Source: Sanguibacter suarezii NBRC 16159 (GTDB lineage Bacteria; Actinomycetota; Actinomycetes; Actinomycetales; Cellulomonadaceae). Taken from it: a stretch of DNA of 64,000 nucleotides. Position numbers and translations under genes: made by a program. Under the pieces are notes generated by a model, which made no database searches, was not told where the DNA came from, and saw only the letters and a list, made by a program, of their open reading frames with translations. This document shows, one piece after another, positions 1-64,000 of this stretch. The DNA is taken from the NCBI RefSeq assembly GCF_001552735.1, contig NZ_BCRT01000015.1, forward strand, positions 62,001 through 126,000. Direction: 5' to 3'. Numbering within the stretch: the first letter of the stretch is position 1; every line of letters starts with the position of its first letter.

Positions 1-847
1 GGTCCGGTGGGGCGCTCGACGTCGCGCCACGGGCCAGCTCGCGCTTGGTCAGGCGGTCCTCGAGGGAGTGGTAGGACTCCACGACGATCCGTCCGCCGAC
101 GGCGAGGGCGTCGACGGCCGCCGGGAGCGCCCTGGCCAGTACCTCCAGCTCACCGTTGACCTCGATGCGCAGCGCCTGGAACGTCCGCTTGGCCGGGTTG
201 CCCTGGCCCTTGCGGGTCGCTGCCGGGATGCACGCACGGACGAGGTCGACGAGGGCGGCTGACCGCTCCCAGGGAGTCGTCTGGCGACGCGCCACGATGG
301 ACCGGGCGATCTTGGAGGCGTAGCGCTCCTCGCCGTACTCCCGCAGGATCCGTGCCAGGTCACGCTCGTCGTAGGTGTTGAGGACCTGCGCCGCCGTCAG
401 CTCGGCGGTGGAGTCCATCCGCATGTCGAGCGGGGCGTCCTGAGCGTAGGAGAAGCCCCGCTCGGACTCGTCGATCTGCAGCGAGGAGACGCCCAGGTCC
501 ATGAGGATCCCCTGGGCAGACGGGATGCCGAGGTCTGCCAGGACCTCACCGATCTCGTCGTAGACGGCGTGGACCCCGGTGAACCGGTCGCCGAACTGCG
601 CCAGACGACGTCCGGCGAGGGCGAGGGCCTGAGGGTCACGGTCGATGCCGATCGCGCGCACCTCGGGGAACCGGCGCAGCACCTCCTCGGTGTGCCCACC
701 CATGCCCAGGGTGCAGTCCACATAGACCGCTCCGGGCGCCTCGAGGGCAGGGGCGAGGAGATCGACGCACCTCTCGAGGAGAACAGGAACATGACGGTCT
801 GCGGCATCACCGGACGGCTGCGTGCCGTCCTCGTCTGCTGGCGCCAT
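1..847 (-). CDS. rsmH: 16S rRNA (cytosine(1402)-N(4))-methyltransferase RsmH, 3' end cut by window edge
   Basis: Methylates N4 of C1402 of 16S rRNA in the ribosomal P site using S-adenosylmethionine. The 282 visible codons begin at an ATG at 847, seven bases after AGGAGG, and run off the left edge; given the usual 310-330 residue length, about 40 C-terminal residues are missing. Residues 42-53 carry the SAM-binding motif ([12 protein letters not shown]), followed further on by the family signatures [11 protein letters not shown] and [11 protein letters not shown]. It lies 209 bases downstream of mraZ on the same strand, the standard head of the dcw division and cell-wall cluster, whose remaining genes should continue left of position 1. 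It is probably co-transcribed with mraZ and so subject to MraZ control. Confidence 0.96.
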
Positions 848-1056
848 GCTTCGTCCTCCTGCTCTGCCGATGGTCGGTCCTCGGGAACCGCTCGTTGTCC
901 GGGTCTCACGCACTGTCTGCACTTCTGGTTCTGCTGGCACTGCGTCCAGGACGCCCGATCAGGTCTCCCTCCGCGACTTTCTGACACCGGGGAAGTGCGT
1001 CAGACCGAGCGGGAGGAGGCCTCATCGTGCGTACTGCGTAGTGCGTGCTGCACCTG

Positions 1057-1521
1057 CTAGAAGCGCAGGTTCGGCAGGACTTCCTCGGCGGTGTCGGCGT
1101 ATCCGGCTTCCTGCTCTGCCAGATAGGCGTCCCACGACGGGGCGTCCCAGATCTCCACGCGGGTACCGGCTCCGATCACCGCGACATCCCTGCCGAGCCC
1201 CGCGTACTCGCGGAGATTGGCCGGGATAGAGATCCGTCCCTGCTTGTCGGGCATCTCATCACTGGCTCCCGAGAGGAAGACACGCAGGTAGTCACGCGCC
1301 TGCTTGCTCGTCACGGGGGCCTGCCGGATCTGCTCGTACATGCGACGAAACTCGTCCATCGGCAACAAGAAGAGGCAGCGTTCCTGTCCCCGTGTCATCA
1401 CCAGGCCCGGCGCAAGCTGGGCCCGGAACTTCGCGGGGAGGATCAGTCGTCCCTTCTCGTCAAGACGAGGTGTGTAGGTCCCCAGGAGCAGGCTGGGCGA
1501 GCCGCCGAACAATTCGCTCAC
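1057..1521 (-). CDS. mraZ: Transcriptional regulator MraZ
   Basis: DNA-binding regulator of the dcw cluster and of its own promoter; family members form ring-shaped oligomers that bind short direct repeats. The 154-residue product has two SpoVT/AbrB-type repeats, the first around the DEKGR motif near residue 20 and the second around DKQGR near residue 91. I chose the GTG at 1521 because GGAAGG lies just before it; an upstream in-frame start would place the coding region over the phased repeat array at 1537-1572. rsmH follows on the same strand after a 209-base gap, which is longer than in many actinobacteria but contains no credible gene. Length (family about 143) and position leave little doubt about identity. 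Confidence 0.95.
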
Positions 1522-1536
1522 GGCCCTTCCTTTCTG

Positions 1537-1572
1537 CTCCAGGTGGCTCCACGGTACTCCACTTCCCTCCAC
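1537..1572 (-). promoter_or_regulatory. Phased GTGGAG repeat array, probable MraZ operator
   Basis: On the minus strand, reading toward mraZ, GTGGAG occurs three times and TGGAG a fourth time. Their plus-strand complements begin at 1567, 1557, 1547 and 1537, so the period is exactly 10 bases. MraZ proteins are known to bind GTGG/TGGG-type direct repeats spaced by about one helical turn in front of mraZ. The array ends 16 bases upstream of the chosen GTG start. Autoregulation is inferred from motif and position. Confidence 0.75.
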
Positions 1573-1988
1573 TCCTCTCGAGCGAACACGAAAAATTCAC
1601 CCATGGACCATCAAAGATGCAGGTCACATGGGTGGAGAGAAGTGGAGGGAGTTGCGCCAGCCGGGGTGTCGAAGGGGCGCTGACACGCCCTCCAGGTCCG
1701 CCTCACCACGAATCCAGGGCAGGCACATCCCGACGAACGGCGCCAAACCGGCGCCTCGGCACTGCGGTGTGCGGACCGGTGGAGGGATGTGGATGGGACG
1801 GGTGGAGGGATCTGGACACCGGCGATCCGGACCTGCGCACCGACCGAGCCAGACGGCGACACAGACAGAAGGAGCCAGCTGCTCAGCAGCTGGCTCCTTC
1901 TCGAAAAAGCTCTTGATCTAGGGGAACATCTGAACGGAGATCGGATCTCGTCGACCGGATCGACGAGCGCTCATACCGGCGCAGCGGA
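1573..1988. other. 416-base intergenic region upstream of mraZ
   Basis: No credible gene; open frames here lack the high-G/C third-position signature. It holds two further GTGGA-type clusters in the opposite orientation to the mraZ array: GTGGAG at 1632 and 1642 (10-base period), and GTGGAG/GTGGAT at 1779 and 1789 followed by GTGGAG at 1802. A strong hairpin lies at 1867-1901. The region carries the mraZ promoter, which I could not place with confidence. Confidence 0.6.
1867..1901. terminator. Perfect hairpin, probable terminator of the DUF3040 gene
   Basis: Two perfectly complementary 17-base arms separated by a single C (arm begins AGAAGGAGCC), located 88 bases downstream of the DUF3040 stop codon on the minus strand. 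There is no T tract after it on that strand; actinobacterial terminators often lack one. Confidence 0.6.
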
Positions 1989-2393
1989 TCAGGCCCCGCG
2001 ACGGCGGTCCCACCGTGCCTCGAGACGCTCCATGAAGGAGCCGTGGCGCTTGGACTTGCCCTTCGAGGACTTGGCGACCTTGGCCGGGGTGACCCGACCA
2101 GACTCGGAGACTGTCCCTAGCGGCCCCACAGCACGCCGCTTGGGCGGCGTGAGGGCATAGGTGACGGCGGCGAACATGATGATGAATCCAAGGACCCCCA
2201 CCCAGGGCACCGACTGTGCCGCACCGAGCACCAGGGCGAGAAGACCGGCCACCAAGCCGAGGCCGGCGACGACATATCGCGCACCGGAGCGCGATGTCGT
2301 CGAGGTCAAGGTCGTGGCGAGCCGTGGATCGTCAGACGTGAGCTCTCGCTCCATCTGTTCCAGAACACGTTGCTCGTATTCGGACAGAGGCAT
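1989..2393 (-). CDS. DUF3040 membrane protein
   Basis: A 134-residue protein starting MPLSEYEQRVLEQMER, the characteristic N-terminus of DUF3040 proteins, found throughout Actinobacteria and often located near the mraZ/dcw cluster. Function is unknown. Two hydrophobic segments at about residues 39-58 and 62-80 predict an integral membrane hairpin. The amphipathic N-terminus and the Lys/Arg-rich tail (residues about 84-134) would lie on the same side, presumably cytoplasmic. I chose the ATG at 2393 because family proteins begin at MPLSE; the frame stays open upstream to 2492, but that extension is not family-like. The gene is transcribed toward mraZ and separated from it by the repeat-containing intergenic region. 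Confidence 0.88.
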   Translation of the reverse strand: MPLSEYEQRVLEQMERELTSDDPRLATTLTSTTSRSGARYVVAGLGLVAGLLALVLGAAQSVPWVGVLGFIIMFAAVTYALTPPKRRAVGPLGTVSESGRVTPAKVAKSSKGKSKRHGSFMERLEARWDRRRGA

Positions 2394-2474
2394 CGCTACC
2401 CCCGCACATTTCTTGAGGTGGACCTTGTCATACACCAGGATAGTTCGACATCCCAGAAGACGGTAGTCGTGCCC

Positions 2475-2509
2475 GCGCCCGTGACGGGACATGGTCGCGT
2501 CACGGGCGC
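2475..2509. terminator. Hairpin downstream of the transglycosylase-like gene
   Basis: Twelve-base perfect arms (GCGCCCGTGACG and its complement) around an 11-base loop, 67 bases beyond the stop at 2576 on the minus strand. A second, shorter hairpin (GCCGAGCC / GGCTCGGC, 2532-2556) sits between the stop and this one. No T tract follows either. Confidence 0.55.
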
Positions 2510-2575
2510 AGGCACCTCACCGGTCGAGCACGCCGAGCCGTCGGATCAGGCTCGGCGACCCGGGGACGGGCTCGC

Positions 2576-3451
2576 TCAGTACCAGTTCACAGCCACGCTG
2601 TGGTTCCAGGCGGCGCACGGCGTGCCGTAGGTCGACTTGATGTAGCCGAGCCCCCAGATGATCTGGGTGCGCGGGTTCGTCTGCCAGTCGGCGCCCGCAC
2701 TGGCCATCTTCTTGCCAGGGAGAGCCTGCGGGATGCCGTAGGCGCTCGACGTGGGGTTGTCGGCGTTCACGCGCCAGTTGGACTCCTTGGTCCACAGCTT
2801 GTCGAGGCAGGCGAACTGGTCCGAGCCCCAGCCATACATGCTGGCAGCCAGCTCTGCACCGAGGGCGCGGGCTGCGGCCGGGGTGCTCGCCGCGGCGGCA
2901 GCCTGAGCAGCGGCAGCCTCAGCAGCAGCGGCTTCCGCAGCAGCAGCCTCAGCAGCGGCAGCCTCAGCGGCAGCAGCTTCCGCGGCCGCAGCCTCAGCAG
3001 CGGCAGCCTCAGCGGCAGCGGCCTCAGCAGCAGCAGCCTCGGCAGCCGCGGCCTCAGCAGCGGCGGCAGCCTCTGCGGTCTGCTGGGCTGTCGTACGTGT
3101 CTGGTCGGTCAGTGCGACGACGTGGTCCAGGCTGAGTGCCTTGTAGTCGGCGAGCTGGGTGACGCTTGCCTCGAGAGCGGTCGTGTCGACCTTGGAGGCG
3201 GCGGTCGCGAGCACGTCGTTCGCGGACGTGATGGTGGCCTCTGCCTCTTGGTGAGCGGCGGCAACCTCGGCCTCCGAGGGCCCCGTGGCCTCCTCGACTG
3301 CGGTCTCGTCCTCCGCTTCCGACTGGTCGGTCGAGGCGGGCGAGATGAAGAGGAGGGCGACGAGGGCGGCGACACCGACGAGGCCAGCCACCATGAGGGT
3401 GATGATCTTCGTGACGTTACTGGTCGTTGCGGTAGTGAGATGACGCTGCAC
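2576..3451 (-). CDS. Secreted or membrane-anchored lytic-transglycosylase-like protein with (EAAAA)n stalk
   Basis: A 291-residue cell-wall protein. Residues 17-37 form a hydrophobic signal or anchor segment, residues about 45-125 are acidic and predicted helical, and residues 127-188 consist of EAAAAA, ten perfect EAAAA pentads and QAAAAA. The C-terminal domain (about 205-291) resembles small SLT/aggregation-promoting-factor-type transglycosylase domains: the LWTKESNW motif has the candidate catalytic Glu223, and Cys215 and Cys279 could form a disulphide. The likely role is peptidoglycan cleavage during growth or division; substrate specificity cannot be read from sequence. The GTG start has only a weak GGAA upstream. 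The gene is preceded by an unusually long, hairpin-rich leader, which suggests RNA-level control. Confidence 0.8.
   Translation of the reverse strand: MQRHLTTATTSNVTKIITLMVAGLVGVAALVALLFISPASTDQSEAEDETAVEEATGPSEAEVAAAHQEAEATITSANDVLATAASKVDTTALEASVTQLADYKALSLDHVVALTDQTRTTAQQTAEAAAAAEAAAAEAAAAEAAAAEAAAAEAAAAEAAAAEAAAAEAAAAEAAAAEAAAAQAAAAASTPAAARALGAELAASMYGWGSDQFACLDKLWTKESNWRVNADNPTSSAYGIPQALPGKKMASAGADWQTNPRTQIIWGLGYIKSTYGTPCAAWNHSVAVNWY
2888..3073 (-). repeat. In-frame alanine/glutamate repeat (EAAAA)n
   Basis: Ten perfect EAAAA pentads flanked by EAAAAA and QAAAAA inside the transglycosylase-like gene, with a 15-base DNA period. Alanine codons vary between copies (GCA, GCC, GCG, GCT), so the nucleotide repeat has decayed while the peptide repeat is exact. 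Such sequences form rigid helices. Confidence 0.9.
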
Positions 3452-3982
3452 AGAATTCCAATGCTTGTTCGGACCTGGCGCGGGCCGCTCTCAAGCGTGA
3501 CCGCAGCGGCGCACGACAGATACGTGCTCCGCACAGGCTGAGTCGGCACACGAGCGTGCCGGTCGGCCGGCGCGTGGTGGCATCCGTCGACGTGCGAGAA
3601 AGCCGCGCTGGCCACTGCCGGCGGCCTCGCGGGAGCGAGCCGGGGCAGGGCGGTCCACCGACGGGCGGCGGACGCTGGTCACCTTGGACATCAGGGCCGG
3701 TCGCGATCTGCGACGGACCTGAGCTGGTACCCACTCCGTGGTGGGACCTCGTCGCTCAGAGGCGACGTGCGGACGAGGTCGAGGTGCTCGACACCATCCT
3801 GTGTCTGTCCGAGGACAGCCCGACACAGAGCCAGCTGCTCGTCGTCGGGCCTGGTTGACGCTCGGACCGTCGCGGTCCTCATCGGTACCGCAACTCAAGG
3901 TGACATAAATATGCTACACGTCGTTATCACGAAGACAAGGGGTCTGCTCAGATCTCTGCGCCTGGCGCGACCGGGCCCTGGA
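3452..3982 (-). other. Long noncoding leader and upstream region of the transglycosylase-like gene
   Basis: 531 bases between dinB and the wall-hydrolase gene with no credible coding frame. A likely promoter is at 3911-3938 on the minus strand, giving a leader of about 450 bases. Within it I see stems at 3864-3878 (GGACCG/CGGTCC), 3799-3828 (two 6-bp helices with a 4-base bulge on one side) and 3745-3780 (9-bp outer helix plus a 5-bp inner one). This density of structure suggests a regulatory RNA, but I do not recognise a known riboswitch consensus. Confidence 0.5.
3911..3938 (-). promoter_or_regulatory. Candidate promoter of the transglycosylase-like gene
   Basis: Minus-strand TTGTCT (3938-3933), 16-base spacer, TAGCAT (3916-3911), in a locally A/T-rich stretch that stands out from its 70 % G+C surroundings. 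Located 460 bases before the GTG start. Confidence 0.45.
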
Positions 3983-5203
3983 TCAGCCCGCCGCAGCCGG
4001 CCCGATCGCCGAGCGACCGAAGCGGGACCTGACCTGGTCGATCGCAGCGTCAGCAAGTCGCTGCTGGTCCGTCTTGCCCTCGACCGCATCCTCGAGAGTG
4101 AGTTGCAGCACAGCACTCGACCGCCGCTCGAGCCCTTCCCCCCGCACACCCACGAGCCGGACCGGGAGGCCGCGCAGGTCGACAGAGGACATGAGCTCGC
4201 GGGCCACGAGGTAGATCTCGTGACCGCTGTCGGAGGGAGAGACCAGCGACCGCGACCGGGTCAGAGTCCGAAAGTCGCTCGTGCGCACCTTGACGCTCAC
4301 CGTCCGCGCGAGAACCTCCTGCGCCCGCAGACGATGACCGCACCGGTCCGCCAGCTCAAGAAGCTTCGACTCCACCAGGGACAGGTCGTAGACGTCCTTG
4401 GCAAAAGTGGTCTCCGCCCCGACGCTCTGTTCGGTGCGCGTCGGCTCGACCGGTCGCGGGTCACGACCCCATGCGAGGTCGTGCAGGTGGGCGCCTGCGG
4501 CCGCTCCGAGGATCTGGCGCAGCACGAGCGGGTCCGTGTCCGCGAGCTCGGCGACCGTGGTGATCCCCCACCGGGCGAGGTTCTCCTCCGTCTTGCCGCC
4601 GACTCCCCACAGGGCGCCGACCGGCAGCGTCCGCAGGAAGGGCACGGTCGCCTCCTTGGGCACGAGCATCATCCCGTCGGGCTTGGCGTGCGTCGAGGCG
4701 AGCTTGGCGACGAACTTCGATGACGCGACCCCCACCGAGCACGTGATGCCGATCTGGGTCTGGACGCGTTCCCGGATCTGCTGGGCGATCGCCGTCGACG
4801 AACCGAGCCGACGGCGAGCACCGCTGACGTCGAGGAATGCCTCGTCGACGCTGATCGGCTCGACGAGCGTGGTGACCTCGCGGAGGATCTCCATGAGCTG
4901 GGCAGAGGCGTCCCGGTACGCGGCATGGTCGGGCGGGATGTAGATCGCCTGCGGGCACAGGCGTCGAGCGGTGCTCACCGGCATGGCCGAGCGCACTCCG
5001 AAGGCGCGGGCCTCGTACGTCGCGGCGAGGACCACGGAGCGCTCCGCCCCGGCCACCACGACAGGACGCCCACGCAGGTGCGGACGCCGAGCGACCTCGA
5101 CCGAGGCGAAGAAGGCGTCCATGTCCACATGGAGGATGGAACAGTCGGAGTCTTCGGTCCCCCAGGACCTGTTGGCCTGGGGGGAGCGTGGACCTCGGCT
5201 CAT
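3983..5203 (-). CDS. dinB: DNA polymerase IV (Y-family translesion polymerase)
   Basis: Error-prone polymerase that extends past DNA lesions. The 406-residue product carries the Y-family palm motifs: D27 in HVDMDAFFASVE and D120/E121 in SVDEAFLD supply the three metal ligands, and F31/F32 occupy the steric-gate position that excludes ribonucleotides. Fingers, thumb (helix-hairpin-helix around residues 190-210) and little-finger regions follow at normal length. The ATG at 5203 overlaps the TGA of the upstream HEPN-domain gene (ATGA), indicating translational coupling; there is no independent ribosome site. Both genes follow a LexA box at 5974-5989, so this is an SOS operon. An open frame extends further upstream but reads in the wrong frame of the HEPN gene. 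Confidence 0.95.
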   Translation of the reverse strand: MSRGPRSPQANRSWGTEDSDCSILHVDMDAFFASVEVARRPHLRGRPVVVAGAERSVVLAATYEARAFGVRSAMPVSTARRLCPQAIYIPPDHAAYRDASAQLMEILREVTTLVEPISVDEAFLDVSGARRRLGSSTAIAQQIRERVQTQIGITCSVGVASSKFVAKLASTHAKPDGMMLVPKEATVPFLRTLPVGALWGVGGKTEENLARWGITTVAELADTDPLVLRQILGAAAGAHLHDLAWGRDPRPVEPTRTEQSVGAETTFAKDVYDLSLVESKLLELADRCGHRLRAQEVLARTVSVKVRTSDFRTLTRSRSLVSPSDSGHEIYLVARELMSSVDLRGLPVRLVGVRGEGLERRSSAVLQLTLEDAVEGKTDQQRLADAAIDQVRSRFGRSAIGPAAAG

Positions 5204-5949
5204 GACGCCCACGCCATGCCGGCCCTGGCGGAGCGCAGATCGGCGTAGGGGTCGATGCCGATCCGTCGGCACACCTCGTCCCTGAAGTCTTCGGTGGCGT
5301 TGACCCACGTGGTCGCGAGGGCGTCGTCGACGCTGTCGACCCCGGCGTCGAGGGAGGCTCGGATGGGGGCGCCGGTGGTGAAGAACGCCGCCCACGGGGC
5401 ACACTCAGGCACCGCGGCAGTCAGCCTGTCCCATGCGCTGCGCGGGCGGCCGCGAGGCGGCCGCGCTCCCGCGGCCGCCAGCAGTGCGCCGGCGAGACGC
5501 AACGCACCGAGGTGGGCGTGCAGGAACCGGTCCGCAGGGTCAGTGGCGAGCTGCGCGGCGACCAGCTCTGCGTCGCACCGCGCGACCAGCTCGACCGCCG
5601 CCGGGTCGACGGCTGCCGGGTCGACGGCTGCCGGGTCGACGGCTGCCGGGGTAGCGGCGGGCGCGTCAGTTGGAGCCGTGCCAGCACGAGCAGTGTCAAC
5701 GGCAGCAGCCTCGGCCGGCACGGAGCCGGGGCGAGAAGTGGCTGCGGCCGCACGCCGGTCGAGAACCGTGGAGGGCGGGGCTGGTCGATCGCACCCGCCC
5801 GGGGCAATGCCGTGGGCCGGGCGGGCGGACCGCGCGGCGTGGGCAGCGCGCCCATGACGCGCAGCGCCGACCGGGCGCGCAGGGGAAGCGGCCGTCGCGG
5901 TCGAACCCGCTGACACCACCGCGGTCGTCGTCGTCCCTGACCGATCCAT
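5200..5949 (-). CDS. SAV_6107-type HEPN domain-containing protein
   Basis: A 249-residue protein. The first 110 residues are low-complexity (Ala, Arg, Pro, Thr) and include a near-perfect PAAVD repeat encoded by a 15-base tandem repeat. The C-terminal part from about residue 120 resembles the SAV_6107 HEPN family that commonly sits beside dinB in actinobacteria. HEPN domains are helical and often RNases or nucleotidyltransferase partners, but I see no clear RxxxxH active motif, so activity is unproven. The ATG at 5949 is preceded by AGGAGG at good spacing. It is the first gene of the LexA-controlled operon and its stop overlaps dinB, so the two are made together after DNA damage. Confidence 0.82.
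   Translation of the reverse strand: MDRSGTTTTAVVSAGSTATAASPARPVGAARHGRAAHAARSARPAHGIAPGGCDRPAPPSTVLDRRAAAATSRPGSVPAEAAAVDTARAGTAPTDAPAATPAAVDPAAVDPAAVDPAAVELVARCDAELVAAQLATDPADRFLHAHLGALRLAGALLAAAGARPPRGRPRSAWDRLTAAVPECAPWAAFFTTGAPIRASLDAGVDSVDDALATTWVNATEDFRDEVCRRIGIDPYADLRSARAGMAWAS
5601..5650. repeat. 15-base tandem repeat inside the HEPN gene
   Basis: Three near-exact units of CGGGTCGACGGCTGC plus partial flanking units, encoding successive PAAVD pentapeptides. It keeps the reading frame and is a candidate for slippage-driven length variation between strains. Confidence 0.85.
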
Positions 5950-5969
5950 CCCGACCACCTCCTGTATCC

Positions 5970-5999
5970 ATTCTCGAACGGGCGTTCGACTCCTGTCAA
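5970..5999 (-). promoter_or_regulatory. Promoter of the HEPN-dinB operon
   Basis: Minus-strand TTGACA (5999-5994), 18-base spacer, GAGAAT (5975-5970). The spacer contains nearly the whole LexA palindrome, so bound repressor would block the polymerase. Confidence 0.75.
5974..5989. promoter_or_regulatory. LexA (SOS) box of the HEPN-dinB operon
   Basis: TCGAACGGGCGTTCGA, a match to the Gram-positive SOS box (CGAAC-N4-GTTCG) with both half-sites perfect and extended by one base. It lies between the -35 and -10 elements, 25 bases before the HEPN start codon. Confidence 0.9.
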
Positions 6000-6027
6000 G
6001 AGATCGAGCGGCGTCTACCCTTGCGTC

Positions 6028-6969
6028 ATGGCCCGTCGCTCTTCTCGTCACTCATCATCCACCGGACCACTGACAAAGAGGTCGGCGCAGCCCGCACTCC
6101 CCCAGGGACCGATCGAGACAGACTCAGGAATGGTCGAGCTCGTGCCCGACCGCGACGACCCACGAGCCCTCACGGTCATGATCAACGGCGTCCCCAGCTC
6201 GTTCATCGACCTCGACGACCCGCGCAACGTGGGCTTCGAGTACATGGACATCATGTGCGCGGTCCTGGACCACACCCGGACCGGGGCCCTCGACGTCGTC
6301 CATCTCGGGGCCGCCGGCTGCGCGATGGCGCGATCCATCGACGCCACCCGCCCCGGGTCACGCCAGATCGGCATCGACATCGATGCCCGGCTCATCGACC
6401 TGGCCCGGACGTGGTTCGACCTGCCGCGCTCACCCCGGCTGCGACTGCGGGCCGGGGATGCTCGCGCCCAGCTGGCGACGCTGGCCACGGCGAGCGCCGA
6501 CGTCGTCATCCGGGACGTCTTCGCCGGGGACACCACACCCGCGCACCTGCTGACGCAGGAGTTCGTCGCGGACGTGCTGCGGGTCCTGCGCCCCGGTGGG
6601 ATCTACCTCGTCAACTGCGCCGACCGTCCTCCGCTGGACGGAGCACGCGCCGAGGTCGCCACGTTGCGGGCAGCCCTCGAGGCGGCGCGCCCCCCGGTGG
6701 AGGATGTCACGATCCCCGGTGAGGTCGGGATCATCTCAGAACCGGCGCTGCTCAAGTCCCGTCGCTACGGCAACCTCGTGCTCGTGCTCGTCGCTGCGTC
6801 GTCGGGCACCGACGCGCAGCAGCCAGGGCCCGACGGCGTGCTCGGCTCGGCGGGCCTGGCGCGCGCACTGCGCACCCTGGCCGTGCCGGCGCAGATCTTG
6901 CACACCGAGGCCGAGACGGCGAAGTTCGCCGGCCAGGCCCGGGTGTTCCATGACGCCGTGACGCCGTAG
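6028..6969 (+). CDS. Spermidine-synthase-like SAM-binding protein
   Basis: A 313-residue protein related to the stand-alone polyamine-synthase-type methyltransferase fold. The nucleotide-binding loop VHLGAAGCAMARSI (about residue 91) is followed by the acidic GIDID strand and by VIRDVFAGD, where family members hold substrate-binding acidic residues. Conserved Tyr and Asp positions of true spermidine synthases are not all evident, so the aminopropyl transfer reaction is uncertain; an uncharacterised methyltransferase or thermospermine-like role is possible. TACCCT at 6016-6021 lies six bases before the ATG and there is no ribosome site, so the transcript is probably leaderless. It diverges from the SOS-controlled HEPN-dinB operon across a 78-base gap. 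Confidence 0.75.
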   Translation: MARRSSRHSSSTGPLTKRSAQPALPQGPIETDSGMVELVPDRDDPRALTVMINGVPSSFIDLDDPRNVGFEYMDIMCAVLDHTRTGALDVVHLGAAGCAMARSIDATRPGSRQIGIDIDARLIDLARTWFDLPRSPRLRLRAGDARAQLATLATASADVVIRDVFAGDTTPAHLLTQEFVADVLRVLRPGGIYLVNCADRPPLDGARAEVATLRAALEAARPPVEDVTIPGEVGIISEPALLKSRRYGNLVLVLVAASSGTDAQQPGPDGVLGSAGLARALRTLAVPAQILHTEAETAKFAGQARVFHDAVTP

Positions 6970-7032
6970 CTGCCGGGGCGGCGGCCGCGGCGTCCGTGGC
7001 GAGGCCACGCCCGCCAGGCTGCGAGCGCCGGG

Positions 7033-7986
7033 TCAGGCGCTCGGGCTGTCCGGGCTCTGCTGGGCGAGGAACCGCTCAAACTCAGCGCCGATCTCGTCGG
7101 CGGTGGGAATCGGGGCGGAGTCGGCGAGCAGGCTCTGGCGCTCGGCGGCGCGGGTGAAGGCGTCGTACTGCTCCTCCAGGCCGCGGACCACCTCAGCGAC
7201 CTCCGGCGACTGCTCCACCTGACGGGCGACCTCCTCGCGCGCCTCCTCGGCCGCCTCCTCGAGGTCGGTCACCCGAAGGTCGAGCCCGGTCGTGGCCTCC
7301 ACCTTGGTCAGCGCGATGATCGCGGCCGGCGGGTAGGAGGACTGGGCGAGGTAGTGCGGCACGTGCACGGCGTAGCCGAGGGAGTCGTGACCGCGTTCGC
7401 CGAGGCGGAACTCCAGCAGGTTGGCGACGGTCGCCGGGACGGCGACGCGGCCGAACCACGAGGACGCGTTGGCGATGAGCTCGTCGCGGGAGGCGTGAGG
7501 GGTCACGGACAGGTCGCGGGTGTGCGGGACCCCCATGGGGATGCCGTACATGCCGATGGTCATGGACACGTCGAAGCGGTCGACCAGGTCGATGACGGCC
7601 GCGACGAACCGTTCCCACTGGAGGTCGGGCTCGGTGCCGTGGAGCACGAGGAACGGGGTCTGCTCCGCGTCGTGGGCCAGGTCGATGGCGATGGTCGGCG
7701 CCTCGTACTCGACCCAGGCGTTCGTGTCGAAGGTCATGGTGGGGCGCTTGGAGCGGTAGTCGACCAGCTGGTCGGCGTCGAAGGTCACCAGGCGGGTCGT
7801 CTCTCCCAGGCCGAGCAGGTGCTCGACGGCGATCGTCCCGGCGCTCCCGGCGTCGACAAACCCTCGCAGCGCGTTGATCAGCACCGGTCCGGTCGCGGGA
7901 GTGTCACTGCGGACGTCGGCGTCACGCACGCCGAGCCTCGCCTCCACCTCGGTGTCGATCTCATAGAGCCCACGGGGGTCGAGCAC
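7033..7986 (-). CDS. PAC2 family protein (proteasome assembly chaperone-like)
   Basis: A 317-residue cytoplasmic protein with the PAC2 fold: the N-terminal VLINALRGFVDAGSAG segment (about residues 34-50) and the TIGMYGIPMGVPHTRD motif near residue 145 are typical. PAC2 proteins are named for eukaryotic proteasome assembly chaperones; the actinobacterial members are numerous and their role remains unclear, with proteasome- or nucleotide-related functions proposed. The C-terminal 60 residues are charged and predicted coiled-coil. The GTG start at 7986 follows GGAGG with good spacing. It converges with the spermidine-synthase-like gene and is separated from the signalling operon by about 130 bases with no gene. 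Confidence 0.85.
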   Translation of the reverse strand: MLDPRGLYEIDTEVEARLGVRDADVRSDTPATGPVLINALRGFVDAGSAGTIAVEHLLGLGETTRLVTFDADQLVDYRSKRPTMTFDTNAWVEYEAPTIAIDLAHDAEQTPFLVLHGTEPDLQWERFVAAVIDLVDRFDVSMTIGMYGIPMGVPHTRDLSVTPHASRDELIANASSWFGRVAVPATVANLLEFRLGERGHDSLGYAVHVPHYLAQSSYPPAAIIALTKVEATTGLDLRVTDLEEAAEEAREEVARQVEQSPEVAEVVRGLEEQYDAFTRAAERQSLLADSAPIPTADEIGAEFERFLAQQSPDSPSA

Positions 7987-8120
7987 GATCTACCTCCAGT
8001 CCACAGTCGGTCAGTCGTTGACAAGAACGCCGTCCGCACTGCATTTCTTCCCGGGGCACCCAGCGCCCTCCACCCGCGCCGTCGGGGCCGAGCGCGAACC
8101 AGCCGCGACCGCAGGCGTCC

Positions 8121-8570
8121 TCACCGGCTCGGTAGGCGCACCACGCTGACGAAGAAGTCGTCGATCCGATGGACCACCTCGGCGAAACCGTCGAAGTCGA
8201 CGGGCTTGGTGACGAAGGCGTTGGCGTGCAGGGAGTAGCTCTGGATGACGTCCTCCTCCGCCTCGGAGGTCGTCAGGACCACGACCGGGATGATGCGCAG
8301 CACAGGGTCCGACTTGAGCTCGGCGAGCACCTCACGGCCGTCCATGCGCGGCAGGTTGAGGTCGAGGAGGATGAGGTCGGGCGTGACCGCCGCGGTGTGC
8401 GTGCCTCGCTTGCGGAGGTAGTCCATGGCGCTCTCGCCGTCGCTGACCACCGTCACCCGGCGGGGTGTGGCGCTCTGGTCGAAGGCCTCGCGGGTCATGA
8501 GCACGTCGCCCGGGTCGTCCTCGACCAGCAGGATCTCGATCATCCGTGTCGTGCCGGTCACGTCGGTCAT
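8121..8570 (-). CDS. Single-domain response regulator (Rcp1-like)
   Basis: A 149-residue stand-alone receiver. D70 in [13 protein letters not shown] is the phospho-acceptor, with D18/D19 for magnesium, T100/T101 and K122 (FVTKP) completing the receiver set. There is no output domain, so it acts by protein contact or as a phosphate sink, as Rcp1-type receivers paired with phytochrome-like kinases do. It follows the CHASE3-like histidine kinase by 31 bases on the same strand and is its most likely phosphorylation partner. The start is not certain: ATG at 8570 lacks a good ribosome site, and an internal ATG at residue 10 directly precedes the first receiver strand. Confidence 0.9.
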
Positions 8571-8601
8571 AGGTCCCGGCTCTCTCGTGGCGGCATGAGC
8601 C

Positions 8602-10182
8602 CTACGGTACGCGAGGTATGTCGGGAACGGTCCAGACGACGCTCGTGCCGGTCAACGGCGGGGTACGGGAGGTGTCGATCCAGATCTCCCCGCCGTGGTA
8701 CTCGACGATCTTCTTGCACAGGGCCAGCCCGATCCCGGTCCCGTCGTAGACGTCCTTGGGGTGGAGACGCTGGAAGATGACGAACACCCGGTCCACGTAC
8801 TTGGCGTCGATCCCGATCCCGTTGTCCGTGCACCACAGCTCCCACCCGCCCGCGCGCCGCTGCGCGCCGATGCTGATCCGCGGCGTACGGGCAGGGTCGC
8901 GGAACTTCAGCGCGTTGCCCACGAGATTCTGGAAGAGCTGGACGAACAAGGTCTGCTGCCCGACCACCGTGGGCAGCTCGCCGACCTCCACCTCGGCCCC
9001 CGTCGCGGCGGTCACCGCGTCGAAGGTGGACACCGCCGTGCGGCACGCCTCGCCGAGATCGACCGGCGCAGGATCCTCGTGCACCCGACCGACCCGGGAG
9101 AAGCCGAGCAGGTCCTGGATGAGCTGCTGCATGCGCTTGGCGCCGTCGGCGGCGAAGTCGATGTACTGGTCGGCGCGCTCGTCGAGCTGCCCGCCATACC
9201 GCTTGCGCAACAGCTGGGTGAAGCTGGCGACCTTGCGCAGAGGTTCCTGCAGGTCGTGGGAGGCGACGTAGGCGAACTGCTCGAGGTCCCGGTTCGACCG
9301 GCGCAGCTCCTCCGCCTGCTCGGTGAGGTGCTGGTGCGCCGCAGCGATCTGCTGGGCTGACTCCTGCGCGACGGCCATCTGGTCGACGAGCTCGACCCGC
9401 ATGGCATCGACGGCGCGGGCCAGCGCAGCGATCTCCCCCGGGGCGCGGGTGCGCACCTCCTGGGTCAACGCTCCCCCGCTCACCGCCTCCGCCTTCGAGG
9501 CGAGGTCTGCCAGCGGCTCCACGATCCTGCGCTGCAGGGTGAACCAGAGAGCCAGCCCCACCGCGAGCGCCGCGACGGTGAGCAGGACCACGGTCATGAA
9601 GAGGTTGAGGTTCCACCGCATGAACTGCTCGTTCGCGGTGGAGCGCGCCTCGGCCAGATCCGCGGCCAGCTCGTCAGCGGTCTGCTGCGCCTCGGCGAAG
9701 AGCGCGTCCCCCACGGAGATGAGGTCCGGTGGCACGGCCGCGGTGCCACCTGCGCTCACCGCCTCGACCGCCGGTCCCACAAAGGCCGTCCGCCAGTCCT
9801 CGATCTGACCGACGAGCGTCTCGAAGGAGGCGACCATGTCGTCGTCAGCCCCCAGGTCGTCCACCAGGAGGGTGTGCACCTTGGCGGCCTCGAGATCGGG
9901 GCCGTCGATGATGACGTCGAGCGCCGGCTGGTACCCGGTGGCCTGATACGTCTGCAGAGCAGTCCTGGCGTCGGACAGCCAGGCGCGCACAGAGTGGTTG
10001 AAGCCGATGGCCTGGGAGTAGGTCGTCGACACCCGGTGCTGGAGGGTGAGCACCTGGGAGACGGAGTAGACAGCGCCGCTGACGATGAGCAGCAGGACCA
10101 CGCCGCCGGTGAGCAGGGTGACCCGCAGCTGGCGGCTCAGGGTCCGGGCCGAGGACCGGTGGGGCTGGTCGGGGGTGGTCAT
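8602..10182 (-). CDS. CHASE3-like sensor histidine kinase
   Basis: A 526-residue membrane kinase. Transmembrane helix 1 spans about 21-43, an extracellular helical CHASE3-like sensor about 45-190, helix 2 about 193-214, and a HAMP linker about 215-268. The HisKA dimerisation helix has the phospho-accepting H309 in [14 protein letters not shown], a sequence typical of phytochrome-like kinases. The ATP-binding domain shows [10 protein letters not shown] (N box), DNGIGID (G1) and GTGIGLALC (G2). The ligand is unknown. The ATG at 10182 overlaps the TGA of the upstream receiver-phosphatase gene (ATGA) and the single-domain receiver follows 31 bases later, so the three proteins form one signalling unit. 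Confidence 0.92.
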
Positions 10183-11441
10183 CGCCACTCCGCGGAGTCG
10201 GCCAGGGTCGACGACCGCCGGACGGCATCGCCGTCGATGAGGCCGGGCCACCCGAGGATGAGCACTGCGGCGTCGTCGACCAGGCGCCCGCCGTGGAGGT
10301 CGTGCACCCGGCGCAGGATCCGTTCGGTGAGACCGTCGGTGCCCAGCAGGTACTCCGCGCTGACCGCCTCGAGCAGGCCGTCCAGGCCGATCCGGGGTCG
10401 CGGCAGATGCAGGGTGACGGGACCGTCGCGCAGGTCCCTCGCCACCGGGGCACGGTCGAGGACCGTGGCCTCGAGCAGACCGTCGGTGTAGAGCATGAGC
10501 CACCAGGTGTCCTCGAACTCCAGGCGCTGCGCGTGCCACGAGGTGTCGAGCGGGATACCCAGCGCCCGCCCGCGCGCGGTCGGTTCGATCGTCGTCGCCT
10601 GCGCACCGAGCAGGATCGGGGCATGGTGACCGGCGAGATAGAGGTCTGCGGACCGCCGGTCGGCGGACAGCACCAGCTGGCACAAGGTGGTGAAGGTCTC
10701 GGGCTTGGACCGTTCGATGACCATGACGCGCTCCACGAGCGGGAGGATGGCCTCGTCTGGAGTCTCGGCGAGCACGAGGGTGCGCCACGCGGTGCGCAGC
10801 GTCGCGCCCAGCGCCGCCTCAGCCGGCCCGTGCCCGGCGACGTCGCCGATGACGGCGGCCACCGTCCCGTCCGCGCGCTCGACCACGTCGTAGAAGTCAC
10901 CGCCGAGCAGCCCGTCGCCGCCTGGCAGGTACCCGACGTGGACGGCGAGGTGAGGGTCGACCAGCGCCGGGGTCGGCAGCAGTGCACGCTCCAGGCGCGC
11001 CGTCTCGTGGGCACGGACGGTGTTGCGGTAGATCGTCCGCTCCTGCTCGTCGGACAACCGCCGCTGCACGGCGTACCGGACCGCCCGGATGAGCAGGTCC
11101 GGACCCACCTCCTGCTTGACGAGATAGTCCTGGGCGCCGGCGGCCACCGCCTCGATCCCCAGGTCTGACCCGGTCATGCCGGTGAAGACGACAAGAGCGG
11201 GCGGCGCCGGCGTCTCGTGGATGCGGAGCACCCCGGAGACGCCGTGGGCGTCGGGGAGCCCGAGGTCGAGCAGGACGCAGTCGACGTCGAGCATCGTGAG
11301 CGCCTCGTCGATGGTCCGGGCGCGGCTCAGGATGACCGCGGCGCCTGCGTCCTCGAGCATCGCTTCGACGAGGATCGCGTCACCGTCGTCGTCCTCGACG
11401 ACGAGGATCCGGATGGGCTTGTCCTGGCTGGCACGGCTCAC
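10179..11441 (-). CDS. Response regulator with PP2C-type (SpoIIE/RsbU-like) phosphatase output
   Basis: A 420-residue fusion. The receiver occupies about residues 8-130, with D59 as phospho-acceptor in VLLDLGLPD. The PP2C/SpoIIE domain from about residue 165 to the end shows the metal-binding segments GGDFYDV and IGDVAGHG, then YTDGLLEA and DDAAVLIL. Such proteins usually dephosphorylate an anti-sigma-factor antagonist, releasing a sigma factor when the receiver is phosphorylated; no anti-sigma or antagonist gene is in this window, so the target must be elsewhere. The GTG at 11441 follows GGGAGGGG. It is the first gene of a three-gene operon and diverges from helD across 175 bases. Confidence 0.92.
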   Translation of the reverse strand: MSRASQDKPIRILVVEDDDGDAILVEAMLEDAGAAVILSRARTIDEALTMLDVDCVLLDLGLPDAHGVSGVLRIHETPAPPALVVFTGMTGSDLGIEAVAAGAQDYLVKQEVGPDLLIRAVRYAVQRRLSDEQERTIYRNTVRAHETARLERALLPTPALVDPHLAVHVGYLPGGDGLLGGDFYDVVERADGTVAAVIGDVAGHGPAEAALGATLRTAWRTLVLAETPDEAILPLVERVMVIERSKPETFTTLCQLVLSADRRSADLYLAGHHAPILLGAQATTIEPTARGRALGIPLDTSWHAQRLEFEDTWWLMLYTDGLLEATVLDRAPVARDLRDGPVTLHLPRPRIGLDGLLEAVSAEYLLGTDGLTERILRRVHDLHGGRLVDDAAVLILGWPGLIDGDAVRRSSTLADSAEWR

Positions 11442-11616
11442 ACACAGCCCCTCCCGTTGTGATGTCCCGTCGTCCGTCCCCCGATGGTAGAGCGTCCCTC
11501 GCCCTTCTCACCGGCACAGATAGGTCCTGGCGTGGCGATCAGGGATACTGGACGGCCGTGACCATGGGCTGTCACGGTGTGTGCCGGGACGAACGCCGGC
11601 TGCTGGGAGGAGAAGC

Positions 11617-13863
11617 GTGACTGATCAGTCCGACGAGATCCGGATGGAGCAGCAGGCGGTCGACGTGCGGTACGCACGGCTGGACGAGCTGCGCGCCGCG
11701 ACCCGGGCTCGGCTGGCCGCGGTCCGCCGCAGCGGCCCCTCGGGGTCGCCGCAGAACCGCAGCGAGCGCGACGCCTTCGCGACCCTCTACGAAGACCGCT
11801 CGGCACTGCTGGAGGCTGTCGAGGACCGGCTCTGCTTCGGCCGGCTCGACTTCGACGACCAGGTCACCCGCTACATCGGCCGGATCGGCCTGACCGACGA
11901 GCAGCACACCTCGATCCTCACCGACTGGCGCGCCCCCGCAGCCCAGGCCTTCTACCGTGCCACCGCTGCCCACCGTGACGGTGTGTTCCGTCGTCGGCAC
12001 CTGGTGACCTCCGGGCGCACGGTGACGGGTCTGGAGGACGAGATCCTCGACCTGTCCCTGCCCGGCAGCCACGTCAGCGAGCTCAACCTGTCCGGGGAGG
12101 GCGCGCTGCTGGCGGCCCTGGCCGCCGGACGAACCGGCCGCATGGGCGACATCGTCGCGACCATCCAGGCCGAGCAGGACACGATCATCCGGTCGGACCT
12201 GCAGGGCGCGCTCGTGGTCCAGGGTGGTCCCGGGACCGGCAAGACCGCTGTCGCGCTGCACCGCGCCGCCTACCTGCTCTACGCCCACCGCAGGTTGCTC
12301 GAACGCTCCGGTGTGCTGCTCATCGGTCCGAGCCAGTCCTTCCTGCGCTACATCGACCAGGTCCTGCCCTCCCTCGGTGAGACGGGCGTGGTGAGCACGA
12401 CGATCGCCGATCTCATCCCCGGGCTCTCCGCGCGCGCCACGGAGCCGCCGCGCACCGCCGAGATCAAGGGCCGCGCCGTGTTCGCCCAGATCATCCGCCG
12501 GGCCGTCTCGGCACGCCAACGGGTCCCCGCCCAGGACACCCGGCTGCGGGTGGACGGGCACGACATCGTCATCCGTCGGCGGGACATCCGTGACGCGATC
12601 TCCAAGGCGCGCCGCAACCACAAGCCCCACAACCAGGCGCGGGTGACCTTCGTGCGGGAGATGCTCTCCCGCCTCGCTCAGCAGTACGTGGACCAGATGT
12701 CCTTCTCGATCGAGAAGGACGAACGGGCTGAGGTCATCGAGGAGCTGCGCACCACCCGGGAGATCCGGATCGCGCTCAACCTCGCGTGGATGCCGCTCAC
12801 CCCGGAGAAGCTCATCGAAGACCTCTTCGCCAAGCCGCACCGCCTGGCCCAGGTCGCCCACGAGCTCTCCGACGCCGACCTGGCAGCGCTGCAGCGTCCG
12901 GCCGGCTCCCCGTGGACCGAGTCCGACGTGCCGCTGCTCGACGAGGCGGCCGAGCTGCTCGGGGAGGACGACCAGGCCGCGAAGGCCCAGGCACGCCGGG
13001 ACGCGGAGCAGCGCGCCGAGAGCCTCGACTACGCCCGCCAGGTGCTGGAGAACTCCGGCAGCGGCGGTGGCCTGGTCAACGCCGACGTCCTCGCCGACCG
13101 TTTCGCCTCCGGGGGCGCCTACCTCACCACAGCCGAGCGCGCCGAGAAGGACCGCACCTGGACCTACGCCCACCTCGTGGTCGACGAGGCGCAGGAGCTC
13201 TCGGCGATGGCCTGGCGCGCCCTCATCCGCCGGTGCCCGTCGCGGTCCATGACCATCGTGGGTGACGTCGCACAGACCTCCTCCCCCGCCGGCGCACGGT
13301 CCTGGGCGGCGATGCTCACTCCCCTGCTGCGCGACGCGTGGCGGATGTCCGAGCTCACCGTCAACTACCGCACCCCCGAGGCGATCGCCACGGCAGCCCG
13401 GTCCATGGCGCTGGCCGCCCGGCTGCCGGTCTCCCCGCTCACCTCCGCCCGCGAGATCCCCGGCGCGCTGCAGATCCACCCGGCCGAGCCCGGCCAGCTG
13501 CGCGCGCTCACCCTGGACCTGGCCCTGCGGACCGTCGCCGAGGTGCGCACGGGCAGCGCGGGTCAGGTGGCCGTCGTGGTCCCCGCCGAGGAGACGCACG
13601 AGGTCCGGGCCGCCCTGCTCGACCAGGGCGTCGCCCGCGGCGACGACCCGACCGGCCTGCAGGACGCCGTCGTCGTGCTCAGCCCGGCCCAGATCAAGGG
13701 GTTGGAGTTCGACGCCGTCATCCTGGAGGAGCCCGCAGACATCTTCGCCGGACCGGGCGGGGCGTCCGACCTGTACGTGGCCATGACCCGCCCGACGAAG
13801 TTCCTGCACGTGACCCACTCCCGTCCGCTGCCCCCCGGCATGGAGGGCTCAGCACAGCCCTGA
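11617..13863 (+). CDS. helD: HelD-type RNA polymerase-associated ATPase (UvrD/Rep-like superfamily 1)
   Basis: A 748-residue superfamily-1 motor. Family members bind RNA polymerase, push open the clamp and clear nucleic acid from stalled enzyme, and some confer rifampicin tolerance. The N-terminal 60 residues are helical, like the arm that enters the secondary channel. The Walker A motif is at 203-210 (GGPGTGKT) and Walker B with VVDEAQELS near 521-529; a long insertion separates them, as in HelD. The C-terminal half keeps NYRTP and the final helicase motif with VAMTRP. I chose GTG at 11617, seven bases after GGGAGGAG; the frame stays open for 12 codons upstream. A repair helicase role is the alternative. 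Confidence 0.85.
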   Translation: MTDQSDEIRMEQQAVDVRYARLDELRAATRARLAAVRRSGPSGSPQNRSERDAFATLYEDRSALLEAVEDRLCFGRLDFDDQVTRYIGRIGLTDEQHTSILTDWRAPAAQAFYRATAAHRDGVFRRRHLVTSGRTVTGLEDEILDLSLPGSHVSELNLSGEGALLAALAAGRTGRMGDIVATIQAEQDTIIRSDLQGALVVQGGPGTGKTAVALHRAAYLLYAHRRLLERSGVLLIGPSQSFLRYIDQVLPSLGETGVVSTTIADLIPGLSARATEPPRTAEIKGRAVFAQIIRRAVSARQRVPAQDTRLRVDGHDIVIRRRDIRDAISKARRNHKPHNQARVTFVREMLSRLAQQYVDQMSFSIEKDERAEVIEELRTTREIRIALNLAWMPLTPEKLIEDLFAKPHRLAQVAHELSDADLAALQRPAGSPWTESDVPLLDEAAELLGEDDQAAKAQARRDAEQRAESLDYARQVLENSGSGGGLVNADVLADRFASGGAYLTTAERAEKDRTWTYAHLVVDEAQELSAMAWRALIRRCPSRSMTIVGDVAQTSSPAGARSWAAMLTPLLRDAWRMSELTVNYRTPEAIATAARSMALAARLPVSPLTSAREIPGALQIHPAEPGQLRALTLDLALRTVAEVRTGSAGQVAVVVPAEETHEVRAALLDQGVARGDDPTGLQDAVVVLSPAQIKGLEFDAVILEEPADIFAGPGGASDLYVAMTRPTKFLHVTHSRPLPPGMEGSAQP

Positions 13864-13926
13864 GCACCTCGTCCACGTGCCAAGACCCGTTTGGTCATTC
13901 CTGCGGGCAAGGAGCACTATGACCTA

Positions 13927-15138
13927 GTGCTGAAGGCCCTCCTCCTCGAAAATGTCCACCCACTCACCATCGAGATCCTCGCTGCTCACGGGATCGAGGT
14001 GGAGACCCGCTCCGGTGCGCTGGACGAGAACGAGCTGATCGACGCCCTCGACGGTGTCCACATCCTCGGGATCCGGTCCAAGACCCAGGTGACCGCCAAG
14101 GTCATCGAGGCGTCCCCGGAGCTGCTGACCATCGGTGCCTTCTGTATCGGCACCAACCAGATCGACCTCAAGACCGCCGCGAACCACGGCGTCGCCGTGT
14201 TCAACGCCCCTTTCTCCAACACGCGCTCCGTCGTGGAGATCGCCCTCGCCGAGATCATCTCGCTCACCCGCCGGATGACCGAGCGCGACAAGGCGCTGCA
14301 CGCCGGCATCTGGGACAAGTCCGCTGAGGGCTCCCACGAGGTGCGCGGTCGCACCCTGGGGATCATCGGCTACGGCAACATCGGCACCCAGCTCTCCGTC
14401 CTGGCGGAGAACCTCGGGATGTCGGTCGTCTTCTACGACACTGCCGAGAAGCTCGCTCTGGGCAACGCGCGCCGGCTCGGCTCCCTCGACGAGCTGCTCC
14501 AGGTCGCCGACATCGTGACCCTGCACGTCGACGGACGCAGCGGCAACGCCGGCCTGTTCGGCGAGGACCAGTTCGCGATGATGAAGCCCGGCGCGATCTT
14601 CCTCAACCTCTCCCGCGGCTTCGTGGTGGACACCCACGCCCTGCGTGAGGCGATCCTGTCCCGCCACCTCGCCGGTGCAGCGATCGACGTCTTCCCCTCC
14701 GAGCCCAAGAAGCGCGGCGACCAGTTCGAGTCCGAGCTGCGCGGCCTGCCGAACGTCATCCTCACCCCGCACATCGGCGGATCGACCCTGGAGGCGCAGG
14801 AGTCGATCGGGGAGTTCGTGGCCAACAAGATCAAGGACTACGTCCGCACGGGGACCACGACGCTCAGCGTCAACATCCCCAACCTCGCCCTGGAGAACTC
14901 CACCGGCGTGGCGCGGGTCGCCCACCTGCACCGCAACACCCCGGGCGTGCTGGCCGCGGTCAACAAGACCCTGGCCGAGCACGGCACGAACATCGAGGGT
15001 CAGCTGCTCGCGACCCGCGGAGAGGTCGGCTACGTGGTGACCGACGCCGGCTCGGTCCTGGAGGCAGCGGTCATCGACGCGCTGCGCTCGATGGACCAGA
15101 CCATCAAGCTCCGCGTGCTCACCGGGGCGCAGCGCTGA
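13927..15138 (+). CDS. serA: D-3-phosphoglycerate dehydrogenase
   Basis: Oxidises 3-phosphoglycerate to 3-phosphohydroxypyruvate, the first step of serine synthesis. This is the short E. coli-type enzyme (403 residues) with a C-terminal ACT domain (about 330-403) that usually senses serine. FCIGTNQ and NAPFSNTRS are family signatures; GIIGYGNIG near 145 binds NAD, and NLSRG, DVFPSEP and TPHIGGS supply the catalytic Arg, Glu and His. I chose GTG at 13927 because similarity begins there; AAGGAG lies 12 bases upstream, somewhat far. A TTG at 13891 in the same frame is the alternative and would add 12 non-family residues. A strong hairpin follows the stop. Confidence 0.93.
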   Translation: MLKALLLENVHPLTIEILAAHGIEVETRSGALDENELIDALDGVHILGIRSKTQVTAKVIEASPELLTIGAFCIGTNQIDLKTAANHGVAVFNAPFSNTRSVVEIALAEIISLTRRMTERDKALHAGIWDKSAEGSHEVRGRTLGIIGYGNIGTQLSVLAENLGMSVVFYDTAEKLALGNARRLGSLDELLQVADIVTLHVDGRSGNAGLFGEDQFAMMKPGAIFLNLSRGFVVDTHALREAILSRHLAGAAIDVFPSEPKKRGDQFESELRGLPNVILTPHIGGSTLEAQESIGEFVANKIKDYVRTGTTTLSVNIPNLALENSTGVARVAHLHRNTPGVLAAVNKTLAEHGTNIEGQLLATRGEVGYVVTDAGSVLEAAVIDALRSMDQTIKLRVLTGAQR

Positions 15139-15173
15139 CGGTGATGTGACGAGGAGGCGCCCGGCGCCTCCCG

Positions 15174-15222
15174 CAGACGACGATGGGCCCTGTCCGTGAA
15201 GGACAGGGCCCATCGTCGTCTG
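15174..15222. terminator. Strong hairpin after serA
   Basis: Perfect 22-base arms (15174-15195 and 15201-15222, beginning CAGACGACGATGG) around a GTGAA loop, 35 bases after the serA stop. It lies between convergent genes and can serve serA and the DUF5302 gene from either side. Confidence 0.85.
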
Positions 15223-15301
15223 CTCGTGATCTGTGACCCCGCGTGCGCAGCGTCTCAGATGCGGGCGTCAGCGGTGCGTCGTGCTCACCGGTGCGTGATG
15301 C

Positions 15302-15490
15302 TCACCCAGACTTGCGGCGGAAGACGCGCTTGGTCTTGCCTGCCGTCTCGGAGCCGTGGACGGTCCCGGTGTTCGAGGACCCCTCGGCGCTGCGGTGCTG
15401 GCCGGCGTTCTTGCGGTCCAGCGCCTCCTTGAACTTGGCCTTGGTGTCATCGCTGACCGTCGCGTCGTGCTCAGAACTGTCCTGCGTCAT
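15302..15490 (-). CDS. DUF5302 small protein
   Basis: A 62-residue hydrophilic protein. The segment around DDTKAKFKEALDRKNAG (residues 14-30) matches DUF5302, a family of small actinobacterial proteins of unknown function. The rest is rich in Gly, Ser, Thr and basic residues and looks disordered, ending RVFRRKSG. No domain, signal or metal motif is present. The ATG at 15490 follows GGAGGTCCGGTGCT with a usable ribosome site. The gene stands alone between the serA terminator and the divergent aldo/keto reductase gene, so its context gives no further clue about its role. Confidence 0.82.
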   Translation of the reverse strand: MTQDSSEHDATVSDDTKAKFKEALDRKNAGQHRSAEGSSNTGTVHGSETAGKTKRVFRRKSG

Positions 15491-15636
15491 AGCACCGGAC
15501 CTCCTTGGGTAGATGTCGGCTGCACACGTGGTGCACCGTCAAGACTTCCCTACTTCGTCGAGCAGCGCCATCGAATTCTCCCCGACGGCATCTTCCGAGG
15601 TAGGTCCCCTAGTATCGCAGCGGTACGGTGGTGGCC

Positions 15637-16677
15637 ATGACCTCCACCGCCAGCGCCCAGCCCGGCATCCCGCTCCGGCGGCTCGGCGCCAGCGGACTGG
15701 CCGTCCCCGTCGTCAGCCTCGGTCTGTGGCAGAACTTCGGTGACGCAGGTGCGCTGGAGACCCAGCGCCGCATCATCGTGCACGCGATCGAGGCGGGCGT
15801 GGTGCACATCGACCTCGCCAACAACTACGGCCCTCCGCCGGGCGCCGCTGAGACGGTCTTTGGCCAGGTCCTGGCCCGCGACCTCCCCGGGCGCCGGGAC
15901 GAGCTGCTCATCTCGACCAAGGCCGGGTACCGGATGTGGCCGGGACCCTACGGGGAGGGCGGGTCTCGCAAGTACCTGCTGTCCTCGCTGGATCAGTCCC
16001 TGGCCCGCCTCGGGCTGGACCACGTCGACATCTTCTACAGCCACCGGTACGACCCGTCCACCCCGCTCGAGGAGACGATCGGGGCACTGGCCACGGCCGT
16101 GAGCTCAGGTCGTGCCCGGTACGTGGGGATCTCCTCCTACTCCGCCCGGCGCACCCGCGAGGCGCTCGACGTCGCGGACCGGCTCGGTGTGCGCCTGAGC
16201 GTCCACCAGCCGTCCTACTCCTTGCTCAACCGCTGGATCGAAGACCCTGACTCGAGCGGCGAGTCCGTGCTCGACGTCGCCGCAGCCGCCGGCCTGGGGG
16301 TGCTCGCCTTCTCCCCGCTCGCGCAGGGGATGCTCACGTCGAAGTACCTGACCGGCGTGCCGAGCGAGTCCCGCGCCGCCCGCGGCGGGTCGCTGCCCAC
16401 GTCCTACCTGACCCCGGAGAACCGGGCGGCGATCGCTGCGCTGGCGCAGATCGCGGCGGACCGCGGTCAGAGCCTGGCGCAGATGGCGGTGTCCTGGTGC
16501 CTGCGCGACCCGATCGTGTCAGGGGTGCTCGTGGGAGCCCGCACGACGGACCAGCTGGACGAGAACCTGCGGGCGGTGGAACGCCTGGACTTCACCGACG
16601 CCGAGCTCGCAGCGATCGACGAGTGCAGCGTGGACGGCGAGATCAATCTCTGGGCGTCACGGTCCAGCGACCTGTAG
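15637..16677 (+). CDS. Aldo/keto reductase (YghZ/L-glyceraldehyde-3-phosphate reductase-like)
   Basis: A 346-residue NADPH-dependent oxidoreductase of the AKR superfamily (TIM barrel). The catalytic tetrad is visible: Asp in HIDLANNYG with the following Tyr, Lys in STKAGY, and His in YSHRYD. The sequences NNYGPPPGAAE and GYRMWPGPYGEGGSRKYL match the YghZ/Kv-beta-like group that reduces L-glyceraldehyde 3-phosphate and methylglyoxal. Detoxification of reactive aldehydes is therefore likely, though the substrate is inferred. I prefer the ATG at 15637, which has TACGGT seven bases upstream (15624-15629) and no ribosome site, suggesting a leaderless message; an in-frame GTG nine bases earlier overlaps that hexamer. 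It converges with nrdR. Confidence 0.88.
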   Translation: MTSTASAQPGIPLRRLGASGLAVPVVSLGLWQNFGDAGALETQRRIIVHAIEAGVVHIDLANNYGPPPGAAETVFGQVLARDLPGRRDELLISTKAGYRMWPGPYGEGGSRKYLLSSLDQSLARLGLDHVDIFYSHRYDPSTPLEETIGALATAVSSGRARYVGISSYSARRTREALDVADRLGVRLSVHQPSYSLLNRWIEDPDSSGESVLDVAAAAGLGVLAFSPLAQGMLTSKYLTGVPSESRAARGGSLPTSYLTPENRAAIAALAQIAADRGQSLAQMAVSWCLRDPIVSGVLVGARTTDQLDENLRAVERLDFTDAELAAIDECSVDGEINLWASRSSDL

Positions 16678-16702
16678 ACCGACTGGGCCAGGCCCGCATC
16701 CG

Positions 16703-16724
16703 GCGCCGGACCAGGGTCCGGCGC
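16703..16724. terminator. Hairpin between aldo/keto reductase and nrdR
   Basis: GCGCCGGAC and its complement around a CAGG loop, 25 bases after the reductase stop and 33 bases beyond the nrdR stop; could end both convergent transcripts. Confidence 0.6.
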
Positions 16725-16757
16725 GGCGCGGCCGTCAGCACGACGGCCGCCGAGGCG

Positions 16758-17294
16758 TCAGGAGTCCCGGGACGTCTGGGACAGATCGGCAGCGGTCTCG
16801 GTCTGCTCTGTTCCGTCGGCGTCTCCGGCCTCGCTCCGGGCTGAGGCTTCGTGCTCGGCGCGCAGCAGGTTGATCGCGGCCTCGAAGTCCTCGAGGGAGT
16901 CGAAGCCCTGATAGACGCTCGCGAACCGCAGGTAGGCCACCTCGTCGAGCTCGCGCAGCGGCCCCAGGATGGTCAGCCCGATCTCGTAGGCGTCGAGCTC
17001 GGCCATGCCGGTCGCGCGCACGCTCTCCTCGACCCGCTGGGCCAGCAGAGCGAGGTCGTCCTCGCTCACTGGGCGGCCCTGGCACGCCTTGCGCACACCG
17101 TTGACGACCTTCTCGCGGCTGAAGGGCTCGGTCACCCCGGAGCGTTTGACCACGGACAGGCTGGCTGTCTCCAAGGTGGTGAACCGGCGGTTGCAGGACG
17201 GGCACTGGCGGCGACGGCGGATGGAGGCGCCATCGTCCGAGGTTCGGGAGTCGACGACGCGGGAGTCCGAGTGACGACAGAACGGGCAGTGCAC
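16758..17294 (-). CDS. nrdR: Transcriptional repressor NrdR
   Basis: Represses ribonucleotide reductase operons when dATP/ATP levels signal sufficient nucleotides. The N-terminal zinc ribbon has C3, C6, C31 and C34, and the ATP-cone domain spans about residues 46-136 (VVKRSG, FSREKV). The 178-residue length exceeds the usual 150 or so because of an acidic Ser/Thr/Glu tail after residue 148. The GTG at 17294 is fixed by the conserved HCPFC start and a GGAGG four bases earlier; open frame upstream is not coding-like. Gene order with the LysM protein and lexA matches mycobacteria and corynebacteria. A TATTCT -10 with an overlapping palindrome (17373-17387) lies about 65 bases upstream. Confidence 0.95.
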
Positions 17295-17372
17295 ACACGC
17301 CTCCAGAGAACCGGGGTCTTGCACGAGCGTCCGCCCGGGCGAGAGGACACCTGCAAGAATACGCGCCACTGT

Positions 17373-17387
17373 GTATGCGCCGCATAC
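17373..17387. promoter_or_regulatory. Palindrome overlapping the nrdR promoter
   Basis: GTATGCG-C-CGCATAC, a perfect 7-base inverted repeat around one base, centred about 85 bases upstream of the nrdR start and overlapping the expected -35 region of the TATTCT promoter. It does not match the AT-rich NrdR box. The regulator is unknown. Confidence 0.4.
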
Positions 17388-17621
17388 GGCGAGGTACGGG
17401 CTGCGAACCCGACGACGGGGACAGACGGACGACGACAGAGACAGACGAGGGCGGCCACCTGAGTGACCGCCCTCGTGGGACGCCCCGTCCCCATCCGGTG
17501 CGTCGCGACTCGCCTCGCGCTGCCCGGGATGCTCTGCATGCCATTCCATGGCAGAAGCGCTCGCGCGCCACATCCATGCCCTCGTCGACCGGCCCCCCAG
17601 CCGGCTGATGAGGTACGGCTA

Positions 17622-17639
17622 ACTTAGGTCAACCTAAGT
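17622..17639. promoter_or_regulatory. Palindrome resembling a DtxR/IdeR iron box
   Basis: ACTTAGGT-CA-ACCTAAGT, perfect 8-base arms. The 19-base window ending at the right CCTAA matches the IdeR consensus TTAGGTTAGGCTAACCTAA at 14 of 19 positions, but the half-site spacing differs. It sits between the LysM-gene stop and the nrdR promoter region. Confidence 0.35.
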
Positions 17640-17686
17640 GCGGGGAGCAAGCACACGCCGCTGACGTCTCACATCGCGAGAACTCG

Positions 17687-18274
17687 TCAGCCTCGCACCG
17701 GCAGCAGGATCTGTTCGCCAGCCCACAGGGAGGCAGAGGCGCGTCCGTTGACCTCGATGATCAGCTCGACCACATCACGCAGGTCGTCACCGGGCAGTGC
17801 GATGGTCTCAGCGAGGCCCCACAGGTTCTCCCCCTCGGTGACCGTGTGGGGCACCACCTCAGGGGGCAGCTCCGGCGTGCTCGCCAGGGCCCCTCCCCCC
17901 ATGACGGCCATGCCGGTGGCGACGGCGAGGGCGGCGGACCACAGCACCCATCGCCCGCGTCGGGTGAGCTCGAGATCAGTCAGGGAACCATCAACCGAGG
18001 CGCTGGCTACCCGGCGGGCCCGGGCGGCGGCGCGCTCTTGCGCGGCGAGCCTCCGGCGCGCGACCCGCTCGGACACGCGCCCTCCGGGCGCGGCAGGCAG
18101 AGCCTCGCGGGACCCGGGACCACCGCCCGCCGGCGCCCCCTGCGCGCCCCCCTCCAACCGAGGTCGCAGCGGCACGACGCGAGCAGGCCGGACCGAGGCC
18201 ACCGGTGCGAGAACCGCTCGCGCGGGTGCCGATGCCGGAACTGTCCTGTGCGCCAAAACGAGCACCTGTCCCAT
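17687..18274 (-). CDS. LysM domain membrane protein beside lexA (Rv2719c/ChiZ-like)
   Basis: A 195-residue protein with a long basic, Ala/Arg/Pro-rich cytoplasmic N-terminus (1-100), one membrane helix at about 107-130, and a C-terminal LysM peptidoglycan-binding domain (about 140-192, HTVTEGENLWGLAE to the closing LLPVRG). Architecture and position, divergent from lexA and upstream of nrdR, match mycobacterial Rv2719c (ChiZ), an SOS-induced wall protein that slows division, and functionally DivS of corynebacteria. SOS control is supported by LexA-like palindromes in the 446-base gap to lexA. Whether it inhibits division here is inference. The ATG at 18274 has GGAG upstream; a frame extension of eight codons is possible. 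Confidence 0.82.
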   Translation of the reverse strand: MGQVLVLAHRTVPASAPARAVLAPVASVRPARVVPLRPRLEGGAQGAPAGGGPGSREALPAAPGGRVSERVARRRLAAQERAAARARRVASASVDGSLTDLELTRRGRWVLWSAALAVATGMAVMGGGALASTPELPPEVVPHTVTEGENLWGLAETIALPGDDLRDVVELIIEVNGRASASLWAGEQILLPVRG

Positions 18275-18457
18275 GACCACTCCATCTCTCCGGCGCACAA
18301 CACCTGCGCATCTCCGTCAGGGCTTCTGTCCGGCCTGTGCCGACGCCCCGCTCACCACATCTGCGTACTGCTCACACGCTGCTCACGCGCTGCGAGCGGC
18401 GATCACTACGGCTCACCGCGGCCGCTCATCGCTGCCGACGCCTGGCCACCCATCACT

Positions 18458-18485
18458 CGTACATCTGTTCGTAGTACAACTGTAC
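18458..18485. promoter_or_regulatory. Paired LexA-like boxes (LysM-gene side)
   Basis: CGTACATCTGTTCG differs from the SOS consensus in one half-site base (GTAC for GAAC). Fifteen bases on, GTAC-AACT-GTAC differs by one base in each half. The two are about 1.5 helical turns apart. Likely operators for the LysM gene, lexA or both. Confidence 0.6.
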
Positions 18486-18525
18486 GAAGATCTCGGCGGA
18501 AAGCAAGAGCCAACGACACCCAATC

Positions 18526-18541
18526 TCGAACAGCTGTTTGA
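18526..18541. promoter_or_regulatory. LexA (SOS) box at the lexA promoter
   Basis: TCGAACAGCTGTTTGA, one mismatch (GTTT for GTTC) from the SOS consensus; its right half overlaps the -35 hexamer of the lexA promoter, as expected for autorepression. Confidence 0.85.
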
Positions 18542-18566
18542 GATGTGGCCGCCTGCGGCCTAGACT
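18538..18566 (+). promoter_or_regulatory. lexA promoter
   Basis: TTGAGA (18538-18543), 17-base spacer, TAGACT (18561-18566). The -35 element overlaps the LexA box. Confidence 0.7.
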
Positions 18567-18719
18567 GGATCAAGCCCGCGAAGGAGACTTCACCACGAGC
18601 CACTGACATCCCCGGGTGACGTGGCTCCGCCGGCGGCCGGATGTCCTTGTGGTGACGGCCCCGTGTTCCCTCCAGGCGCCCGAGCTCGAGCAGAGACCGC
18701 ATCACAACCGGAGGTCACC

Positions 18720-19487
18720 GTGGCACCCAACGAGTCCAGCGCGGCAGGTGCTGCGAGCGTGACGCAGCTGGCCCCGCACCCCGGCGGGCCGGACTGGCGC
18801 ACCACCGAGGTCGGTCCGGACGGTCTGACCGCCCGTCAGCGCCGCATCCTGGCGACCATCGCCGACTCGCTCAAGACCCGCGGCTACCCGCCCACCATGC
18901 GTGAGATCGGCGAGTCGGTCGGTCTGACCAGCCCGTCCAGCGTCAAGTACCAGCTGACCGCGCTGGAGACCAAGGGCTACATCCGGCGCGACCCGCACCG
19001 CCCGCGGGCGATGGAGATCGTGCACCCCGACCACATGGTCGGCGAGAACGCCCGGACGACCTCCGCGGAGATCACTGGTCCCTACGCCACCGAGTCCGGG
19101 CCGGACCGGCAGACCCCGTCCTACGTCCCGCTCGTCGGACGCATCGCCGCCGGTGGCCCGATCCTGGCCGAACAGGTCATCGAAGACGTCTTCCCGCTGC
19201 CGCGGCAGCTCGTCGGCGACGGAGAGCTCTTCATGCTCAAGGTGACCGGTGAGTCGATGATCGACGCCGCCATCTGCGACGGCGACTGGGTCGTCGTCCG
19301 GCGCCAGCCGGTGGCCGAGAACGGTGAGATCGTCGCCGCGATGATCGACGGCGAGGCTACTGTCAAGACCTTCAAGCGGATCGACGGACACGTGTGGCTG
19401 CTGCCCCGCAACCCCGCCTTCTCCCCCATCCTCGGCGACGAGGCCACCATCCTCGGCCGGATCGTGTCGGTCCTGCGCAGCCTGTGA
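18720..19487 (+). CDS. lexA: SOS repressor LexA
   Basis: Represses DNA-damage genes and self-cleaves when stimulated by RecA filaments. The 255-residue protein has an N-terminal extension of about 34 residues, a winged helix-turn-helix (about 36-100, [17 protein letters not shown] recognition region), then the S24 peptidase domain. Cleavage is at A144-G145 (RIAAGG); the catalytic dyad is S179 (TGESM) and K216 (ATVKTF). The GTG at 18720 follows GGAGGT at five bases; the frame stays open upstream but without support. It is divergent from the LysM gene and convergent with ldh. A LexA box overlaps its promoter. recA and dinB, both with LexA boxes, lie in the same window. Confidence 0.97.
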
Positions 19488-19509
19488 CGCGCTGCCCCAC
19501 GGGCACCAC

Positions 19510-19551
19510 GAACGAAGGGCTCCTCACCTGCGGGTGAGGAGCCCTTCGTTC
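19510..19551. terminator. Bidirectional terminator between lexA and ldh
   Basis: Perfect 19-base arms (starting GAACGAAGGGCTCC) around a TGCG loop, 22 bases after the lexA stop and 13 bases beyond the ldh stop on the opposite strand. Confidence 0.85.
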
Positions 19552-19564
19552 ATGTGCAGGGAGG

Positions 19565-20569
19565 TCAGAAGCCGAACTTGCGCGCCACGTCCTTGAGCGC
19601 CGTCGCCGAGTGCTGCAGCCCACGGATCTCCAGTGGGGACAGCGGCACGGCCAGCCGGTCGGTGCAGCCGCGGCGCCCCACCACGGACGGCACCGACAGG
19701 CAGATGTCGGAGATCCCGTAGTAGTCGTCGAGCAGGGTCGAGACGGGCAGCACACGGTGCTCGTCGTTGAGCACCGCCTCGATGATCCGGCTGCCGGCGA
19801 GGGCGACGGCATAGTTGGTCGCCCCCTTGCCCTCGATGATCCGGTAGGCGGAGTTGACCACCTCGTGCGCGATCTCCTCCCGGGCCTCGACCGTGAGCGG
19901 TCCCCGTCCGTCCACCCCGCTCCAGTCCAGCAGCGGCACGCCACCGATGGTCGCCGAGCTCCACAGCGGGATCTCGCTGTCCCCGTGCTCGCCGGCCATG
20001 TACGCGTGCACGTTCTGCACCGCAACCCCGCAGTGCTGGGCGATGAGGTAGCGCAGTCGCGAGGAGTCCAGGACGGTGCCCGAGCCGAAGAGCTGGGTGG
20101 GCGGCAGGCCGGAGATCTTCAGCGCGGCGTAGGTGACGATGTCTACCGGGTTGGTGACCATGACATAGGTCGCGTTGGGCGCGACGGCCTGGAGCTCCGG
20201 CAGGATCTTGGAGACGAGGCTGATCGTCGCCTCCGCCAGGTCGATGCGCGTCTGGCCCGGCTTCTGCTTGGCGCCTGCGGTGACCATGATGACGTCGGCG
20301 TCCGCGCACACGGCGACGTCGTCGGAGCCGATGACCTCGGCCATCGGCATGAACTGGATGCCGTGGGCCAGGTCGAGAGCCTCGGCCTCGACCTTGGCCT
20401 TGTTGATGTCGTAGAGCGCGACGGTCCGCGCGGAGCCGCGCATGAGCGCGGCGTAGGCCATCGTCGAGCCCACCGCTCCGGCGCCGACCACGGCGACCTT
20501 CGTCGTCTTGCGGGCTGCGGGGGCCGCGGGGGCCTCAGCTGATGATCCGGAACGCTCGGCGTCGCTCAT
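19565..20569 (-). CDS. ldh: L-lactate dehydrogenase
   Basis: Interconverts pyruvate and L-lactate with NADH in the cytoplasm. The 334-residue enzyme has the NAD loop VGAGAVGST (28-36), the substrate loop KQKPGQTR with R108, where Gln rather than Arg at the selectivity position favours pyruvate over oxaloacetate, then R171 and the catalytic H195 (GEHGDSEIP). About 20 Ala/Ser-rich residues precede the first strand. The ATG at 20569 follows GGAGGAAGC; a longer open frame exists but lacks a ribosome site. It is convergent with lexA, shares its terminator, and follows dinG on the same strand with a 43-base gap. An NAD malate dehydrogenase is the unlikely alternative. Confidence 0.94.
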   Translation of the reverse strand: MSDAERSGSSAEAPAAPAARKTTKVAVVGAGAVGSTMAYAALMRGSARTVALYDINKAKVEAEALDLAHGIQFMPMAEVIGSDDVAVCADADVIMVTAGAKQKPGQTRIDLAEATISLVSKILPELQAVAPNATYVMVTNPVDIVTYAALKISGLPPTQLFGSGTVLDSSRLRYLIAQHCGVAVQNVHAYMAGEHGDSEIPLWSSATIGGVPLLDWSGVDGRGPLTVEAREEIAHEVVNSAYRIIEGKGATNYAVALAGSRIIEAVLNDEHRVLPVSTLLDDYYGISDICLSVPSVVGRRGCTDRLAVPLSPLEIRGLQHSATALKDVARKFGF

Positions 20570-20612
20570 GCTTCCTCCACAGGAAAGTCGGGTGCGCACG
20601 GTGGTGCTGCCC

Positions 20613-22715
20613 TCAGCCTAGAGCCGCAAGCCGCTCCAGCGCAGAAGTCGCCACCTGTCGATCAGTGGTCTGCCAGAAGTCTGGCAGCGAGTTGACCAGG
20701 AACGACGCGTACCGAGCGGTCGCCAGACGTGGATCGAGGACCGCCACCACGCCGCGATCAGACGTCGTGCGGACCAGCCGTCCGGCGCCTTGGGCCAGCA
20801 GCAGGGCGGCGTGGGTGGCCGAGACCTGCATGAACCCGTTGCCCCCGTGGCTCTCGATGTAGCGCGCACGCGCCGCCTTGACCGGGTCGTCCGGGCGGGG
20901 GAACGGGATCCGGTCGATCATGACGAGCTGGCACGCGGTACCCGGTACGTCGACCCCCTGCCACAGGGACAGGGTGCCGAAGAGGCAGGTCGCGTCGTCG
21001 GCGGCGAACTCACGGACGAGGGTGGGCAGCTGGTCGTCTCCCTGGCACAGGACCGGGAAGTCCACCTGCTCCCGGACGAGCTCGGCGGCACGCTCGGCGG
21101 CGCGGCGGGAGGAGAACAGCCCGAGCGTCCGCCCGCCCGCGGCCTTCATGAGCGCGACCATCTCCTCGACCTGGTCGTCCGTGGTGGCCTGCTGACCCGG
21201 TGTCGGCAGACGCTTGGCGATGTAGAGGATGCCCTGACGCGGGTAGTCGAAGGGGCTGCCCACGTCCAGCCCGCGCCACGGCAGGGAGGCCTTGGGCGGG
21301 GTCTCGTCGCTCTCCCCCGCCGCGCGCTCCAGCCCGACGGCGCGCGCCACAGGCTCGAAGGAGTCACCCAGGGCCAGGGTCGCCGAGGTGAGGATCCCGA
21401 CCTTCTCCTCCCACAGGTTCGTCCGGATGAGGCCGGCCACCCCGAGCGGGGCGGCGTGCAGCTTGGACATCCCGGCACCGAAGCCGCCCTCACCCCCGCG
21501 CGAGCACCACAGCACGTCGAAGCCCGAGTGGTCGGCGGCCATGCGCTCGGCGGTCTCGAAGACCAGCAGCATGCTCGAGGAGGCCATCTTCAGGCCGCTG
21601 CTCGCCGACCCGGCGTCCGCGCTCGCTCCCTTGCCTGGCTCGGGCTTGAGGGCGCTGAGCACCGCCCGCGCCGCGTCGCGCACGCCGGCCACGGACAGCC
21701 GGGCACCCTCGGGCAGCCCGTCCGGGAAGCGTTCGGCCGGCAGACCGGCCAGCACGGAGCCGAAGTCCGCCGCGGCGGCGTCGAGGTCCGTCGTGGGGAT
21801 CCCGCCGTGCCGGCGAGCCTGACGCGCGGCGTGCTCGATCGAGGCGACGGACAGCTCGGCGGTCGCGGCGGCGGTCACCCGGTCGGAGAGCTCGTGCGCC
21901 TCGTCGGCGATGACCACGGAGTGCTCGGGCAGCACCCCCGGGGAGCCGGTGGCCGCGATGCCGAGCATCGCGTGGTTGGTGACCACGACGTCAGCCTCCC
22001 GGGCGATGCCGCGGGCTCGCTCGGGGAAGCAGTCGTCGATGAGGGGGCACTTCTGCCCCAGGCACTCCAGGGAGGTGACCGAGACCTGGCGCCAGGCCCG
22101 GTCGCTCACACCTGGGACGAGGTCGTCGCGGTCGCCGGTCTCGGTCTCGGCTGCCCACTCGCGCAGCCGGAGGATCTGCTTGCCGAGCCCCGCCGCGCCG
22201 TCGGCTCCGCCAGCAGGTGCGGGACTGCCCGCGGTGAGCGGCTCGGTCGGGCCCTCGCTGCGCGGCATGTCGAAGAGCGTGCCGGCGTCGTCGGGCGGGT
22301 AGCCGCCGGAGATCTTGTGCAGGCACGCGTAGTTGTGCCAGCCCTTGAGCAGCGCGAGCTCAGGACGGCGCGGGAGGTGCGGGGCCAGCGTCTTGGCGAC
22401 GAGGGGAAGGTCGCGGGTCATGATCTGGCGCTGCAGGGCCAGCGTCGCCGTCGAGACGATGACGCGCTCGTCGGTGGTCACCGCGTGATGGACGGCGGGG
22501 ACGAGGTACCCGAGGGACTTGCCGGTGCCGGTGCCCGCCTGGACCAGGAGGTGCTTCTTGGTCGCCATGGCCGTGGCGACCGCGTCGGTCATGTCGTGCT
22601 GGCCGTCACGGCGGGCACCGCCGAGCGCACCGACTGCGAGGTCGAGCAGCTGGTGGACGTCCGCCGCAGCGGAGTCCGCAGAGCCGGCGCTGTCGGGATT
22701 CTGGGCGTCGCTCAC
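20613..22715 (-). CDS. dinG: DinG-family ATP-dependent DNA helicase
   Basis: A 700-residue superfamily-2 iron-sulphur helicase (XPD/DinG type) that unwinds DNA 5' to 3' and resolves R-loops and structured DNA. The Walker A motif is at 60-67 (AGTGTGKS) and DEAH in VIADEAHELSD. The candidate 4Fe-4S ligands are the Cys in NYACLHK and the three in ECLGQKCPLIDDC. The C-terminal half carries SATLALG, LFGTLSLWQGVDVPG and the QGAGRLVR motif VI. In E. coli dinG is SOS-regulated; I see no LexA box before this copy. The start is GTG at 22715, whose ribosome site is weak. It is 43 bases upstream of ldh and downstream of hflX, from which a hairpin separates it. Confidence 0.93.
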   Translation of the reverse strand: MSDAQNPDSAGSADSAAADVHQLLDLAVGALGGARRDGQHDMTDAVATAMATKKHLLVQAGTGTGKSLGYLVPAVHHAVTTDERVIVSTATLALQRQIMTRDLPLVAKTLAPHLPRRPELALLKGWHNYACLHKISGGYPPDDAGTLFDMPRSEGPTEPLTAGSPAPAGGADGAAGLGKQILRLREWAAETETGDRDDLVPGVSDRAWRQVSVTSLECLGQKCPLIDDCFPERARGIAREADVVVTNHAMLGIAATGSPGVLPEHSVVIADEAHELSDRVTAAATAELSVASIEHAARQARRHGGIPTTDLDAAAADFGSVLAGLPAERFPDGLPEGARLSVAGVRDAARAVLSALKPEPGKGASADAGSASSGLKMASSSMLLVFETAERMAADHSGFDVLWCSRGGEGGFGAGMSKLHAAPLGVAGLIRTNLWEEKVGILTSATLALGDSFEPVARAVGLERAAGESDETPPKASLPWRGLDVGSPFDYPRQGILYIAKRLPTPGQQATTDDQVEEMVALMKAAGGRTLGLFSSRRAAERAAELVREQVDFPVLCQGDDQLPTLVREFAADDATCLFGTLSLWQGVDVPGTACQLVMIDRIPFPRPDDPVKAARARYIESHGGNGFMQVSATHAALLLAQGAGRLVRTTSDRGVVAVLDPRLATARYASFLVNSLPDFWQTTDRQVATSALERLAALG

Positions 22716-22782
22716 CCGTGGAGTCTACGCACCGCGGAGCCCTGTGAGGCGCGCCACAGGGCACTGTGCACAGCCCACGGAC

Positions 22783-22809
22783 GGTGGGCGGGCGCGCGGC
22801 CCGCCCACC
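22783..22809. terminator. Terminator after hflX
   Basis: GGTGGGCGGGC and its complement around GCGCG, starting two bases beyond the hflX stop on the minus strand; separates hflX from dinG. Confidence 0.75.
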
Positions 22810-22811
22810 TG

Positions 22812-24359
22812 TCAGGGCTGGACAGCGACCGCTGCGAGCTCGGCTGCGAGCGCGTCGTCGACCCGTCCGCGCACGAGGGTGCCCTCACCCACGTGCTCGA
22901 TGTGGTCGATCTCTCCCTCGAGGTGGACCCGGTTGACGAGGTCGCCACGGCTGTAGGGCACGACGAGGTCGATCGAGACGCCCGGGTGGGGCAGCGACGC
23001 GTCGATGAAGGCGAGCAGCTCGTCGATGCCCTCCCCCGTGTGCGCCGAGACGACGATGGTGTTGCGCTCCCGGCTGCGCAGCCGGGCGACCGTGTCCGCG
23101 GTGGCGAGGTCGGCCTTGTTGAGGACGATGACCTCGGGGACGTCGAGCGCCCCGGGGATGTCCGCCAGGACGTGGCGCACCGCCGCGATCTGCCCTTCCG
23201 GGTCGGGATGGGAGGCGTCGACGACGTGCAGCAGGAGGTCGGAGTCGGCCACCTCCTCCAGGGTCGAGCGGAAGGCCTCGACGAGCTGGTGCGGCAGGGC
23301 GCGCACGAAGCCGACCGTGTCGGCGAGGGTGTAGATGCGACCGTCGGCGGTCTTGGTCCGGCGGACCGTGGGGTCCAGCGTGGCGAACAGCGCGTTCTCC
23401 ACCAGCACCCCGGCGCCGGTGAGCGCGTTGAGCAGGCTCGACTTCCCGGCGTTGGTGTACCCGGCGATGGCGACCGAGGGGATGGAGTTGCGCTTGCGGT
23501 TGGCCCGCTTGGTCTCGCGCGCGGGAGCCATGGCCTCGATCTCGCGGCGCAGCTTGGCCATCCGGTTGCGGATACGTCGGCGGTCCAGCTCGATCTTCGT
23601 CTCACCGGGTCCGCGCGAGCCCATGCCGGCACCGGCGCCACCCACCTGGCCACCGGCCTGGCGGGACATCGACTCGCCCCACCCGCGCAGGCGCGGGAGC
23701 AGGTACTCCAGCTGCGCGAGCTCGACCTGGGCCTTGCCCTCCCGGGACTTGGCGTGCTGGGCGAAGATGTCGAGGATGAGCGCGGTGCGGTCGACGACCT
23801 TGACCTTGATGATGTCCTCGAGCGCACGGCGCTGGGAGGGAGCGAGGTCGCCGTCGATGACCACGGTGTCCGCCCCGGTCGAGGCGACCACGGCAGCGAG
23901 GTCGGCGGCCTTGCCCGAGCCGAGGTACGTGCCGGGGTCCGGGGTCTGGCGGCGCTGGAGCACGCCGTCGAGCACCTGGGAGCCGGCCGTCTCGGCGAGG
24001 GCGGCGAGCTCGCGCAGGGAGATCTCGGCCTCCATCGCGTCGCGGGACCACAGCCCCACCAGGACGACCTTCTCCAGGCGGAGCTGGCGGTACTCGACCT
24101 CGGTGACGTCCTCGAGCTCGGTCGACAGGTTGGCCACTCGGCGCAGGGCGGTGCGCTCGGCGAGCTCGAGCTGGTCACCGTCGCTGGAGGAGTGCTGCGT
24201 GCCGCCCTCGGCGCGGGCGGTCCCCGCGCGGGCCAGCACACGAGCGACGACGTCGCTCGCGACGTCTCGCGCCGAGACCGCAGCACCGGACCCGCTGGTC
24301 TCGTCTGGTCCAGACGGCTCCTGCGGAGAGGTGGGGTGCGGTTCGTGGCTGTTCGTCAT
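22812..24359 (-). CDS. hflX: Ribosome-associated GTPase HflX
   Basis: Splits stalled 70S ribosomes after heat or antibiotic stress and supports ribosome recycling. The 515-residue protein has a poorly conserved 65-residue N-terminal extension, the HflX N-domain with GTYLGSGKAADL and the glycine-rich QVGGAGAGMGSRGPGE helix segment, then the GTPase domain: G1 GYTNAGKSS (about 296-304), G3 DTVGFV and G4 NKAD. The extreme C-terminal domain follows. In several actinobacteria HflX contributes to macrolide-lincosamide resistance. The ATG at 24359 follows GAAGGACATGC. It is divergent from a methyltransferase gene across 132 bases and ends at a strong hairpin; dapF and miaA lie nearby, as is usual. 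Confidence 0.95.
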   Translation of the reverse strand: MTNSHEPHPTSPQEPSGPDETSGSGAAVSARDVASDVVARVLARAGTARAEGGTQHSSSDGDQLELAERTALRRVANLSTELEDVTEVEYRQLRLEKVVLVGLWSRDAMEAEISLRELAALAETAGSQVLDGVLQRRQTPDPGTYLGSGKAADLAAVVASTGADTVVIDGDLAPSQRRALEDIIKVKVVDRTALILDIFAQHAKSREGKAQVELAQLEYLLPRLRGWGESMSRQAGGQVGGAGAGMGSRGPGETKIELDRRRIRNRMAKLRREIEAMAPARETKRANRKRNSIPSVAIAGYTNAGKSSLLNALTGAGVLVENALFATLDPTVRRTKTADGRIYTLADTVGFVRALPHQLVEAFRSTLEEVADSDLLLHVVDASHPDPEGQIAAVRHVLADIPGALDVPEVIVLNKADLATADTVARLRSRERNTIVVSAHTGEGIDELLAFIDASLPHPGVSIDLVVPYSRGDLVNRVHLEGEIDHIEHVGEGTLVRGRVDDALAAELAAVAVQP

Positions 24360-24491
24360 GCATGTCCTTCGATCGTGCCGCTGTGGGGTGTATCTAAGGT
24401 TCCCACGTCGAGCGGCTCGGACCGAAGTGTTTTTGCGGACAGAGGAAACCCTCGTCCCGTGCGCCCGCCCGCTCGCCTACGATTACCGGTT

Positions 24492-25139
24492 GTGAGCGAC
24501 GACAGCACGGACCACTACTTCACTGCCCAGCCGGCCAGCCCGGACGAACGCCGGACCCTGCCGGTCGTGCTGGACGGCCAGCCCTACGAGGTGGAGACCG
24601 CCGGTGGGATCTTCTCCCCCGGACGGATCGACCTGGGCACCTCGGTCTTGCTGCGGACCGTGGCCGACCCGCCGACCGGCGACGTGCTCGACCTGGGCTG
24701 CGGCTGGGGTCCCATCACGTTGACCATGGCTCTGCAGAACCGTCAGGCCACCGTGTGGGGAGTCGACGTCAACGACCGTGCGCTCGACCTGCTGCGACGC
24801 AACGCCGAGCGGCTGGGCCTGACCAACGTCCGGGCCGCCCGCCCCGAGGAGGTGCCCGACGACGTGCGGCTGGCGGCGATCTGGTCCAACCCCCCGATCC
24901 GGGTGGGCAAGGAGGTGCTGCACTCCATGCTCGACACGTGGCTGCCGCGCCTGCTCCCCGGGGCCAGCGCGCACCTCGTGGTGCAACGCAACCTCGGCGC
25001 CGACTCCTTGCAGGAGTGGATGGCGCGCCGCTACGGGGCCGACGCCGCCTTCGAGAGCGCGGTGGGTCCGTTCACGGCGAGCGTCTCCCGGCTCGCGAGC
25101 GCCAAGGGCTTCCGCGTCATCGAGGTCACCCGGGTCTGA
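24492..25139 (+). CDS. Class I SAM-dependent methyltransferase (RsmC/RlmG-like)
   Basis: A 215-residue methyltransferase. VLDLGCGWGPIT (about 75-86) is the SAM-binding motif, GVDVN follows, and IWSNPPIRVG is the NPP motif IV of N-methyltransferases acting on exocyclic amino groups of bases, as in RsmC and RlmG, which methylate guanine in rRNA. An rRNA guanine-N2 methyltransferase is the best guess; the exact target cannot be determined. It is the single-domain form, lacking the extra N-terminal half of E. coli RsmC. The GTG at 24492 has no ribosome site but has TACGAT at 24478-24483, eight bases upstream, so the mRNA is probably leaderless. Divergent from hflX, convergent with dapF. Confidence 0.9.
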   Translation: MSDDSTDHYFTAQPASPDERRTLPVVLDGQPYEVETAGGIFSPGRIDLGTSVLLRTVADPPTGDVLDLGCGWGPITLTMALQNRQATVWGVDVNDRALDLLRRNAERLGLTNVRAARPEEVPDDVRLAAIWSNPPIRVGKEVLHSMLDTWLPRLLPGASAHLVVQRNLGADSLQEWMARRYGADAAFESAVGPFTASVSRLASAKGFRVIEVTRV

Positions 25140-25192
25140 CCGCTGAGGCGTCGTCGCCGCGGCGGTCACAGGCTCGGCGGCCTCAGAGGCCC

Positions 25193-25226
25193 GGCGCCGT
25201 CACAGGTTCGGCGCCGTCACAGGTTC
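25193..25226. repeat. 17-base tandem duplication over the dapF stop codon
   Basis: GGCGCCGTCACAGGTTC occurs twice back to back (25193-25209 and 25210-25226). The second copy includes the dapF stop (25217-25219); the first repeats it just downstream. A diverged third copy may lie further left. Confidence 0.85.
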
Positions 25227-26218
25227 GGCGTCGTCCTCAGGCGCCCGTCGGCGACGAGCACCGCGGGACCGGCCAGCTCGACGTGCCCGTCGGGGAGCAT
25301 GGTCACGCGCACGGTGCCTCCCGGAACCTCGACGAGCCAGACGTCCGGCGCGCCGTCCCCGGCCCAGGCGCGAACGGCCAGCGCCGCCGCGCAGGCGCCC
25401 GTCCCGCAGGACCGGGTCTCCCCCACCCCGCGCTCGTGCACGCGCATGCGCACCCGCCCGACGACGGAGCCGTCCACCGAGGTCTCCTCACCCAGCGGCA
25501 CGACCAGCTCGACGTTGGTCCCCTGCGGCGGGGTGGGCACCACGACGGGCGCCCGGGTGAGGTCGGCACGGTCGAGGTCCGCCACGGACGCCAGAGCGAG
25601 CACCGTGTGCGGGTTGCCCAGGTCCACGCTGAGGGCCGGGCGGGGCACCTGGGCGCCGCCAGGCTCCAGGCCGAGGACGCTCACCTCAGCGTCGAAGCCG
25701 TCGTGGACGGCCTCCTCACCACCGGGGAAGGACCACACACCCATGTCGACGGCGAACCAGCCGTTCGCCTCCTTGCGCACCCGCCGCACCCCAGCGCGGG
25801 TCCCCAGGACCAGCTCGTGGCCGTCGCCGAAGTAGGCAAGACCGAGGTCTTCGAGGTAGGCCGCGAAGACTCGCACGCCGTTGCCGCACATCTGGGCGAT
25901 CGACCCGTCGGCGTTGCGGTAGTCCATGAACCAGACCGCGTCGGGGTCCTGCCCCAGGACGGCCCGGCCCTCGGGCAGGGCGGCCGAGGGCACCACACGG
26001 ATCACGCCGTCGGCGCCGATGCCGGCCCGGCGGTCGGTGAGCTCGCGCACCATGGCGGCGGTGAGCTCCATCCGGGCGTGCCGGTCGTCGAGGAGGACGA
26101 AGTCGTTCTCGGTGCCGTGCCCCTTGGTGAAGGACAGGTCTGCCGCGTGCTGCGAGTCGGTGCCCTCGGTGCCCGGGGCGGTCGCGACAGAGGTCAGGTC
26201 ACGGTTCTCGATCGTCAT
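25217..26218 (-). CDS. dapF: Diaminopimelate epimerase
   Basis: Converts LL- to meso-diaminopimelate, the precursor of lysine and of the peptidoglycan cross-link. The 333-residue enzyme has the two catalytic cysteines of the cofactor-independent racemase family: C111 in MCGNGVR and C271 in RSCGTGAC. FTKGHGTENDFVLLDD (30-45) marks the N-terminal lobe. A 25-residue acidic leader precedes it. The ATG at 26218 overlaps the miaA stop by four bases (ATGA), so the two genes are translationally coupled; this miaA-dapF pair is widely conserved in actinobacteria. dapA and dapB, acting earlier in the same pathway, are also in this window but in separate units. The 3' end is involved in a tandem duplication. 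Confidence 0.96.
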   Translation of the reverse strand: MTIENRDLTSVATAPGTEGTDSQHAADLSFTKGHGTENDFVLLDDRHARMELTAAMVRELTDRRAGIGADGVIRVVPSAALPEGRAVLGQDPDAVWFMDYRNADGSIAQMCGNGVRVFAAYLEDLGLAYFGDGHELVLGTRAGVRRVRKEANGWFAVDMGVWSFPGGEEAVHDGFDAEVSVLGLEPGGAQVPRPALSVDLGNPHTVLALASVADLDRADLTRAPVVVPTPPQGTNVELVVPLGEETSVDGSVVGRVRMRVHERGVGETRSCGTGACAAALAVRAWAGDGAPDVWLVEVPGGTVRVTMLPDGHVELAGPAVLVADGRLRTTPNL

Positions 26219-27183
26219 GAGCCAAGACTACGACGCACCGGGTCAGATCCTGGGGCGGGTGCCTGCCCGGCGTCGGCCGCGGCCACGACCGCGAGCGCCT
26301 GCTCGAGCAGGTCCGGTGTGCCGGCATCGAGCCAGGTGACCCGGGGGTCTCGGCCGAACCAGCCCATCTGCTTGCGGGCCAGGCGCCGGGTGTTCGCCGT
26401 GACGTCCGCGCGCGCCTGCTCCTCGGTGATCTCCCCGGCGAGGTGGGCGAGCACCTCGGCGTAGCCGACGGCGCGGGAAGCGGTGCGTCCCAGGCCGTGC
26501 GCGGCCAGCGTGGCCACCTCGTCCACGAGCCCCGCCTGCCACATGCGCTCCACCCGCTCGGCGACCCGGGCGTCGAGCACCTCGCGGTCGCAGTCCAGCC
26601 CGATCTGCACGGCCGGACGGACGTACTCCTGCCGGGGCAGGTTCGCGGTGAAGGGCGCACCGGTGATCTCGATGACCTCGAGCGCACGCACGATCCGCCG
26701 CGTGTTCTTGGGGCCGATCGACTGCGCCGCGGCCGGGTCCGCGGCCTTGAGCTCCTCGTAGAGCGCCCGGGTACCCTCGCGGTCGGCGCGCTCCTCGAGG
26801 GCGGCGCGCACCGCGGGGTCGGTCCCGGGGAAGGTCATGTCGTCGAGCAGGGCTCGCAGGTACAGCCCCGAGCCGCCGACGACGATCGCCCGTGCGCCGC
26901 GGTCGGCGATCGCGTCGAGGTCGGCGCGGGCCGCGCTCTGGTAGCGGGCCACCGAGGAGTCCTCACGGACGTCCAGCACGTCCACCTGGTGGTGGACGAT
27001 GCCGCGGCGCTGGTCGAGGGGAACCTTGGCGGAGCCGATGTCCATCCCGGTGTAGAGCTGGTAGGCGTCGGCGTTGACGATCTCGGCGGGAGGACCTCCG
27101 GCGGGGCTCAGCGCCTCGGCGAGATCCAGGGCGAGGTCGGACTTTCCAGTGGCCGTAGGGCCTACGACAGCAACGATCAGCAC
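26215..27183 (-). CDS. miaA: tRNA dimethylallyltransferase MiaA
   Basis: Transfers a dimethylallyl group to N6 of A37 in tRNAs reading UNN codons; MiaB, also in this window, then adds the methylthio group. The 322-residue protein has the P-loop GPTATGKS (8-15), the catalytic-Asp segment NADAYQLYTGMDIGSAK near 40-56, and the C-terminal tRNA-binding region with NTRRLARKQMGWF. Length is normal. The start is GTG at 27183, with TACCGT six bases upstream (27190-27195) and no ribosome site, so translation is probably leaderless. dapF overlaps its stop. It diverges from the YbjN/HSP90 block across 161 bases that must hold both promoters. Confidence 0.95.
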   Translation of the reverse strand: MLIVAVVGPTATGKSDLALDLAEALSPAGGPPAEIVNADAYQLYTGMDIGSAKVPLDQRRGIVHHQVDVLDVREDSSVARYQSAARADLDAIADRGARAIVVGGSGLYLRALLDDMTFPGTDPAVRAALEERADREGTRALYEELKAADPAAAQSIGPKNTRRIVRALEVIEITGAPFTANLPRQEYVRPAVQIGLDCDREVLDARVAERVERMWQAGLVDEVATLAAHGLGRTASRAVGYAEVLAHLAGEITEEQARADVTANTRRLARKQMGWFGRDPRVTWLDAGTPDLLEQALAVVAAADAGQAPAPGSDPVRRSLGS

Positions 27184-27214
27184 ACCGTGACGGTACCTTC
27201 TTTGTCGGGCGTCC

Positions 27215-27243
27215 TTGGTGTTGTCAGCCCGAGCACCTAGGCT
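27215..27243 (+). promoter_or_regulatory. Candidate promoter of the YbjN-HSP90-TPR operon
   Basis: TTGGTG (27215-27220), 17-base spacer, TAGGCT (27238-27243), about 100 bases before the first start codon. Confidence 0.45.
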
Positions 27244-27344
27244 GCACTACGCATGCGTGATCTTGTGGACAGCCCTCGCGGTTCCACGCCCAGCACGGCA
27301 GCACGACGTCGACCGGCCTCACACGAACTCAGGAGATCATCACG

Positions 27345-27815
27345 ATGGGGTTCTTCAACAAGCCCGAAACCGATACGTCGCTGGCCGCCAGCGGTGAGAA
27401 CCTGCCGCTGACGCGCGCCCGGATCGAGGCGTACCTCACCTCCCAGGACTGGTCCTTCGGGGTGGACCCGGACGGTGACGTCGGTGGCCAGTGGGACGAC
27501 AACGTCTTCTACTTCTTCCAGATGGGCGAGGACCAGGAGGTCCTGCAGGTCCGCGGACGGTGGAAGCACTCCTTCCCGGCCAGCCGCGAGGCCGAGTTCG
27601 CGCTGCTGCTCAACGAGTTCAACCGTGACCTCATCTGGCCCAAGATGTACGCCCGGGTCGAGGAGGACGAGCTGGGCATCTACTCCGAGGTCTCCACCGA
27701 CCTCGAGCACGGGGTGAGCGACGCCCAGCTCGGCCAGCTCATCTCCTGCGGCCTGTTCACCGGGCTGCGCGCCTTCGAGCGCATCGCCGAGCGTCTGGGC
27801 ATCCCTGAAGAGTGA
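27345..27815 (+). CDS. YbjN domain-containing protein (first copy)
   Basis: A 156-residue protein of the YbjN family, whose fold resembles type III secretion chaperones (CesT-like). Its function in actinobacteria is unknown. Residues about 22-150 form the domain: GDVGGQWDDNVFYFF, EVLQVRGRWKH, NEFNRDLIWPKMY and EVSTDLEHGVSDAQL are shared with the two other YbjN proteins at 32.4-33.6 kb, pointing to duplication. The start MGFF is identical to that of the second copy. AGGAG lies nine bases before the ATG. It is 24 bases upstream of the HSP90 gene on the same strand and probably co-transcribed, so a chaperone-related role is plausible but inferred. Confidence 0.9.
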   Translation: MGFFNKPETDTSLAASGENLPLTRARIEAYLTSQDWSFGVDPDGDVGGQWDDNVFYFFQMGEDQEVLQVRGRWKHSFPASREAEFALLLNEFNRDLIWPKMYARVEEDELGIYSEVSTDLEHGVSDAQLGQLISCGLFTGLRAFERIAERLGIPEE

Positions 27816-27839
27816 CCTGCTCTCCGTGAACGGAGCACC

Positions 27840-29732
27840 ATGAGCCAGACCTTCCAGGTCGACCTCGGAGGGATCGTCGACCTCCTGGCCCGCCACCTGT
27901 ACTCCAGCCCGCGCGTCTACCTGCGCGAGCTGCTGCAGAACGGGGCGGACGCGATCACCGCGCTCGACGAGCTGCGACCACCGGCCTCGGACCTGGGCAT
28001 GGACCAGAGCAGCCCGCCGCGCAGGATCACGCTGCGTCCGCTGCCCGACGGCGGGCTCGAGGTCACCGACACCGGGGTGGGGCTGACCCTTGCCGAGGCC
28101 GAAGAGCTGCTCGCGACCATCGGTCGCAGCTCCAAGCGGGACCTCGAGCTGGGCACCGGGCGCGAGCAGTTCCTCGGCCAGTTCGGCATCGGGCTGCTCT
28201 CGGCGTTCATGGTCACCGACGAGATCGAGCTCGTCTCACGCTCGGCACGCGACCCCCAGGCCCCGGCGATCGTGTGGCGGGGCCACGCGGACGGGCGGTA
28301 CTCCCTGACCGAGATCGCTCCGCACGACCTGCGGCACCCACCGACCACCGGCAGCACCGTGCGGCTGCGACCGCGGCGGGACATGGAGCACTGGCTCGAG
28401 GCGGCCACGGTCGAGTCGCTGGCCCGCGACTACGGCTCCCTGCTGCCGATCGAGCTGGTCATGGAGATGCCGCAGCCGTCTGGACGGCCGACCACCCGCC
28501 GGCTCAGCGAGCCGGACTTGCCCTGGGAACGCACCTTCTCCACCCCGCGAGCGCGCGAGCTGGCGCTGCGGGCCCACTGCGAGGCGACCCTCGGCTTCAC
28601 CCCGCTGGCGGCCATCAACCTGGACATCCCCATCGCCGGTCTCAGCGGCGTGGCGTACGTGCTCCCCTCAGCCGTGTCACCCACGACCTCCGCCGCGCAC
28701 CGCGTCTACCTCAAGCGGATGCTGCTGGGCACCACGGTCGACGACCTGCTGCCGCCGTGGGCGTTCTTCGTCCGGTGCGTCCTCAACACCTCCGCCGTGC
28801 GTCCCACAGCCTCGCGTGAGGGTCTCTACGAGGACGACATCCTGCTGGCCACCCGCGAGGCACTCGGTGCACGCATCCGCCAGTGGACGCTGGAGACCCT
28901 CTCCCTGCGCGACGGCGGCTCGGACCAGCTCCTCGCCGTGCACCACCTCGCTGTCCGGGCCCTGGCCCTGGCTGACGACGACATGCTCGACCTCGCCATC
29001 CACGTGCTGCCCTACGAGTGCACGACCGGCACGGCCACCCTGGCCGAGATCCACGCCGAGCAGGGCCACATCCGCTTCGCGCCCACCCTCGAGTCCTTCC
29101 GGCGCATCGCGCCGGTGGCGCGCGCCCAGAACCTCACCGTGGTCAACGCCGGCTACGTCTACGACGCCGACCTCCTCGAACGGGTCCGCAGCCGCCGACC
29201 GCGCTGGACGGTCACCCCGATCACCTCGACCGACGTGTCCCAGGCCCTCACCCCGCTCGACCCGCTGCGCCACCTCGAGACCCTCGACGCCCTCGAGGCG
29301 GTCCGCACGGCGGTCCGCCCCCACGGCTGCGACGTCGAGCTGCGTGCCTTCGAGCCGCACGAGACGCCGTCCCTGCTGCTCGACGACCGCGACGCCGAGC
29401 ACGCCCGGTCCGTGGCGCAGACCATCTCCCAGGCCCCGGACCTGTGGGGCGGCGTGCTGGGGCAGCTCCCCACGTCGTCGGCCGTGCGACGCCTCGTGCT
29501 CAACGACGCCAACCCCGCCGTGCGAGACGTCCTGGAGGCCCCCGACGCCCAGGTGCGCACGGCCGGCGCGCAGGCCCTCTACGTCACCGCTCTGCTCATG
29601 TCCGGGAAGCCGCTGAGCGTGAGCGAGGCGACGGTGCTCAACGGTGCGCTCTCGACCCTGCTGCGCAGCGCCGCCGCGCCCGGCACTGATCCTCCACCCA
29701 CGCCCGGCGAGGCCGGAGGCTCCCGCTCATGA
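27840..29732 (+). CDS. HSP90 family protein (HtpG-like)
   Basis: A 630-residue chaperone-like GHKL ATPase. The N-terminal ATP site has E30 and N34 (LRELLQNGADAI), D77 (EVTDTGVGL) and the lid glycines GQFGIGLLSAF. The middle domain shows RVYLKRMLLG and NTSAVRPTASREGLYEDD, close to the HtpG client-binding region with its ATP-sensing Arg. The C-terminal part (about 480-630) is diverged from E. coli HtpG, so dimerisation may differ. The length resembles HtpG. Its stop overlaps the ATG of the next gene (ATGA), tightly coupling it to a TPR-like protein, and a YbjN gene precedes it by 24 bases. Clients are unknown. Many actinobacteria lack HSP90 altogether. Confidence 0.93.
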   Translation: MSQTFQVDLGGIVDLLARHLYSSPRVYLRELLQNGADAITALDELRPPASDLGMDQSSPPRRITLRPLPDGGLEVTDTGVGLTLAEAEELLATIGRSSKRDLELGTGREQFLGQFGIGLLSAFMVTDEIELVSRSARDPQAPAIVWRGHADGRYSLTEIAPHDLRHPPTTGSTVRLRPRRDMEHWLEAATVESLARDYGSLLPIELVMEMPQPSGRPTTRRLSEPDLPWERTFSTPRARELALRAHCEATLGFTPLAAINLDIPIAGLSGVAYVLPSAVSPTTSAAHRVYLKRMLLGTTVDDLLPPWAFFVRCVLNTSAVRPTASREGLYEDDILLATREALGARIRQWTLETLSLRDGGSDQLLAVHHLAVRALALADDDMLDLAIHVLPYECTTGTATLAEIHAEQGHIRFAPTLESFRRIAPVARAQNLTVVNAGYVYDADLLERVRSRRPRWTVTPITSTDVSQALTPLDPLRHLETLDALEAVRTAVRPHGCDVELRAFEPHETPSLLLDDRDAEHARSVAQTISQAPDLWGGVLGQLPTSSAVRRLVLNDANPAVRDVLEAPDAQVRTAGAQALYVTALLMSGKPLSVSEATVLNGALSTLLRSAAAPGTDPPPTPGEAGGSRS

Positions 29733-31642
29733 CGCGCACGCTCGAGGACGCCAACCACGCGATCACCGCGACCCGCCGGATGCCCTTCGGCCTGGCCCGC
29801 AACGAGGTCGCCGCCGAGCTCGTGCGCGAGATCGACGCCGAGGGGCCCGAGACGGCGCTCGCCTACGCGCTGTTCGCGCTCGTGGAGTCCTACGCCTTCA
29901 GCCAGGAGGTCGAGAAGGCGTACCTGCCCTTCACCCGATCCGTCCGGCTGTGGGACGAGCGGCCCGAGCTGTTCGACGCCGACGACACCCACTCCTTGTT
30001 CTGGTCCTTCAAGTGGATGGTCGGGGACCTCATGAGCTACCCCGCCATCCCCGCCGCGCAGATCCAGGCCACCCTCGCGGACATGGAACGTCGCTACCTC
30101 CTCGCCGGCAACGGGCTCAGCGCCGTCAACCACCTCCTCTTCGAGTGGCACCACCTGCTCGGGGACGACGAGGCCGGCCCCAGCTACGAGCGATGGGTCA
30201 CGACCGAGCGGGACGCCTTCTCCCAGTGCCCCGCCTGCGAGCCCGGGGACCGCACGACGTACCTCTTCGCCCAGGGCCGCGTCGAGGAGGGCATCCGTCT
30301 GCTCGAGGAGGCCCAGCGGTCCGGTGCGACGTGCCGCACGGAGCCCGCCGACATGCTCTCTCAGCTCCAGCTCGCCTACCTCGAGGTGGGTGACGCCGAG
30401 GGCGCCGCCCGCGCGCACCGGCACGGCCTGGCCACCCTGGACAGCAGCGGCGAGATGCCCAGCGCCCGCGGGCGTCACATCCAGTTCCTGGCCCGCACCG
30501 GCAACACGACGGCCGCGCTGCGCTTCCTCGAGCGCTACCAGAGGCTCCTCACCGGTGCCGAGACACCCCGAGGCCGGTGGGCCTTCCTGACCACGGCCGG
30601 CGTGGGCGTCGCCGCGCTGCGTGCCACGGTCCCGGACACCCCCCTCGCGCTCGACGCCGTCGAGGCAGCAACCGTCGGCGAGCTCGACGACTGGATGCGA
30701 GCGCAGGCACTGTTCCTGGCCGCGCAGTTCGACGAGCGCGGCGGTACCTCAGCCATGACCGAGAGGACCCTGCACGCCTGGTCGGGGACCCATGTCCGGG
30801 TGCCGGTCGACCTCACCGTCCTCGCCCTGGACCCCGCCGATCACATCTCCGGCCGCCGGCCCGGGGACGACGATGCGTCCGAGCGCTCCGGCCCTGCTGT
30901 CTCGGACGTGCGCCCGTTCATCGCCCGGGCGGGCATCGGTCCGGACTCTCTCGTCCACCAGGCCGAGCTCCTCACCGGCACCGACCCCGTCTCCGCCGCG
31001 CGTCTGTACGCCCACGCCAGCTCCGCCTTCGCCGAGGCCGGAGAGCATGAGGCGGCCGGGTTCGCGCTGGCTGAGGCGGCGATGCTCAGCGACCAGCTCG
31101 GCGACAGCGACGGGGCGGCCGCGACGATCGACGCCGCGGTGGCCCTGCTCCAGACCGCTGGGACAGGTCTGGAGTACGTGGGGCCCGTCATCCGGGTCGC
31201 TGCCCGCCTGTCTGGCGCGATCGGCGCCTGGGGACCTGCCACGGACCTGCTCGACTGGGCCCTGACGGAGGCGGAGGGGGCCTCTCCCACAGCTGCCCTC
31301 GCCCTCGAGCGCGCCCACCTGCTCGACACCCGAGCACGTGTACACGCCTCCCGGGGAGAGGGTGCTGCGGCCCTCGCCGACGCCTGCACCGCTGCCGAGG
31401 CCTTCACCGCGCACCACCGCACCGCCGATGCCGCCCACGCGTCCTGGCTGGCCGGCACGATCGAGCTGGGGGCGGGACGCCCCGACGCCGCGGTGACGCA
31501 CCTGGAGTCCGCGGCCCAGGGCTTCACGCTGGTCCGCGCGCGCGAGCAGCAGGCCGAGGTCCTCGGGCAGCTCATCCAGGCGCTCACCGCCCTGGGCCGC
31601 GCCGACGACGCGGCCGTGCTCGTGCGGCAGCTCGCGGGGTAG
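29729..31642 (+). CDS. Large TPR-like helical-repeat protein coupled to HSP90
   Basis: A 637-residue protein composed almost entirely of alpha-helical pairs. Tetratricopeptide-like segments are clearest at about 180-260 (QLQLAYLEVGDAEGAARAH, FLARTGNTTAALRFLERY) and 400-637 (repeated ALA/AEA helices ending LGRADDAAVLVRQLAG). A CPAC motif at 167-170 within an otherwise Cys-poor protein may bind metal. No signal or membrane segment is present. The ATG overlaps the HSP90 stop (ATGA), so the proteins are made stoichiometrically. Eukaryotic HSP90 uses TPR co-chaperones, so a physical partnership is a natural hypothesis, but the C-terminal EEVD tail that TPR clamps bind is absent here. Function otherwise unknown. 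Confidence 0.82.
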   Translation: MTRTLEDANHAITATRRMPFGLARNEVAAELVREIDAEGPETALAYALFALVESYAFSQEVEKAYLPFTRSVRLWDERPELFDADDTHSLFWSFKWMVGDLMSYPAIPAAQIQATLADMERRYLLAGNGLSAVNHLLFEWHHLLGDDEAGPSYERWVTTERDAFSQCPACEPGDRTTYLFAQGRVEEGIRLLEEAQRSGATCRTEPADMLSQLQLAYLEVGDAEGAARAHRHGLATLDSSGEMPSARGRHIQFLARTGNTTAALRFLERYQRLLTGAETPRGRWAFLTTAGVGVAALRATVPDTPLALDAVEAATVGELDDWMRAQALFLAAQFDERGGTSAMTERTLHAWSGTHVRVPVDLTVLALDPADHISGRRPGDDDASERSGPAVSDVRPFIARAGIGPDSLVHQAELLTGTDPVSAARLYAHASSAFAEAGEHEAAGFALAEAAMLSDQLGDSDGAAATIDAAVALLQTAGTGLEYVGPVIRVAARLSGAIGAWGPATDLLDWALTEAEGASPTAALALERAHLLDTRARVHASRGEGAAALADACTAAEAFTAHHRTADAAHASWLAGTIELGAGRPDAAVTHLESAAQGFTLVRAREQQAEVLGQLIQALTALGRADDAAVLVRQLAG

Positions 31643-31666
31643 CCCCCCGCAGCACGCACCCGTCGA

Positions 31667-32302
31667 TCAGCTGACGCCGGCGAGCTCGCGGAGCACCTCG
31701 TGGTAGAGCGCGTGCGTCCGCTCCTCGGCGAGGGCGAGGGCGGCTGGTGCCCCCACCGGGAGCACGCCGTCTGGCCGAGCGCAGGCGAAGACCACCAGGT
31801 GGGGCCCCACCAGCGCCGGATGCGTGATCGGTGCGAGGTCGCTCGATGCCGTCGGTGCCGTCGGGGCCGACCCGCCCGTCACGGTCTGCGCCGAGACTCC
31901 CGCCTCCGCGCCGATCTCGTGCGTGGTGATCTCCCGGGTCCACCCGGCCAGGCGGAGCAGCGCCACCGCGGCCGAGGCCGTCACGTGCAGCGCGGGTTCG
32001 TCGGAGATGGCGCCCAGGGCAGCGAGGGCAGGCGACGCCGGCACCGCGGGGCCGGCGAGGTACCCGCTCGCGCCGAGATCGGGCTGGGCTCCCGTCGTCG
32101 TACGGGTCTGGAGGGCGGGTGCCACGACGGTGACCGTGCCCCCGGGCACCAGGACCGCCTCCAGGGCGGGCCGCAGCGCCGCGAGGACCTCCTCCCGGCG
32201 CTCGGCGAAGACGTCCAGGCGCCCGGTGACGCCGGGCAGCAGCGCCAGGCTCAGGTCATGTCGTTGCACGGTGAGGGTTGCGGTGGCTGGCACCCGGCCC
32301 AC
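31667..32302 (-). CDS. Conserved hypothetical protein in the miaB-miaA interval
   Basis: A 211-residue Ala/Val/Thr-rich protein without recognisable catalytic motif, signal peptide or membrane helix. Its position between miaB and miaA recalls mycobacterial Rv2728c and related proteins, some annotated as class III extradiol-dioxygenase-like, but I do not see the CPHPPLL-type start or metal ligands, so that link is tentative. It is strongly coding by third-position G/C. It converges with the TPR-like gene (24-base gap) and diverges from the second YbjN gene. The GTG at 32302 is the longest start; internal GTG codons within the first 15 residues are alternatives, and no ribosome site is clear. 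Confidence 0.6.
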   Translation of the reverse strand: MGRVPATATLTVQRHDLSLALLPGVTGRLDVFAERREEVLAALRPALEAVLVPGGTVTVVAPALQTRTTTGAQPDLGASGYLAGPAVPASPALAALGAISDEPALHVTASAAVALLRLAGWTREITTHEIGAEAGVSAQTVTGGSAPTAPTASSDLAPITHPALVGPHLVVFACARPDGVLPVGAPAALALAEERTHALYHEVLRELAGVS

Positions 32303-32396
32303 GCTAGCCGATGGTCCTCAGGTGCGCGGTGGTCCCCGCCGTGAGCCCAGGGATGACCGGACGGCGACGACGCAGCGGCGACGGTAGGCTGGTCGC

Positions 32397-33029
32397 ATGG
32401 GGTTCTTCAGAGATCGCAGGCGCCGCACGGCTGACGGGTCCGGTCCCCACCGCTCGCCGCACGAGGCACCCACCGACCGCGCCGCGACTGCGTCATCGTC
32501 TGCAGCACAGCCACCTGACCTGGCCGGGGACGAGGTCGAGGCCATGCTCATGGAAGGACTCGGCGCCCTGCGGATCGCCGACACCGACACCACGCACGCC
32601 CCAGGTCCGCTGACCATGGCGCGCATCGTCGACTGGATCACGGACTACGGCTACACGTACTTCATCGACTCCGACGGAGACATCGGAGGGCTGTGGCACT
32701 CCCGGTTGTTCTACTTCCTGCTGTTCGGCGGTGAACGCGAGATCCTCCAGGTCCGCGGGCAGTGGAACCGGGAGATCACCATCGACCGGATCGAAGAGGT
32801 CCTCGACTTCTGCAACGAGTGGAACACCGACCGCATCTGGCCCAAGGTGTACTTCCGGGTCCGTGACAACGGCATGATCCAGGTCTACGGCGAGGTGTCG
32901 GTGGACTTCGAGCACGGCGCCAACGACGAACAGCTCGACCAGGTCCTCACCTGCGGGCTGAGCACCGGCGCGATGCTCTTCGACGCGCTCGACGCCCTCT
33001 ACCCCGACCCCGCACAGGTGGCACCATGA
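32397..33029 (+). CDS. YbjN domain-containing protein (second copy)
   Basis: A 210-residue YbjN protein. The first 60 residues are a hydrophilic, low-complexity extension (MGFFRDRRRR start); the domain covers about 65-205, with GDIGGLWHSRLFYFLLFGGEREILQVRGQW and NEWNTDRIWPKVYFR segments closely matching the other two copies. Function unknown. TAGGCT at 32385-32390 lies six bases before the ATG with no ribosome site, indicating a leaderless transcript separate from the HSP90 operon. Its TGA overlaps the ATG of the third copy (ATGA), so the two are translationally coupled and perhaps form a heteromer. Confidence 0.9.
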   Translation: MGFFRDRRRRTADGSGPHRSPHEAPTDRAATASSSAAQPPDLAGDEVEAMLMEGLGALRIADTDTTHAPGPLTMARIVDWITDYGYTYFIDSDGDIGGLWHSRLFYFLLFGGEREILQVRGQWNREITIDRIEEVLDFCNEWNTDRIWPKVYFRVRDNGMIQVYGEVSVDFEHGANDEQLDQVLTCGLSTGAMLFDALDALYPDPAQVAP

Positions 33030-33583
33030 ACGCCCGCCAGCGATCGCCGTGGCTCGCCCGGATCCTCGCCAAGTCCCCCAGCCCGACGCCGGCCCCCGCC
33101 CCGCGGGTGCCCGTCGAGCTGCCGACCCCGCTGACCCGTGACCGGGTCGGTGCCTACCTCACCCGTCGCGGGTACACCTACCGCCTCGACGAGGACGGTG
33201 ACATCACCGGCACCTGGGACGGCAACCGGTTCTGGTTCCTGCTCCTGGGGACCAAGCAGGAGATCCTCCAGGTGCGAGGACGCTGGCACCGCCCGCTCCC
33301 CGACTCCGGCCGGCTCGCCGCCCTGCAGATCATCAACGACTGGAACCGCGAGCGCATCTGGCCCAAGGCCTATCTGCGCAGCGAGCCCACGGGACTGGCC
33401 CTCTACACCGAGGTGTCGGTGGACTTCAGCCCAGGCGCGACCAAGGACCAGCTCGAGCAGATGGTGGCCTGTGGTCTGGGCACCTCGATCCAGCTGTTCA
33501 CCTCCGTCTCGGCGCTGCTGCCGCCGGACAACCCCGACGACCTCGAGGGCATGGACGACAACGGGGCGTTCGGGGAGGACTAG
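33026..33583 (+). CDS. YbjN domain-containing protein (third copy)
   Basis: A 185-residue YbjN protein translationally coupled to the second copy by a four-base overlap. Residues about 35-175 form the domain: GDITGTWDGNRFWFLLLG, EILQVRGRWHRPL, NDWNRERIWPKAYLR and VSVDFSPGATKDQLEQMVACGLG. An acidic tail (DNPDDLEGMDDNG) follows. Its function is unknown. In other actinobacteria one or two such genes, sometimes annotated as type III secretion chaperone-like, lie between miaB and miaA, so the pair here fits the conserved arrangement. It converges with miaB, only 31 bases separating the stops, with no obvious hairpin between them. Confidence 0.9.
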   Translation: MNARQRSPWLARILAKSPSPTPAPAPRVPVELPTPLTRDRVGAYLTRRGYTYRLDEDGDITGTWDGNRFWFLLLGTKQEILQVRGRWHRPLPDSGRLAALQIINDWNRERIWPKAYLRSEPTGLALYTEVSVDFSPGATKDQLEQMVACGLGTSIQLFTSVSALLPPDNPDDLEGMDDNGAFGED

Positions 33584-33614
33584 CGTCCGGAGGTCTGGCC
33601 CTCGGGACGACTGG

Positions 33615-35324
33615 CTAGGGCCGATGTACGGTCGGCAGCCCCAGGACCACCGGTCCCCCGGCCGCGGGCGTACCGGCGGCTGGCCCGTGGCTGTGGGTGT
33701 CCTCCCCCAGACCAGCCCGAGCCTTCTCGCGCTGCACCCACGCGTCTCCGGCGCGGGTGCGTCGCACGGCGTAGACGGCCTGTGCGGGGTCCGCAGCCAC
33801 GGCTGAGTCAGCCACCAGGTGGTACGGCGCGGAGTGGGTGACGCGCACGGTGACCACGTCGCCGGGACGCGGCAGCTGCGCGTCGACGTCGTCGGCCAGA
33901 CGCGGGTCAGCGGGGTCCACGTCAGACCGGCTGGAGTCGGCAGCGCTCGTCTCGCTCGCGAGCGCGGACGTCAGGTGAGCCGGCAGCGCGAGGTGCACCA
34001 GGCGGTTGTCCGCGGCGCGTCCGGTGAGACGGTGGGTCTCCCCGTCCTTGCGACCGGCTCCGTCGGTGATCAGCACCTCGACCGTGCGACCCACCTGGCG
34101 TGCGCTCTCCTGGGCGGAGATCTCGTCCTGGAGGGCCATGAGGCGGACGTAGCGTTCCTGGACGACCTCCTTGGGGAGCTGGTCGGGCAGGGTCGCAGCA
34201 GGGGTCCCTGGACGCTGGGAGTACTGGAAGGTGAACGCTGAGGCGAAGCGGGAAGCCTCCACCACGCGCAGTGTCTCGGCGAAGTCCTCCTCGGTCTCGC
34301 CGGGGAAACCGACGATGAGGTCGGTGGTGATCGCGGCGTCGGGCATGGCGGCGCGGACCCGGTCGAGGATGCCGAGGAACTTGTCCGAGCGGTAGGACCG
34401 GCGCATGGCCCGCAGGATGCGGTCCGACCCGGCTTGCAAGGGCATGTGCAGCTGCGGCATGACGTTCGGCGTCTCGGCCATGGCCTCGATGACGTCGTCG
34501 GTGAAGGCCGCCGGGTGCGGGGAGGTGAAGCGCACCCGCTCCAGGCCCTCGATCTCACCGCAGGCCCGCAGCAGCTTCGCGAAGGCGCCCCGGTCGCCGA
34601 ACTCGACGCCGTAGCTGTTGACGTTCTGGCCGAGCAGGGTCACCTCGATCGCACCCTGAGCGACGAGCGCCTCGATCTCGGCGAGGATCTGGCCGGGTCG
34701 GCGGTCGCGCTCCTTGCCGCGCAGGTGCGGGACGATGCAGAAGGTGCAGGTGTTGTTGCACCCGACGCTGATCGAGACCCAGCCGGCGTAGACCGACTCA
34801 CGACGGGTGGGCAGGGTCGACGGGAAGACCTGCAGCGACTCCGCGATCTCGACCTGCGCCGCCTCGTTGTGCCGGGCGCGCTCGAGCAGCACCGGAAGCG
34901 CGTCGAGGTTGTGGGTGCCGAAGACGACGTCCACCCACGGCGCCCGCTCGACGATCCCGGAGCGGTCCTTCTGCGCCAGGCAGCCGCCGACGGCGATCTG
35001 CATCCCCGCGCGGCGGTTCTTCAGCGCGGCGAGCTGGCCGAGGTTGCCGTAGAGCTTCGTCGAGGCGTTCTCGCGCACGGCGCACGTGTTGATGACCACG
35101 ACGTCGGCCTCGTAGCGGGCTGCGTCGGCGTCGGAGGCCTTGTGATAGCCCGCCTGCTCGAGCATCCCAGCCATCCGCTCGGAGTCGTGGACGTTCATCT
35201 GGCACCCGAGGGTGCGCACGAGGTAGGTGCGGGGTGCCCGCAGGCCGCCCTCGGCAGCCTCCACGGCGGGCGCGGGGAGGTCCAGGAGGGGCAGGGAGGC
35301 GGGGGTGGAGGCGTTCGCAGACAT
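33615..35324 (-). CDS. miaB: tRNA-2-methylthio-N6-dimethylallyladenosine synthase MiaB
   Basis: Radical-SAM methylthiotransferase that converts i6A37 to ms2i6A37 in tRNA, acting after MiaA. The 569-residue enzyme has the auxiliary-cluster cysteines C41, C81 and C115 in its UPF0004 domain, the radical-SAM CxxxCxxC at C189, C193 and C196, and a TRAM RNA-binding region near residues 405-470, which here contains an unusual Ala/Ser/Asp insertion (about 435-465). A Gly/Ala/Pro tail ends the protein. The ATG at 35324 follows TATCCT by seven bases (35332-35337) and lacks a ribosome site, so a leaderless mRNA is likely. It diverges from gluABCD across 135 bases. Confidence 0.96.
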
Positions 35325-35459
35325 CGCCACAAGGATACGTCGCATCCCCACCACGGGGATGCTTGCCGTGGTCAGCGCGGTGCCCGGCCCCGCGATGTCG
35401 TTACAGGACCGAGACCATGAGCAGTCGCCGATGCCGCACCTGTCCCCTACGTTCTACAC

Positions 35460-36239
35460 ATGGACGCCACGAATCCATCCACTTCGGGCACGACGGATGC
35501 CCGGCGCGCCCTGGTGCGCCTCGTCGACGTCAACAAACACTTCGGTGACCTGCACGTGCTCAACGACATCAACCTCACGGTCACCCAGGGCGAGGTGGTG
35601 GTCGTGGTCGGCCCGTCAGGATCGGGGAAGTCCACCCTGTGCCGGGTGATCAACCGCCTGGAGACCATCGACTCCGGGTTGATCGAGGTCGACGGCACAC
35701 CGCTGCCCGAAGAGGGCAAGGCCCTCGCCCAGCTGCGGGCCGACGTCGGGATGGTGTTCCAGTCCTTCAACCTCTTCGCCCACAAGACCGTCCTGCAGAA
35801 CGTCACCCTCGGCCCGACCAAGGTCAAGAAGATGCGGTCGGCCGAGGCTCGGGAGCTCGCCATGACGCTGCTTGAGCGGGTGGGGGTGGACTCTCAGGCC
35901 AACAAGATGCCTGCTCAGCTCTCCGGCGGGCAGCAGCAACGGGTGGCGATCGCACGGGCGCTGGCCATGCACCCCAAGGTCATGCTCTTCGACGAACCAA
36001 CCTCGGCCCTGGACCCGGAGATGATCACCGAGGTCCTCGACGTCATGGTGGGCCTCGCGACGGACGGCATGACGATGATCGTGGTGACCCACGAGATGGG
36101 CTTCGCGCGCAAGGCCGCGGACCGCGTCGTCTTCATGGCTGACGGCAAGATCCTCGAAGAGTCCCAGCCGGAACAGTTCTTCACCGCCCCCACCTCTGCC
36201 CGCGCCCAGGACTTCTTGTCCAAGATCCTCTTTCACTGA
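35460..36239 (+). CDS. gluA: Glutamate ABC transporter ATP-binding protein GluA
   Basis: Powers glutamate uptake through the GluBCD importer at the membrane. The 259-residue ATPase has Walker [10 protein letters not shown] (about 50-58), the Q-loop in VFQSFNLF, signature LSGGQQQR, Walker [13 protein letters not shown] and the switch His in VVTHEMGFA, all typical of polar amino-acid importers. The first 15 residues are a variable leader. The ATG at 35460 has TACGTT six bases upstream and no ribosome site, so the operon is probably transcribed leaderless from that point. gluB follows after 57 bases, then gluC and gluD, as in corynebacteria, where gluABCD also neighbours recA-recX and miaB. Confidence 0.94.
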
Positions 36240-36296
36240 GTACTGCTCGGCACCACCATCGACGGCCCTGGCGGCCACGACCTGAAGGAGAAGACC

Positions 36297-37169
36297 ATGA
36301 TGCGATCACGAACCATCCTCGTCGCCGCCGCAGCAGCCGCGCTGGTGCTGGCTGGCTGCGGCGACGACGACAACACCGCGTCCGAGACCACCACGACGAG
36401 CGCGGACACCAGCGCCTTCCCCGAGGGGAGCACCATGGCTCGTCTCGCGGACGCCGGCACCATCACCGTCGGGACGAAGTTTGACCAGCCGCTGTTCGGC
36501 CTGGTGGGACCGGACGGAGAACCGGTCGGCTTCGACGTCGAGGTCGCCAAGATCATCGCCGGCGAGCTGGGCATCGACCCGGATGACATCACGTGGAAGG
36601 AGACGGTGTCCCAGAACCGCGAGGCGTTCATCCAGGACGACCAGGTGGACATCGTCGTGGCCACCTACACGATCAACGACAAGCGCAAGGAAGTCATCGA
36701 CTTCGCCGGGCCGTACTACATCGCCGGCCAGTCCCTCATGGTGCGGGCCGACGAGGAGTCCATCGCATCCTCCGACGACCTGGCGGGCAAGACGGTGTGC
36801 TCGGCGGAGGGCTCCACCCCCGCCAAGAACATCGAGGACAACTTCCCCGACACCACGCTGCAGGTCTTCGCCCAGTACACCGACTGCCTCGACCCGCTGC
36901 GCAACGGCCAGGTGGACGCGGTGACCACGGACAACGTCATCCTGGCGGGATACGTCTCGGAGAACCCTGACGACTTCAAGATCGTCGGCGAGCAGTTCAC
37001 CGAGGAGCCCTACGGCATCGGCCTGAAGCTGGGCGACGAGGAGTTCCGGACCTTCATCAACGACACCCTCGAGGCGTCCTTCGAGGACGGCCGGTGGGCC
37101 ACCGCCTGGGAAGAGACCGCCGGGTCGGTCCTGCCCACACCGGACCCGCCGACGGTCAACCGCTACTGA
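36297..37169 (+). CDS. gluB: Glutamate-binding lipoprotein GluB
   Basis: Extracellular substrate-binding component of the glutamate importer. The 290-residue precursor has a signal peptide with lipobox LVLAGC, so C21 is the predicted lipidated residue, followed by a Thr/Ser-rich linker. The type 2 periplasmic-binding domain (about 48-280) includes TITVGTKFDQPLFGLVG and the ligand-site region FAGPYYIAGQSLMV. AAGGAG lies seven bases before the ATG at 36297; a second ATG follows directly. It lies between gluA and gluC, and the 106-base gap to gluC could reduce expression of the permeases relative to the binding protein. A related specificity, such as aspartate or glutamine, cannot be excluded. 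Confidence 0.93.
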   Translation: MMRSRTILVAAAAAALVLAGCGDDDNTASETTTTSADTSAFPEGSTMARLADAGTITVGTKFDQPLFGLVGPDGEPVGFDVEVAKIIAGELGIDPDDITWKETVSQNREAFIQDDQVDIVVATYTINDKRKEVIDFAGPYYIAGQSLMVRADEESIASSDDLAGKTVCSAEGSTPAKNIEDNFPDTTLQVFAQYTDCLDPLRNGQVDAVTTDNVILAGYVSENPDDFKIVGEQFTEEPYGIGLKLGDEEFRTFINDTLEASFEDGRWATAWEETAGSVLPTPDPPTVNRY

Positions 37170-37275
37170 GCCCGTCGTCGTCCGACCGGGCGGTGGGCAC
37201 CGCGCGCCGCGGTGCCCACCGCCCGGACCACCATCTGGGTGACCGCCGCCCAGGCCATGAGGGAGGGAGGTGACC

Positions 37276-37926
37276 GTGGACGCCCTGATCGACTCGATCC
37301 CCCGGTTCGTCGACGGCTTCGAGATGACGCTCCTGCTCGCCGTGGTCTCGGGGGCGCTCTCCCTCGTCCTAGGTGTCGTCCTCGCAGCGCTGCGCGTCGC
37401 GCCGCTGCGGAGCCTGCGCGTGGTGGCCACCGTCTACGTGGAGACGGTCCGCAACACGCCTCTGACTCTCGTCTTCATCTTCTACGTCTTCGTCCTGCCG
37501 ACGCTGGGCTTCGTGCTGCCGCTGGGCCGGGTCCCCGCGATCATCGCGCTGACGACGTACACCTCCGCCTTCGTCTGCGAGGCGGTGCGGTCCGGGATCA
37601 ACAGCGTGAGCACCGGTCAGGCCGAGGCGGCGCGTGCGATCGGGCTGGGGACGGTGGCCACCCTGCGCCTGGTCGTGCTGCCGCAGGCGCTGCGCAGCGT
37701 CGTGCCGCCCCTGATCAACGTGCTCATCGCACTGACGAAGAACACCTCGGTCGCGGCCGGGTTCGCGGTCATCGAGCTCACCTCCACCGGACGCTCGCTG
37801 GCCCGGGACAACCCCTCTGACGTCCTGCTGCTGCTCGGCGGCATCGCGGTCTGCTACCTCATCATCACCATCCCCGCCGGCCTGGCGGCCGGTGCCGTCG
37901 AACGCAGGGTGGTGTTCAGCCGATGA
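37276..37926 (+). CDS. gluC: Glutamate ABC transporter permease GluC
   Basis: A 216-residue membrane permease of the His/Glu/Gln/Arg/opine family, with about five transmembrane helices and the EAA coupling loop (GQAEAARAIGLGTVATLRLVVLPQA region near 115-140) that contacts GluA. The family sequence ETVRNTPLTLVFIFYV is near residue 57. I chose GTG at 37276, five bases after GGAGG; a GTG six bases earlier falls within the ribosome-binding site. Its stop overlaps the gluD ATG (ATGA), so the two permeases are translationally coupled, as expected for a GluCD heterodimer. Confidence 0.93.
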   Translation: MDALIDSIPRFVDGFEMTLLLAVVSGALSLVLGVVLAALRVAPLRSLRVVATVYVETVRNTPLTLVFIFYVFVLPTLGFVLPLGRVPAIIALTTYTSAFVCEAVRSGINSVSTGQAEAARAIGLGTVATLRLVVLPQALRSVVPPLINVLIALTKNTSVAAGFAVIELTSTGRSLARDNPSDVLLLLGGIAVCYLIITIPAGLAAGAVERRVVFSR

Positions 37927-38768
37927 GCGGTTCTGTCCTCTACGACGCGCCCGGGCCCCGGACCCGCAGGATCGAGCGGCTGGCGTCGATCGCCCTCGCC
38001 GTGGTGATCGTCGCGGTCCTCGCCTGGCTCGTGGTGTCCCTCGCGCGCCGTGGCGTGCTCGACGACCGGTGGGAGGTGCTCACCGACCCGCCCAAGCAGC
38101 AGACCGCGTCCGACGTGTGGCGTTCGCTGATCGTGGTCGGGCTCGGGGCGACGCTCCGAGCGGCGGTGGTCGCCGCTCCGCTCGCCCTCGTGCTGGCGCT
38201 GGTGCTCGCGGTGCTGCGCACCTCTCGCTTCGCCATCGTGCGGCGTCCTGCTGTGGTGGTCATCGAGGTGCTGCGCGGCATGCCCGTGCTGCTCATGATG
38301 TTCTTCGGGCTGCTGGGGTTCGGTCTGTCGTCCTTCGAGGCGGTGGTCTTCGGCCTCACGCTCTACAACGCCGCGATCATCGCGGAGATCCTGCGGGCCG
38401 GGCTCATCGCCCTGCCCCACGGCCAGGTCGAGGCGGGGATCTCGATCGGCCTGACCCGCGGTCAGACCCTGAGGATCATCGAGCTGCCGCAGGTGGTCCA
38501 GCTCATGCTGCCCAGTCTCATCAGCCAGTTCGTGGTGCTGCTCAAGGACAGCTCGCTCGGCTTCATCGTCGGCTACGGGGAGCTGCTGTCGGTGATGAAG
38601 AACAACTACAGCTTCTTCGGGGACACGTCCCGGCTCCCGCTCTTCGTCGTCGTCGTCGGGATCTACCTCGTCGTGAACATCACGCTGTCCCGCATCGCGG
38701 TGTACACCCAGCGCCGCCTCTCCTCGCGGATTGCGACACCCGTCGACGACTTGACGGTCGTGCGATAG
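37923..38768 (+). CDS. gluD: Glutamate ABC transporter permease GluD
   Basis: A 281-residue partner permease of GluC. It has an extra N-terminal helix (about 20-43) and an extracellular loop before the five core helices, the usual GluD architecture. EVLRGMPVLLMMFFGLLGFG and the EAA loop GQVEAGISIGLTRGQTLRIIELPQ are clear. A basic C-terminal tail follows the last helix. The ATG overlaps the gluC stop. The operon ends here; a short GCCTGCGTCAG direct repeat fills the 50 bases before the convergent RNase Y gene, and no convincing hairpin is present. Confidence 0.93.
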   Translation: MSGSVLYDAPGPRTRRIERLASIALAVVIVAVLAWLVVSLARRGVLDDRWEVLTDPPKQQTASDVWRSLIVVGLGATLRAAVVAAPLALVLALVLAVLRTSRFAIVRRPAVVVIEVLRGMPVLLMMFFGLLGFGLSSFEAVVFGLTLYNAAIIAEILRAGLIALPHGQVEAGISIGLTRGQTLRIIELPQVVQLMLPSLISQFVVLLKDSSLGFIVGYGELLSVMKNNYSFFGDTSRLPLFVVVVGIYLVVNITLSRIAVYTQRRLSSRIATPVDDLTVVR

Positions 38769-38770
38769 AG

Positions 38771-38822
38771 GCCTGCGTCAGGTGGTGGCGTCAGCCAGCC
38801 TGCGTCAGGCAGCCTGCGTCAG
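38771..38822. repeat. GCCTGCGTCAG direct repeats over the rny stop codon
   Basis: Three exact copies at 38771, 38798 and 38812; the last contains the rny stop (38819-38821). They lie between the convergent gluD and rny genes. Confidence 0.8.
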
Positions 38823-40285
38823 CCGGCTGTGGCGGTCGCCCGCAGCTCGCGCACCACGGTGATCGAGACCTCACCCGGGTAGCTGAGGTCCGTCTCGATG
38901 TGCTTGGCAATCGTGGCGGCCAGCCCAGGCAGGTCCTCGTCGGAGACCTCGTGGGGCTCCACGACGACGCGGACCTCGTGCCCGCTGGCCATGGCCAGCG
39001 CCTTGCGGACCCCGGTGTGGGCGCTCACGAGCTCCTCGAGCTGCTGCATCCGCTCGACGTACCGGTCGAGGTCGTCGCGGCGGGCACCTGGTCGGGCTGC
39101 CGAGCACGCGTCGGCGGCCTGCACCAGCACCGCCTCGACCGAGGTGGCCTCGACCTCGCCGTGGTGGGCGGCCACGGCGTTGACGACCACGGCAGACTCC
39201 ATCGCGCGTTCCACCAGCCGCGCCCCGGCCGTCGCGTGGGACCCGACCGACCCGGCGGGCAGTCCCTTGCCGATGTCGTGCAAGAAGGCTGCTCGCCGCG
39301 CGAGCTCGACGTCTGCGCCGATCTCGGCTGCCATCGTCGCTGCGATCAGGGCAGACTCGACGCTGTGCTCGAGGACGTTCTGGGAGTAGGAGGAGCGCAG
39401 CCGGAGCCGCCCCATGGCCTCGATGAGCTCTGGGGCCAGGCGGTGCACGCCGCTGCGGTCGGCGGCGTCGTGGCCGGCAGCGACGGTGCGCGCGGGTGCG
39501 CCGTCGAGGGCCTGGGCGTAGGCGGCCTCGATCCGTTGCGGATGGATGCGCCCGTCGTCCATGAGCAGCCGCATGGTGACCTCGGCGACCTCACGGCGCT
39601 CAGGATCGAAGCAGGACAGCTGGACGGACTCGGAGTCGTCCTCGAGCAGGACGTTGACCCCCGTCACCGCCTCGAAGGTGCGGATGTTGCGCCCCTCCTT
39701 GCCGATGATCCGTCCGCGCATGTCCTCTGCCGGGAGGGGCAGCACCGTCACTGCCGCTGCCGAGCTGGTGGGCACTGCCAGGCGCTGGACTGCGGTAGCC
39801 ACGACGTGCCGGGCGCGGGCGTCTGCGCGGGACCGCGCTGCCGCCTCGACCCGGTGCACCGAGGCAGCTGCGTCCTGGACGGCCTGCTGGCGCATCTGAT
39901 CGACGAGGCGGGCGCTGGCCTCCTCCTGGGAGAGCCCGGCGACGACCTCGAGCTCGCGCACCAGCCGTGCGTGCAGTCGCGCCCGTTCTTGGGCGGACTG
40001 GACGGTCAGGCGTTCGACCTCGGCCGCGCGGGCCTCGGCCTTCTCGGCCAGCTCCTCAGCCCGAGAGCGCTGCTTGTCCAGGCGACGCTCGCCGGCTCGC
40101 ACCTCGTCCATGCGCCGCTGTGACTCGGCGTCACGCTGCTTGGTGGTCTCGCGGAGGTCGGCCACGTCCTCGGCGGCCTGGGCGCGCACGGCGGCGGCCT
40201 CTCGGCGAGCGACCTGCACGAGCAGCAGCGCCACGAGCGAGGTCCCGAGGAGTGCTAGGAGGACTCCGAGCTCACCTGCGGACAT
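38819..40285 (-). CDS. rny: Ribonuclease Y
   Basis: Membrane-anchored endoribonuclease that starts mRNA decay. The 488-residue protein has an N-terminal membrane helix (about 6-22), a coiled coil of heptad-like Ala/Glu/Arg residues (about 25-125), a KH RNA-binding domain (around MRGRIIGKEGRNIRTFE, near 195) and the HD metal-dependent phosphodiesterase domain with FLHDIGKG. The coiled coil is shorter than in Bacillus. I chose the ATG at 40285 (MSAGELG) because the membrane helix follows directly; the frame stays open 13 codons upstream. It lies downstream of recA-recX on the same strand, 134 bases after recX, and converges with gluD. Confidence 0.93.
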   Translation of the reverse strand: MSAGELGVLLALLGTSLVALLLVQVARREAAAVRAQAAEDVADLRETTKQRDAESQRRMDEVRAGERRLDKQRSRAEELAEKAEARAAEVERLTVQSAQERARLHARLVRELEVVAGLSQEEASARLVDQMRQQAVQDAAASVHRVEAAARSRADARARHVVATAVQRLAVPTSSAAAVTVLPLPAEDMRGRIIGKEGRNIRTFEAVTGVNVLLEDDSESVQLSCFDPERREVAEVTMRLLMDDGRIHPQRIEAAYAQALDGAPARTVAAGHDAADRSGVHRLAPELIEAMGRLRLRSSYSQNVLEHSVESALIAATMAAEIGADVELARRAAFLHDIGKGLPAGSVGSHATAGARLVERAMESAVVVNAVAAHHGEVEATSVEAVLVQAADACSAARPGARRDDLDRYVERMQQLEELVSAHTGVRKALAMASGHEVRVVVEPHEVSDEDLPGLAATIAKHIETDLSYPGEVSITVVRELRATATAG

Positions 40286-40419
40286 GCCCTCACCTGCTCC
40301 CGTGATCTCCGATGCCACCGGCACCCTGCTTGGACCCGACCCATCATGGCTGACCTGCGGGTCGTGTCCGGGTCAACACACCGTGCGGCCGCCATGCGGT
40401 CGGCCAGGCCGATCAGAGG

Positions 40420-40998
40420 CTAGACGTCCCACTCACGGTCAGCGTCGTCGCCTTCCTCGGCGAGGGCTGCGCGGATGCTGGTCATCGCGATGCCCGGGGA
40501 GTAGCCCTTGCGGCCGAGCGCCCCGAGGGCGCGTCGGATCCGAACCTCGGGGCTCAGCCCAGCGGTGCGGCGCAGGCGACCACGGGCCAGCTCCAGGGCG
40601 GCCTGGCTCTCGTCCTCGTCGTCGAGCTGGTCGAGCGCGGCCTCGGCCACCGGACCGGAGATCCCCTTGCGGTTCAGCTCCTGGGCGATCGCGCGACGGG
40701 ACTGCTTCTTCTCGGCGAAGCGGGTCCGCACGATCATCGCCGCCAGCTCGCCGTCGTCGAGCAGGCCCACCTGCTCAAAGCGGTCGAGGAGCCGCTCGGT
40801 GATGGACTCGTCCACCCCTTTGGCCGCCAGCCGCTGAGCCAGCTGCGCGCGGCTCTTCGGTGCGGCGGTCAGTATTCGCAGCGCCAGCTCGCGGGCGTGC
40901 TCTTCCTGCTCAGCCAGGCTGGGAGGTGGCGCGGGGGCCACGTCCGGCTCCTCTTCCCCAAGAGACTGTGGACGGGACCCCCGCGTCGACTGGCGCAT
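40420..40998 (-). CDS. recX: Regulatory protein RecX
   Basis: Modulates RecA by binding in the filament groove and limiting strand exchange and SOS induction. The 192-residue protein has the three-helix RecX repeats: AREIALR-like helices near 35-75 with SRAQLAQRLAAKGV, then the central QSRRAIAQELNRKGI and the C-terminal RALGALGRKGYSPGIA. The first 30 residues are a variable, Pro-rich leader. The start is only five bases after the recA stop, so both are co-transcribed from the LexA-controlled recA promoter, the normal arrangement. No internal promoter is apparent. Confidence 0.94.
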   Translation of the reverse strand: MRQSTRGSRPQSLGEEEPDVAPAPPPSLAEQEEHARELALRILTAAPKSRAQLAQRLAAKGVDESITERLLDRFEQVGLLDDGELAAMIVRTRFAEKKQSRRAIAQELNRKGISGPVAEAALDQLDDEDESQAALELARGRLRRTAGLSPEVRIRRALGALGRKGYSPGIAMTSIRAALAEEGDDADREWDV

Positions 40999-41003
40999 CG
41001 GAC

Positions 41004-42086
41004 TCAGGCGTCAGCCTTCTTGGACTTGGCTGCGGCACCGGCCTTGGCGGCAGGGGCTGCCGGAGCTCCCTCGGCGGGCGCGTCGACGCGGGCGCCGATG
41101 CCGAGCTTCTCCTTGATGCGCTTCTCCAGCTCGTTGGCGAGGTCCGGGTTGTCCCGGAGGAACCCACGAGCGTTCTCCTTGCCCTGTCCGAGTTGGTCAC
41201 CGTCATAGGTGAACCAGGACCCCGACTTGCGCACGAAGCCGTGCTCCACGCCCATGTCGATCAAGCCACCCTCGCGTGAGATGCCCACGCCGTACAGGAT
41301 GTCGAACTCGGCCTGCTTGAAGGGCGGGGCCATCTTGTTCTTGACGACCTTGACGCGGGTGCGGTTACCGACCGGCTCGGTTCCCTCCTTGAGGGTCTCG
41401 ATGCGTCGGATGTCCAACCGGACCGAGGCGTAGAACTTGAGCGCCTTGCCACCGGTGGTGGTCTCGGGCGAGCCGAACATGACACCGATCTTCTCGCGCA
41501 GCTGGTTGATGAAGATGGCGGTCGTGCCGGACTGGCTCAGCGCACCGGTGATCTTGCGCAGGGCCTGGGACATGAGTCGAGCCTGCAGGCCGACGTGGCT
41601 GTCACCCATCTCGCCCTCGATCTCCGCCTTCGGCACCAGGGCCGCGACGGAGTCGATGACGATGACGTCGATCGCGCCGGACCGGATGAGCATGTCGGCG
41701 ATCTCGAGCGCCTGCTCCCCGGTGTCCGGCTGGGACACCAGCAGCGCGTCCGTGTCCACGCCGAGCTTCTTGGCGTAGTCAGGGTCGAGAGCGTGCTCGG
41801 CGTCGATGAAGGCGGCGATGCCACCGTTGCGCTGCGCGCTGGCGACAGCGTGCAGGGCGAGAGTCGTCTTACCGCTGGACTCCGGTCCGTAGATCTCCAC
41901 CACGCGACCGCGCGGCAGTCCGCCGATGCCGAGCGCGACATCGAGAGCGATGGATCCGGTCGGGATGATCTCGACCGGGGCGCGTCCCTCGTCACCGAGA
42001 CGCATGATCGAGCCCTTGCCGAAGTTGCGGTCGATCTGGGCGAGGGCCGCTTCGAGGGCCTTCTCGCGATCTGCTGGTGCGGGCAT
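41004..42086 (-). CDS. recA: Recombinase RecA
   Basis: Forms filaments on single-stranded DNA, drives homologous strand exchange and stimulates LexA cleavage. The 360-residue protein has Walker A GPESSGKT (67-74), Walker [11 protein letters not shown], loops L1 and L2 ([38 protein letters not shown]) and an Ala/Lys-rich tail from about residue 330. There is no intein, unlike in some mycobacteria. I chose the ATG at 42086 because GAGGTGG lies about seven bases before it; an in-frame GTG three codons earlier overlaps that ribosome site. A LexA box at 42241-42255 lies about 155 bases upstream. recX follows after five bases. Confidence 0.98.
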
Positions 42087-42240
42087 GTCTGCCACCTCTA
42101 CGTCTGGGAGCGGTATCCCGCTCGGTGTGGTGCCTTGAGTTCTACGGTCTCGACGTTACGTCGAGCCTCTGACATTGCCGCCGGCCCGCCGCGACCGTGT
42201 GGACGGCGCTCGACCTGATCGACCTGTGTTCCATGATAGC

Positions 42241-42255
42241 CGAACATCTGTTCGA
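42241..42255. promoter_or_regulatory. LexA (SOS) box of recA
   Basis: CGAACATCTGTTCGA, a perfect CGAAC-N4-GTTCG palindrome, immediately followed on the minus strand by a TATCAT -10 candidate (42238-42233). It sits between recA and the stop of the DUF3046 gene. Confidence 0.9.
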
Positions 42256-42289
42256 GGGCTATCGCCTCGGCGGTGTCTGCGTGGGCCGG

Positions 42290-42523
42290 TCAGCGCGGCG
42301 GCGGGGCCTGGCGGTTGACGTCGGTCCCCCAGCGGCGCGCGTCGGGCACGTCCATCGCGTCGCACAGGGCGTGCCAGACCACCCGGGGCTCCACACCGTC
42401 CTCGATGGCCTGTTCCACCGTGCGCTCACCGAGCGCGCTCAGCACCTGGTCAGCAGCCAGGGTGCGCCCGTAGGCGGGCCCGAAGACCTCGTCGACCAGC
42501 TGCCAGAACTCTCGATTTCGCAC
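42290..42523 (-). CDS. DUF3046 protein
   Basis: A 77-residue protein matching DUF3046, a small actinobacterial family nearly always found just upstream of recA. EFWQLVDEVFGPAYGRTLAADQVLSAL (from residue 5) and the later VVWHALCDAMDVP are characteristic. No catalytic or binding motif is known, and the role is unknown. The GTG at 42523 fits the family N-terminus. The LexA box of recA lies 35 bases beyond its stop, so recA probably has its own SOS promoter and may also receive read-through from this gene. It is divergent from lhr across 131 bases. Confidence 0.9.
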   Translation of the reverse strand: MRNREFWQLVDEVFGPAYGRTLAADQVLSALGERTVEQAIEDGVEPRVVWHALCDAMDVPDARRWGTDVNRQAPPPR

Positions 42524-42654
42524 GCTCTAGGGTGCCACGGCACACGGCCTGCGGTCACCCTGTCTCGCCCCCGGTGCCCGTCTGGCGACAGCCCCGAGGC
42601 CCTCACCTCGGCCTTCAGGCTCCCTCTGTCGGTGGTTGCGGCAACAATGGCAGG

Positions 42655-45600
42655 GTGCTGACCGACCCGGACGACCAGATCAACCCGGCGCTGCTCCGTT
42701 TCGCCCCCGCGACAGCCGCCTGGTTCTCCCGTGCCCTCGGGTCCCCCACCCCGGCCCAGGCCGGTGCGTGGGCAGCCGTGGCCGCGGACCACCATGCCCT
42801 CGTCGTCGCACCGACCGGGTCGGGCAAGACCCTCGCCGCCTTCTTGTGGGAGCTGGACCGCCTGCTCGATGCCGGCGCCCCCGAGCCGGCACCGGCGCGC
42901 CGGTGCCGGGTCCTGTACGTCTCCCCGCTCAAGGCCCTCGCCGCCGACGTCGAGCGCAACCTCCGTGTTCCCCTCGCGGGGATCGCCGCCACGGCCGCCC
43001 GGCGCGGGGAGGACATCCGCCCGGTGACGATCGGCATGCGGACCGGCGACACCCCGCCCGCCGAGCGACGCCGCTTCGCCGTCGCCCCGCCGGACATCCT
43101 CATCACCACCCCGGAGTCGCTCTTCCTCATCCTCACCTCGGGCGCACGCGCGGGGCTGAGCGGGGTGGACACGGTCATCGTCGACGAGATCCACGCTGTG
43201 GCCGCGACCAAGCGCGGTGCGCACCTGGCAGTGTCCCTGGAACGGCTGGACGAGCTCACCGACGCCCCCGTCCAACGCATCGGCCTGTCCGCCACGGTCA
43301 CCCCGGTCGAGGAGGTCGGACGGTTCCTGTCCGGGCAGCGGCCCGTGGCCGAGGGCGGGCGGCCGGTCGACGTCGTGCAACCAGGGTCGTCCAAGACCAT
43401 CGAGATCGACGTCGTCGTCCCCGTGCCTGACCTCGGGGACCTGCGCACAGCGCCCACCCGCCCCGCACTCGGCGGCGTGGACGCATCCGCCGCACGGGCG
43501 GTGGGCGCCGGCCCGTCGCCCACCGTGGAGCCGGCTACGGAGCTGGCAGCGGCGCCGGCAGCGGGAGGCGCTCGCCCGGTCCGGCCCTCGGTGTGGCCGC
43601 ACGTGGAGGAACGCGTCGTCGACCTCGTCGCCCAGAACCGGTCCACCCTCGTCTTCACCAACTCTCGGCGCGGCGCCGAGCGCCTGACCACCCGGATGAA
43701 CGAGGTCTGGGCCGAACGTCAGGGCGAGGAGGTCAGCGACCCCGGCGAGCGTCACACGGCCGAGATCCAGGCACAGTCGGGAGCCTCGGCCGGCGTTCCC
43801 GCGGTGCTCGCCCGAGCCCACCACGGCTCCATGAGCCGCGCCGAGCGCACGCTCACCGAGACCGAGCTCAAGGAGGGCCGCCTGCCCTGCGTGGTCTCCA
43901 CCTCCTCGCTCGAGCTGGGCATCGACATGGGAGCCATCGACCTCGTCGTCCAGATCGGCGCTCCGCCCTCCGTGGCCAGCGGCCTGCAGCGGGTGGGTCG
44001 AGCCGGGCACCAGGTCGGCGCGGTCTCCCGCGGTGTCGTCTTCCCCATGCACCGCGGCGACCTGGTTCCCTGCGCAGTCATCGCCGAACGCATGCGCGCG
44101 GGCACGATCGAGGCGCTCACCCCGCTCAACAACCCGCTCGACGTGCTGGCCCAGCAGATCGTGGCCATGGTGGCGGTGCAGGACCGCACGGTCGACGAGC
44201 TCGGTCAGGCGCTGCGCCGGTCGGCACCTTTCGCCGCCCTCGGTGACGGTGTGCTGCACGCCGTCCTGGACATGCTCTCTGGCCGGTATCCGAGCGAGGA
44301 CTTCGGTGAGCTGCGAGCGCGCCTGGTCTGGGACCGCACCACGGGCGTCCTGACGGCGCGCCCTGGCGCCCTGCGGCTCGCTGTGACCTCCGGAGGGACC
44401 ATCCCTGACCGTGGGCTCTACGGCGTGTTCCTCGCGGCCGGGGCCGACGGCACCGACGGCACCGGAAGCGACCGACGTGCGCGGGGCGGCAAGCGGGTCG
44501 GCGAGCTGGACGAGGAGATGGTCTACGAGTCGCGGGTGGGAGACACCTTCACCCTCGGGTCGAGCACGTGGCGCATCGAGGAGATCACCACCGACCGGGT
44601 GCTGGTCACCCCGGCACCCGGGGTGCCGGGCCGGCTGCCCTTCTGGAAGGGCGACTCCCCCGGTCGCCCCGCCGAGCTCGGCCGGGCCATCGGCGCCTGG
44701 CTGCGCGAGGCGGCCGCGGTGGTGAGCCCCGTACCGCCGCGGGCAGCACCAGAGCCGATGTCAGAGCCGGCACCGCCGTGGCCCGGGCTCGACGCGTGGG
44801 CCGGCGACAACGTCACCTCCTACCTCCGGGACCAGATGGCCGCCACAGGCGTCCTGCCGGACGACCGCACGATCGTCGTCGAGCACTTCCGCGACGAGCT
44901 GGGTGACTGGCGGGTGGTGATCCACTCCCCGCACGGGGCGAAGGTCCACGCGCCCTGGGCCCTGGTCCTCGCCGCGCGGATCCGTGACCGCTTCGGGGTC
45001 GACGCGGCGGCCATGCACTCTGACGACGGGATCGTGCTGCGCCTGCCCGACCTGGACGCGGTGGAGGCCGGACGCGAGCCGGGGCTGGGGGCCGCACTGA
45101 CCGGCGGCGGCCAGCGCAGGACCAACGCGGGCGGCTCTGCCACCGGCGTCAGCGGCCTCACCGGCGACCGGGTGGTCCTCGACCTCCCCGACCTGCTCAT
45201 CTCCCCCCAGGAGGTGCAGGACGAGGTCCGTGGCGAGCTCGGGCAGTCGGCGTTGTTCGGCGCCCGCTTCCGCGAGGCTGCGGCCCGTGCCCTGCTCCTC
45301 CCGCGGCGACGACCCGACCGGCGCCAGCCGCTGTGGCAGCAGCGCCAGCGCTCAGCGCAGCTGCTCGCCGTGGCCTCGGCCTACCCGGACTTCCCGATCG
45401 TCTTGGAGGCCGTGCGCGAGTGCCTGCAGGAGGACTTCGACATCGCCTCCCTCACCGCCCTCATGGCGGAGATCGAGGACGGCCGGGTGCGCATCGTGGA
45501 GGTCACCACGCCGGCGCCGTCGCCCTTCGCCCAGTCCCTGCTCTTCGGCTACACCACGCAGTTCATCTATGACGGCGACGCGCCTCTCGCCGAGCGACGC

Positions 45601-47727
45601 GCCGCCGCCCTGACCCTCGATCCTGACCTCCTCGCCGAGCTGCTCGGGCAGGACGGCCAGGCGCAGATCGCGGACCTGCTCGACCCCGAGGCGGTGCTGC
45701 GCACGGAGGCGGAGCTGGGCGGGCTGGCCGAGGAGCGGCAGGCGTCGAGCGCCGAGCAGGTCTGGGACCTGCTCCACCGGATGGGTCCGTTGACCTCCGC
45801 CGAGGTCGCCGCGCGGACCCGCGCGACGGTGCGCGAGGAGGTCGCGCCATGGCTGGCACAGCTGGAGGACGACCGACGCGTCTTCCGTGTCGTGAGGACG
45901 GACAGCTCGGCTCCCGGCGGCCGGACGCCCGCCGTCACTCCTGGTTCCAGCGAGGGTGAGGACCTGTGGGCGGTGGCCGAGGACGCCGGGCGGCTGCGCG
46001 ACGCCCTGGGCACCGCCGTCCCGGCCTGGATCCCGCCTGCCCTCGCCGCGCCGGTGCCCGACGCGCTGGGTGACCTCGTCCGACGGTTCGCCCGGTCCCA
46101 TGGCCCCTTCACCGCCCGTCAGCTCGCCGCGCACCTGGGCGTGGGAGTGGCCGTGGTGGACCCGGTCCTGCGCCGCCTCGTCGCCGCACGCACCGTGATC
46201 ACCGGGCGGCTGCGCCCCGACGAGCTCGGCGGCACCAGCGAGGACTTCTGTGACGCTGACGTGCTGCGCACCCTGCGGCGGCGGTCCTTGGCCGCGCTAC
46301 GCGCAGACGTCTCCCCGGTGCGTCAGGAGACGCTCGGTGCATTCCTGCCCCGGTGGCAGTCGGTGGGTGAGCTGCGCGGAGTGGACGGGCTGTACCGAGC
46401 CATCGAGCAGCTGACCGGGGCAGCGCTGCCCGCCTCGGCCGTCGAGTCCCAGATCCTGCCCGCCCGTGTCGTGGACTATGTCCCCGCCATGCTCGACGAG
46501 CTGACCGCCTCCGGTGAGGTCCTGTGGTGCGGGCACCGCGAGCTTCCCGGGAACCGGGGCGGCACGGATGCTCTCATCAGCCTGCACCTGGCAGCCTCCG
46601 CGCCGCTCACCCTGCCGCCCATCGACCCGGAGCGCACTGCCGCCGTCCGCTCTGACCTCCACGTACGCCTGCTCGAGCTGCTCACCGGCTCCGGCGGGTT
46701 CTTCCTCGGCCTGCTCACGACCGCGGTCGGGGCGGGAGTCAGCGAGACGCTCTCCGCGCTGTGGGACCTCGTCTGGGCAGGCCTGGTCACCAACGACGGG
46801 CTCGGTCCGGTGCGCAGCCGACTGGGTCACCGCGCTCCCGGGCGGCCGAGCGTCCGCCCGCGCCCGCTCGGACGGCGCCCGCACCTGGCCTCGTTGCTCC
46901 CACCGGCCGGCTCCCGGGGCGCGGGAGGCACCGGGGCCGCCTCCCTCGCGGGCGAGGCCGGCGGCGGGCGGTGGTCTGCCCTGCCTCCCCGGGAGACCGA
47001 CCCGACGCTGCGCACCCACGCCCAGGCCCTGGTGCTGCTGGAGCGGCACGGCGTGCTCACCCGCGCAGTGGCTCCCTCGGAGAACGTCGCCGGGTCCTAC
47101 GGGGACATCTACCGCGTGCTGGCGGCGCTGGAGACGGCCGGACAGGTCCGCCGCGGGTACTTCGTCGAGCACCTGGGCGGGTCGCAGTTCGCTCTCGCCG
47201 GAGCGGTGGACCGGCTCCGCGAGGCAGACACGGACCTGGACGCCGAACGCAGCCGCGACGACCGTCGGACTGCGACGTGCCTGGCAGCGACAGACCCGGC
47301 TAATCCCTACGGCGCGGCGCTGGCCTGGCCGGTCCCGGGCTCCCCCGGACCGGCGGCCAGCGACGACGACGCCTCCGCGGACGACGCCTCCGCCGACGAC
47401 GCGGACGCTGACGCAGCGACCACGCACCGGCCGGGGCGAAAGGTCGGCGCGACCGTCGTGCTCGTCACCGGTGAGCTGGTCCTCTACCTCGAGCGGGGCG
47501 GTCGCAGCCTGCTGACCTTCACCCGCGAGCAGACCGTGCTCGATGCCGCGGCCCGAGAGCTGGCGGCAGCGGTCACGGCAGGACGCCTGGGCACCATCCG
47601 TCTCCAGCGGCTCGACGGGCAGGACGCCCTGCAGGGCGCCTCGGGGGCGGCTCGCCCGCCGGCGCTCGAGGCCGTGCTGCGTGCCGGGTTCCGGGTGACC
47701 CCAGCCGGCGTCCGTCTCGGTCGCTGA
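42655..47727 (+). CDS. lhr: Lhr-type ATP-dependent DNA helicase
   Basis: A very long (1690-residue) superfamily-2 helicase of the Lhr family, which translocates 3' to 5' on single-stranded DNA and takes part in repair, in mycobacteria as part of the mutagen response. Walker A APTGSGKT is at 52-59 and DEIH at about 177-180, with SATVTPVEEV, STSSLELGIDMG and QRVGRAGHQ from the second RecA lobe. A winged-helix and the Lhr core domain extend to about residue 900; the C-terminal half has further winged-helix repeats. A Ser/Asp/Ala repeat (DDASADDASADDADADA) lies near residue 1575. AACAAT lies six bases before the GTG and no ribosome site is seen. A hairpin follows the stop. Confidence 0.95.
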   Translation: MLTDPDDQINPALLRFAPATAAWFSRALGSPTPAQAGAWAAVAADHHALVVAPTGSGKTLAAFLWELDRLLDAGAPEPAPARRCRVLYVSPLKALAADVERNLRVPLAGIAATAARRGEDIRPVTIGMRTGDTPPAERRRFAVAPPDILITTPESLFLILTSGARAGLSGVDTVIVDEIHAVAATKRGAHLAVSLERLDELTDAPVQRIGLSATVTPVEEVGRFLSGQRPVAEGGRPVDVVQPGSSKTIEIDVVVPVPDLGDLRTAPTRPALGGVDASAARAVGAGPSPTVEPATELAAAPAAGGARPVRPSVWPHVEERVVDLVAQNRSTLVFTNSRRGAERLTTRMNEVWAERQGEEVSDPGERHTAEIQAQSGASAGVPAVLARAHHGSMSRAERTLTETELKEGRLPCVVSTSSLELGIDMGAIDLVVQIGAPPSVASGLQRVGRAGHQVGAVSRGVVFPMHRGDLVPCAVIAERMRAGTIEALTPLNNPLDVLAQQIVAMVAVQDRTVDELGQALRRSAPFAALGDGVLHAVLDMLSGRYPSEDFGELRARLVWDRTTGVLTARPGALRLAVTSGGTIPDRGLYGVFLAAGADGTDGTGSDRRARGGKRVGELDEEMVYESRVGDTFTLGSSTWRIEEITTDRVLVTPAPGVPGRLPFWKGDSPGRPAELGRAIGAWLREAAAVVSPVPPRAAPEPMSEPAPPWPGLDAWAGDNVTSYLRDQMAATGVLPDDRTIVVEHFRDELGDWRVVIHSPHGAKVHAPWALVLAARIRDRFGVDAAAMHSDDGIVLRLPDLDAVEAGREPGLGAALTGGGQRRTNAGGSATGVSGLTGDRVVLDLPDLLISPQEVQDEVRGELGQSALFGARFREAAARALLLPRRRPDRRQPLWQQRQRSAQLLAVASAYPDFPIVLEAVRECLQEDFDIASLTALMAEIEDGRVRIVEVTTPAPSPFAQSLLFGYTTQFIYDGDAPLAERRAAALTLDPDLLAELLGQDGQAQIADLLDPEAVLRTEAELGGLAEERQASSAEQVWDLLHRMGPLTSAEVAARTRATVREEVAPWLAQLEDDRRVFRVVRTDSSAPGGRTPAVTPGSSEGEDLWAVAEDAGRLRDALGTAVPAWIPPALAAPVPDALGDLVRRFARSHGPFTARQLAAHLGVGVAVVDPVLRRLVAARTVITGRLRPDELGGTSEDFCDADVLRTLRRRSLAALRADVSPVRQETLGAFLPRWQSVGELRGVDGLYRAIEQLTGAALPASAVESQILPARVVDYVPAMLDELTASGEVLWCGHRELPGNRGGTDALISLHLAASAPLTLPPIDPERTAAVRSDLHVRLLELLTGSGGFFLGLLTTAVGAGVSETLSALWDLVWAGLVTNDGLGPVRSRLGHRAPGRPSVRPRPLGRRPHLASLLPPAGSRGAGGTGAASLAGEAGGGRWSALPPRETDPTLRTHAQALVLLERHGVLTRAVAPSENVAGSYGDIYRVLAALETAGQVRRGYFVEHLGGSQFALAGAVDRLREADTDLDAERSRDDRRTATCLAATDPANPYGAALAWPVPGSPGPAASDDDASADDASADDADADAATTHRPGRKVGATVVLVTGELVLYLERGGRSLLTFTREQTVLDAAARELAAAVTAGRLGTIRLQRLDGQDALQGASGAARPPALEAVLRAGFRVTPAGVRLGR

Positions 47728-47770
47728 CGCGGCCCCAGAGACCGGCCCGAGAGACCGGCCCCAGAGACGA

Positions 47771-47803
47771 CTGAACCCCGCGCCTTGTGGGCACGGGGTT
47801 CAG
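47771..47803. terminator. Terminator between lhr and clgR
   Basis: CTGAACCCCG and its complement enclosing a shorter inner pairing, 43 bases after the lhr stop and 21 bases beyond the clgR stop on the other strand; suited to both. The bases between lhr and the hairpin are near-repeats of GAGACCGGCCC. Confidence 0.75.
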
Positions 47804-47824
47804 GGTGGTTCTGTGGATCAGGAC

Positions 47825-48160
47825 TCAGCCGATCGGCTGGAGGTCCTTGCCCGCGTGACTCAGTCCGCGGTCGTGGCGGCCCATGGCCGCGAGGTCTGCG
47901 GGAACCGTGTCGGGGATGACAAGGCCCTCAGCGATAGCGATCCGGTCGCTGACCTCACGCAAGATGAGTGAGAGCGGACGGTCGAGTGCTTCGCAGATCG
48001 AGCCGAGCAACTCCGACGAGGCTTCCTTCTGACCGCGCTCGACCTCGCTCAGGTATCCGAGCGAGACGCGAGCCGCCGAGGACACCTCTCGGAGCGTCCG
48101 TCCCTGCAACTGTCGGGCATCCCGGAGAACATCTCCGATCTCCCTACGTAGTAGAACCAT
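47825..48160 (-). CDS. clgR: XRE-family regulator ClgR/PopR type
   Basis: Activator of protease genes (clpP, lon, clpC) and of stress recovery in actinobacteria. The 111-residue protein is nearly all helix-turn-helix: [28 protein letters not shown] (about 20-47) is the recognition region and [13 protein letters not shown] ends the domain. The start ATG at 48160 gives the family N-terminus [12 protein letters not shown]. The short C-terminal tail fits the family, whose members are themselves Clp substrates. The position beside cinA, pgsA and ftsK is the conserved actinobacterial order. The 295-base upstream gap contains no gene; I could not find a convincing ClgR operator there. Confidence 0.92.
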
Positions 48161-48455
48161 CTGACGACCCCCTCTCGTGTCCTGTGCTTCGTGTGGTCCA
48201 GCAACCGTCACCGTTGAGAGTGTCTTGGGGTTCTCGGAGATGACTGATGTCTTCCTACCGTACCCTGACTGCCCTGCAACAGGCCCTTCGGAGGCCTTCG
48301 TGGTCCCAAACCTTGACCTTTTCATCACATGAGCTGGGCGCTCTGCGCTGCGATTGTTCATCACATCTTGTCCAACGTCGCAGGCGTCGACCTTGTTCCC
48401 CGGGCTGCTCCGGGGCGCTCCGGCACCCCGTGGGCGGACATCACAGGCCCTCCCG

Positions 48456-48944
48456 TCATGTGCTGACGACGTCGCGGAGCAGGGCCAGCGCGGCCTGCAC
48501 CGTCGCGGCTCGCACGGCAGCCCGGTCACCGTCCAGCACGAGGGCACGCACCTGCGAGAGGCCTCCGCGGACGTCGACGGCGACGAAGACGGTGCCGGGC
48601 GGCTGACCGTCCTGCGGGTCCGGACCGGCCACCCCGGTCGTGGCGACACCGACGTCGGCCCCGAGCCGGTCCCGGACACCGGCGGCCATCTGCAGCGCGA
48701 CCTCGGGGTCCACCGCGCCGCGCGAGTCGAGCAGCGCCGGGTCGACGCCCAGCAGCGCGGACTTCAGATCGGTTGCGTAGGCGACCACAGCGCCCCGGAA
48801 GACGCTCGAGGCTCCGGGGACGTCGACCAGCGTGGCGGCGAGCATGCCGCCGGTGAGGGACTCTGCCACCGCGAGGCTGCGCCCAGCCCGGCCCAGCGAC
48901 GCCAGCACCTGGGCCGCCGTCGCATCGACCGGCACGGCGTTCAC
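48456..48944 (-). CDS. CinA C-terminal family protein (nicotinamide-nucleotide amidase, PncC-like)
   Basis: A 162-residue protein equal to the C-terminal CinA domain alone, which in PncC deamidates nicotinamide mononucleotide to recycle pyridine nucleotides. [24 protein letters not shown] (about 24-47) carries the catalytic Ser/Thr-Gly-Gly region, and [25 protein letters not shown] (about 99-123) is the second signature. The N-terminal ADP-ribose domain of full CinA is absent, as is usual in this group. The GTG at 48944 overlaps the pgsA stop (GTGA), so the pair is translationally coupled. The competence role implied by the name is not supported here. Confidence 0.92.
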
Positions 48945-49528
48945 GCCTGCTTCGTCGCCTTGGCGGACCTGCTGACCTGGACGCCCTTGATGACGTAGTC
49001 GACGCCGGTCACCACGGTCACGGCGAGAGCCAGGCCCATCACCGCTGCCCCGATCCAGGTCACGAACTCCGGCAGATGGTCGATCGGCAGCAGCAGGATC
49101 GCGATGGCCACCGACTGCAGGACCGTCTTGAGCTTGCCTCCGCGGGAGGCCGGCATGACGACGTAGCGGAGCATGAAGAACCGCATCGCGGTGATCCCCA
49201 GCTCGCGGACGAGGATGACGATGGTCACCCACCACCACAGGTCACCGAGCACCGACAGCAGCACCAGGGCGGTGCCGATGAGCACCTTGTCCGCGATGGG
49301 GTCGAGGATCTTGCCCAGGTCGGTGACGAGGTTGTTCTTGCGGGCGAGATACCCGTCCAGGCGGTCTGTCGCTGCGGCGAGCCCGAAGATCGCGGTGGCC
49401 ACCAGCCGCCAGGTGACGGTGTGCCCGCCGTCGGCCAGCAGCGCCCAGGCGAAGACCGGGACCATGGCGATGCGCGCCATGGTGATGATGTTCGGGGCGT
49501 TCCACGGCGAGGGCTTCTGTGAAGTCAC
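48941..49528 (-). CDS. pgsA: CDP-diacylglycerol-glycerol-3-phosphate 3-phosphatidyltransferase
   Basis: Makes phosphatidylglycerophosphate, the committed step to phosphatidylglycerol and cardiolipin, in the membrane. The 195-residue protein has about five membrane helices and the CDP-alcohol phosphotransferase motif near residues 55-80: DRLDGYLAR, then G and the DPIADK aspartates at correct spacing. The start is GTG at 49528 with TAGGCT six bases upstream (49535-49540) and no ribosome site; the mRNA is probably leaderless. Its TGA overlaps the CinA-family GTG. It is divergent from the capA-like gene. Actinobacteria have several paralogues of this fold; the ftsK-pgsA-cinA-clgR order supports the PgsA identity. 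Confidence 0.93.
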   Translation of the reverse strand: MTSQKPSPWNAPNIITMARIAMVPVFAWALLADGGHTVTWRLVATAIFGLAAATDRLDGYLARKNNLVTDLGKILDPIADKVLIGTALVLLSVLGDLWWWVTIVILVRELGITAMRFFMLRYVVMPASRGGKLKTVLQSVAIAILLLPIDHLPEFVTWIGAAVMGLALAVTVVTGVDYVIKGVQVSRSAKATKQA

Positions 49529-49586
49529 CCCCCCAGCCTAGGCGCACTTCCCGCAGTTCAGACGCACGAACCAGTATGGTCAGCGC

Positions 49587-50912
49587 GTGAACAGACGGCA
49601 TGCGCGCGCGCACCGCACCCGCCCGTGGGGCTCCCTCCTCGTGAGCGGCGTGGTCGCAGCGGCGGTCGCCGCGTCCACCGCCGTGGCCCTCCAGCCTGGC
49701 GATGCGGCGCCCCAGGCCGCGCAACAGCCCACCCCGTCGTCGTCCACCCTGCCCAGCACCGGGTCGGTCACGCCGGAGCCGACGGCCCCAGCGCCGCTGC
49801 CCAGCTCGGAGCCCGCGCCTCTCCCCGACGCGGAGTTCACGATCGTGGCTGCTGGCGACGTGCTGCCGCACGTCCCCGTGCTGCGATCGGCCGGCAGCGG
49901 CGACGGCTACGACTTCTCCCCCCTGCTCGCCGCGCTCGATCCCTGGATCGCCGGGGCCGACCTGGCCCTGTGCCACTTCGAGGTCCCGGTCGCTCCGGCG
50001 GGCGTGGCGCCGTCCGGCTATCCCCTGTTCGGGACCGTCGCCCAGCTCGTCGAGGACCTCGCGGGCCAGGGCTGGGACGGCTGCTCGACCGCGTCCAACC
50101 ACTCGGTCGACCGCGGCTTCGCTGGCCTGACCGCGACGCTGGACGCCTTCGACGCCGCAGGGCTGGGCCACGTGGGCACCGCGCGCACCGAGGGCGAGGC
50201 GCTGCAGCCTCAGCTCTACGACCTGGAGCGTTCCGGCCAGACGATCACCGTCGCCCAGCTCGCCGCCACCTACGGGACGAACGGGCTCCCCGTCCCGGCG
50301 GACGCTCCGTGGTCCGTCCAGCTGGTCGACGCCGACCAGCTCGTCGAGCAGGCGCGCGCGGCACGGGAGGGTGGTGCCGACCTCGTGGTGGTGAGCGCCC
50401 ACATCGGCACCGAGTACCGCACCGCACCGACCCCGGAGCAGGTCGAGCTGGCGACGGCGCTGGCGGCCTCGGGCGAGATCGACCTGTACATCGGCCACCA
50501 CGCGCACGTGCCTCAGCCGATCGAGCTGCTGGGCGGCGGCCGCGACGGCGCCGGGATGTGGGTCGCCTATGGGCTGGGCAACATGATCTCCAACCAGGAC
50601 GCCGGCTGCTGCGTGGCCGAGAGCGCCTCGGGCTTGCTGCTCACCGCGCGCGTCGTCAAGCCGTCAGACGGTCCCGCGCGGGTCGCCGCGGTCGAGTGGA
50701 CCGGTGTGAGCGTGGACCGCGTGGCAGGCCACCGCATGCAGCTCCTGCACGACGCCGCAGCGACCGGGGCAGGCACGCTCTCCACCGCGCAGTGGCAGGC
50801 CCGCTACGACGCGCTCCGTGAGGCTGTGGGCGCCCAGGCGCCCGAGCGGACCACACCGGCGTCGGCGACCGGGGACGCCGCGACCGTCGTGCCCCGCATG
50901 CCGCCCGGCTGA
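49587..50912 (+). CDS. CapA family protein (poly-gamma-glutamate synthesis-like), exported
   Basis: A 441-residue exported protein. Residues about 15-36 form a signal or anchor segment and 37-80 a Pro/Ser/Thr linker. The CapA domain (metallophosphatase-like fold) covers about 82-370: FTIVAAGDVLPH, ADLALCHFEVPV, STASNHSVDRGF, VVVSAHIGTEYR and GHHAHVPQPIEL hold the expected metal-site Asp, Asn and His residues. CapA is named for poly-gamma-glutamate capsule transport, but no capB/capC genes are here, so the substrate is unknown; a wall-polymer phosphoesterase is possible. TATGGT at 49574-49579 lies seven bases before the GTG, suggesting a leaderless mRNA. It converges with ftsK. Confidence 0.9.
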   Translation: MNRRHARAHRTRPWGSLLVSGVVAAAVAASTAVALQPGDAAPQAAQQPTPSSSTLPSTGSVTPEPTAPAPLPSSEPAPLPDAEFTIVAAGDVLPHVPVLRSAGSGDGYDFSPLLAALDPWIAGADLALCHFEVPVAPAGVAPSGYPLFGTVAQLVEDLAGQGWDGCSTASNHSVDRGFAGLTATLDAFDAAGLGHVGTARTEGEALQPQLYDLERSGQTITVAQLAATYGTNGLPVPADAPWSVQLVDADQLVEQARAAREGGADLVVVSAHIGTEYRTAPTPEQVELATALAASGEIDLYIGHHAHVPQPIELLGGGRDGAGMWVAYGLGNMISNQDAGCCVAESASGLLLTARVVKPSDGPARVAAVEWTGVSVDRVAGHRMQLLHDAAATGAGTLSTAQWQARYDALREAVGAQAPERTTPASATGDAATVVPRMPPG

Positions 50913-50958
50913 CCGGGCGTCACAGCAGCACAGCAGCACAGCGGCCCCACGACCACAG

Positions 50959-50982
50959 CAGCGCGGTCAGCGCGGTCAGCGC
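50959..50982. repeat. CAGCGCGGT tandem repeat over the ftsK stop codon
   Basis: Two exact 9-base copies and a partial third; the ftsK stop (50976-50978) spans the join between the second and third copies. Confidence 0.8.
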
Positions 50983-53870
50983 ACCGGCCCGGTCCACCCG
51001 TCGTCGTCGGTGTCAGCGCTGTCGTGATAGTCGACGGCCTCGGGCGGCATCCCCGCGTTGATGTCCTCGTAGCCGTGGGCCGACGGGGCGTCGTCGTAGT
51101 CCCGGGACGACGCGGCGCTCGCCGGAGCCTGCGCCGGGGCGTCGCCGCTGCCCCCGCGCAGCATCTCCAGCGTGCCGGGCAGGTCGTCGGGCTGGACGAG
51201 CACGTCGCGGGCCTTGGACCCCTCGGAGGGACCGACGATCTCCCGGGACTCGAGCAGGTCCATGAGCCGCCCCGCCTTGGCGAAGCCGACCCGCAGCTTG
51301 CGCTGCAGCATGGACGTCGAGCCGAACTGGCTGGTCACGACGAGCTCGGCGGCCTGCAGCAGCAGGTCGAGGTCGTCTCCGATGTCCTCGTCCACCTGCT
51401 TCTTCGTCGCGACCACCGTGACGTCCGCCCGGTAGACCGGCTTGAGCTGCGCCTTGACGTGCTCGACGACCGCGTGCACCTCGCTCTCCCCCACCCAGGC
51501 GCCCTGGACACGGATCGGCTTGGAGGAGCCCATCGGGAGGAAGAGCGCGTCACCCTGACCCACGAGCTTCTCCGCGCCCGGCTGGTCGAGGACGACTCGG
51601 GAGTCGGCGAGGGACGAGGTCGCGAAGGCGAGCCGTGAGGGCACGTTGGCCTTGATGAGACCGGTGACCACGTCCACGCTCGGACGCTGGGTGGCCAGCA
51701 CCAGGTGGATGCCGGCGGCACGGGCGAGCTGGGTGATGCGCTGGATGGAGGCCTCGACGTCGCGCGGGGCGACCATCATGAGGTCGGCGAGCTCGTCGAC
51801 GACGACGAGCAGGTAGGGGTACGTGGCAATCTTGCGCTGCGACCCGGGCAGCGGCTTGATCTTGCCGGCCTTGACCGCGACGTTGAAGTCGTCGATGTGC
51901 TTGTATCCGAACATCGCGAGGTCGTCGTAGCGGGCGTCCATCTCGCGGACCACCCACTCCAGCGCCTCCGCGGCCTTCTTGGGGCTGGTGATGATCGGGG
52001 TGATCAGGTGCGGGATGCCCTCGTAGATGGTCAGCTCGACGCGCTTGGGGTCGACGAGCACCATGCGGACCTCCTCGGGCGTGGCCCGCATGAGGATCGA
52101 GGTGATCATCGAGTTGACGAAGCTCGACTTTCCGGCGCCGGTCGCACCGGCCACGAGGATGTGCGGCATCTTGGCGAGGTTGGCCACGACATAGCCGCCC
52201 TCGACGTCCTTGCCGACACCCATGATCATGGGGTGCTCGCTGCGGCGGGCGACGGCCGAGCGCAGCACGTCCCCGAGCACGACGGTCTCACGGTCGGTGT
52301 TGGGGATCTCGATGCCGATCGCGGACTTGCCCGGGATCGGGGACAGGATCCGCACGTCAGCGCTGGCGACCGCATAGGCGATGTTCTTGCTCAGTGCGGT
52401 GACGCGCTCGACCTTGATCCCTGAGCCGACCTCGACCTCGTAGCGGGTGACCGTGGGGCCACGGGTGAACCCGGTGACCTTCGCGTCGATGTCGAACTGC
52501 TCGAAGACACCCGTCAGGGACTCCACGACGCGGTCGTTGGCGGCTGAGCGGAGCTTGTGCGGGGCTCCCTTGACGAGCACGTCCTCGTCCGGGAGGACGT
52601 AGACGGTGTCGCCGTCGAGCATGGGCTGCTCCCCGCGCGGGAGCGCCGTGGTGGGCGGGGCGTCGAGGGTGCGGTCAGGGACGGTGGCGATCGCAGCGGT
52701 CTCGGCGTCGCCGGAGCTGCGCCGATCGGCGCCTGCTGCCTCGCCGAGGTGATCGGTCTCCGGCTCGGCGTAGACGTCAGCGGGGTCGCCTGCGTCGGCG
52801 GTCCGCCCGGAGCGGGCGGGCCGGGCGGCACGCGCGGAGCGTCCCGCCTGTTCCTCGAGCACCGCTGTCTCGTGGAGCTCGCGCTCGAGGGCGGCTGCCC
52901 GCTCGAAGGCCTCGTCCCCGACGTACCCGCCAGGCAGCAGCTCGGTCGGCTCGTCGTCGGTGGGTTCGCTGCGGGGCTTGCGGGCCAGCTTCATGCGGCG
53001 TCGCGGCTTCGTCGCGACCTCTTCGGTGCCGTCGTGGCGCAGCACGCCCTCGGCCAGGTCGAGCCCGTCGTCGTCGCTGTCCGCGGCGGCCTCGGCAGCC
53101 GCACGGTCGTGGCCGGTGAGCCGGTCGTAGACGCCGCGCAGACGTTCGGGGATCGCGTGCACCGGGGTCGCGGTCACCACGAGCACGCCGAAGAAGGCGA
53201 GCAGCAGCAGCACCGGGATCGCGAGCCACACCGTGAGCAGAGACACCAGCGGCTGCCCGACGGCGAAGCCGACGATCCCGCCGGCCACCCGCAGGCCCTC
53301 GAACCCGTCTCGCACGTCCGGGCTGCCGGACTTGATGTGCACGATCGCGCAGACGGCGAGGGTGATGGCGGTCAGCCCGATCGTCATCCGGGAGGTCGCC
53401 TCCCGCTTCTCGGGGTGACGCATGATGCGCACGGCCATGCCGAGCAGCAGCAACGGCATCACCACCGCGACGACGCCGAAGGTCCCGGCCACCACGACGT
53501 GCAGCGCGAGCCCGGCCGTGCCTTCCACGCCCCACCACTCCCGGGCAGCGATCACCAGTGCCAGGGCGAGGAGCAGGAAGGCCAGCCCGTCCCGGCGATG
53601 GGCAGGGTCCAGGCCGCGAGCATCGCGGCCGACCCGTCGTGCTGTTCCGCCCACGAGGTGTGCAACTCCCATCCATGCGCCGCGTACGGCTCTGATCGGC
53701 CACGGACGCTGGGCTGCGGGAGCCTTCGCGGTGGCCGGCTTCTTCGTCGTGTTCTTCGTCGCCGGACGACCGGCGGCTGGTCTCCCCGCGGCCGGTCTCC
53801 CGGCAGCCGACTTCCCCCGCCCGCCCGCGGGCGTGCTCGAACGCTGGGAAGGAGTTGCTCGGGAGGCCAT
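50976..53870 (-). CDS. ftsK: DNA translocase FtsK/SpoIIIE
   Basis: Pumps chromosomal DNA through the division septum and promotes dimer resolution. The 964-residue protein has a basic N-terminus with AAGRP repeats, four membrane helices (about 80-260), a variable acidic linker (about 280-490) and the hexameric motor, with Walker A GATGAGKS near 590 and Walker B LVVVDELADLMM. The C-terminal gamma winged helix (QAAELVVTSQFGSTSMLQRKLRVGF) reads polar KOPS sequences. An Ala-rich acidic tail follows. I chose the ATG at 53870, which has TAGATT seven bases upstream and no ribosome site; an in-frame TTG lies nine bases earlier. It is preceded by a strong hairpin. Confidence 0.96.
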   Translation of the reverse strand: MASRATPSQRSSTPAGGRGKSAAGRPAAGRPAAGRPATKNTTKKPATAKAPAAQRPWPIRAVRGAWMGVAHLVGGTARRVGRDARGLDPAHRRDGLAFLLLALALVIAAREWWGVEGTAGLALHVVVAGTFGVVAVVMPLLLLGMAVRIMRHPEKREATSRMTIGLTAITLAVCAIVHIKSGSPDVRDGFEGLRVAGGIVGFAVGQPLVSLLTVWLAIPVLLLLAFFGVLVVTATPVHAIPERLRGVYDRLTGHDRAAAEAAADSDDDGLDLAEGVLRHDGTEEVATKPRRRMKLARKPRSEPTDDEPTELLPGGYVGDEAFERAAALERELHETAVLEEQAGRSARAARPARSGRTADAGDPADVYAEPETDHLGEAAGADRRSSGDAETAAIATVPDRTLDAPPTTALPRGEQPMLDGDTVYVLPDEDVLVKGAPHKLRSAANDRVVESLTGVFEQFDIDAKVTGFTRGPTVTRYEVEVGSGIKVERVTALSKNIAYAVASADVRILSPIPGKSAIGIEIPNTDRETVVLGDVLRSAVARRSEHPMIMGVGKDVEGGYVVANLAKMPHILVAGATGAGKSSFVNSMITSILMRATPEEVRMVLVDPKRVELTIYEGIPHLITPIITSPKKAAEALEWVVREMDARYDDLAMFGYKHIDDFNVAVKAGKIKPLPGSQRKIATYPYLLVVVDELADLMMVAPRDVEASIQRITQLARAAGIHLVLATQRPSVDVVTGLIKANVPSRLAFATSSLADSRVVLDQPGAEKLVGQGDALFLPMGSSKPIRVQGAWVGESEVHAVVEHVKAQLKPVYRADVTVVATKKQVDEDIGDDLDLLLQAAELVVTSQFGSTSMLQRKLRVGFAKAGRLMDLLESREIVGPSEGSKARDVLVQPDDLPGTLEMLRGGSGDAPAQAPASAASSRDYDDAPSAHGYEDINAGMPPEAVDYHDSADTDDDGWTGPVR

Positions 53871-53944
53871 GGGAGCCAATCTAGTCGCGCGGCACGGCCC
53901 GCGAACGGATTCACCGGGTGCGTGTTCGTCTCACCTCACGCGCA

Positions 53945-53977
53945 CGAGGGGCCGCCTGCGACGCAGGCGGCCCCTCG
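53945..53977. terminator. Terminator before ftsK
   Basis: Perfect 16-base arms (beginning CGAGGGGCCGCC) around a single A, 20 bases beyond the stop of the Pro-rich membrane protein and upstream of ftsK. Confidence 0.8.
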
Positions 53978-53996
53978 GTCGGTGTGAGCGTGCAGG

Positions 53997-55136
53997 TCAG
54001 GATAGGGCGAAGTACGCCTCTTCGTCGTCCCACCACAGCTCGACGCGCCACACGCCGCCAGCGACCTGGTCGGTCGGGACGGTCACGCACAGGTTCCCGG
54101 AGGCCGAGGCGTCGGTGTAGAGCTCCTGGTACAGGTCGAGCTCGTTGGGCAGCGTCGCGTAGTTGCACTTGTCGTCGTAGGTGGTGCCCGCGGCGCTGAC
54201 GAAGACCCACTCCAGGTCCCCGACGGAGCTGCGGTCATCACCGGTGAAGGTCACGGTGGCCGGAGCCATGACGTAGGACGTCCCGGCCTCGGGCGCGTAG
54301 TACTCGCCGGCCACCGGGGAGATCTCAGCCCAGGCGTCCGGGTTGGTCGCGCCGAGCGAGACCGTCCAGGTGCTCAACGTCGCCGCCGCGCCGGCCGCGA
54401 GCGGCTCGCCCCGGGTCCCGTTCGCGCCGGGCGCAGCGGAGGCCGAGGCGCTCGCCTCGTCGCTCGGCTCCTCGCTCGGCTCCTCGCTGGGCTCCTCGGA
54501 CGGTTCCTTGCTGGCCTTCTCCGAGGCCGTCGGCTTCGACGACTTCTCCGACTGCGAGCTGGCCTTGGTGTCGTCGCCGCCGATGACTCCGGTCGCGATG
54601 AGCACCCCGAAGATCGCGAGCAGCGCCACGACGGCGATGATCACGGGGATGAGCCACTGCTTGCCGCCAGACGGCGGCCCGGCGGGCGGGAAGCCGTCCG
54701 GACCGGTCGGTCCACCCTGCCACGCACCGGGCTGGGGCTGACCGCCCGGGGCCGCGCCGAAGCCGGCGGGCGCGGGAGCGGAGGTCGCATAGCCGGCGGG
54801 GCCGCCGAACGCTGCCGGTCCACCGAAAGCCGGCGGGGCGGTGTCGGGAGCCGAGACGTGCTTGTCGAAGGACGGGGCGTCCTGCTGGGACGGGAGCGGC
54901 TGCGTGGCCGAGGCGTCCGGCGCGGCGAAGCGGGAGACGTCTGGAGCGCCGGGGGCCGGTGGCACGGGAGGCGCGGGCGGGACGGCGGAGCCGGCGGTCG
55001 TGGCGGCGTCGTCGATCCACAGCTGCCATCCGGGCGGGGGCGGCGGCCAGGACGGGTCGGGAGCCCATCCGGGGGGCGGCGTCCAGCCCTCGGGAGCAGG
55101 CGGCCATCCCGGCGGTGGATTGAAGCGAGCAGCCAT
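53997..55136 (-). CDS. Proline-rich single-pass membrane protein of unknown function
   Basis: A 379-residue protein. Residues 1-160 are cytoplasmic, rich in Pro, Gly and Trp (PPPGW, WTPPPGW repeats like those of DUF2510-containing proteins). One membrane helix is at about 165-190. A Ser/Glu/Pro linker with EPSEEPSEEPSEEPSDE (about 215-235) leads to an extracytoplasmic beta-rich domain (about 250-379) with two Cys that could form a disulphide. This resembles actinobacterial surface sensors or lipoprotein-like proteins near ftsK, but I recognise no enzyme. I chose the ATG at 55136 with GGAAGGGG upstream; the longer open frame is not coding-like. No operon partner. Confidence 0.75.
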   Translation of the reverse strand: MAARFNPPPGWPPAPEGWTPPPGWAPDPSWPPPPPGWQLWIDDAATTAGSAVPPAPPVPPAPGAPDVSRFAAPDASATQPLPSQQDAPSFDKHVSAPDTAPPAFGGPAAFGGPAGYATSAPAPAGFGAAPGGQPQPGAWQGGPTGPDGFPPAGPPSGGKQWLIPVIIAVVALLAIFGVLIATGVIGGDDTKASSQSEKSSKPTASEKASKEPSEEPSEEPSEEPSDEASASASAAPGANGTRGEPLAAGAAATLSTWTVSLGATNPDAWAEISPVAGEYYAPEAGTSYVMAPATVTFTGDDRSSVGDLEWVFVSAAGTTYDDKCNYATLPNELDLYQELYTDASASGNLCVTVPTDQVAGGVWRVELWWDDEEAYFALS

Positions 55137-55349
55137 GAAGGCCCCTTCCAACAGCGGCGCGCGGTGCGCAGGTGACGTCGACGTCGTGCGGCGACAGCCG
55201 GAGGGTTGGTCCGGCTGGTCTGCGAAGACCGGGATCAGGCTACACGGAGGCGCCTGCCACATATGCACTCATCAGGCATGACACGAGGGGGAGGACTCCC
55301 CATCGACCCCACCGGGATGCTCGGTCACCACTCGCACCCGGGTGCGGGC

Positions 55350-55377
55350 GCGGTCACACTGCGGTCACACCGCAGTG
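55350..55377. repeat. Tandem and inverted repeat over the rnj stop codon
   Basis: GCGGTCACACT (55350-55360) followed by GCGGTCACACC (55361-55371); the second copy contains the rnj stop (55365-55367). CACTGCGGT-CAC-ACCGCAGTG (55357-55377) is also a hairpin that could end the rnj message. A 14-base palindrome lies at 55333-55346. Confidence 0.75.
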
Positions 55378-57050
55378 ACCACCGAGACGATCATCGGCCG
55401 ACGCCGCAGGCTCCCCCACACCCAGCGGCCCACCGCTCGGCGCATGGTCTGCTGCAGGAGATGGACGTCGATGGCACCAGGGGTCGAGACCGCCTCGATG
55501 TCCGTGACGATCTGCGCCCGGATGTCGGTGAACACCGCCTCGTCCTCGGCGAATCCCCGGGCGACGACCTGCGGTCCCGCGGCGACGAGTCCCGTCTCCT
55601 CGTCGACGACGACGAAGAAGGACACGAAGCCCTCCTCCGCCAGCACCAGGCGGTCCTTGAGGTCGCTGCTCGAGAGCAGCCCCACGCTCGACCCGTCGAC
55701 GTAGACGTGCTCGCTGGGCACCGAGCCCACGACGGTCGCGACGCCGTCGCGCAGGTCCACGACGACACCGTCCTCCACGAGCACGACCCGCTCGGGCGCG
55801 ACGCCGCTGGCGATCGCCAGCCCGGCGTTGGCCACCAGGTGACGGGGCTCCCCGTGCACCGGCATGACGTTCTTGGGGCGGACCACGGTGTAGCAGGTGA
55901 GGAGCTCGCCGGCGCTCGCGTGACCGGAGACGTGGACCTTCGCGTTGCCCCCGTGCACCACCCGCGCGCCGAGCCGGGTGAGGCCGTTGATCACCGCGAA
56001 GACCGAGTTCTCGTTGCCGGGGATGAGCGAGGAAGCCAGGATCACCGTGTCCCCGGGTCCCACCCGGACCTTGTGCTCGCCCCGGGCGATGCGCGACAGC
56101 GCGGCCATCGGCTCCCCCTGTGAACCGGTGCACATGAGCACCACCTCGGAGCTGCTCAGCGCCTCGGCCGCGGTGGCGTCGACGAGCAGCCCGTCAGGCA
56201 CGTGCAGGTAGCCGAGCTCAGCCGCGAGCCCCATGTTCCGCACCATCGACCGGCCCACGAAGGCGACCCGGCGCCCGTGCCGGGCGGCGGCGTCGAGCAC
56301 CTGCTGGACGCGGTGGACGTGGGAGGCGAAGGAGGACACCACGATCCGCTGGTGTGAGCTGGCGAACACCGCGTCCAGCACCGGCCCGATCTCCCGCTCC
56401 GACGCCAGGAAGCCGGGGACCTCGGCGTTCGTGGAGTCGACCATGAATAGGTCCACCCCCGTCGCGCCGAGGCGGGCGAAGGCGGCCAGGTCGGTCACCC
56501 GCCCGTCCAGGGGCAGCTGATCCATCTTGAAGTCGCCGGTGTGCAGCACCGTCCCGGCCCCGGTGGTCACCGCGACCGCGAGCGCGTCCGGGATCGAGTG
56601 GTTGACCGCGACGAACTCGCAGGAAAACTCCCCCAGTGCGGCGGTCTCCCCCTCGGTGACCACCTGCAGCACCGGGGCGATGCCGTGCTCGACGAGCTTG
56701 GCCTCGACCAGCGCGAGGGTGAGCCGCGAGCCCACCACGGGCAGGTCCGGGCGCAGACGCAGCAGGTAGGGCACCGCGCCGATGTGGTCCTCGTGCCCGT
56801 GGGTGAGGACGACGGCCTGGGCGTCTTCGAGGCGGTCGGCGATCCAGGTGAAGTCCGGCAGGATGACGTCGACGCCCGGCTGCCCCTCCTCGGGGAAGAG
56901 CACCCCGCAGTCGATGATCAGCAGCTGACCGCCGTACTCCAGGACCGCCATGTTGCGGCCGATCTCGCCGAGCCCGCCGAGGGCGACGACCCGCAGGGTG
57001 CCGTCAGCGAGGGCGGGCGGGGGCGCGGTGGGGCGGGCGAAGGTGGGCAC
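55365..57050 (-). CDS. rnj: Ribonuclease J
   Basis: Metallo-beta-lactamase nuclease with 5' exo- and endonuclease activities in mRNA decay and rRNA maturation. The 561-residue protein has the zinc site THGHEDHIG (about 84-92), then VNHSIPD, HTGDFKMD, a beta-CASP domain with SSFASHVHR and VFVGRSMVRN-like segments, and VHVSGHAS for the last ligands. The C-terminal domain (about 450-561) mediates dimers. The GTG start at 57050 is two bases after the dapA stop, so the two are co-transcribed, the common actinobacterial dapA-rnj arrangement. The presence of RNase Y as well gives the cell two major decay enzymes. Confidence 0.95.
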   Translation of the reverse strand: MPTFARPTAPPPALADGTLRVVALGGLGEIGRNMAVLEYGGQLLIIDCGVLFPEEGQPGVDVILPDFTWIADRLEDAQAVVLTHGHEDHIGAVPYLLRLRPDLPVVGSRLTLALVEAKLVEHGIAPVLQVVTEGETAALGEFSCEFVAVNHSIPDALAVAVTTGAGTVLHTGDFKMDQLPLDGRVTDLAAFARLGATGVDLFMVDSTNAEVPGFLASEREIGPVLDAVFASSHQRIVVSSFASHVHRVQQVLDAAARHGRRVAFVGRSMVRNMGLAAELGYLHVPDGLLVDATAAEALSSSEVVLMCTGSQGEPMAALSRIARGEHKVRVGPGDTVILASSLIPGNENSVFAVINGLTRLGARVVHGGNAKVHVSGHASAGELLTCYTVVRPKNVMPVHGEPRHLVANAGLAIASGVAPERVVLVEDGVVVDLRDGVATVVGSVPSEHVYVDGSSVGLLSSSDLKDRLVLAEEGFVSFFVVVDEETGLVAAGPQVVARGFAEDEAVFTDIRAQIVTDIEAVSTPGAIDVHLLQQTMRRAVGRWVWGSLRRRPMIVSVVTAV

Positions 57051-57052
57051 GG

Positions 57053-57955
57053 TCAGACGAGCCCGACGCCGCGCAGCGCCTTGCGGACCAGCTCGGTCTC
57101 CTCCGTGGTGGCCGGCACCTGGGGCAGGCGCAGCGTCATGGTCGGGATGAGGCCGAGCTCGACCAACGCCGCCTTGACCATGACGACGCCGAACCCGGCG
57201 CCCATGATCGCGTCGATGACCGGCACGAGGGCGGCGAACTGGGTGGCCGCGGCGGCGGTGTCGCCGGCGCGGAAGGCTTCCCCGATCGCTGCCAGCTGCG
57301 GACCGACGACGTGCCCGACGACGGAGACCAGGCCCACCGCGCCGTGGGCGAGGAAGGCGAGGTAGAGGGCGTCGTCCCCGGAGTACCAGGCCAGGTCGGT
57401 CCGGGACATGTTGGCGACGGCGCCGTAGACGTCACCGGTGGCGTCCTTGACCGCGACGATCTTCTCGTGGGCGCTGAGGCGCTCGTAGGTCTGCGGGGCC
57501 AGGCGCACGCCCGAGCGTCCGGGGATGTCGTAGAGCATGACCGGCAGGTCCGTGGAGTCCGCGATGGCCACGGTGTGCTGGTAGATGCCTTCCTGGGAGG
57601 GGCGTGAGTAGTACGGGTTGACCACGAGCAGGCCGTGGGCTCCGGCCTCGGCGGACTGCTCGGCCATCCGGATGGAGTGGTCGGTGTCGTTGGACCCGGC
57701 GCCGGCGACGATGACCGCGCGGTCACCGACCGCGTCGACGACCGCGCGCACGAGCTCGGCCTTCTCGGGGGCGTGAGTGGTCGGCGACTCCCCTGTCGTG
57801 CCGTTGAGCACGAGCCCGTCGTGGCCGTTGTCGACCAGGTGGCGGGCGAGGGTGACGGCCGCGTCCAGGTCGAGGGACCCGTCCGCCGTGAAGGGCGTCA
57901 CCATCGCGGTGAGCAAGGTTCCGAAGGGCTGGGTCTGCGTGGAGGGAAGCGCCAT
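57053..57955 (-). CDS. dapA: 4-hydroxy-tetrahydrodipicolinate synthase
   Basis: Condenses pyruvate with aspartate semialdehyde, the first committed step to diaminopimelate and lysine. The 300-residue TIM-barrel enzyme has GTTGESPT (about 52-59), the catalytic Tyr in MLYDIPGRSG and the Schiff-base Lys in VAVKDATGD. Length is standard. The ATG at 57955 has TAGTTT six bases upstream (57962-57967) and no ribosome site, so translation is probably leaderless. rnj follows after two bases. dapB and dapF lie elsewhere in the window, so the pathway genes are not one operon. Confidence 0.96.
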   Translation of the reverse strand: MALPSTQTQPFGTLLTAMVTPFTADGSLDLDAAVTLARHLVDNGHDGLVLNGTTGESPTTHAPEKAELVRAVVDAVGDRAVIVAGAGSNDTDHSIRMAEQSAEAGAHGLLVVNPYYSRPSQEGIYQHTVAIADSTDLPVMLYDIPGRSGVRLAPQTYERLSAHEKIVAVKDATGDVYGAVANMSRTDLAWYSGDDALYLAFLAHGAVGLVSVVGHVVGPQLAAIGEAFRAGDTAAAATQFAALVPVIDAIMGAGFGVVMVKAALVELGLIPTMTLRLPQVPATTEETELVRKALRGVGLV

Positions 57956-58138
57956 GGCACAAAACTACCGTGAGCACGGGCTGTGCGTGCGCCTGCTCAA
58001 CACGCCGACCATCCAGGTCGTCGCAGATCAGGACAACAGACCGATACCCTGTGCAGCGCCCCGCCAGTCGACGGGCCGGGCGCCGTGTCCCCGAGGCCGT
58101 GTGGCCGTCACGTCGACATCTCTGGAGGACTCCCCGTC

Positions 58139-58924
58139 ATGGCGCACGTCATCAGCCGCCGTCAGCTGCTCGGCGCCTCCGCGCTGAGCGCGGTCTCCGC
58201 ATTGGCCGTCATGGGAGCCGCCGGTCCGTCTTCTCCCCTGCGCCCGGCCCGCAAGTCCCCCACCGACCGCGTCCCACCGCGGCGGGAGACGTCGACCGCG
58301 CCGGCCCGGACCGAGGTGTTCTGGCGGGTGAGCACGGCCGACAAGCTCGTCGCACTCACCTTCGACGACGGCCCCGATCCTCGCTGGACCCCGCTGGTCC
58401 TGGACGCGCTGGCCGACCACGGCGCCCAGGCCACCTTCTTCCAGATGGGCGACGCCGTGCGGGCGCACCCGGCGGTGACCGAGGCGGTCCATCCAGCCGG
58501 GCACGAGGTGGCCAGCCACTCCGCGCGCCACACCGACCTCACCGACCTCAGCTATGACGAGCTGTGGGACAACCTCACGCTCACTCACGAGGCGATCACC
58601 GACGTCACGGGCACGCCACCCACGCTGCTGCGGCCCCCGTACGGACGGATCGACTCCCTGGGCCTCTTCGCCGCGGCTGAGCTCGGGTACCAGGTCGCCC
58701 TGTGGTCCCACCACCTGCCGACCTGGGACGCGGAGGCCAAGGTCGATCTCGACGTCGCCACCGCCAGCCCGGGCACGATCATCTTGTGCCACGACGGCCG
58801 CGGTACGCCGGAGGAGGCGCTGTACGTGGCGGTGCGGCGCCTGCTCAGCGAGCTGACGGCGGACGGGTACGCCTTCGTCACCGTCTCAGACCTGCTCGCC
58901 GCATCGCAGTCGGTCGCCGTCTAG
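58139..58924 (+). CDS. Exported polysaccharide deacetylase (NodB/CE4 family)
   Basis: A 261-residue exported carbohydrate esterase that removes acetyl groups from wall polymers such as peptidoglycan or chitin. SRRQLLGAS at residues 6-14 is a twin-arginine-type signal, followed by a hydrophobic stretch. The catalytic domain (about 60-255) has TFDDGPDP (first Asp pair, base and metal), HSARH (zinc His motif), RPPYGR and the ILCHDG motif with the catalytic-acid His. I chose the ATG at 58139 because it gives a complete Tat signal and follows GGAGG. It converges with folA, only six bases separating the stops. The actual substrate is not determined. Confidence 0.9.
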   Translation: MAHVISRRQLLGASALSAVSALAVMGAAGPSSPLRPARKSPTDRVPPRRETSTAPARTEVFWRVSTADKLVALTFDDGPDPRWTPLVLDALADHGAQATFFQMGDAVRAHPAVTEAVHPAGHEVASHSARHTDLTDLSYDELWDNLTLTHEAITDVTGTPPTLLRPPYGRIDSLGLFAAAELGYQVALWSHHLPTWDAEAKVDLDVATASPGTIILCHDGRGTPEEALYVAVRRLLSELTADGYAFVTVSDLLAASQSVAV

Positions 58925-58930
58925 GTCAGC

Positions 58931-59461
58931 TCAGGCTGTGCGCGTGTAGCGCAGGAAGCGGTAGCGCACCCTGGAGGCAGCCACCCGCCAGCCGTCGCTG
59001 TCGACGGCGTCGTCGGGCCCATAGCCTGCCAGCAGCGGTTGAGGCGCCCACTCAGCCCCGATCACCGGGGCGAAGGCATCCCCGGGGACGTCGAGGTCGA
59101 TCTCGGTGACCATGAGGAGGTCGGCGTCGTCGATGGTGGCTGCGTAGATCTGCGCCCCGCCCATGACCCACGTGCGCCCTGGGCCGGCCGCGGCGCGCCC
59201 GGCCTCGATCGAGTCCACCACGAGGGCGCCGGGCGCCTGGTAGCCCGCCTGGCGGGAGACCACGACGTTGGAGCGGCCGGGCAGCGGCCGGAAGCGCTCA
59301 GGCAACGACTCCCACGTCGCGCGGCCCATGAGGACCGGCGCGCCGGCCGTGGTGCGCCGGAAGTGGGCGAGGTCCTCGGGCAGGTGCCAGGGCATGACGC
59401 CGTCGGCGCCGATCACCCCGGCGCGGGCCTGCGCCCAGACCAGGGCGAGGGAGTCGCTCAC
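58931..59461 (-). CDS. folA: Dihydrofolate reductase
   Basis: Reduces dihydrofolate with NADPH, regenerating the cofactor used up by thymidylate synthase. The 176-residue enzyme has [20 protein letters not shown] (about 15-34, the Met20-type loop and the active-site Asp), [19 protein letters not shown] (about 45-63) and [10 protein letters not shown] (about 98-107) for NADPH. The GTG at 59461 overlaps the thyA stop (GTGA), so the two are translationally coupled and act in the same cycle, the normal arrangement. The frame is open far upstream through thyA, but that is the shadow of thyA coding. Confidence 0.95.
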
Positions 59462-60279
59462 ACCGCCACCGTCGCCTTGATGGCGGGGTGGTGGAGGTAG
59501 TCGGTGACCTGCACGTCGTCGAAGCCGTAGTCGAAGAGCGAGGCGGCCTTGCGCAGCTCCAGGCGCGGGAAGGGGTACGGCTCCCGGGAGAGCTGCTCGG
59601 TGACCTGGTCGAGGTGGTTGTCGTAGATGTGGCAGTCGCCACCGGTCCAGATGAAGTCCCCGACCTCCAGGCCCACCTGCTGGGCGACCATGTGGGTGAG
59701 CAGCGCGTAGCTGGCCACGTTGAAGGGCACGCCCAGGAAGAGGTCGGCGGAGCGCTGGTAGAGCTGGCAGGACAGCCGCCCGTCCGCGACGTAGAACTGG
59801 AAGAAGGCGTGGCACGGCATGAGGGCCATGGCGTCGAGCTCGGCGACGTTCCAGGCCGAGACGATCATCCGGCGTGAGTCCGGGTTGGTGCGCAGCGTCT
59901 GCAGCACCTGGGTGATCTGGTCGATGTGCTGGCCGTCCGGCGTCGGCCAGGAGCGCCACTGCACGCCGTAGACGGGACCGAGGTCGCCGTCGGCGTCGGC
60001 CCACTCGTTCCAGATCCGGATGCCGTTCTCCTGCAGCCACGCCACGTTGGACTCCCCGCGCAGGAACCACAGCAGCTCGCCCACCACGGACTTGAGGTGG
60101 ACCTTCTTGGTCGTCACGAACGGGAAGCCCGCGCGCAGGTCGAAGCGCATCTGGTGGCCGAACACGCTGCGGGTACCGGTCCCGGTGCGGTCGGACTTGG
60201 GAGTGCCGGTCTCCATGACCAGACGCAGGAGGTCCTCGTACTGGGTGGGACGGGGTGCATCGTGGGGAGCGCTCGTCAT
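59458..60279 (-). CDS. thyA: Thymidylate synthase
   Basis: Methylates dUMP to dTMP using methylenetetrahydrofolate. The 273-residue ThyA-type enzyme has [19 protein letters not shown], the catalytic Cys in [13 protein letters not shown], the dUMP phosphate-binding RRMIVSAWN and [15 protein letters not shown], and GDCHIYDNH. The ATG at 60279 is preceded by AGGA at eight bases; TAGGAT (60287-60292) also lies seven bases upstream, so a leaderless transcript is equally possible. An in-frame ATG nine bases earlier lies at the end of that hexamer. folA overlaps the stop. It is divergent from the aldehyde dehydrogenase gene. Confidence 0.96.
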
Positions 60280-60407
60280 GGCTGCCATCCTAGATCGCAC
60301 CGGTCTCCCCGCACGCACGCGACTGCCCCGCGGCGCGGCTGGTCTCGTCGCGGCATGCCCGGGCTCGTCGCGGCGCGGCCCTGGGCGGTCGCGACGATAC
60401 TGGGCAG

Positions 60408-61880
60408 ATGGACACCTCCGTCATCCCACCCACCCTCGCATCGCACCTGCCCACGACGCTGCTCATCGACGGCGAGTGGGGTGCGTCCTCCACCCGGACC
60501 ACCTTCGAGGTGAGCAACCCGGCCACGGAGGAGTCGCTCTTCGACGTCTCCGACGCGAGCCCCGCCGACGGCCTCCGCGCGCTCGACGCCGCCGCCGGCG
60601 CCGCTGCGCAGTGGCGCACCACACCTCCACGCGTCCGCTCGGACGTGCTGCGCGAGGTCTTCGACGTCATCACGGTGCGCGCCGCGGACATCGCGGCGCT
60701 CATCACCGCGGAGTGCGGCAAGCCCTTCGCGGAGTCCCAGGCCGAGGTCGCCTACGGCGCGGAGTTCATCCGGTGGTACTCCGAGCAGGCGGTGCGCTCC
60801 CCCGGTCTGGTGCGCACGGCGCCGGCGGGCACCGGGACCCAGCTGGTGCGCAGCCGGCCCGTCGGGCCGGCGCTGCTCATCACGCCGTGGAACTTCCCCC
60901 TCGCGATGGTCACCCGCAAGATCGCGCCGGCCCTGGCCGCCGGGTGCACGGTGGTCATCAAGCCCGCCCGGCTCACCCCGCTGACCACGCTGTACGTCGC
61001 CGAGATCGTCCGTGAGGCGCTCGCCTCACGCGGGCTGCCAGCCGGAGTGATCAACGTCGTGCCGACGTCGTCCTCGGGCGCGGTCACCGAGCCGATCCTC
61101 GCCGACCCGCGGCTGCGCAAGCTGTCCTTCACCGGCTCCACGCAGGTGGGGCAGGGCTTGCTGCGAGCGGCGGCGACCGGGGTGCTGCGCACCTCCATGG
61201 AGCTCGGCGGCAACGCTCCCTTCCTCGTCTTCGCCGACGCCGACCTCGACGCCGCGGTCTCTGGGGCGATGACCGCCAAGATGCGCAACTCCGGGCAGAC
61301 CTGCGTCGCGGCGAACCGCTTCCTCGTCGAGGCCTCGGTCGCCGAGGAGTTCACCGAGCGGCTCCGGGCGGCCTTCGACGCCCTCGTCGTGGGCGACGGC
61401 TCGGTGCCCGACGTCACCGTCGGCCCCCTCATCGAGGCGGCTGCGGTCGACAAGGTCGACGCGGCCGTCCAGCAGGCCGTGGACGACGGCGCGCGTGTGC
61501 GGATCGGCGGCAGCGCGCCGTCTGGCACAGGGCACTTCTATCTCCCGACAGTGCTCAGCGACGTCTCACCGGAGTCCGTGGTGGTGACCGAGGAGACCTT
61601 CGGGCCGGTCGCGCCGGTGGTGACCTTCGGCTCCGAGGAGGAGGCGCTCCAGCTCGCCAACGGGACCGAGTACGGGCTGGTGGCCTACGCCTACACCCGT
61701 GACCTGGGCCGGGCGATGCGCCTGACGGAGGAGATCGAGGCCGGGATGATCGGCATCAACCGTGGCCTCGTCTCGGACGCGAGCGCGCCCTTCGGCGGGC
61801 TCAAGCACTCCGGGCTCGGCCGCGAGGGCGGGGAGGCAGGGATCGAGGAGTACCTGGAGACGGTCTATGTCGCGATGTGA
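60408..61880 (+). CDS. gabD: NAD(P)-dependent succinate-semialdehyde dehydrogenase
   Basis: Oxidises succinate semialdehyde to succinate, the last step of GABA breakdown or of a bypass in the TCA cycle. The 490-residue enzyme has [21 protein letters not shown] (cofactor site, Asn in about 158-178), FTGSTQVGQ, the general base Glu in MELGGNAPF and the nucleophile Cys in [32 protein letters not shown] near the end is the succinate-semialdehyde subgroup signature. Substrate is assigned by that similarity; related aldehydes are possible. GATACT lies just upstream of the ATG at 60408 and no ribosome site is seen. It is divergent from thyA and 32 bases upstream of the GNAT gene. Confidence 0.92.
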
Positions 61881-61912
61881 GGTGCGTCTCGGACGCGCGA
61901 TAGGGTCACCGC

Positions 61913-62422
61913 ATGGCACTGTTCACAGAATCGGCTGACGTCTCCGTCCGTCCGGCCCAGCCCGAGGACGTCGACGCGGTCACCGACGTCCAGCTCGCCG
62001 CCTGGCGGCTCTCGCACGACAGCGTGCTCGGCGAGGACGTCATGGCGGCCCTGGACGTGGCGCGCATGCGCGAGCAGTGGGCGGCGGCCATCACCGCCCC
62101 ACCCGGGCCAGGATTTGCCGTGTTCGTCGCGTGCCGCCGGGCCGACGTGGTCGGCTTCGCCGCCGTGGGCCCGGGCCAGATCGTCGCGTTGGAGGTGCTG
62201 CCGGAGGAGCAGCGCTCCGGTCACGGCTCGCGTCTGCTCTCGGCGGCCGTCGACCGCATCCGGGCCGATGGCGCTGACGAGGTGAGTACCTGGGTGCTCG
62301 ACGAGGACCCCGCCCGCGAGCAGTTCCTCTCCGGCGCAGGCCTGGGCCCCGACGGCCGACGCCGCACCCTGGCCACCGGCGTCCGCGACGTCACCGAAGC
62401 CCGCTGGTCCGCCGAGCTCTGA
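61913..62422 (+). CDS. GNAT family N-acetyltransferase
   Basis: A 169-residue acetyltransferase of the GNAT fold. The acetyl-CoA-binding segment is IVALEVLPEEQRSGHGSRLLSAAVD (about 86-110, the Q/RxxGxG/A motif A), preceded by strands VRPAQPEDVDAV and ADVVGFAAVGPG. The C-terminal GLGPDGRRR... region completes the core. The substrate cannot be inferred. TAGGGT (61901-61906) lies six bases before the ATG with no ribosome site, so the mRNA is probably leaderless and independent of the aldehyde dehydrogenase gene that ends 32 bases upstream. A palindromic element follows 46 bases after the stop. Confidence 0.85.
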   Translation: MALFTESADVSVRPAQPEDVDAVTDVQLAAWRLSHDSVLGEDVMAALDVARMREQWAAAITAPPGPGFAVFVACRRADVVGFAAVGPGQIVALEVLPEEQRSGHGSRLLSAAVDRIRADGADEVSTWVLDEDPAREQFLSGAGLGPDGRRRTLATGVRDVTEARWSAEL

Positions 62423-62467
62423 CCCACCCGGCCCGCGCGCCCGCTGGCCCCGCTGGCCCTGCCAGCC

Positions 62468-62533
62468 CCGCTGAGTGCACGGTAATGTCCGCGACACGCC
62501 GGTGCGACACGCCCGTTATCGTGCACTCAGCGG
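62468..62533. repeat. Imperfect palindromic intergenic element
   Basis: CCGCTGAGTGCACG and its exact complement bound the element (66 bases). Interior symmetry is partial (GGTAATG versus GATAACG), and GCGACACGCC occurs twice inside. It lies between the convergent GNAT and small-membrane-protein genes and resembles REP/BIME-type dispersed elements, possibly with terminator function. Confidence 0.6.
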
Positions 62534-62562
62534 TGCGGGTGGGGCGCTGGGGGTGGGATGGG

Positions 62563-63009
62563 TCAGCGGGTTCGGTAGAGGCGGGCTGCGGTGCGCAGGG
62601 CGGACCGGGCGCGCTTGCGGTCGCGGGCGGCGTCGTAGGCGAAGGCCACGTTGTACCAGGCCTTCCAGCTCTCCGGCTCAGCCTCCACGCGCTCGCGCAT
62701 CACGACGAAGGCCGCATCGGCCGCGTCCCGGTCGATCCGTCCCCCGGGCGAGCGCGGCAGGTCGTCCACCGGCAGCTCGCCGGCCGCGGCCAGCTCGTCA
62801 GCCATCCGCTGCACCACGACTCCCAGCCACCACTCCCGGGCGATGAGCGCGACCGCGAGCAGCGGGATGATGAGCACGCCCACGCCGATCGCGATGCCGA
62901 CCGGTTCTCCGGTCCCCATGAGTGCCTGTGCCCGGCCCCAGATCGCGTAGACGTACAGCGCGAGCAGAACTGTGACCGCGACCGCGCCGAGCAGCGCCTT
63001 CTTGTTCAT
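62563..63009 (-). CDS. Small two-helix membrane protein with TPR-like C-terminus, downstream of dapB
   Basis: A 148-residue protein of unknown function. Two hydrophobic segments (about 5-26 and 37-60) predict a membrane hairpin. The remaining 85 residues are cytoplasmic or surface-exposed, helical and charged, with a single TPR-like unit near the end (AWYNVAFAYDAARDRKRARSALRTA). The Arg-rich C-terminus may bind nucleic acid or lipid. It starts seven bases after the dapB stop on the same strand and is probably co-transcribed with it, as in related actinobacteria. I recognise no named family. The ATG at 63009 is preceded by a weak GAGCCGGCG. Confidence 0.75.
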   Translation of the reverse strand: MNKKALLGAVAVTVLLALYVYAIWGRAQALMGTGEPVGIAIGVGVLIIPLLAVALIAREWWLGVVVQRMADELAAAGELPVDDLPRSPGGRIDRDAADAAFVVMRERVEAEPESWKAWYNVAFAYDAARDRKRARSALRTAARLYRTR

Positions 63010-63016
63010 CGCCGGC

Positions 63017-63847
<831 letters not shown>

Positions 63848-64000
63848 TCAAGGTCACCTGGTGAGGCCGATGAGAGTGCATCGACACCAGGGGCGAGCCG
63901 CTCGGCGAAGCCCATCGGCACTCCGACCGCGCGTCCTGTCGCCTCTCATGCTCTGGGCGGTGCTCGCCTCGCGCGAGCGCCTGTCCGTCAGGGCGACGGG

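Follow-up and report, generated by a model that had tools for sequence, protein, structure and literature searches.

The interval between miaB and miaA in Sanguibacter suarezii NBRC 16159 raises the question of whether the HSP90 gene, the helical-repeat protein gene and the three YbjN genes found there belong to one dedicated chaperone system, as the initial annotation of this DNA proposed. In the window, i.e., the whole 64,000-nucleotide stretch that was analysed, these genes occupy positions 27345-33583, and the gene positions given in that annotation are all borne out by the coordinates. YbjN1, HSP90 and the helical-repeat protein (hereafter TPRN) run head to tail, followed by YbjN2 and YbjN3, which had been described as an overlapping pair some 750 bases further on and are separated from TPRN by 754 bases, with YbjN3 overlapping YbjN2 by ATGA. 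The flanking miaA (235.1 bits), dapF (193.5 bits) and miaB (459.4 bits) genes score over their cut-offs. The features of the block are as follows:

YbjN1: 27345..27815, plus strand; 156 aa, opening the cassette, Pfam PF10722 match of 82.6 bits.
HSP90 (NF010683 family): 27840..29732, plus strand; 630 aa, retains the catalytic ATPase residues and is predicted to adopt the N-M-C three-domain fold.
Overlap (ATGA) of the HSP90 stop and the TPRN start: 29729..29732, plus strand; read from the sequence.
TPRN: 29729..31642, plus strand; 637 aa, predicted N-terminal helical domain, linker and C-terminal TPR solenoid.
C167-x2-C170 codons of TPRN: 30227..30238, plus strand; C167 in 162/163 and C170 in 163/163 sequences.
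C202 codon of TPRN: 30332..30334, plus strand; C202 in 163/163 sequences.
YbjN2: 32397..33029, plus strand; 210 aa, PF10722 match of 94.0 bits, resident of the miaA-miaB interval, in a clade that includes HSP90-free relatives.
YbjN3: 33026..33583, plus strand; 185 aa, PF10722 match of 98.3 bits, resident of the miaA-miaB interval, in a clade that includes HSP90-free relatives.

The window HSP90 matches the NCBIfam family NF010683 (HSP90 family protein) with 742.6 bits (cut-off 455) over model positions 4-596 of 604. Against the equivalog of HtpG (NF003555), the best-studied bacterial Hsp90, it reaches only 133.2 bits, below the cut-off of 371 that no gene of this genome passes, and the earlier label "HtpG-like" is therefore loose; HtpG identity is ruled out by this cut-off, and the protein is a separate bacterial paralogue, which has the ATPase residues and the three-domain fold in common with HtpG. 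It also falls under the gathering cut-off of the Pfam HSP90 model PF00183 (14.0 versus 24.4 bits), a model that matches 26 of 31 aligned members at E <= 0.001, the window protein not being among them. An HtpG-like gene co-exists with an NF010683 HSP90 in four genomes of family f6 (probably Streptomyces) and in one further genome. In the available parts of the literature, comparable second, short bacterial Hsp90 proteins appear as Group C (Chen et al. 2006, PMC1525184) and as hsp90C (PMC3708813), and the 2006 table gives two Hsp90 copies in different groups for S. coelicolor (638 and 615 aa) and B. fragilis (681 and 588 aa) (PMC1525184). Judged from length and paralogy, NF010683 would correspond to Group C, and the same grounds would indicate which of the listed copies is the Group C protein. 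The accessible sections of these two papers mention no partner gene, and the co-evolution analysis of one of them was restricted to hsp90A (PMC3708813). According to the available text of PMC3708813 and PMC7926864, an obligate co-chaperone of bacterial Hsp90 has not been identified.

The AF2 model of the window HSP90 (pLDDT 85.2) predicts the full three-domain HSP90 fold. It aligns with solved HSP90s at Z scores of about 31, pointing to an N-M-C fold over the whole chain, and the match to yeast Hsc82 (6xlc_A; Z 31.1, 539 residues aligned, rmsd 5.1) spans model residues 6-615. The ATP-site residues E30, N34 and D77, already listed in the initial annotation, are invariant in 31/31 aligned relatives, as are G79, G81, G113, F115, G116, G118 and R326, and Q114 is kept in 30/31; from familiar HSP90 motifs, we take these to be the ATPase positions (Glu, Asn, Asp, GxG, lid Gly and middle-domain Arg).

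TPRN is modelled as an almost entirely helical protein (AF2, pLDDT 92.1), probably an antiparallel helix-pair solenoid, with an N-terminal helical domain (residues ~1-352), a low-confidence linker (369-397) and a C-terminal TPR solenoid (~400-637). Matches in the fold comparison are filled by the C-terminal half, which aligns with the TPR domain of LGN over 228 residues (Z 23.2), and barely cover the N-terminal half; among the Pfam TPR models, the best match (TPR_19, 22.5 bits) stays under the cut-off of 25. The N-terminal domain carries a CxxC-C(-H) motif, of which C167, C170 and C202 occur all together in 162/163 sequences and H230 less strictly (149/163), and which may bind structural zinc or act as a thiol switch. 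Rap- and LGN-type TPR proteins are signalling adaptors, and the resemblance of the C-terminal half to both, together with the distance of the HSP90 from HtpG and its score under the Pfam HSP90 cut-off, raises the alternative that the HSP90 is not a folding chaperone but works as a sensor or switch ATPase that signals through TPRN. We consider this very improbable, given that the predicted fold matches full-length HSP90 from end to end, that the ATPase residues are kept and that no regulator recurs beside HSP90 in the clustering made.

The neighbourhood survey called for in the initial annotation gave the opposite of two genes standing mostly apart. TPRN lies directly downstream of HSP90 in 92 of 100 distinct loci from Actinobacteria, Listeria and Planctomycetota, a set that contains many close relatives, that owes 28 loci to a similarity search with the window HSP90 and from which 4 of the 14 HSP90 loci of one set were dropped as repeats of earlier ones; under a stricter position rule, the same order holds in 81 of the first 90 loci. 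In the reverse direction, HSP90 lies directly upstream in 29 of the best 30 TPRN loci of another family. The two genes overlap in 29 of 38 measured pairs, 25 of these by 4 bases, and the ATGA overlap in the window suggests their translational coupling. Across 396 genomes, HSP90 exceeds its cut-off in 12, TPRN exceeds 200 bits in 13 and both do so in 11 (Fisher p 1e-18, a value that ignores relatedness). The proteins also co-diverge, their distances co-varying with r 0.95 over 27 pairs, although common ancestry by itself already produces a high r, and r falls to 0.81-0.82 when partners are swapped between the two paralogous HSP90-TPRN pairs of one genome. A TPRN match is absent at seven HSP90 loci despite continuing sequence, and one genome has TPRN without HSP90 within its 19-kb locus. 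Among the frames scanned, no HSP90-TPRN fusion protein was found, the only fusion in that set being TPRN-YbjN; a 1205-aa candidate turned out to be an HSP90 frame that extends too far, with TPRN encoded downstream in a frame of its own. HSP90-TPRN pairs occur in other gene contexts, and also in three Streptomyces plasmids (as adjacent matches), a Dactylosporangium family, Listeria and one Planctomycetota genome, which rules out that the two genes are neighbours by chance or as a relic of the miaA-miaB interval in one lineage. Their association is genuine and ancient.

In plants, HSP90-SGT1 acts with receptors, and on this model the bacterial HSP90 and TPRN might hold an effector or sensor in check as an anti-phage or immune-type conflict system. 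A sporadic distribution (HSP90 over cut-off in 48/297 genomes of the order and 23/61 of the family) would suit such a role, as would a cyanobacterial plasmid homologue that has a weak TIR match of its own (19.5 bits, below the cut-off of 24.7) and adjoins a TIR gene, and the YbjN-like chaperones of predicted conflict systems described in the available part of PMC9503650. However, TPRN is present in 131/150 genomes of one family, above what we would expect of a defence system, and the window copy lies in a housekeeping interval. PADLOC returned only TmtA for HSP90 (13.7 bits, residues 30-135), none of the remaining four proteins gave a match at E <= 0.1, and no effector recurred as a neighbour in ORF clustering; on these two grounds the defence-system reading was rejected, and a conflict role in general appears improbable. 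The accessible portion of a published account of NTP-dependent conflict systems includes neither HSP90 nor YbjN. Heuristic clustering of 487 neighbouring ORFs revealed no other recurrent specific gene family near HSP90, the widest clusters resembling, from their sequences, transporters and antisense shadow frames, and the module therefore looks self-contained.

All three YbjN proteins of the window match PF10722 (cut-off 22), the YbjN/TY-chaperone superfamily of AmyR and DR1245. Proteins of this family are described as peptide-binding chaperones in the available text of PMC9503650, a view supported by the fold of AmyR in that of PMC5398634. A YbjN gene precedes HSP90 in 36/90 loci, in 14 of which no miaA, miaB or dapF was detected, and no YbjN lies near HSP90 in 54/90, including 10/10 loci of family f6 and a named Streptomyces plasmid, so the linkage is not obligate. 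These absences would fit a two-protein machine of HSP90 and TPRN, with YbjN as a separate general stabiliser gathered at chaperone loci, as would three relatives that retain YbjN1-like genes but have neither HSP90 nor TPRN. The YbjN tree also leans this way, since it gives no support for a single origin of the HSP90-adjacent YbjN and requires 6 changes, of which well-supported branches force at least 4, a pattern that allows either repeated recruitment or poor resolution. However, a TPRN-YbjN fusion is indicated by a single spanning match in 43/150 genomes of one actinobacterial family and lies in the same frame in 30/30 loci read, with HSP90 directly upstream in 13 and another YbjN upstream in 17; one fusion was confirmed by Pfam (61.5 bits), and one genome carries the fusion without HSP90. 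Moreover, YbjN1, HSP90 and TPRN move together, the cassette lying outside the miaA-miaB interval in one locus and being inverted relative to YbjN2-YbjN3 in two others. With these and the 14 loci lacking the interval genes, we regard YbjN as a mere bystander of the pair as unlikely. Five relatives that were read and lack HSP90 carry a YbjN2-YbjN3 pair as well. The initial annotation had named the HSP90-TPR pair as the element added to the interval; the pair does belong to it, but the three displaced cassettes and the same 14 loci indicate that the whole YbjN1-HSP90-TPRN cassette was added.

Because HSP90 is usually followed by TPRN and the two are often joined by YbjN or linked to it by fusion, the three probably form one machine, and the conserved HSP90-TPR pair with YbjN linked to both, also by fusion, is best read as a chaperone module with presumed clients. 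We therefore favour, with reasonable confidence, a three-component bacterial HSP90 machine that comprises TPRN as a dedicated TPR co-chaperone and YbjN as a client-binding module. The dedicated chaperone system proposed at the outset is thus upheld in its conserved pair and its YbjN linkage, to which the fusions are added, but not in the HtpG-like identity of its HSP90. In such a machine, HSP90 would be an active ATP-driven dimeric clamp. YbjN1, HSP90 and TPRN are presumably transcribed as one message, from which TPRN would be translated by coupling as the dedicated co-chaperone of HSP90. The cysteine-bearing N-terminal domain of TPRN might dock on HSP90, its C-terminal TPR groove, when present, could hold a client or another partner, and YbjN1 would bind peptides, picking up client segments that are unfolded or prone to aggregate and passing them on via TPRN. 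In the fused variant of one actinobacterial family, YbjN is attached at the end of TPRN, and the CxxC/C(/H) motif, as a zinc site or thiol switch, could tune TPRN to oxidative stress.

The TPR co-chaperones of eukaryotic Hsp90 include Hop/Sti1, FKBP51/52, CHIP and SGT1. The bacterial system likewise pairs HSP90 with a TPR-solenoid protein, but it differs in the N-terminal CxxC-C motif of TPRN, in having a coupled gene pair as the link and in the lack of a MEEVD/EEVD-type tail in 31/31 HSP90 relatives, so that eukaryotic TPR-clamp binding cannot be assumed. We put forward more tentatively the broader possibility that this is the first dedicated bacterial Hsp90 co-chaperone system, in which an ancient Hsp90 paralogue would work only with the TPRN adaptor and its zinc or thiol switch and receive clients via YbjN; actinobacterial YbjN proteins would then be Hsp90 client-delivery factors, and the system might have arisen without the EEVD-TPR code, reaching the Hsp90-TPR principle of eukaryotes independently. 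Neither an HSP90-TPRN-YbjN module nor a linkage of YbjN to HSP90 or its fusion to a TPR protein was found in the open-licence literature by title and abstract. An Hsp90 whose gene almost always accompanies that of a single TPR protein, and in part that of YbjN, offers concrete co-chaperone candidates; if the proposal is true, it would provide a first mechanism for many YbjN proteins and draw attention to hsp90C, which was left out of the co-evolution study.

The region 27000-33800 yielded no sigma-70-like promoter. Heat-shock control by HspR was rejected, as the block contains no HAIR-like site (<=3 mismatches to the pattern) and the two matches elsewhere in the window are at chance level (17/100 shuffles give at least 2). 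Within the gap between TPRN and YbjN2, the minus strand carries an ORF of 211 aa (31667-32302), which the initial annotation did not mention; it has no match in Pfam or NCBIfam and is conserved in two Sanguibacter relatives (58% and 37%).

The HSP90 gene of the window is followed directly by a gene for a member of TPRN, a family of helical-repeat proteins, in a block that lies between dapF-miaA and miaB (all above NCBIfam cut-offs) and is arranged as follows:

27345-27815, + strand: YbjN1
27840-29732, + strand: HSP90, 630 aa, NF010683 family
29729-31642, + strand: helical TPRN protein, 637 aa, beginning within an ATGA that also contains the stop codon of HSP90
31667-32302, - strand: ORF of 211 aa, occupying the gap between TPRN and YbjN2
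32397-33029, + strand: YbjN2
33026-33583, + strand: YbjN3, with an ATGA overlap with YbjN2

The initial annotation had proposed the order YbjN, HSP90, helical protein and then a YbjN pair, and these places and both ATGA overlaps are confirmed. The three YbjN genes (PF10722) are the only matches above the Pfam cut-off in the whole genome. The 211-aa ORF has no Pfam or NCBIfam match; two Sanguibacter relatives keep it, one at 58% and the other at 37%.

The HSP90 matches NCBIfam NF010683, "HSP90 family protein", at 742.6 bits (cut-off 455), and stays below the cut-offs of the Pfam HSP90 model (14.0 bits vs 24.4) and of the HtpG model NF003555 (133.2 vs 371); its earlier description as HtpG-like is a loose one. 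The closest named relative in a similarity search, from which records very near the window were possibly excluded, is from Sanguibacter gelidistatuariae (82% identity). An AlphaFold2 model built from 31 sequences (pLDDT 85.2; low confidence at 1-6, 50-56, the ATP lid at 97-115 and the tail) matches full-length HSP90s end to end, including yeast Hsc82 (6xlc_A: Z 31.1, 539 residues, rmsd 5.1). The ATP-site residues E30, N34 and D77, noted initially, are invariant in 31/31 HSP90s, as are the further ATPase residues G79 and G81 and the middle-domain arginine R326.

No gene of the S. suarezii genome matches the HtpG model above its cut-off, and the second NF010683 match there is a 25-bit GHKL fragment. 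At C21:346404-346721 of this genome (G000), a frame of 1024 aa shows a GHKL-type ATPase match, scoring 25 bits against NF010683; large frames resembling it are present in many relatives. Both kinds of HSP90 occur in G023, G128, G193 and G246, large genomes of family f6 that are probably from Streptomyces (NF010683 821-863 bits, HtpG-type match 176-192 bits), and in G235 (798 and 175 bits); G107, G161, G182 and G352 have no HtpG-type second match beside the NF010683 gene. Because some genomes carry both, the NF010683 HSP90 is a paralogue, not simply a replacement for HtpG. According to Chen et al. 2006 (PMC1525184), bacterial Hsp90s form three groups, and the two Streptomyces coelicolor copies (638 and 615 aa) belong to different ones; NF010683 may correspond to their Group C.

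The TPRN protein is modelled as almost wholly helical (pLDDT 92.1): a linker of low confidence (369-397) joins the N-terminal domain to a TPR solenoid at the C-terminus that resembles LGN (Z 23.2, 228 residues); no Pfam TPR model reaches its cut-off on it. The family is defined by the N-terminal domain, the part common to the 637-aa actinobacterial and 366-aa Planctomycetota proteins. Among 163 distinct TPRN sequences, which are not a blind set since 29 of these relatives had gone into the HMM that gathered them, C170 and C202 are invariant, C167 is conserved in 162 and H230 in 149. The resulting spacing, CxxC followed by 31 residues and C, suggests a zinc or redox-active site.

Among 396 genomes drawn from the phylum, NF010683 exceeded its cut-off in 12 and TPRN exceeded 200 bits in 13; both were found in 11, always as adjacent genes (Fisher p 1e-18, relatedness ignored). 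Three genomes depart from this: G325 carries the HSP90 but no TPRN, and G171 and G204 carry TPRN but no NF010683 gene above the cut-off. The initial proposal of a chaperone system depended on HSP90 and TPR genes not lying mostly apart, and TPRN is downstream of HSP90 on the same strand in 92 of 100 distinct HSP90 loci besides the window's own, 28 of them obtained by similarity search with the window HSP90 (81/90 when counted earlier under a tighter rule on position); these counts are of loci, not independent events, and sampling leans to Actinobacteria. In one of the eight exceptions (L151) the sequence stops 186 bases past HSP90. The other seven have no TPRN match: a different TPR protein is ATGA-coupled to HSP90 in L072 (TPR_2 27.8 bits), a 740-aa ORF without Pfam match is coupled to it in L161, a TPR gene lies two genes beyond it in L116, and the genes that come next in L053, L159, L160 and L163 appear unrelated by sequence. 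The cyanobacterial plasmid locus L116 has an 877-aa HSP90 (6932-9565) beside a TIR-domain gene and with a weak C-terminal TIR match of its own (CAP12-PCTIR_TIR, E 0.001, below its cut-off), possibly a conflict-system version.

Overlap is seen in 29 of 38 measured HSP90-TPRN pairs and is four bases long in 25; the genes of 36 pairs are no more than 25 bases apart. Across 27 pairs, HSP90 distances track TPRN distances with a correlation of 0.95, to which common ancestry contributes; the value falls to 0.81 and 0.82 after exchanging partners of one genome's two paralogous pairs. The pair occurs in Actinobacteria, a Listeria plasmid record (L114) and a Planctomycetota genome (L058), the latter two with two TPRN genes each; in one Paenibacillus and three Streptomyces plasmids it was found as adjacent matches only. 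In another family, which two identical loci show to include Dactylosporangium, TPRN is present in 131/150 genomes (E <= 1e-10), and HSP90 lies directly upstream in 29 of the 30 best TPRN loci, the exception (L215) having no HSP90 within 1.5 kb upstream. In L114 (10806-12774), the HSP90 family gene is followed by the TPRN pair, for which the annotation gives no more than "hypothetical protein", and then by an SMI1/KNR4 gene. L128, L129 and L133 carry an extra 370-380-aa protein between HSP90 and two tandem TPRN genes (TPR_12 33.2 bits in L128).

YbjN lies directly upstream of HSP90 on the same strand in 36/90 loci; miaA, miaB or dapF accompanies it in 22 of these and was detected in none of the other 14. 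In L048, YbjN2-YbjN3 are within the miaA-miaB interval and the YbjN1-HSP90-TPRN cassette is outside it; in L119 and L124 the cassette is inverted relative to YbjN2-YbjN3. Within the window's family, HSP90 is present in 23/61 genomes, with YbjN adjacent by coordinates in 14 of the 23. Five HSP90-free relatives that were read keep the YbjN pair, and three of them also a YbjN1-like gene. Such genes lie near miaA, with neither HSP90 nor TPRN there, in L184 (5293), L185 (5199) and L186 (6317), and are perhaps relics of loss. The YbjN tree rests on few columns and its branches are long. In it YbjN2 and YbjN3 do not group together, and the group of each takes in HSP90-free genomes; 20 HSP90-adjacent rows form one group (support 93/86, below the star threshold) and the rest are scattered, with six changes in total, at least four of them forced.

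The strongest link of YbjN to the HSP90-TPRN module is a TPRN-YbjN fusion. G204 encodes both in a single protein, searched at a length of 534 aa, whose residues 406-530 score 61.5 bits against Pfam YbjN; its 19-kb locus has no HSP90. A single match spans the fusion in 43/150 genomes of the Dactylosporangium-containing family. In all 30 of the best fusion loci, YbjN is in frame 3' of TPRN; HSP90 is directly upstream in 13 and a second YbjN in 17. YbjN appears to belong to the module.

One paper, which leaves out hsp90C, states that bacteria have no identified obligate Hsp90 co-chaperones (PMC3708813), and another that no cochaperones taking part in protein remodelling have been identified for bacterial Hsp90 (PMC7926864). 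No description of a module joining YbjN, HSP90 and TPR was found among open-licence papers, searched mostly by title and abstract. We propose that HSP90 would power the machine with ATP, with TPRN as a co-chaperone dedicated to it and YbjN as the arm capturing clients; YbjN proteins are described as folding like type III secretion chaperones, with a function thought to involve protein binding (PMC5398634; PMC9503650). The eukaryotic EEVD code is absent in 31/31 HSP90s, so TPRN docking would have to use another surface, and the N-terminal domain, being what the long actinobacterial and the short Planctomycetota TPRN share, is the likeliest putative docking part of TPRN. Heuristic clustering of 487 ORFs revealed no other specific gene family recurring beside the HSP90-TPRN pair; the clients are therefore probably encoded elsewhere. 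In L134, L153, L155, L157 and L164 the HSP90-TPRN pair has two YbjN matches side by side upstream of it (40-166 bits) instead of a single one, and two also precede a TPRN gene without HSP90 on an Actinomyces oris plasmid (L115, 7220-8070).
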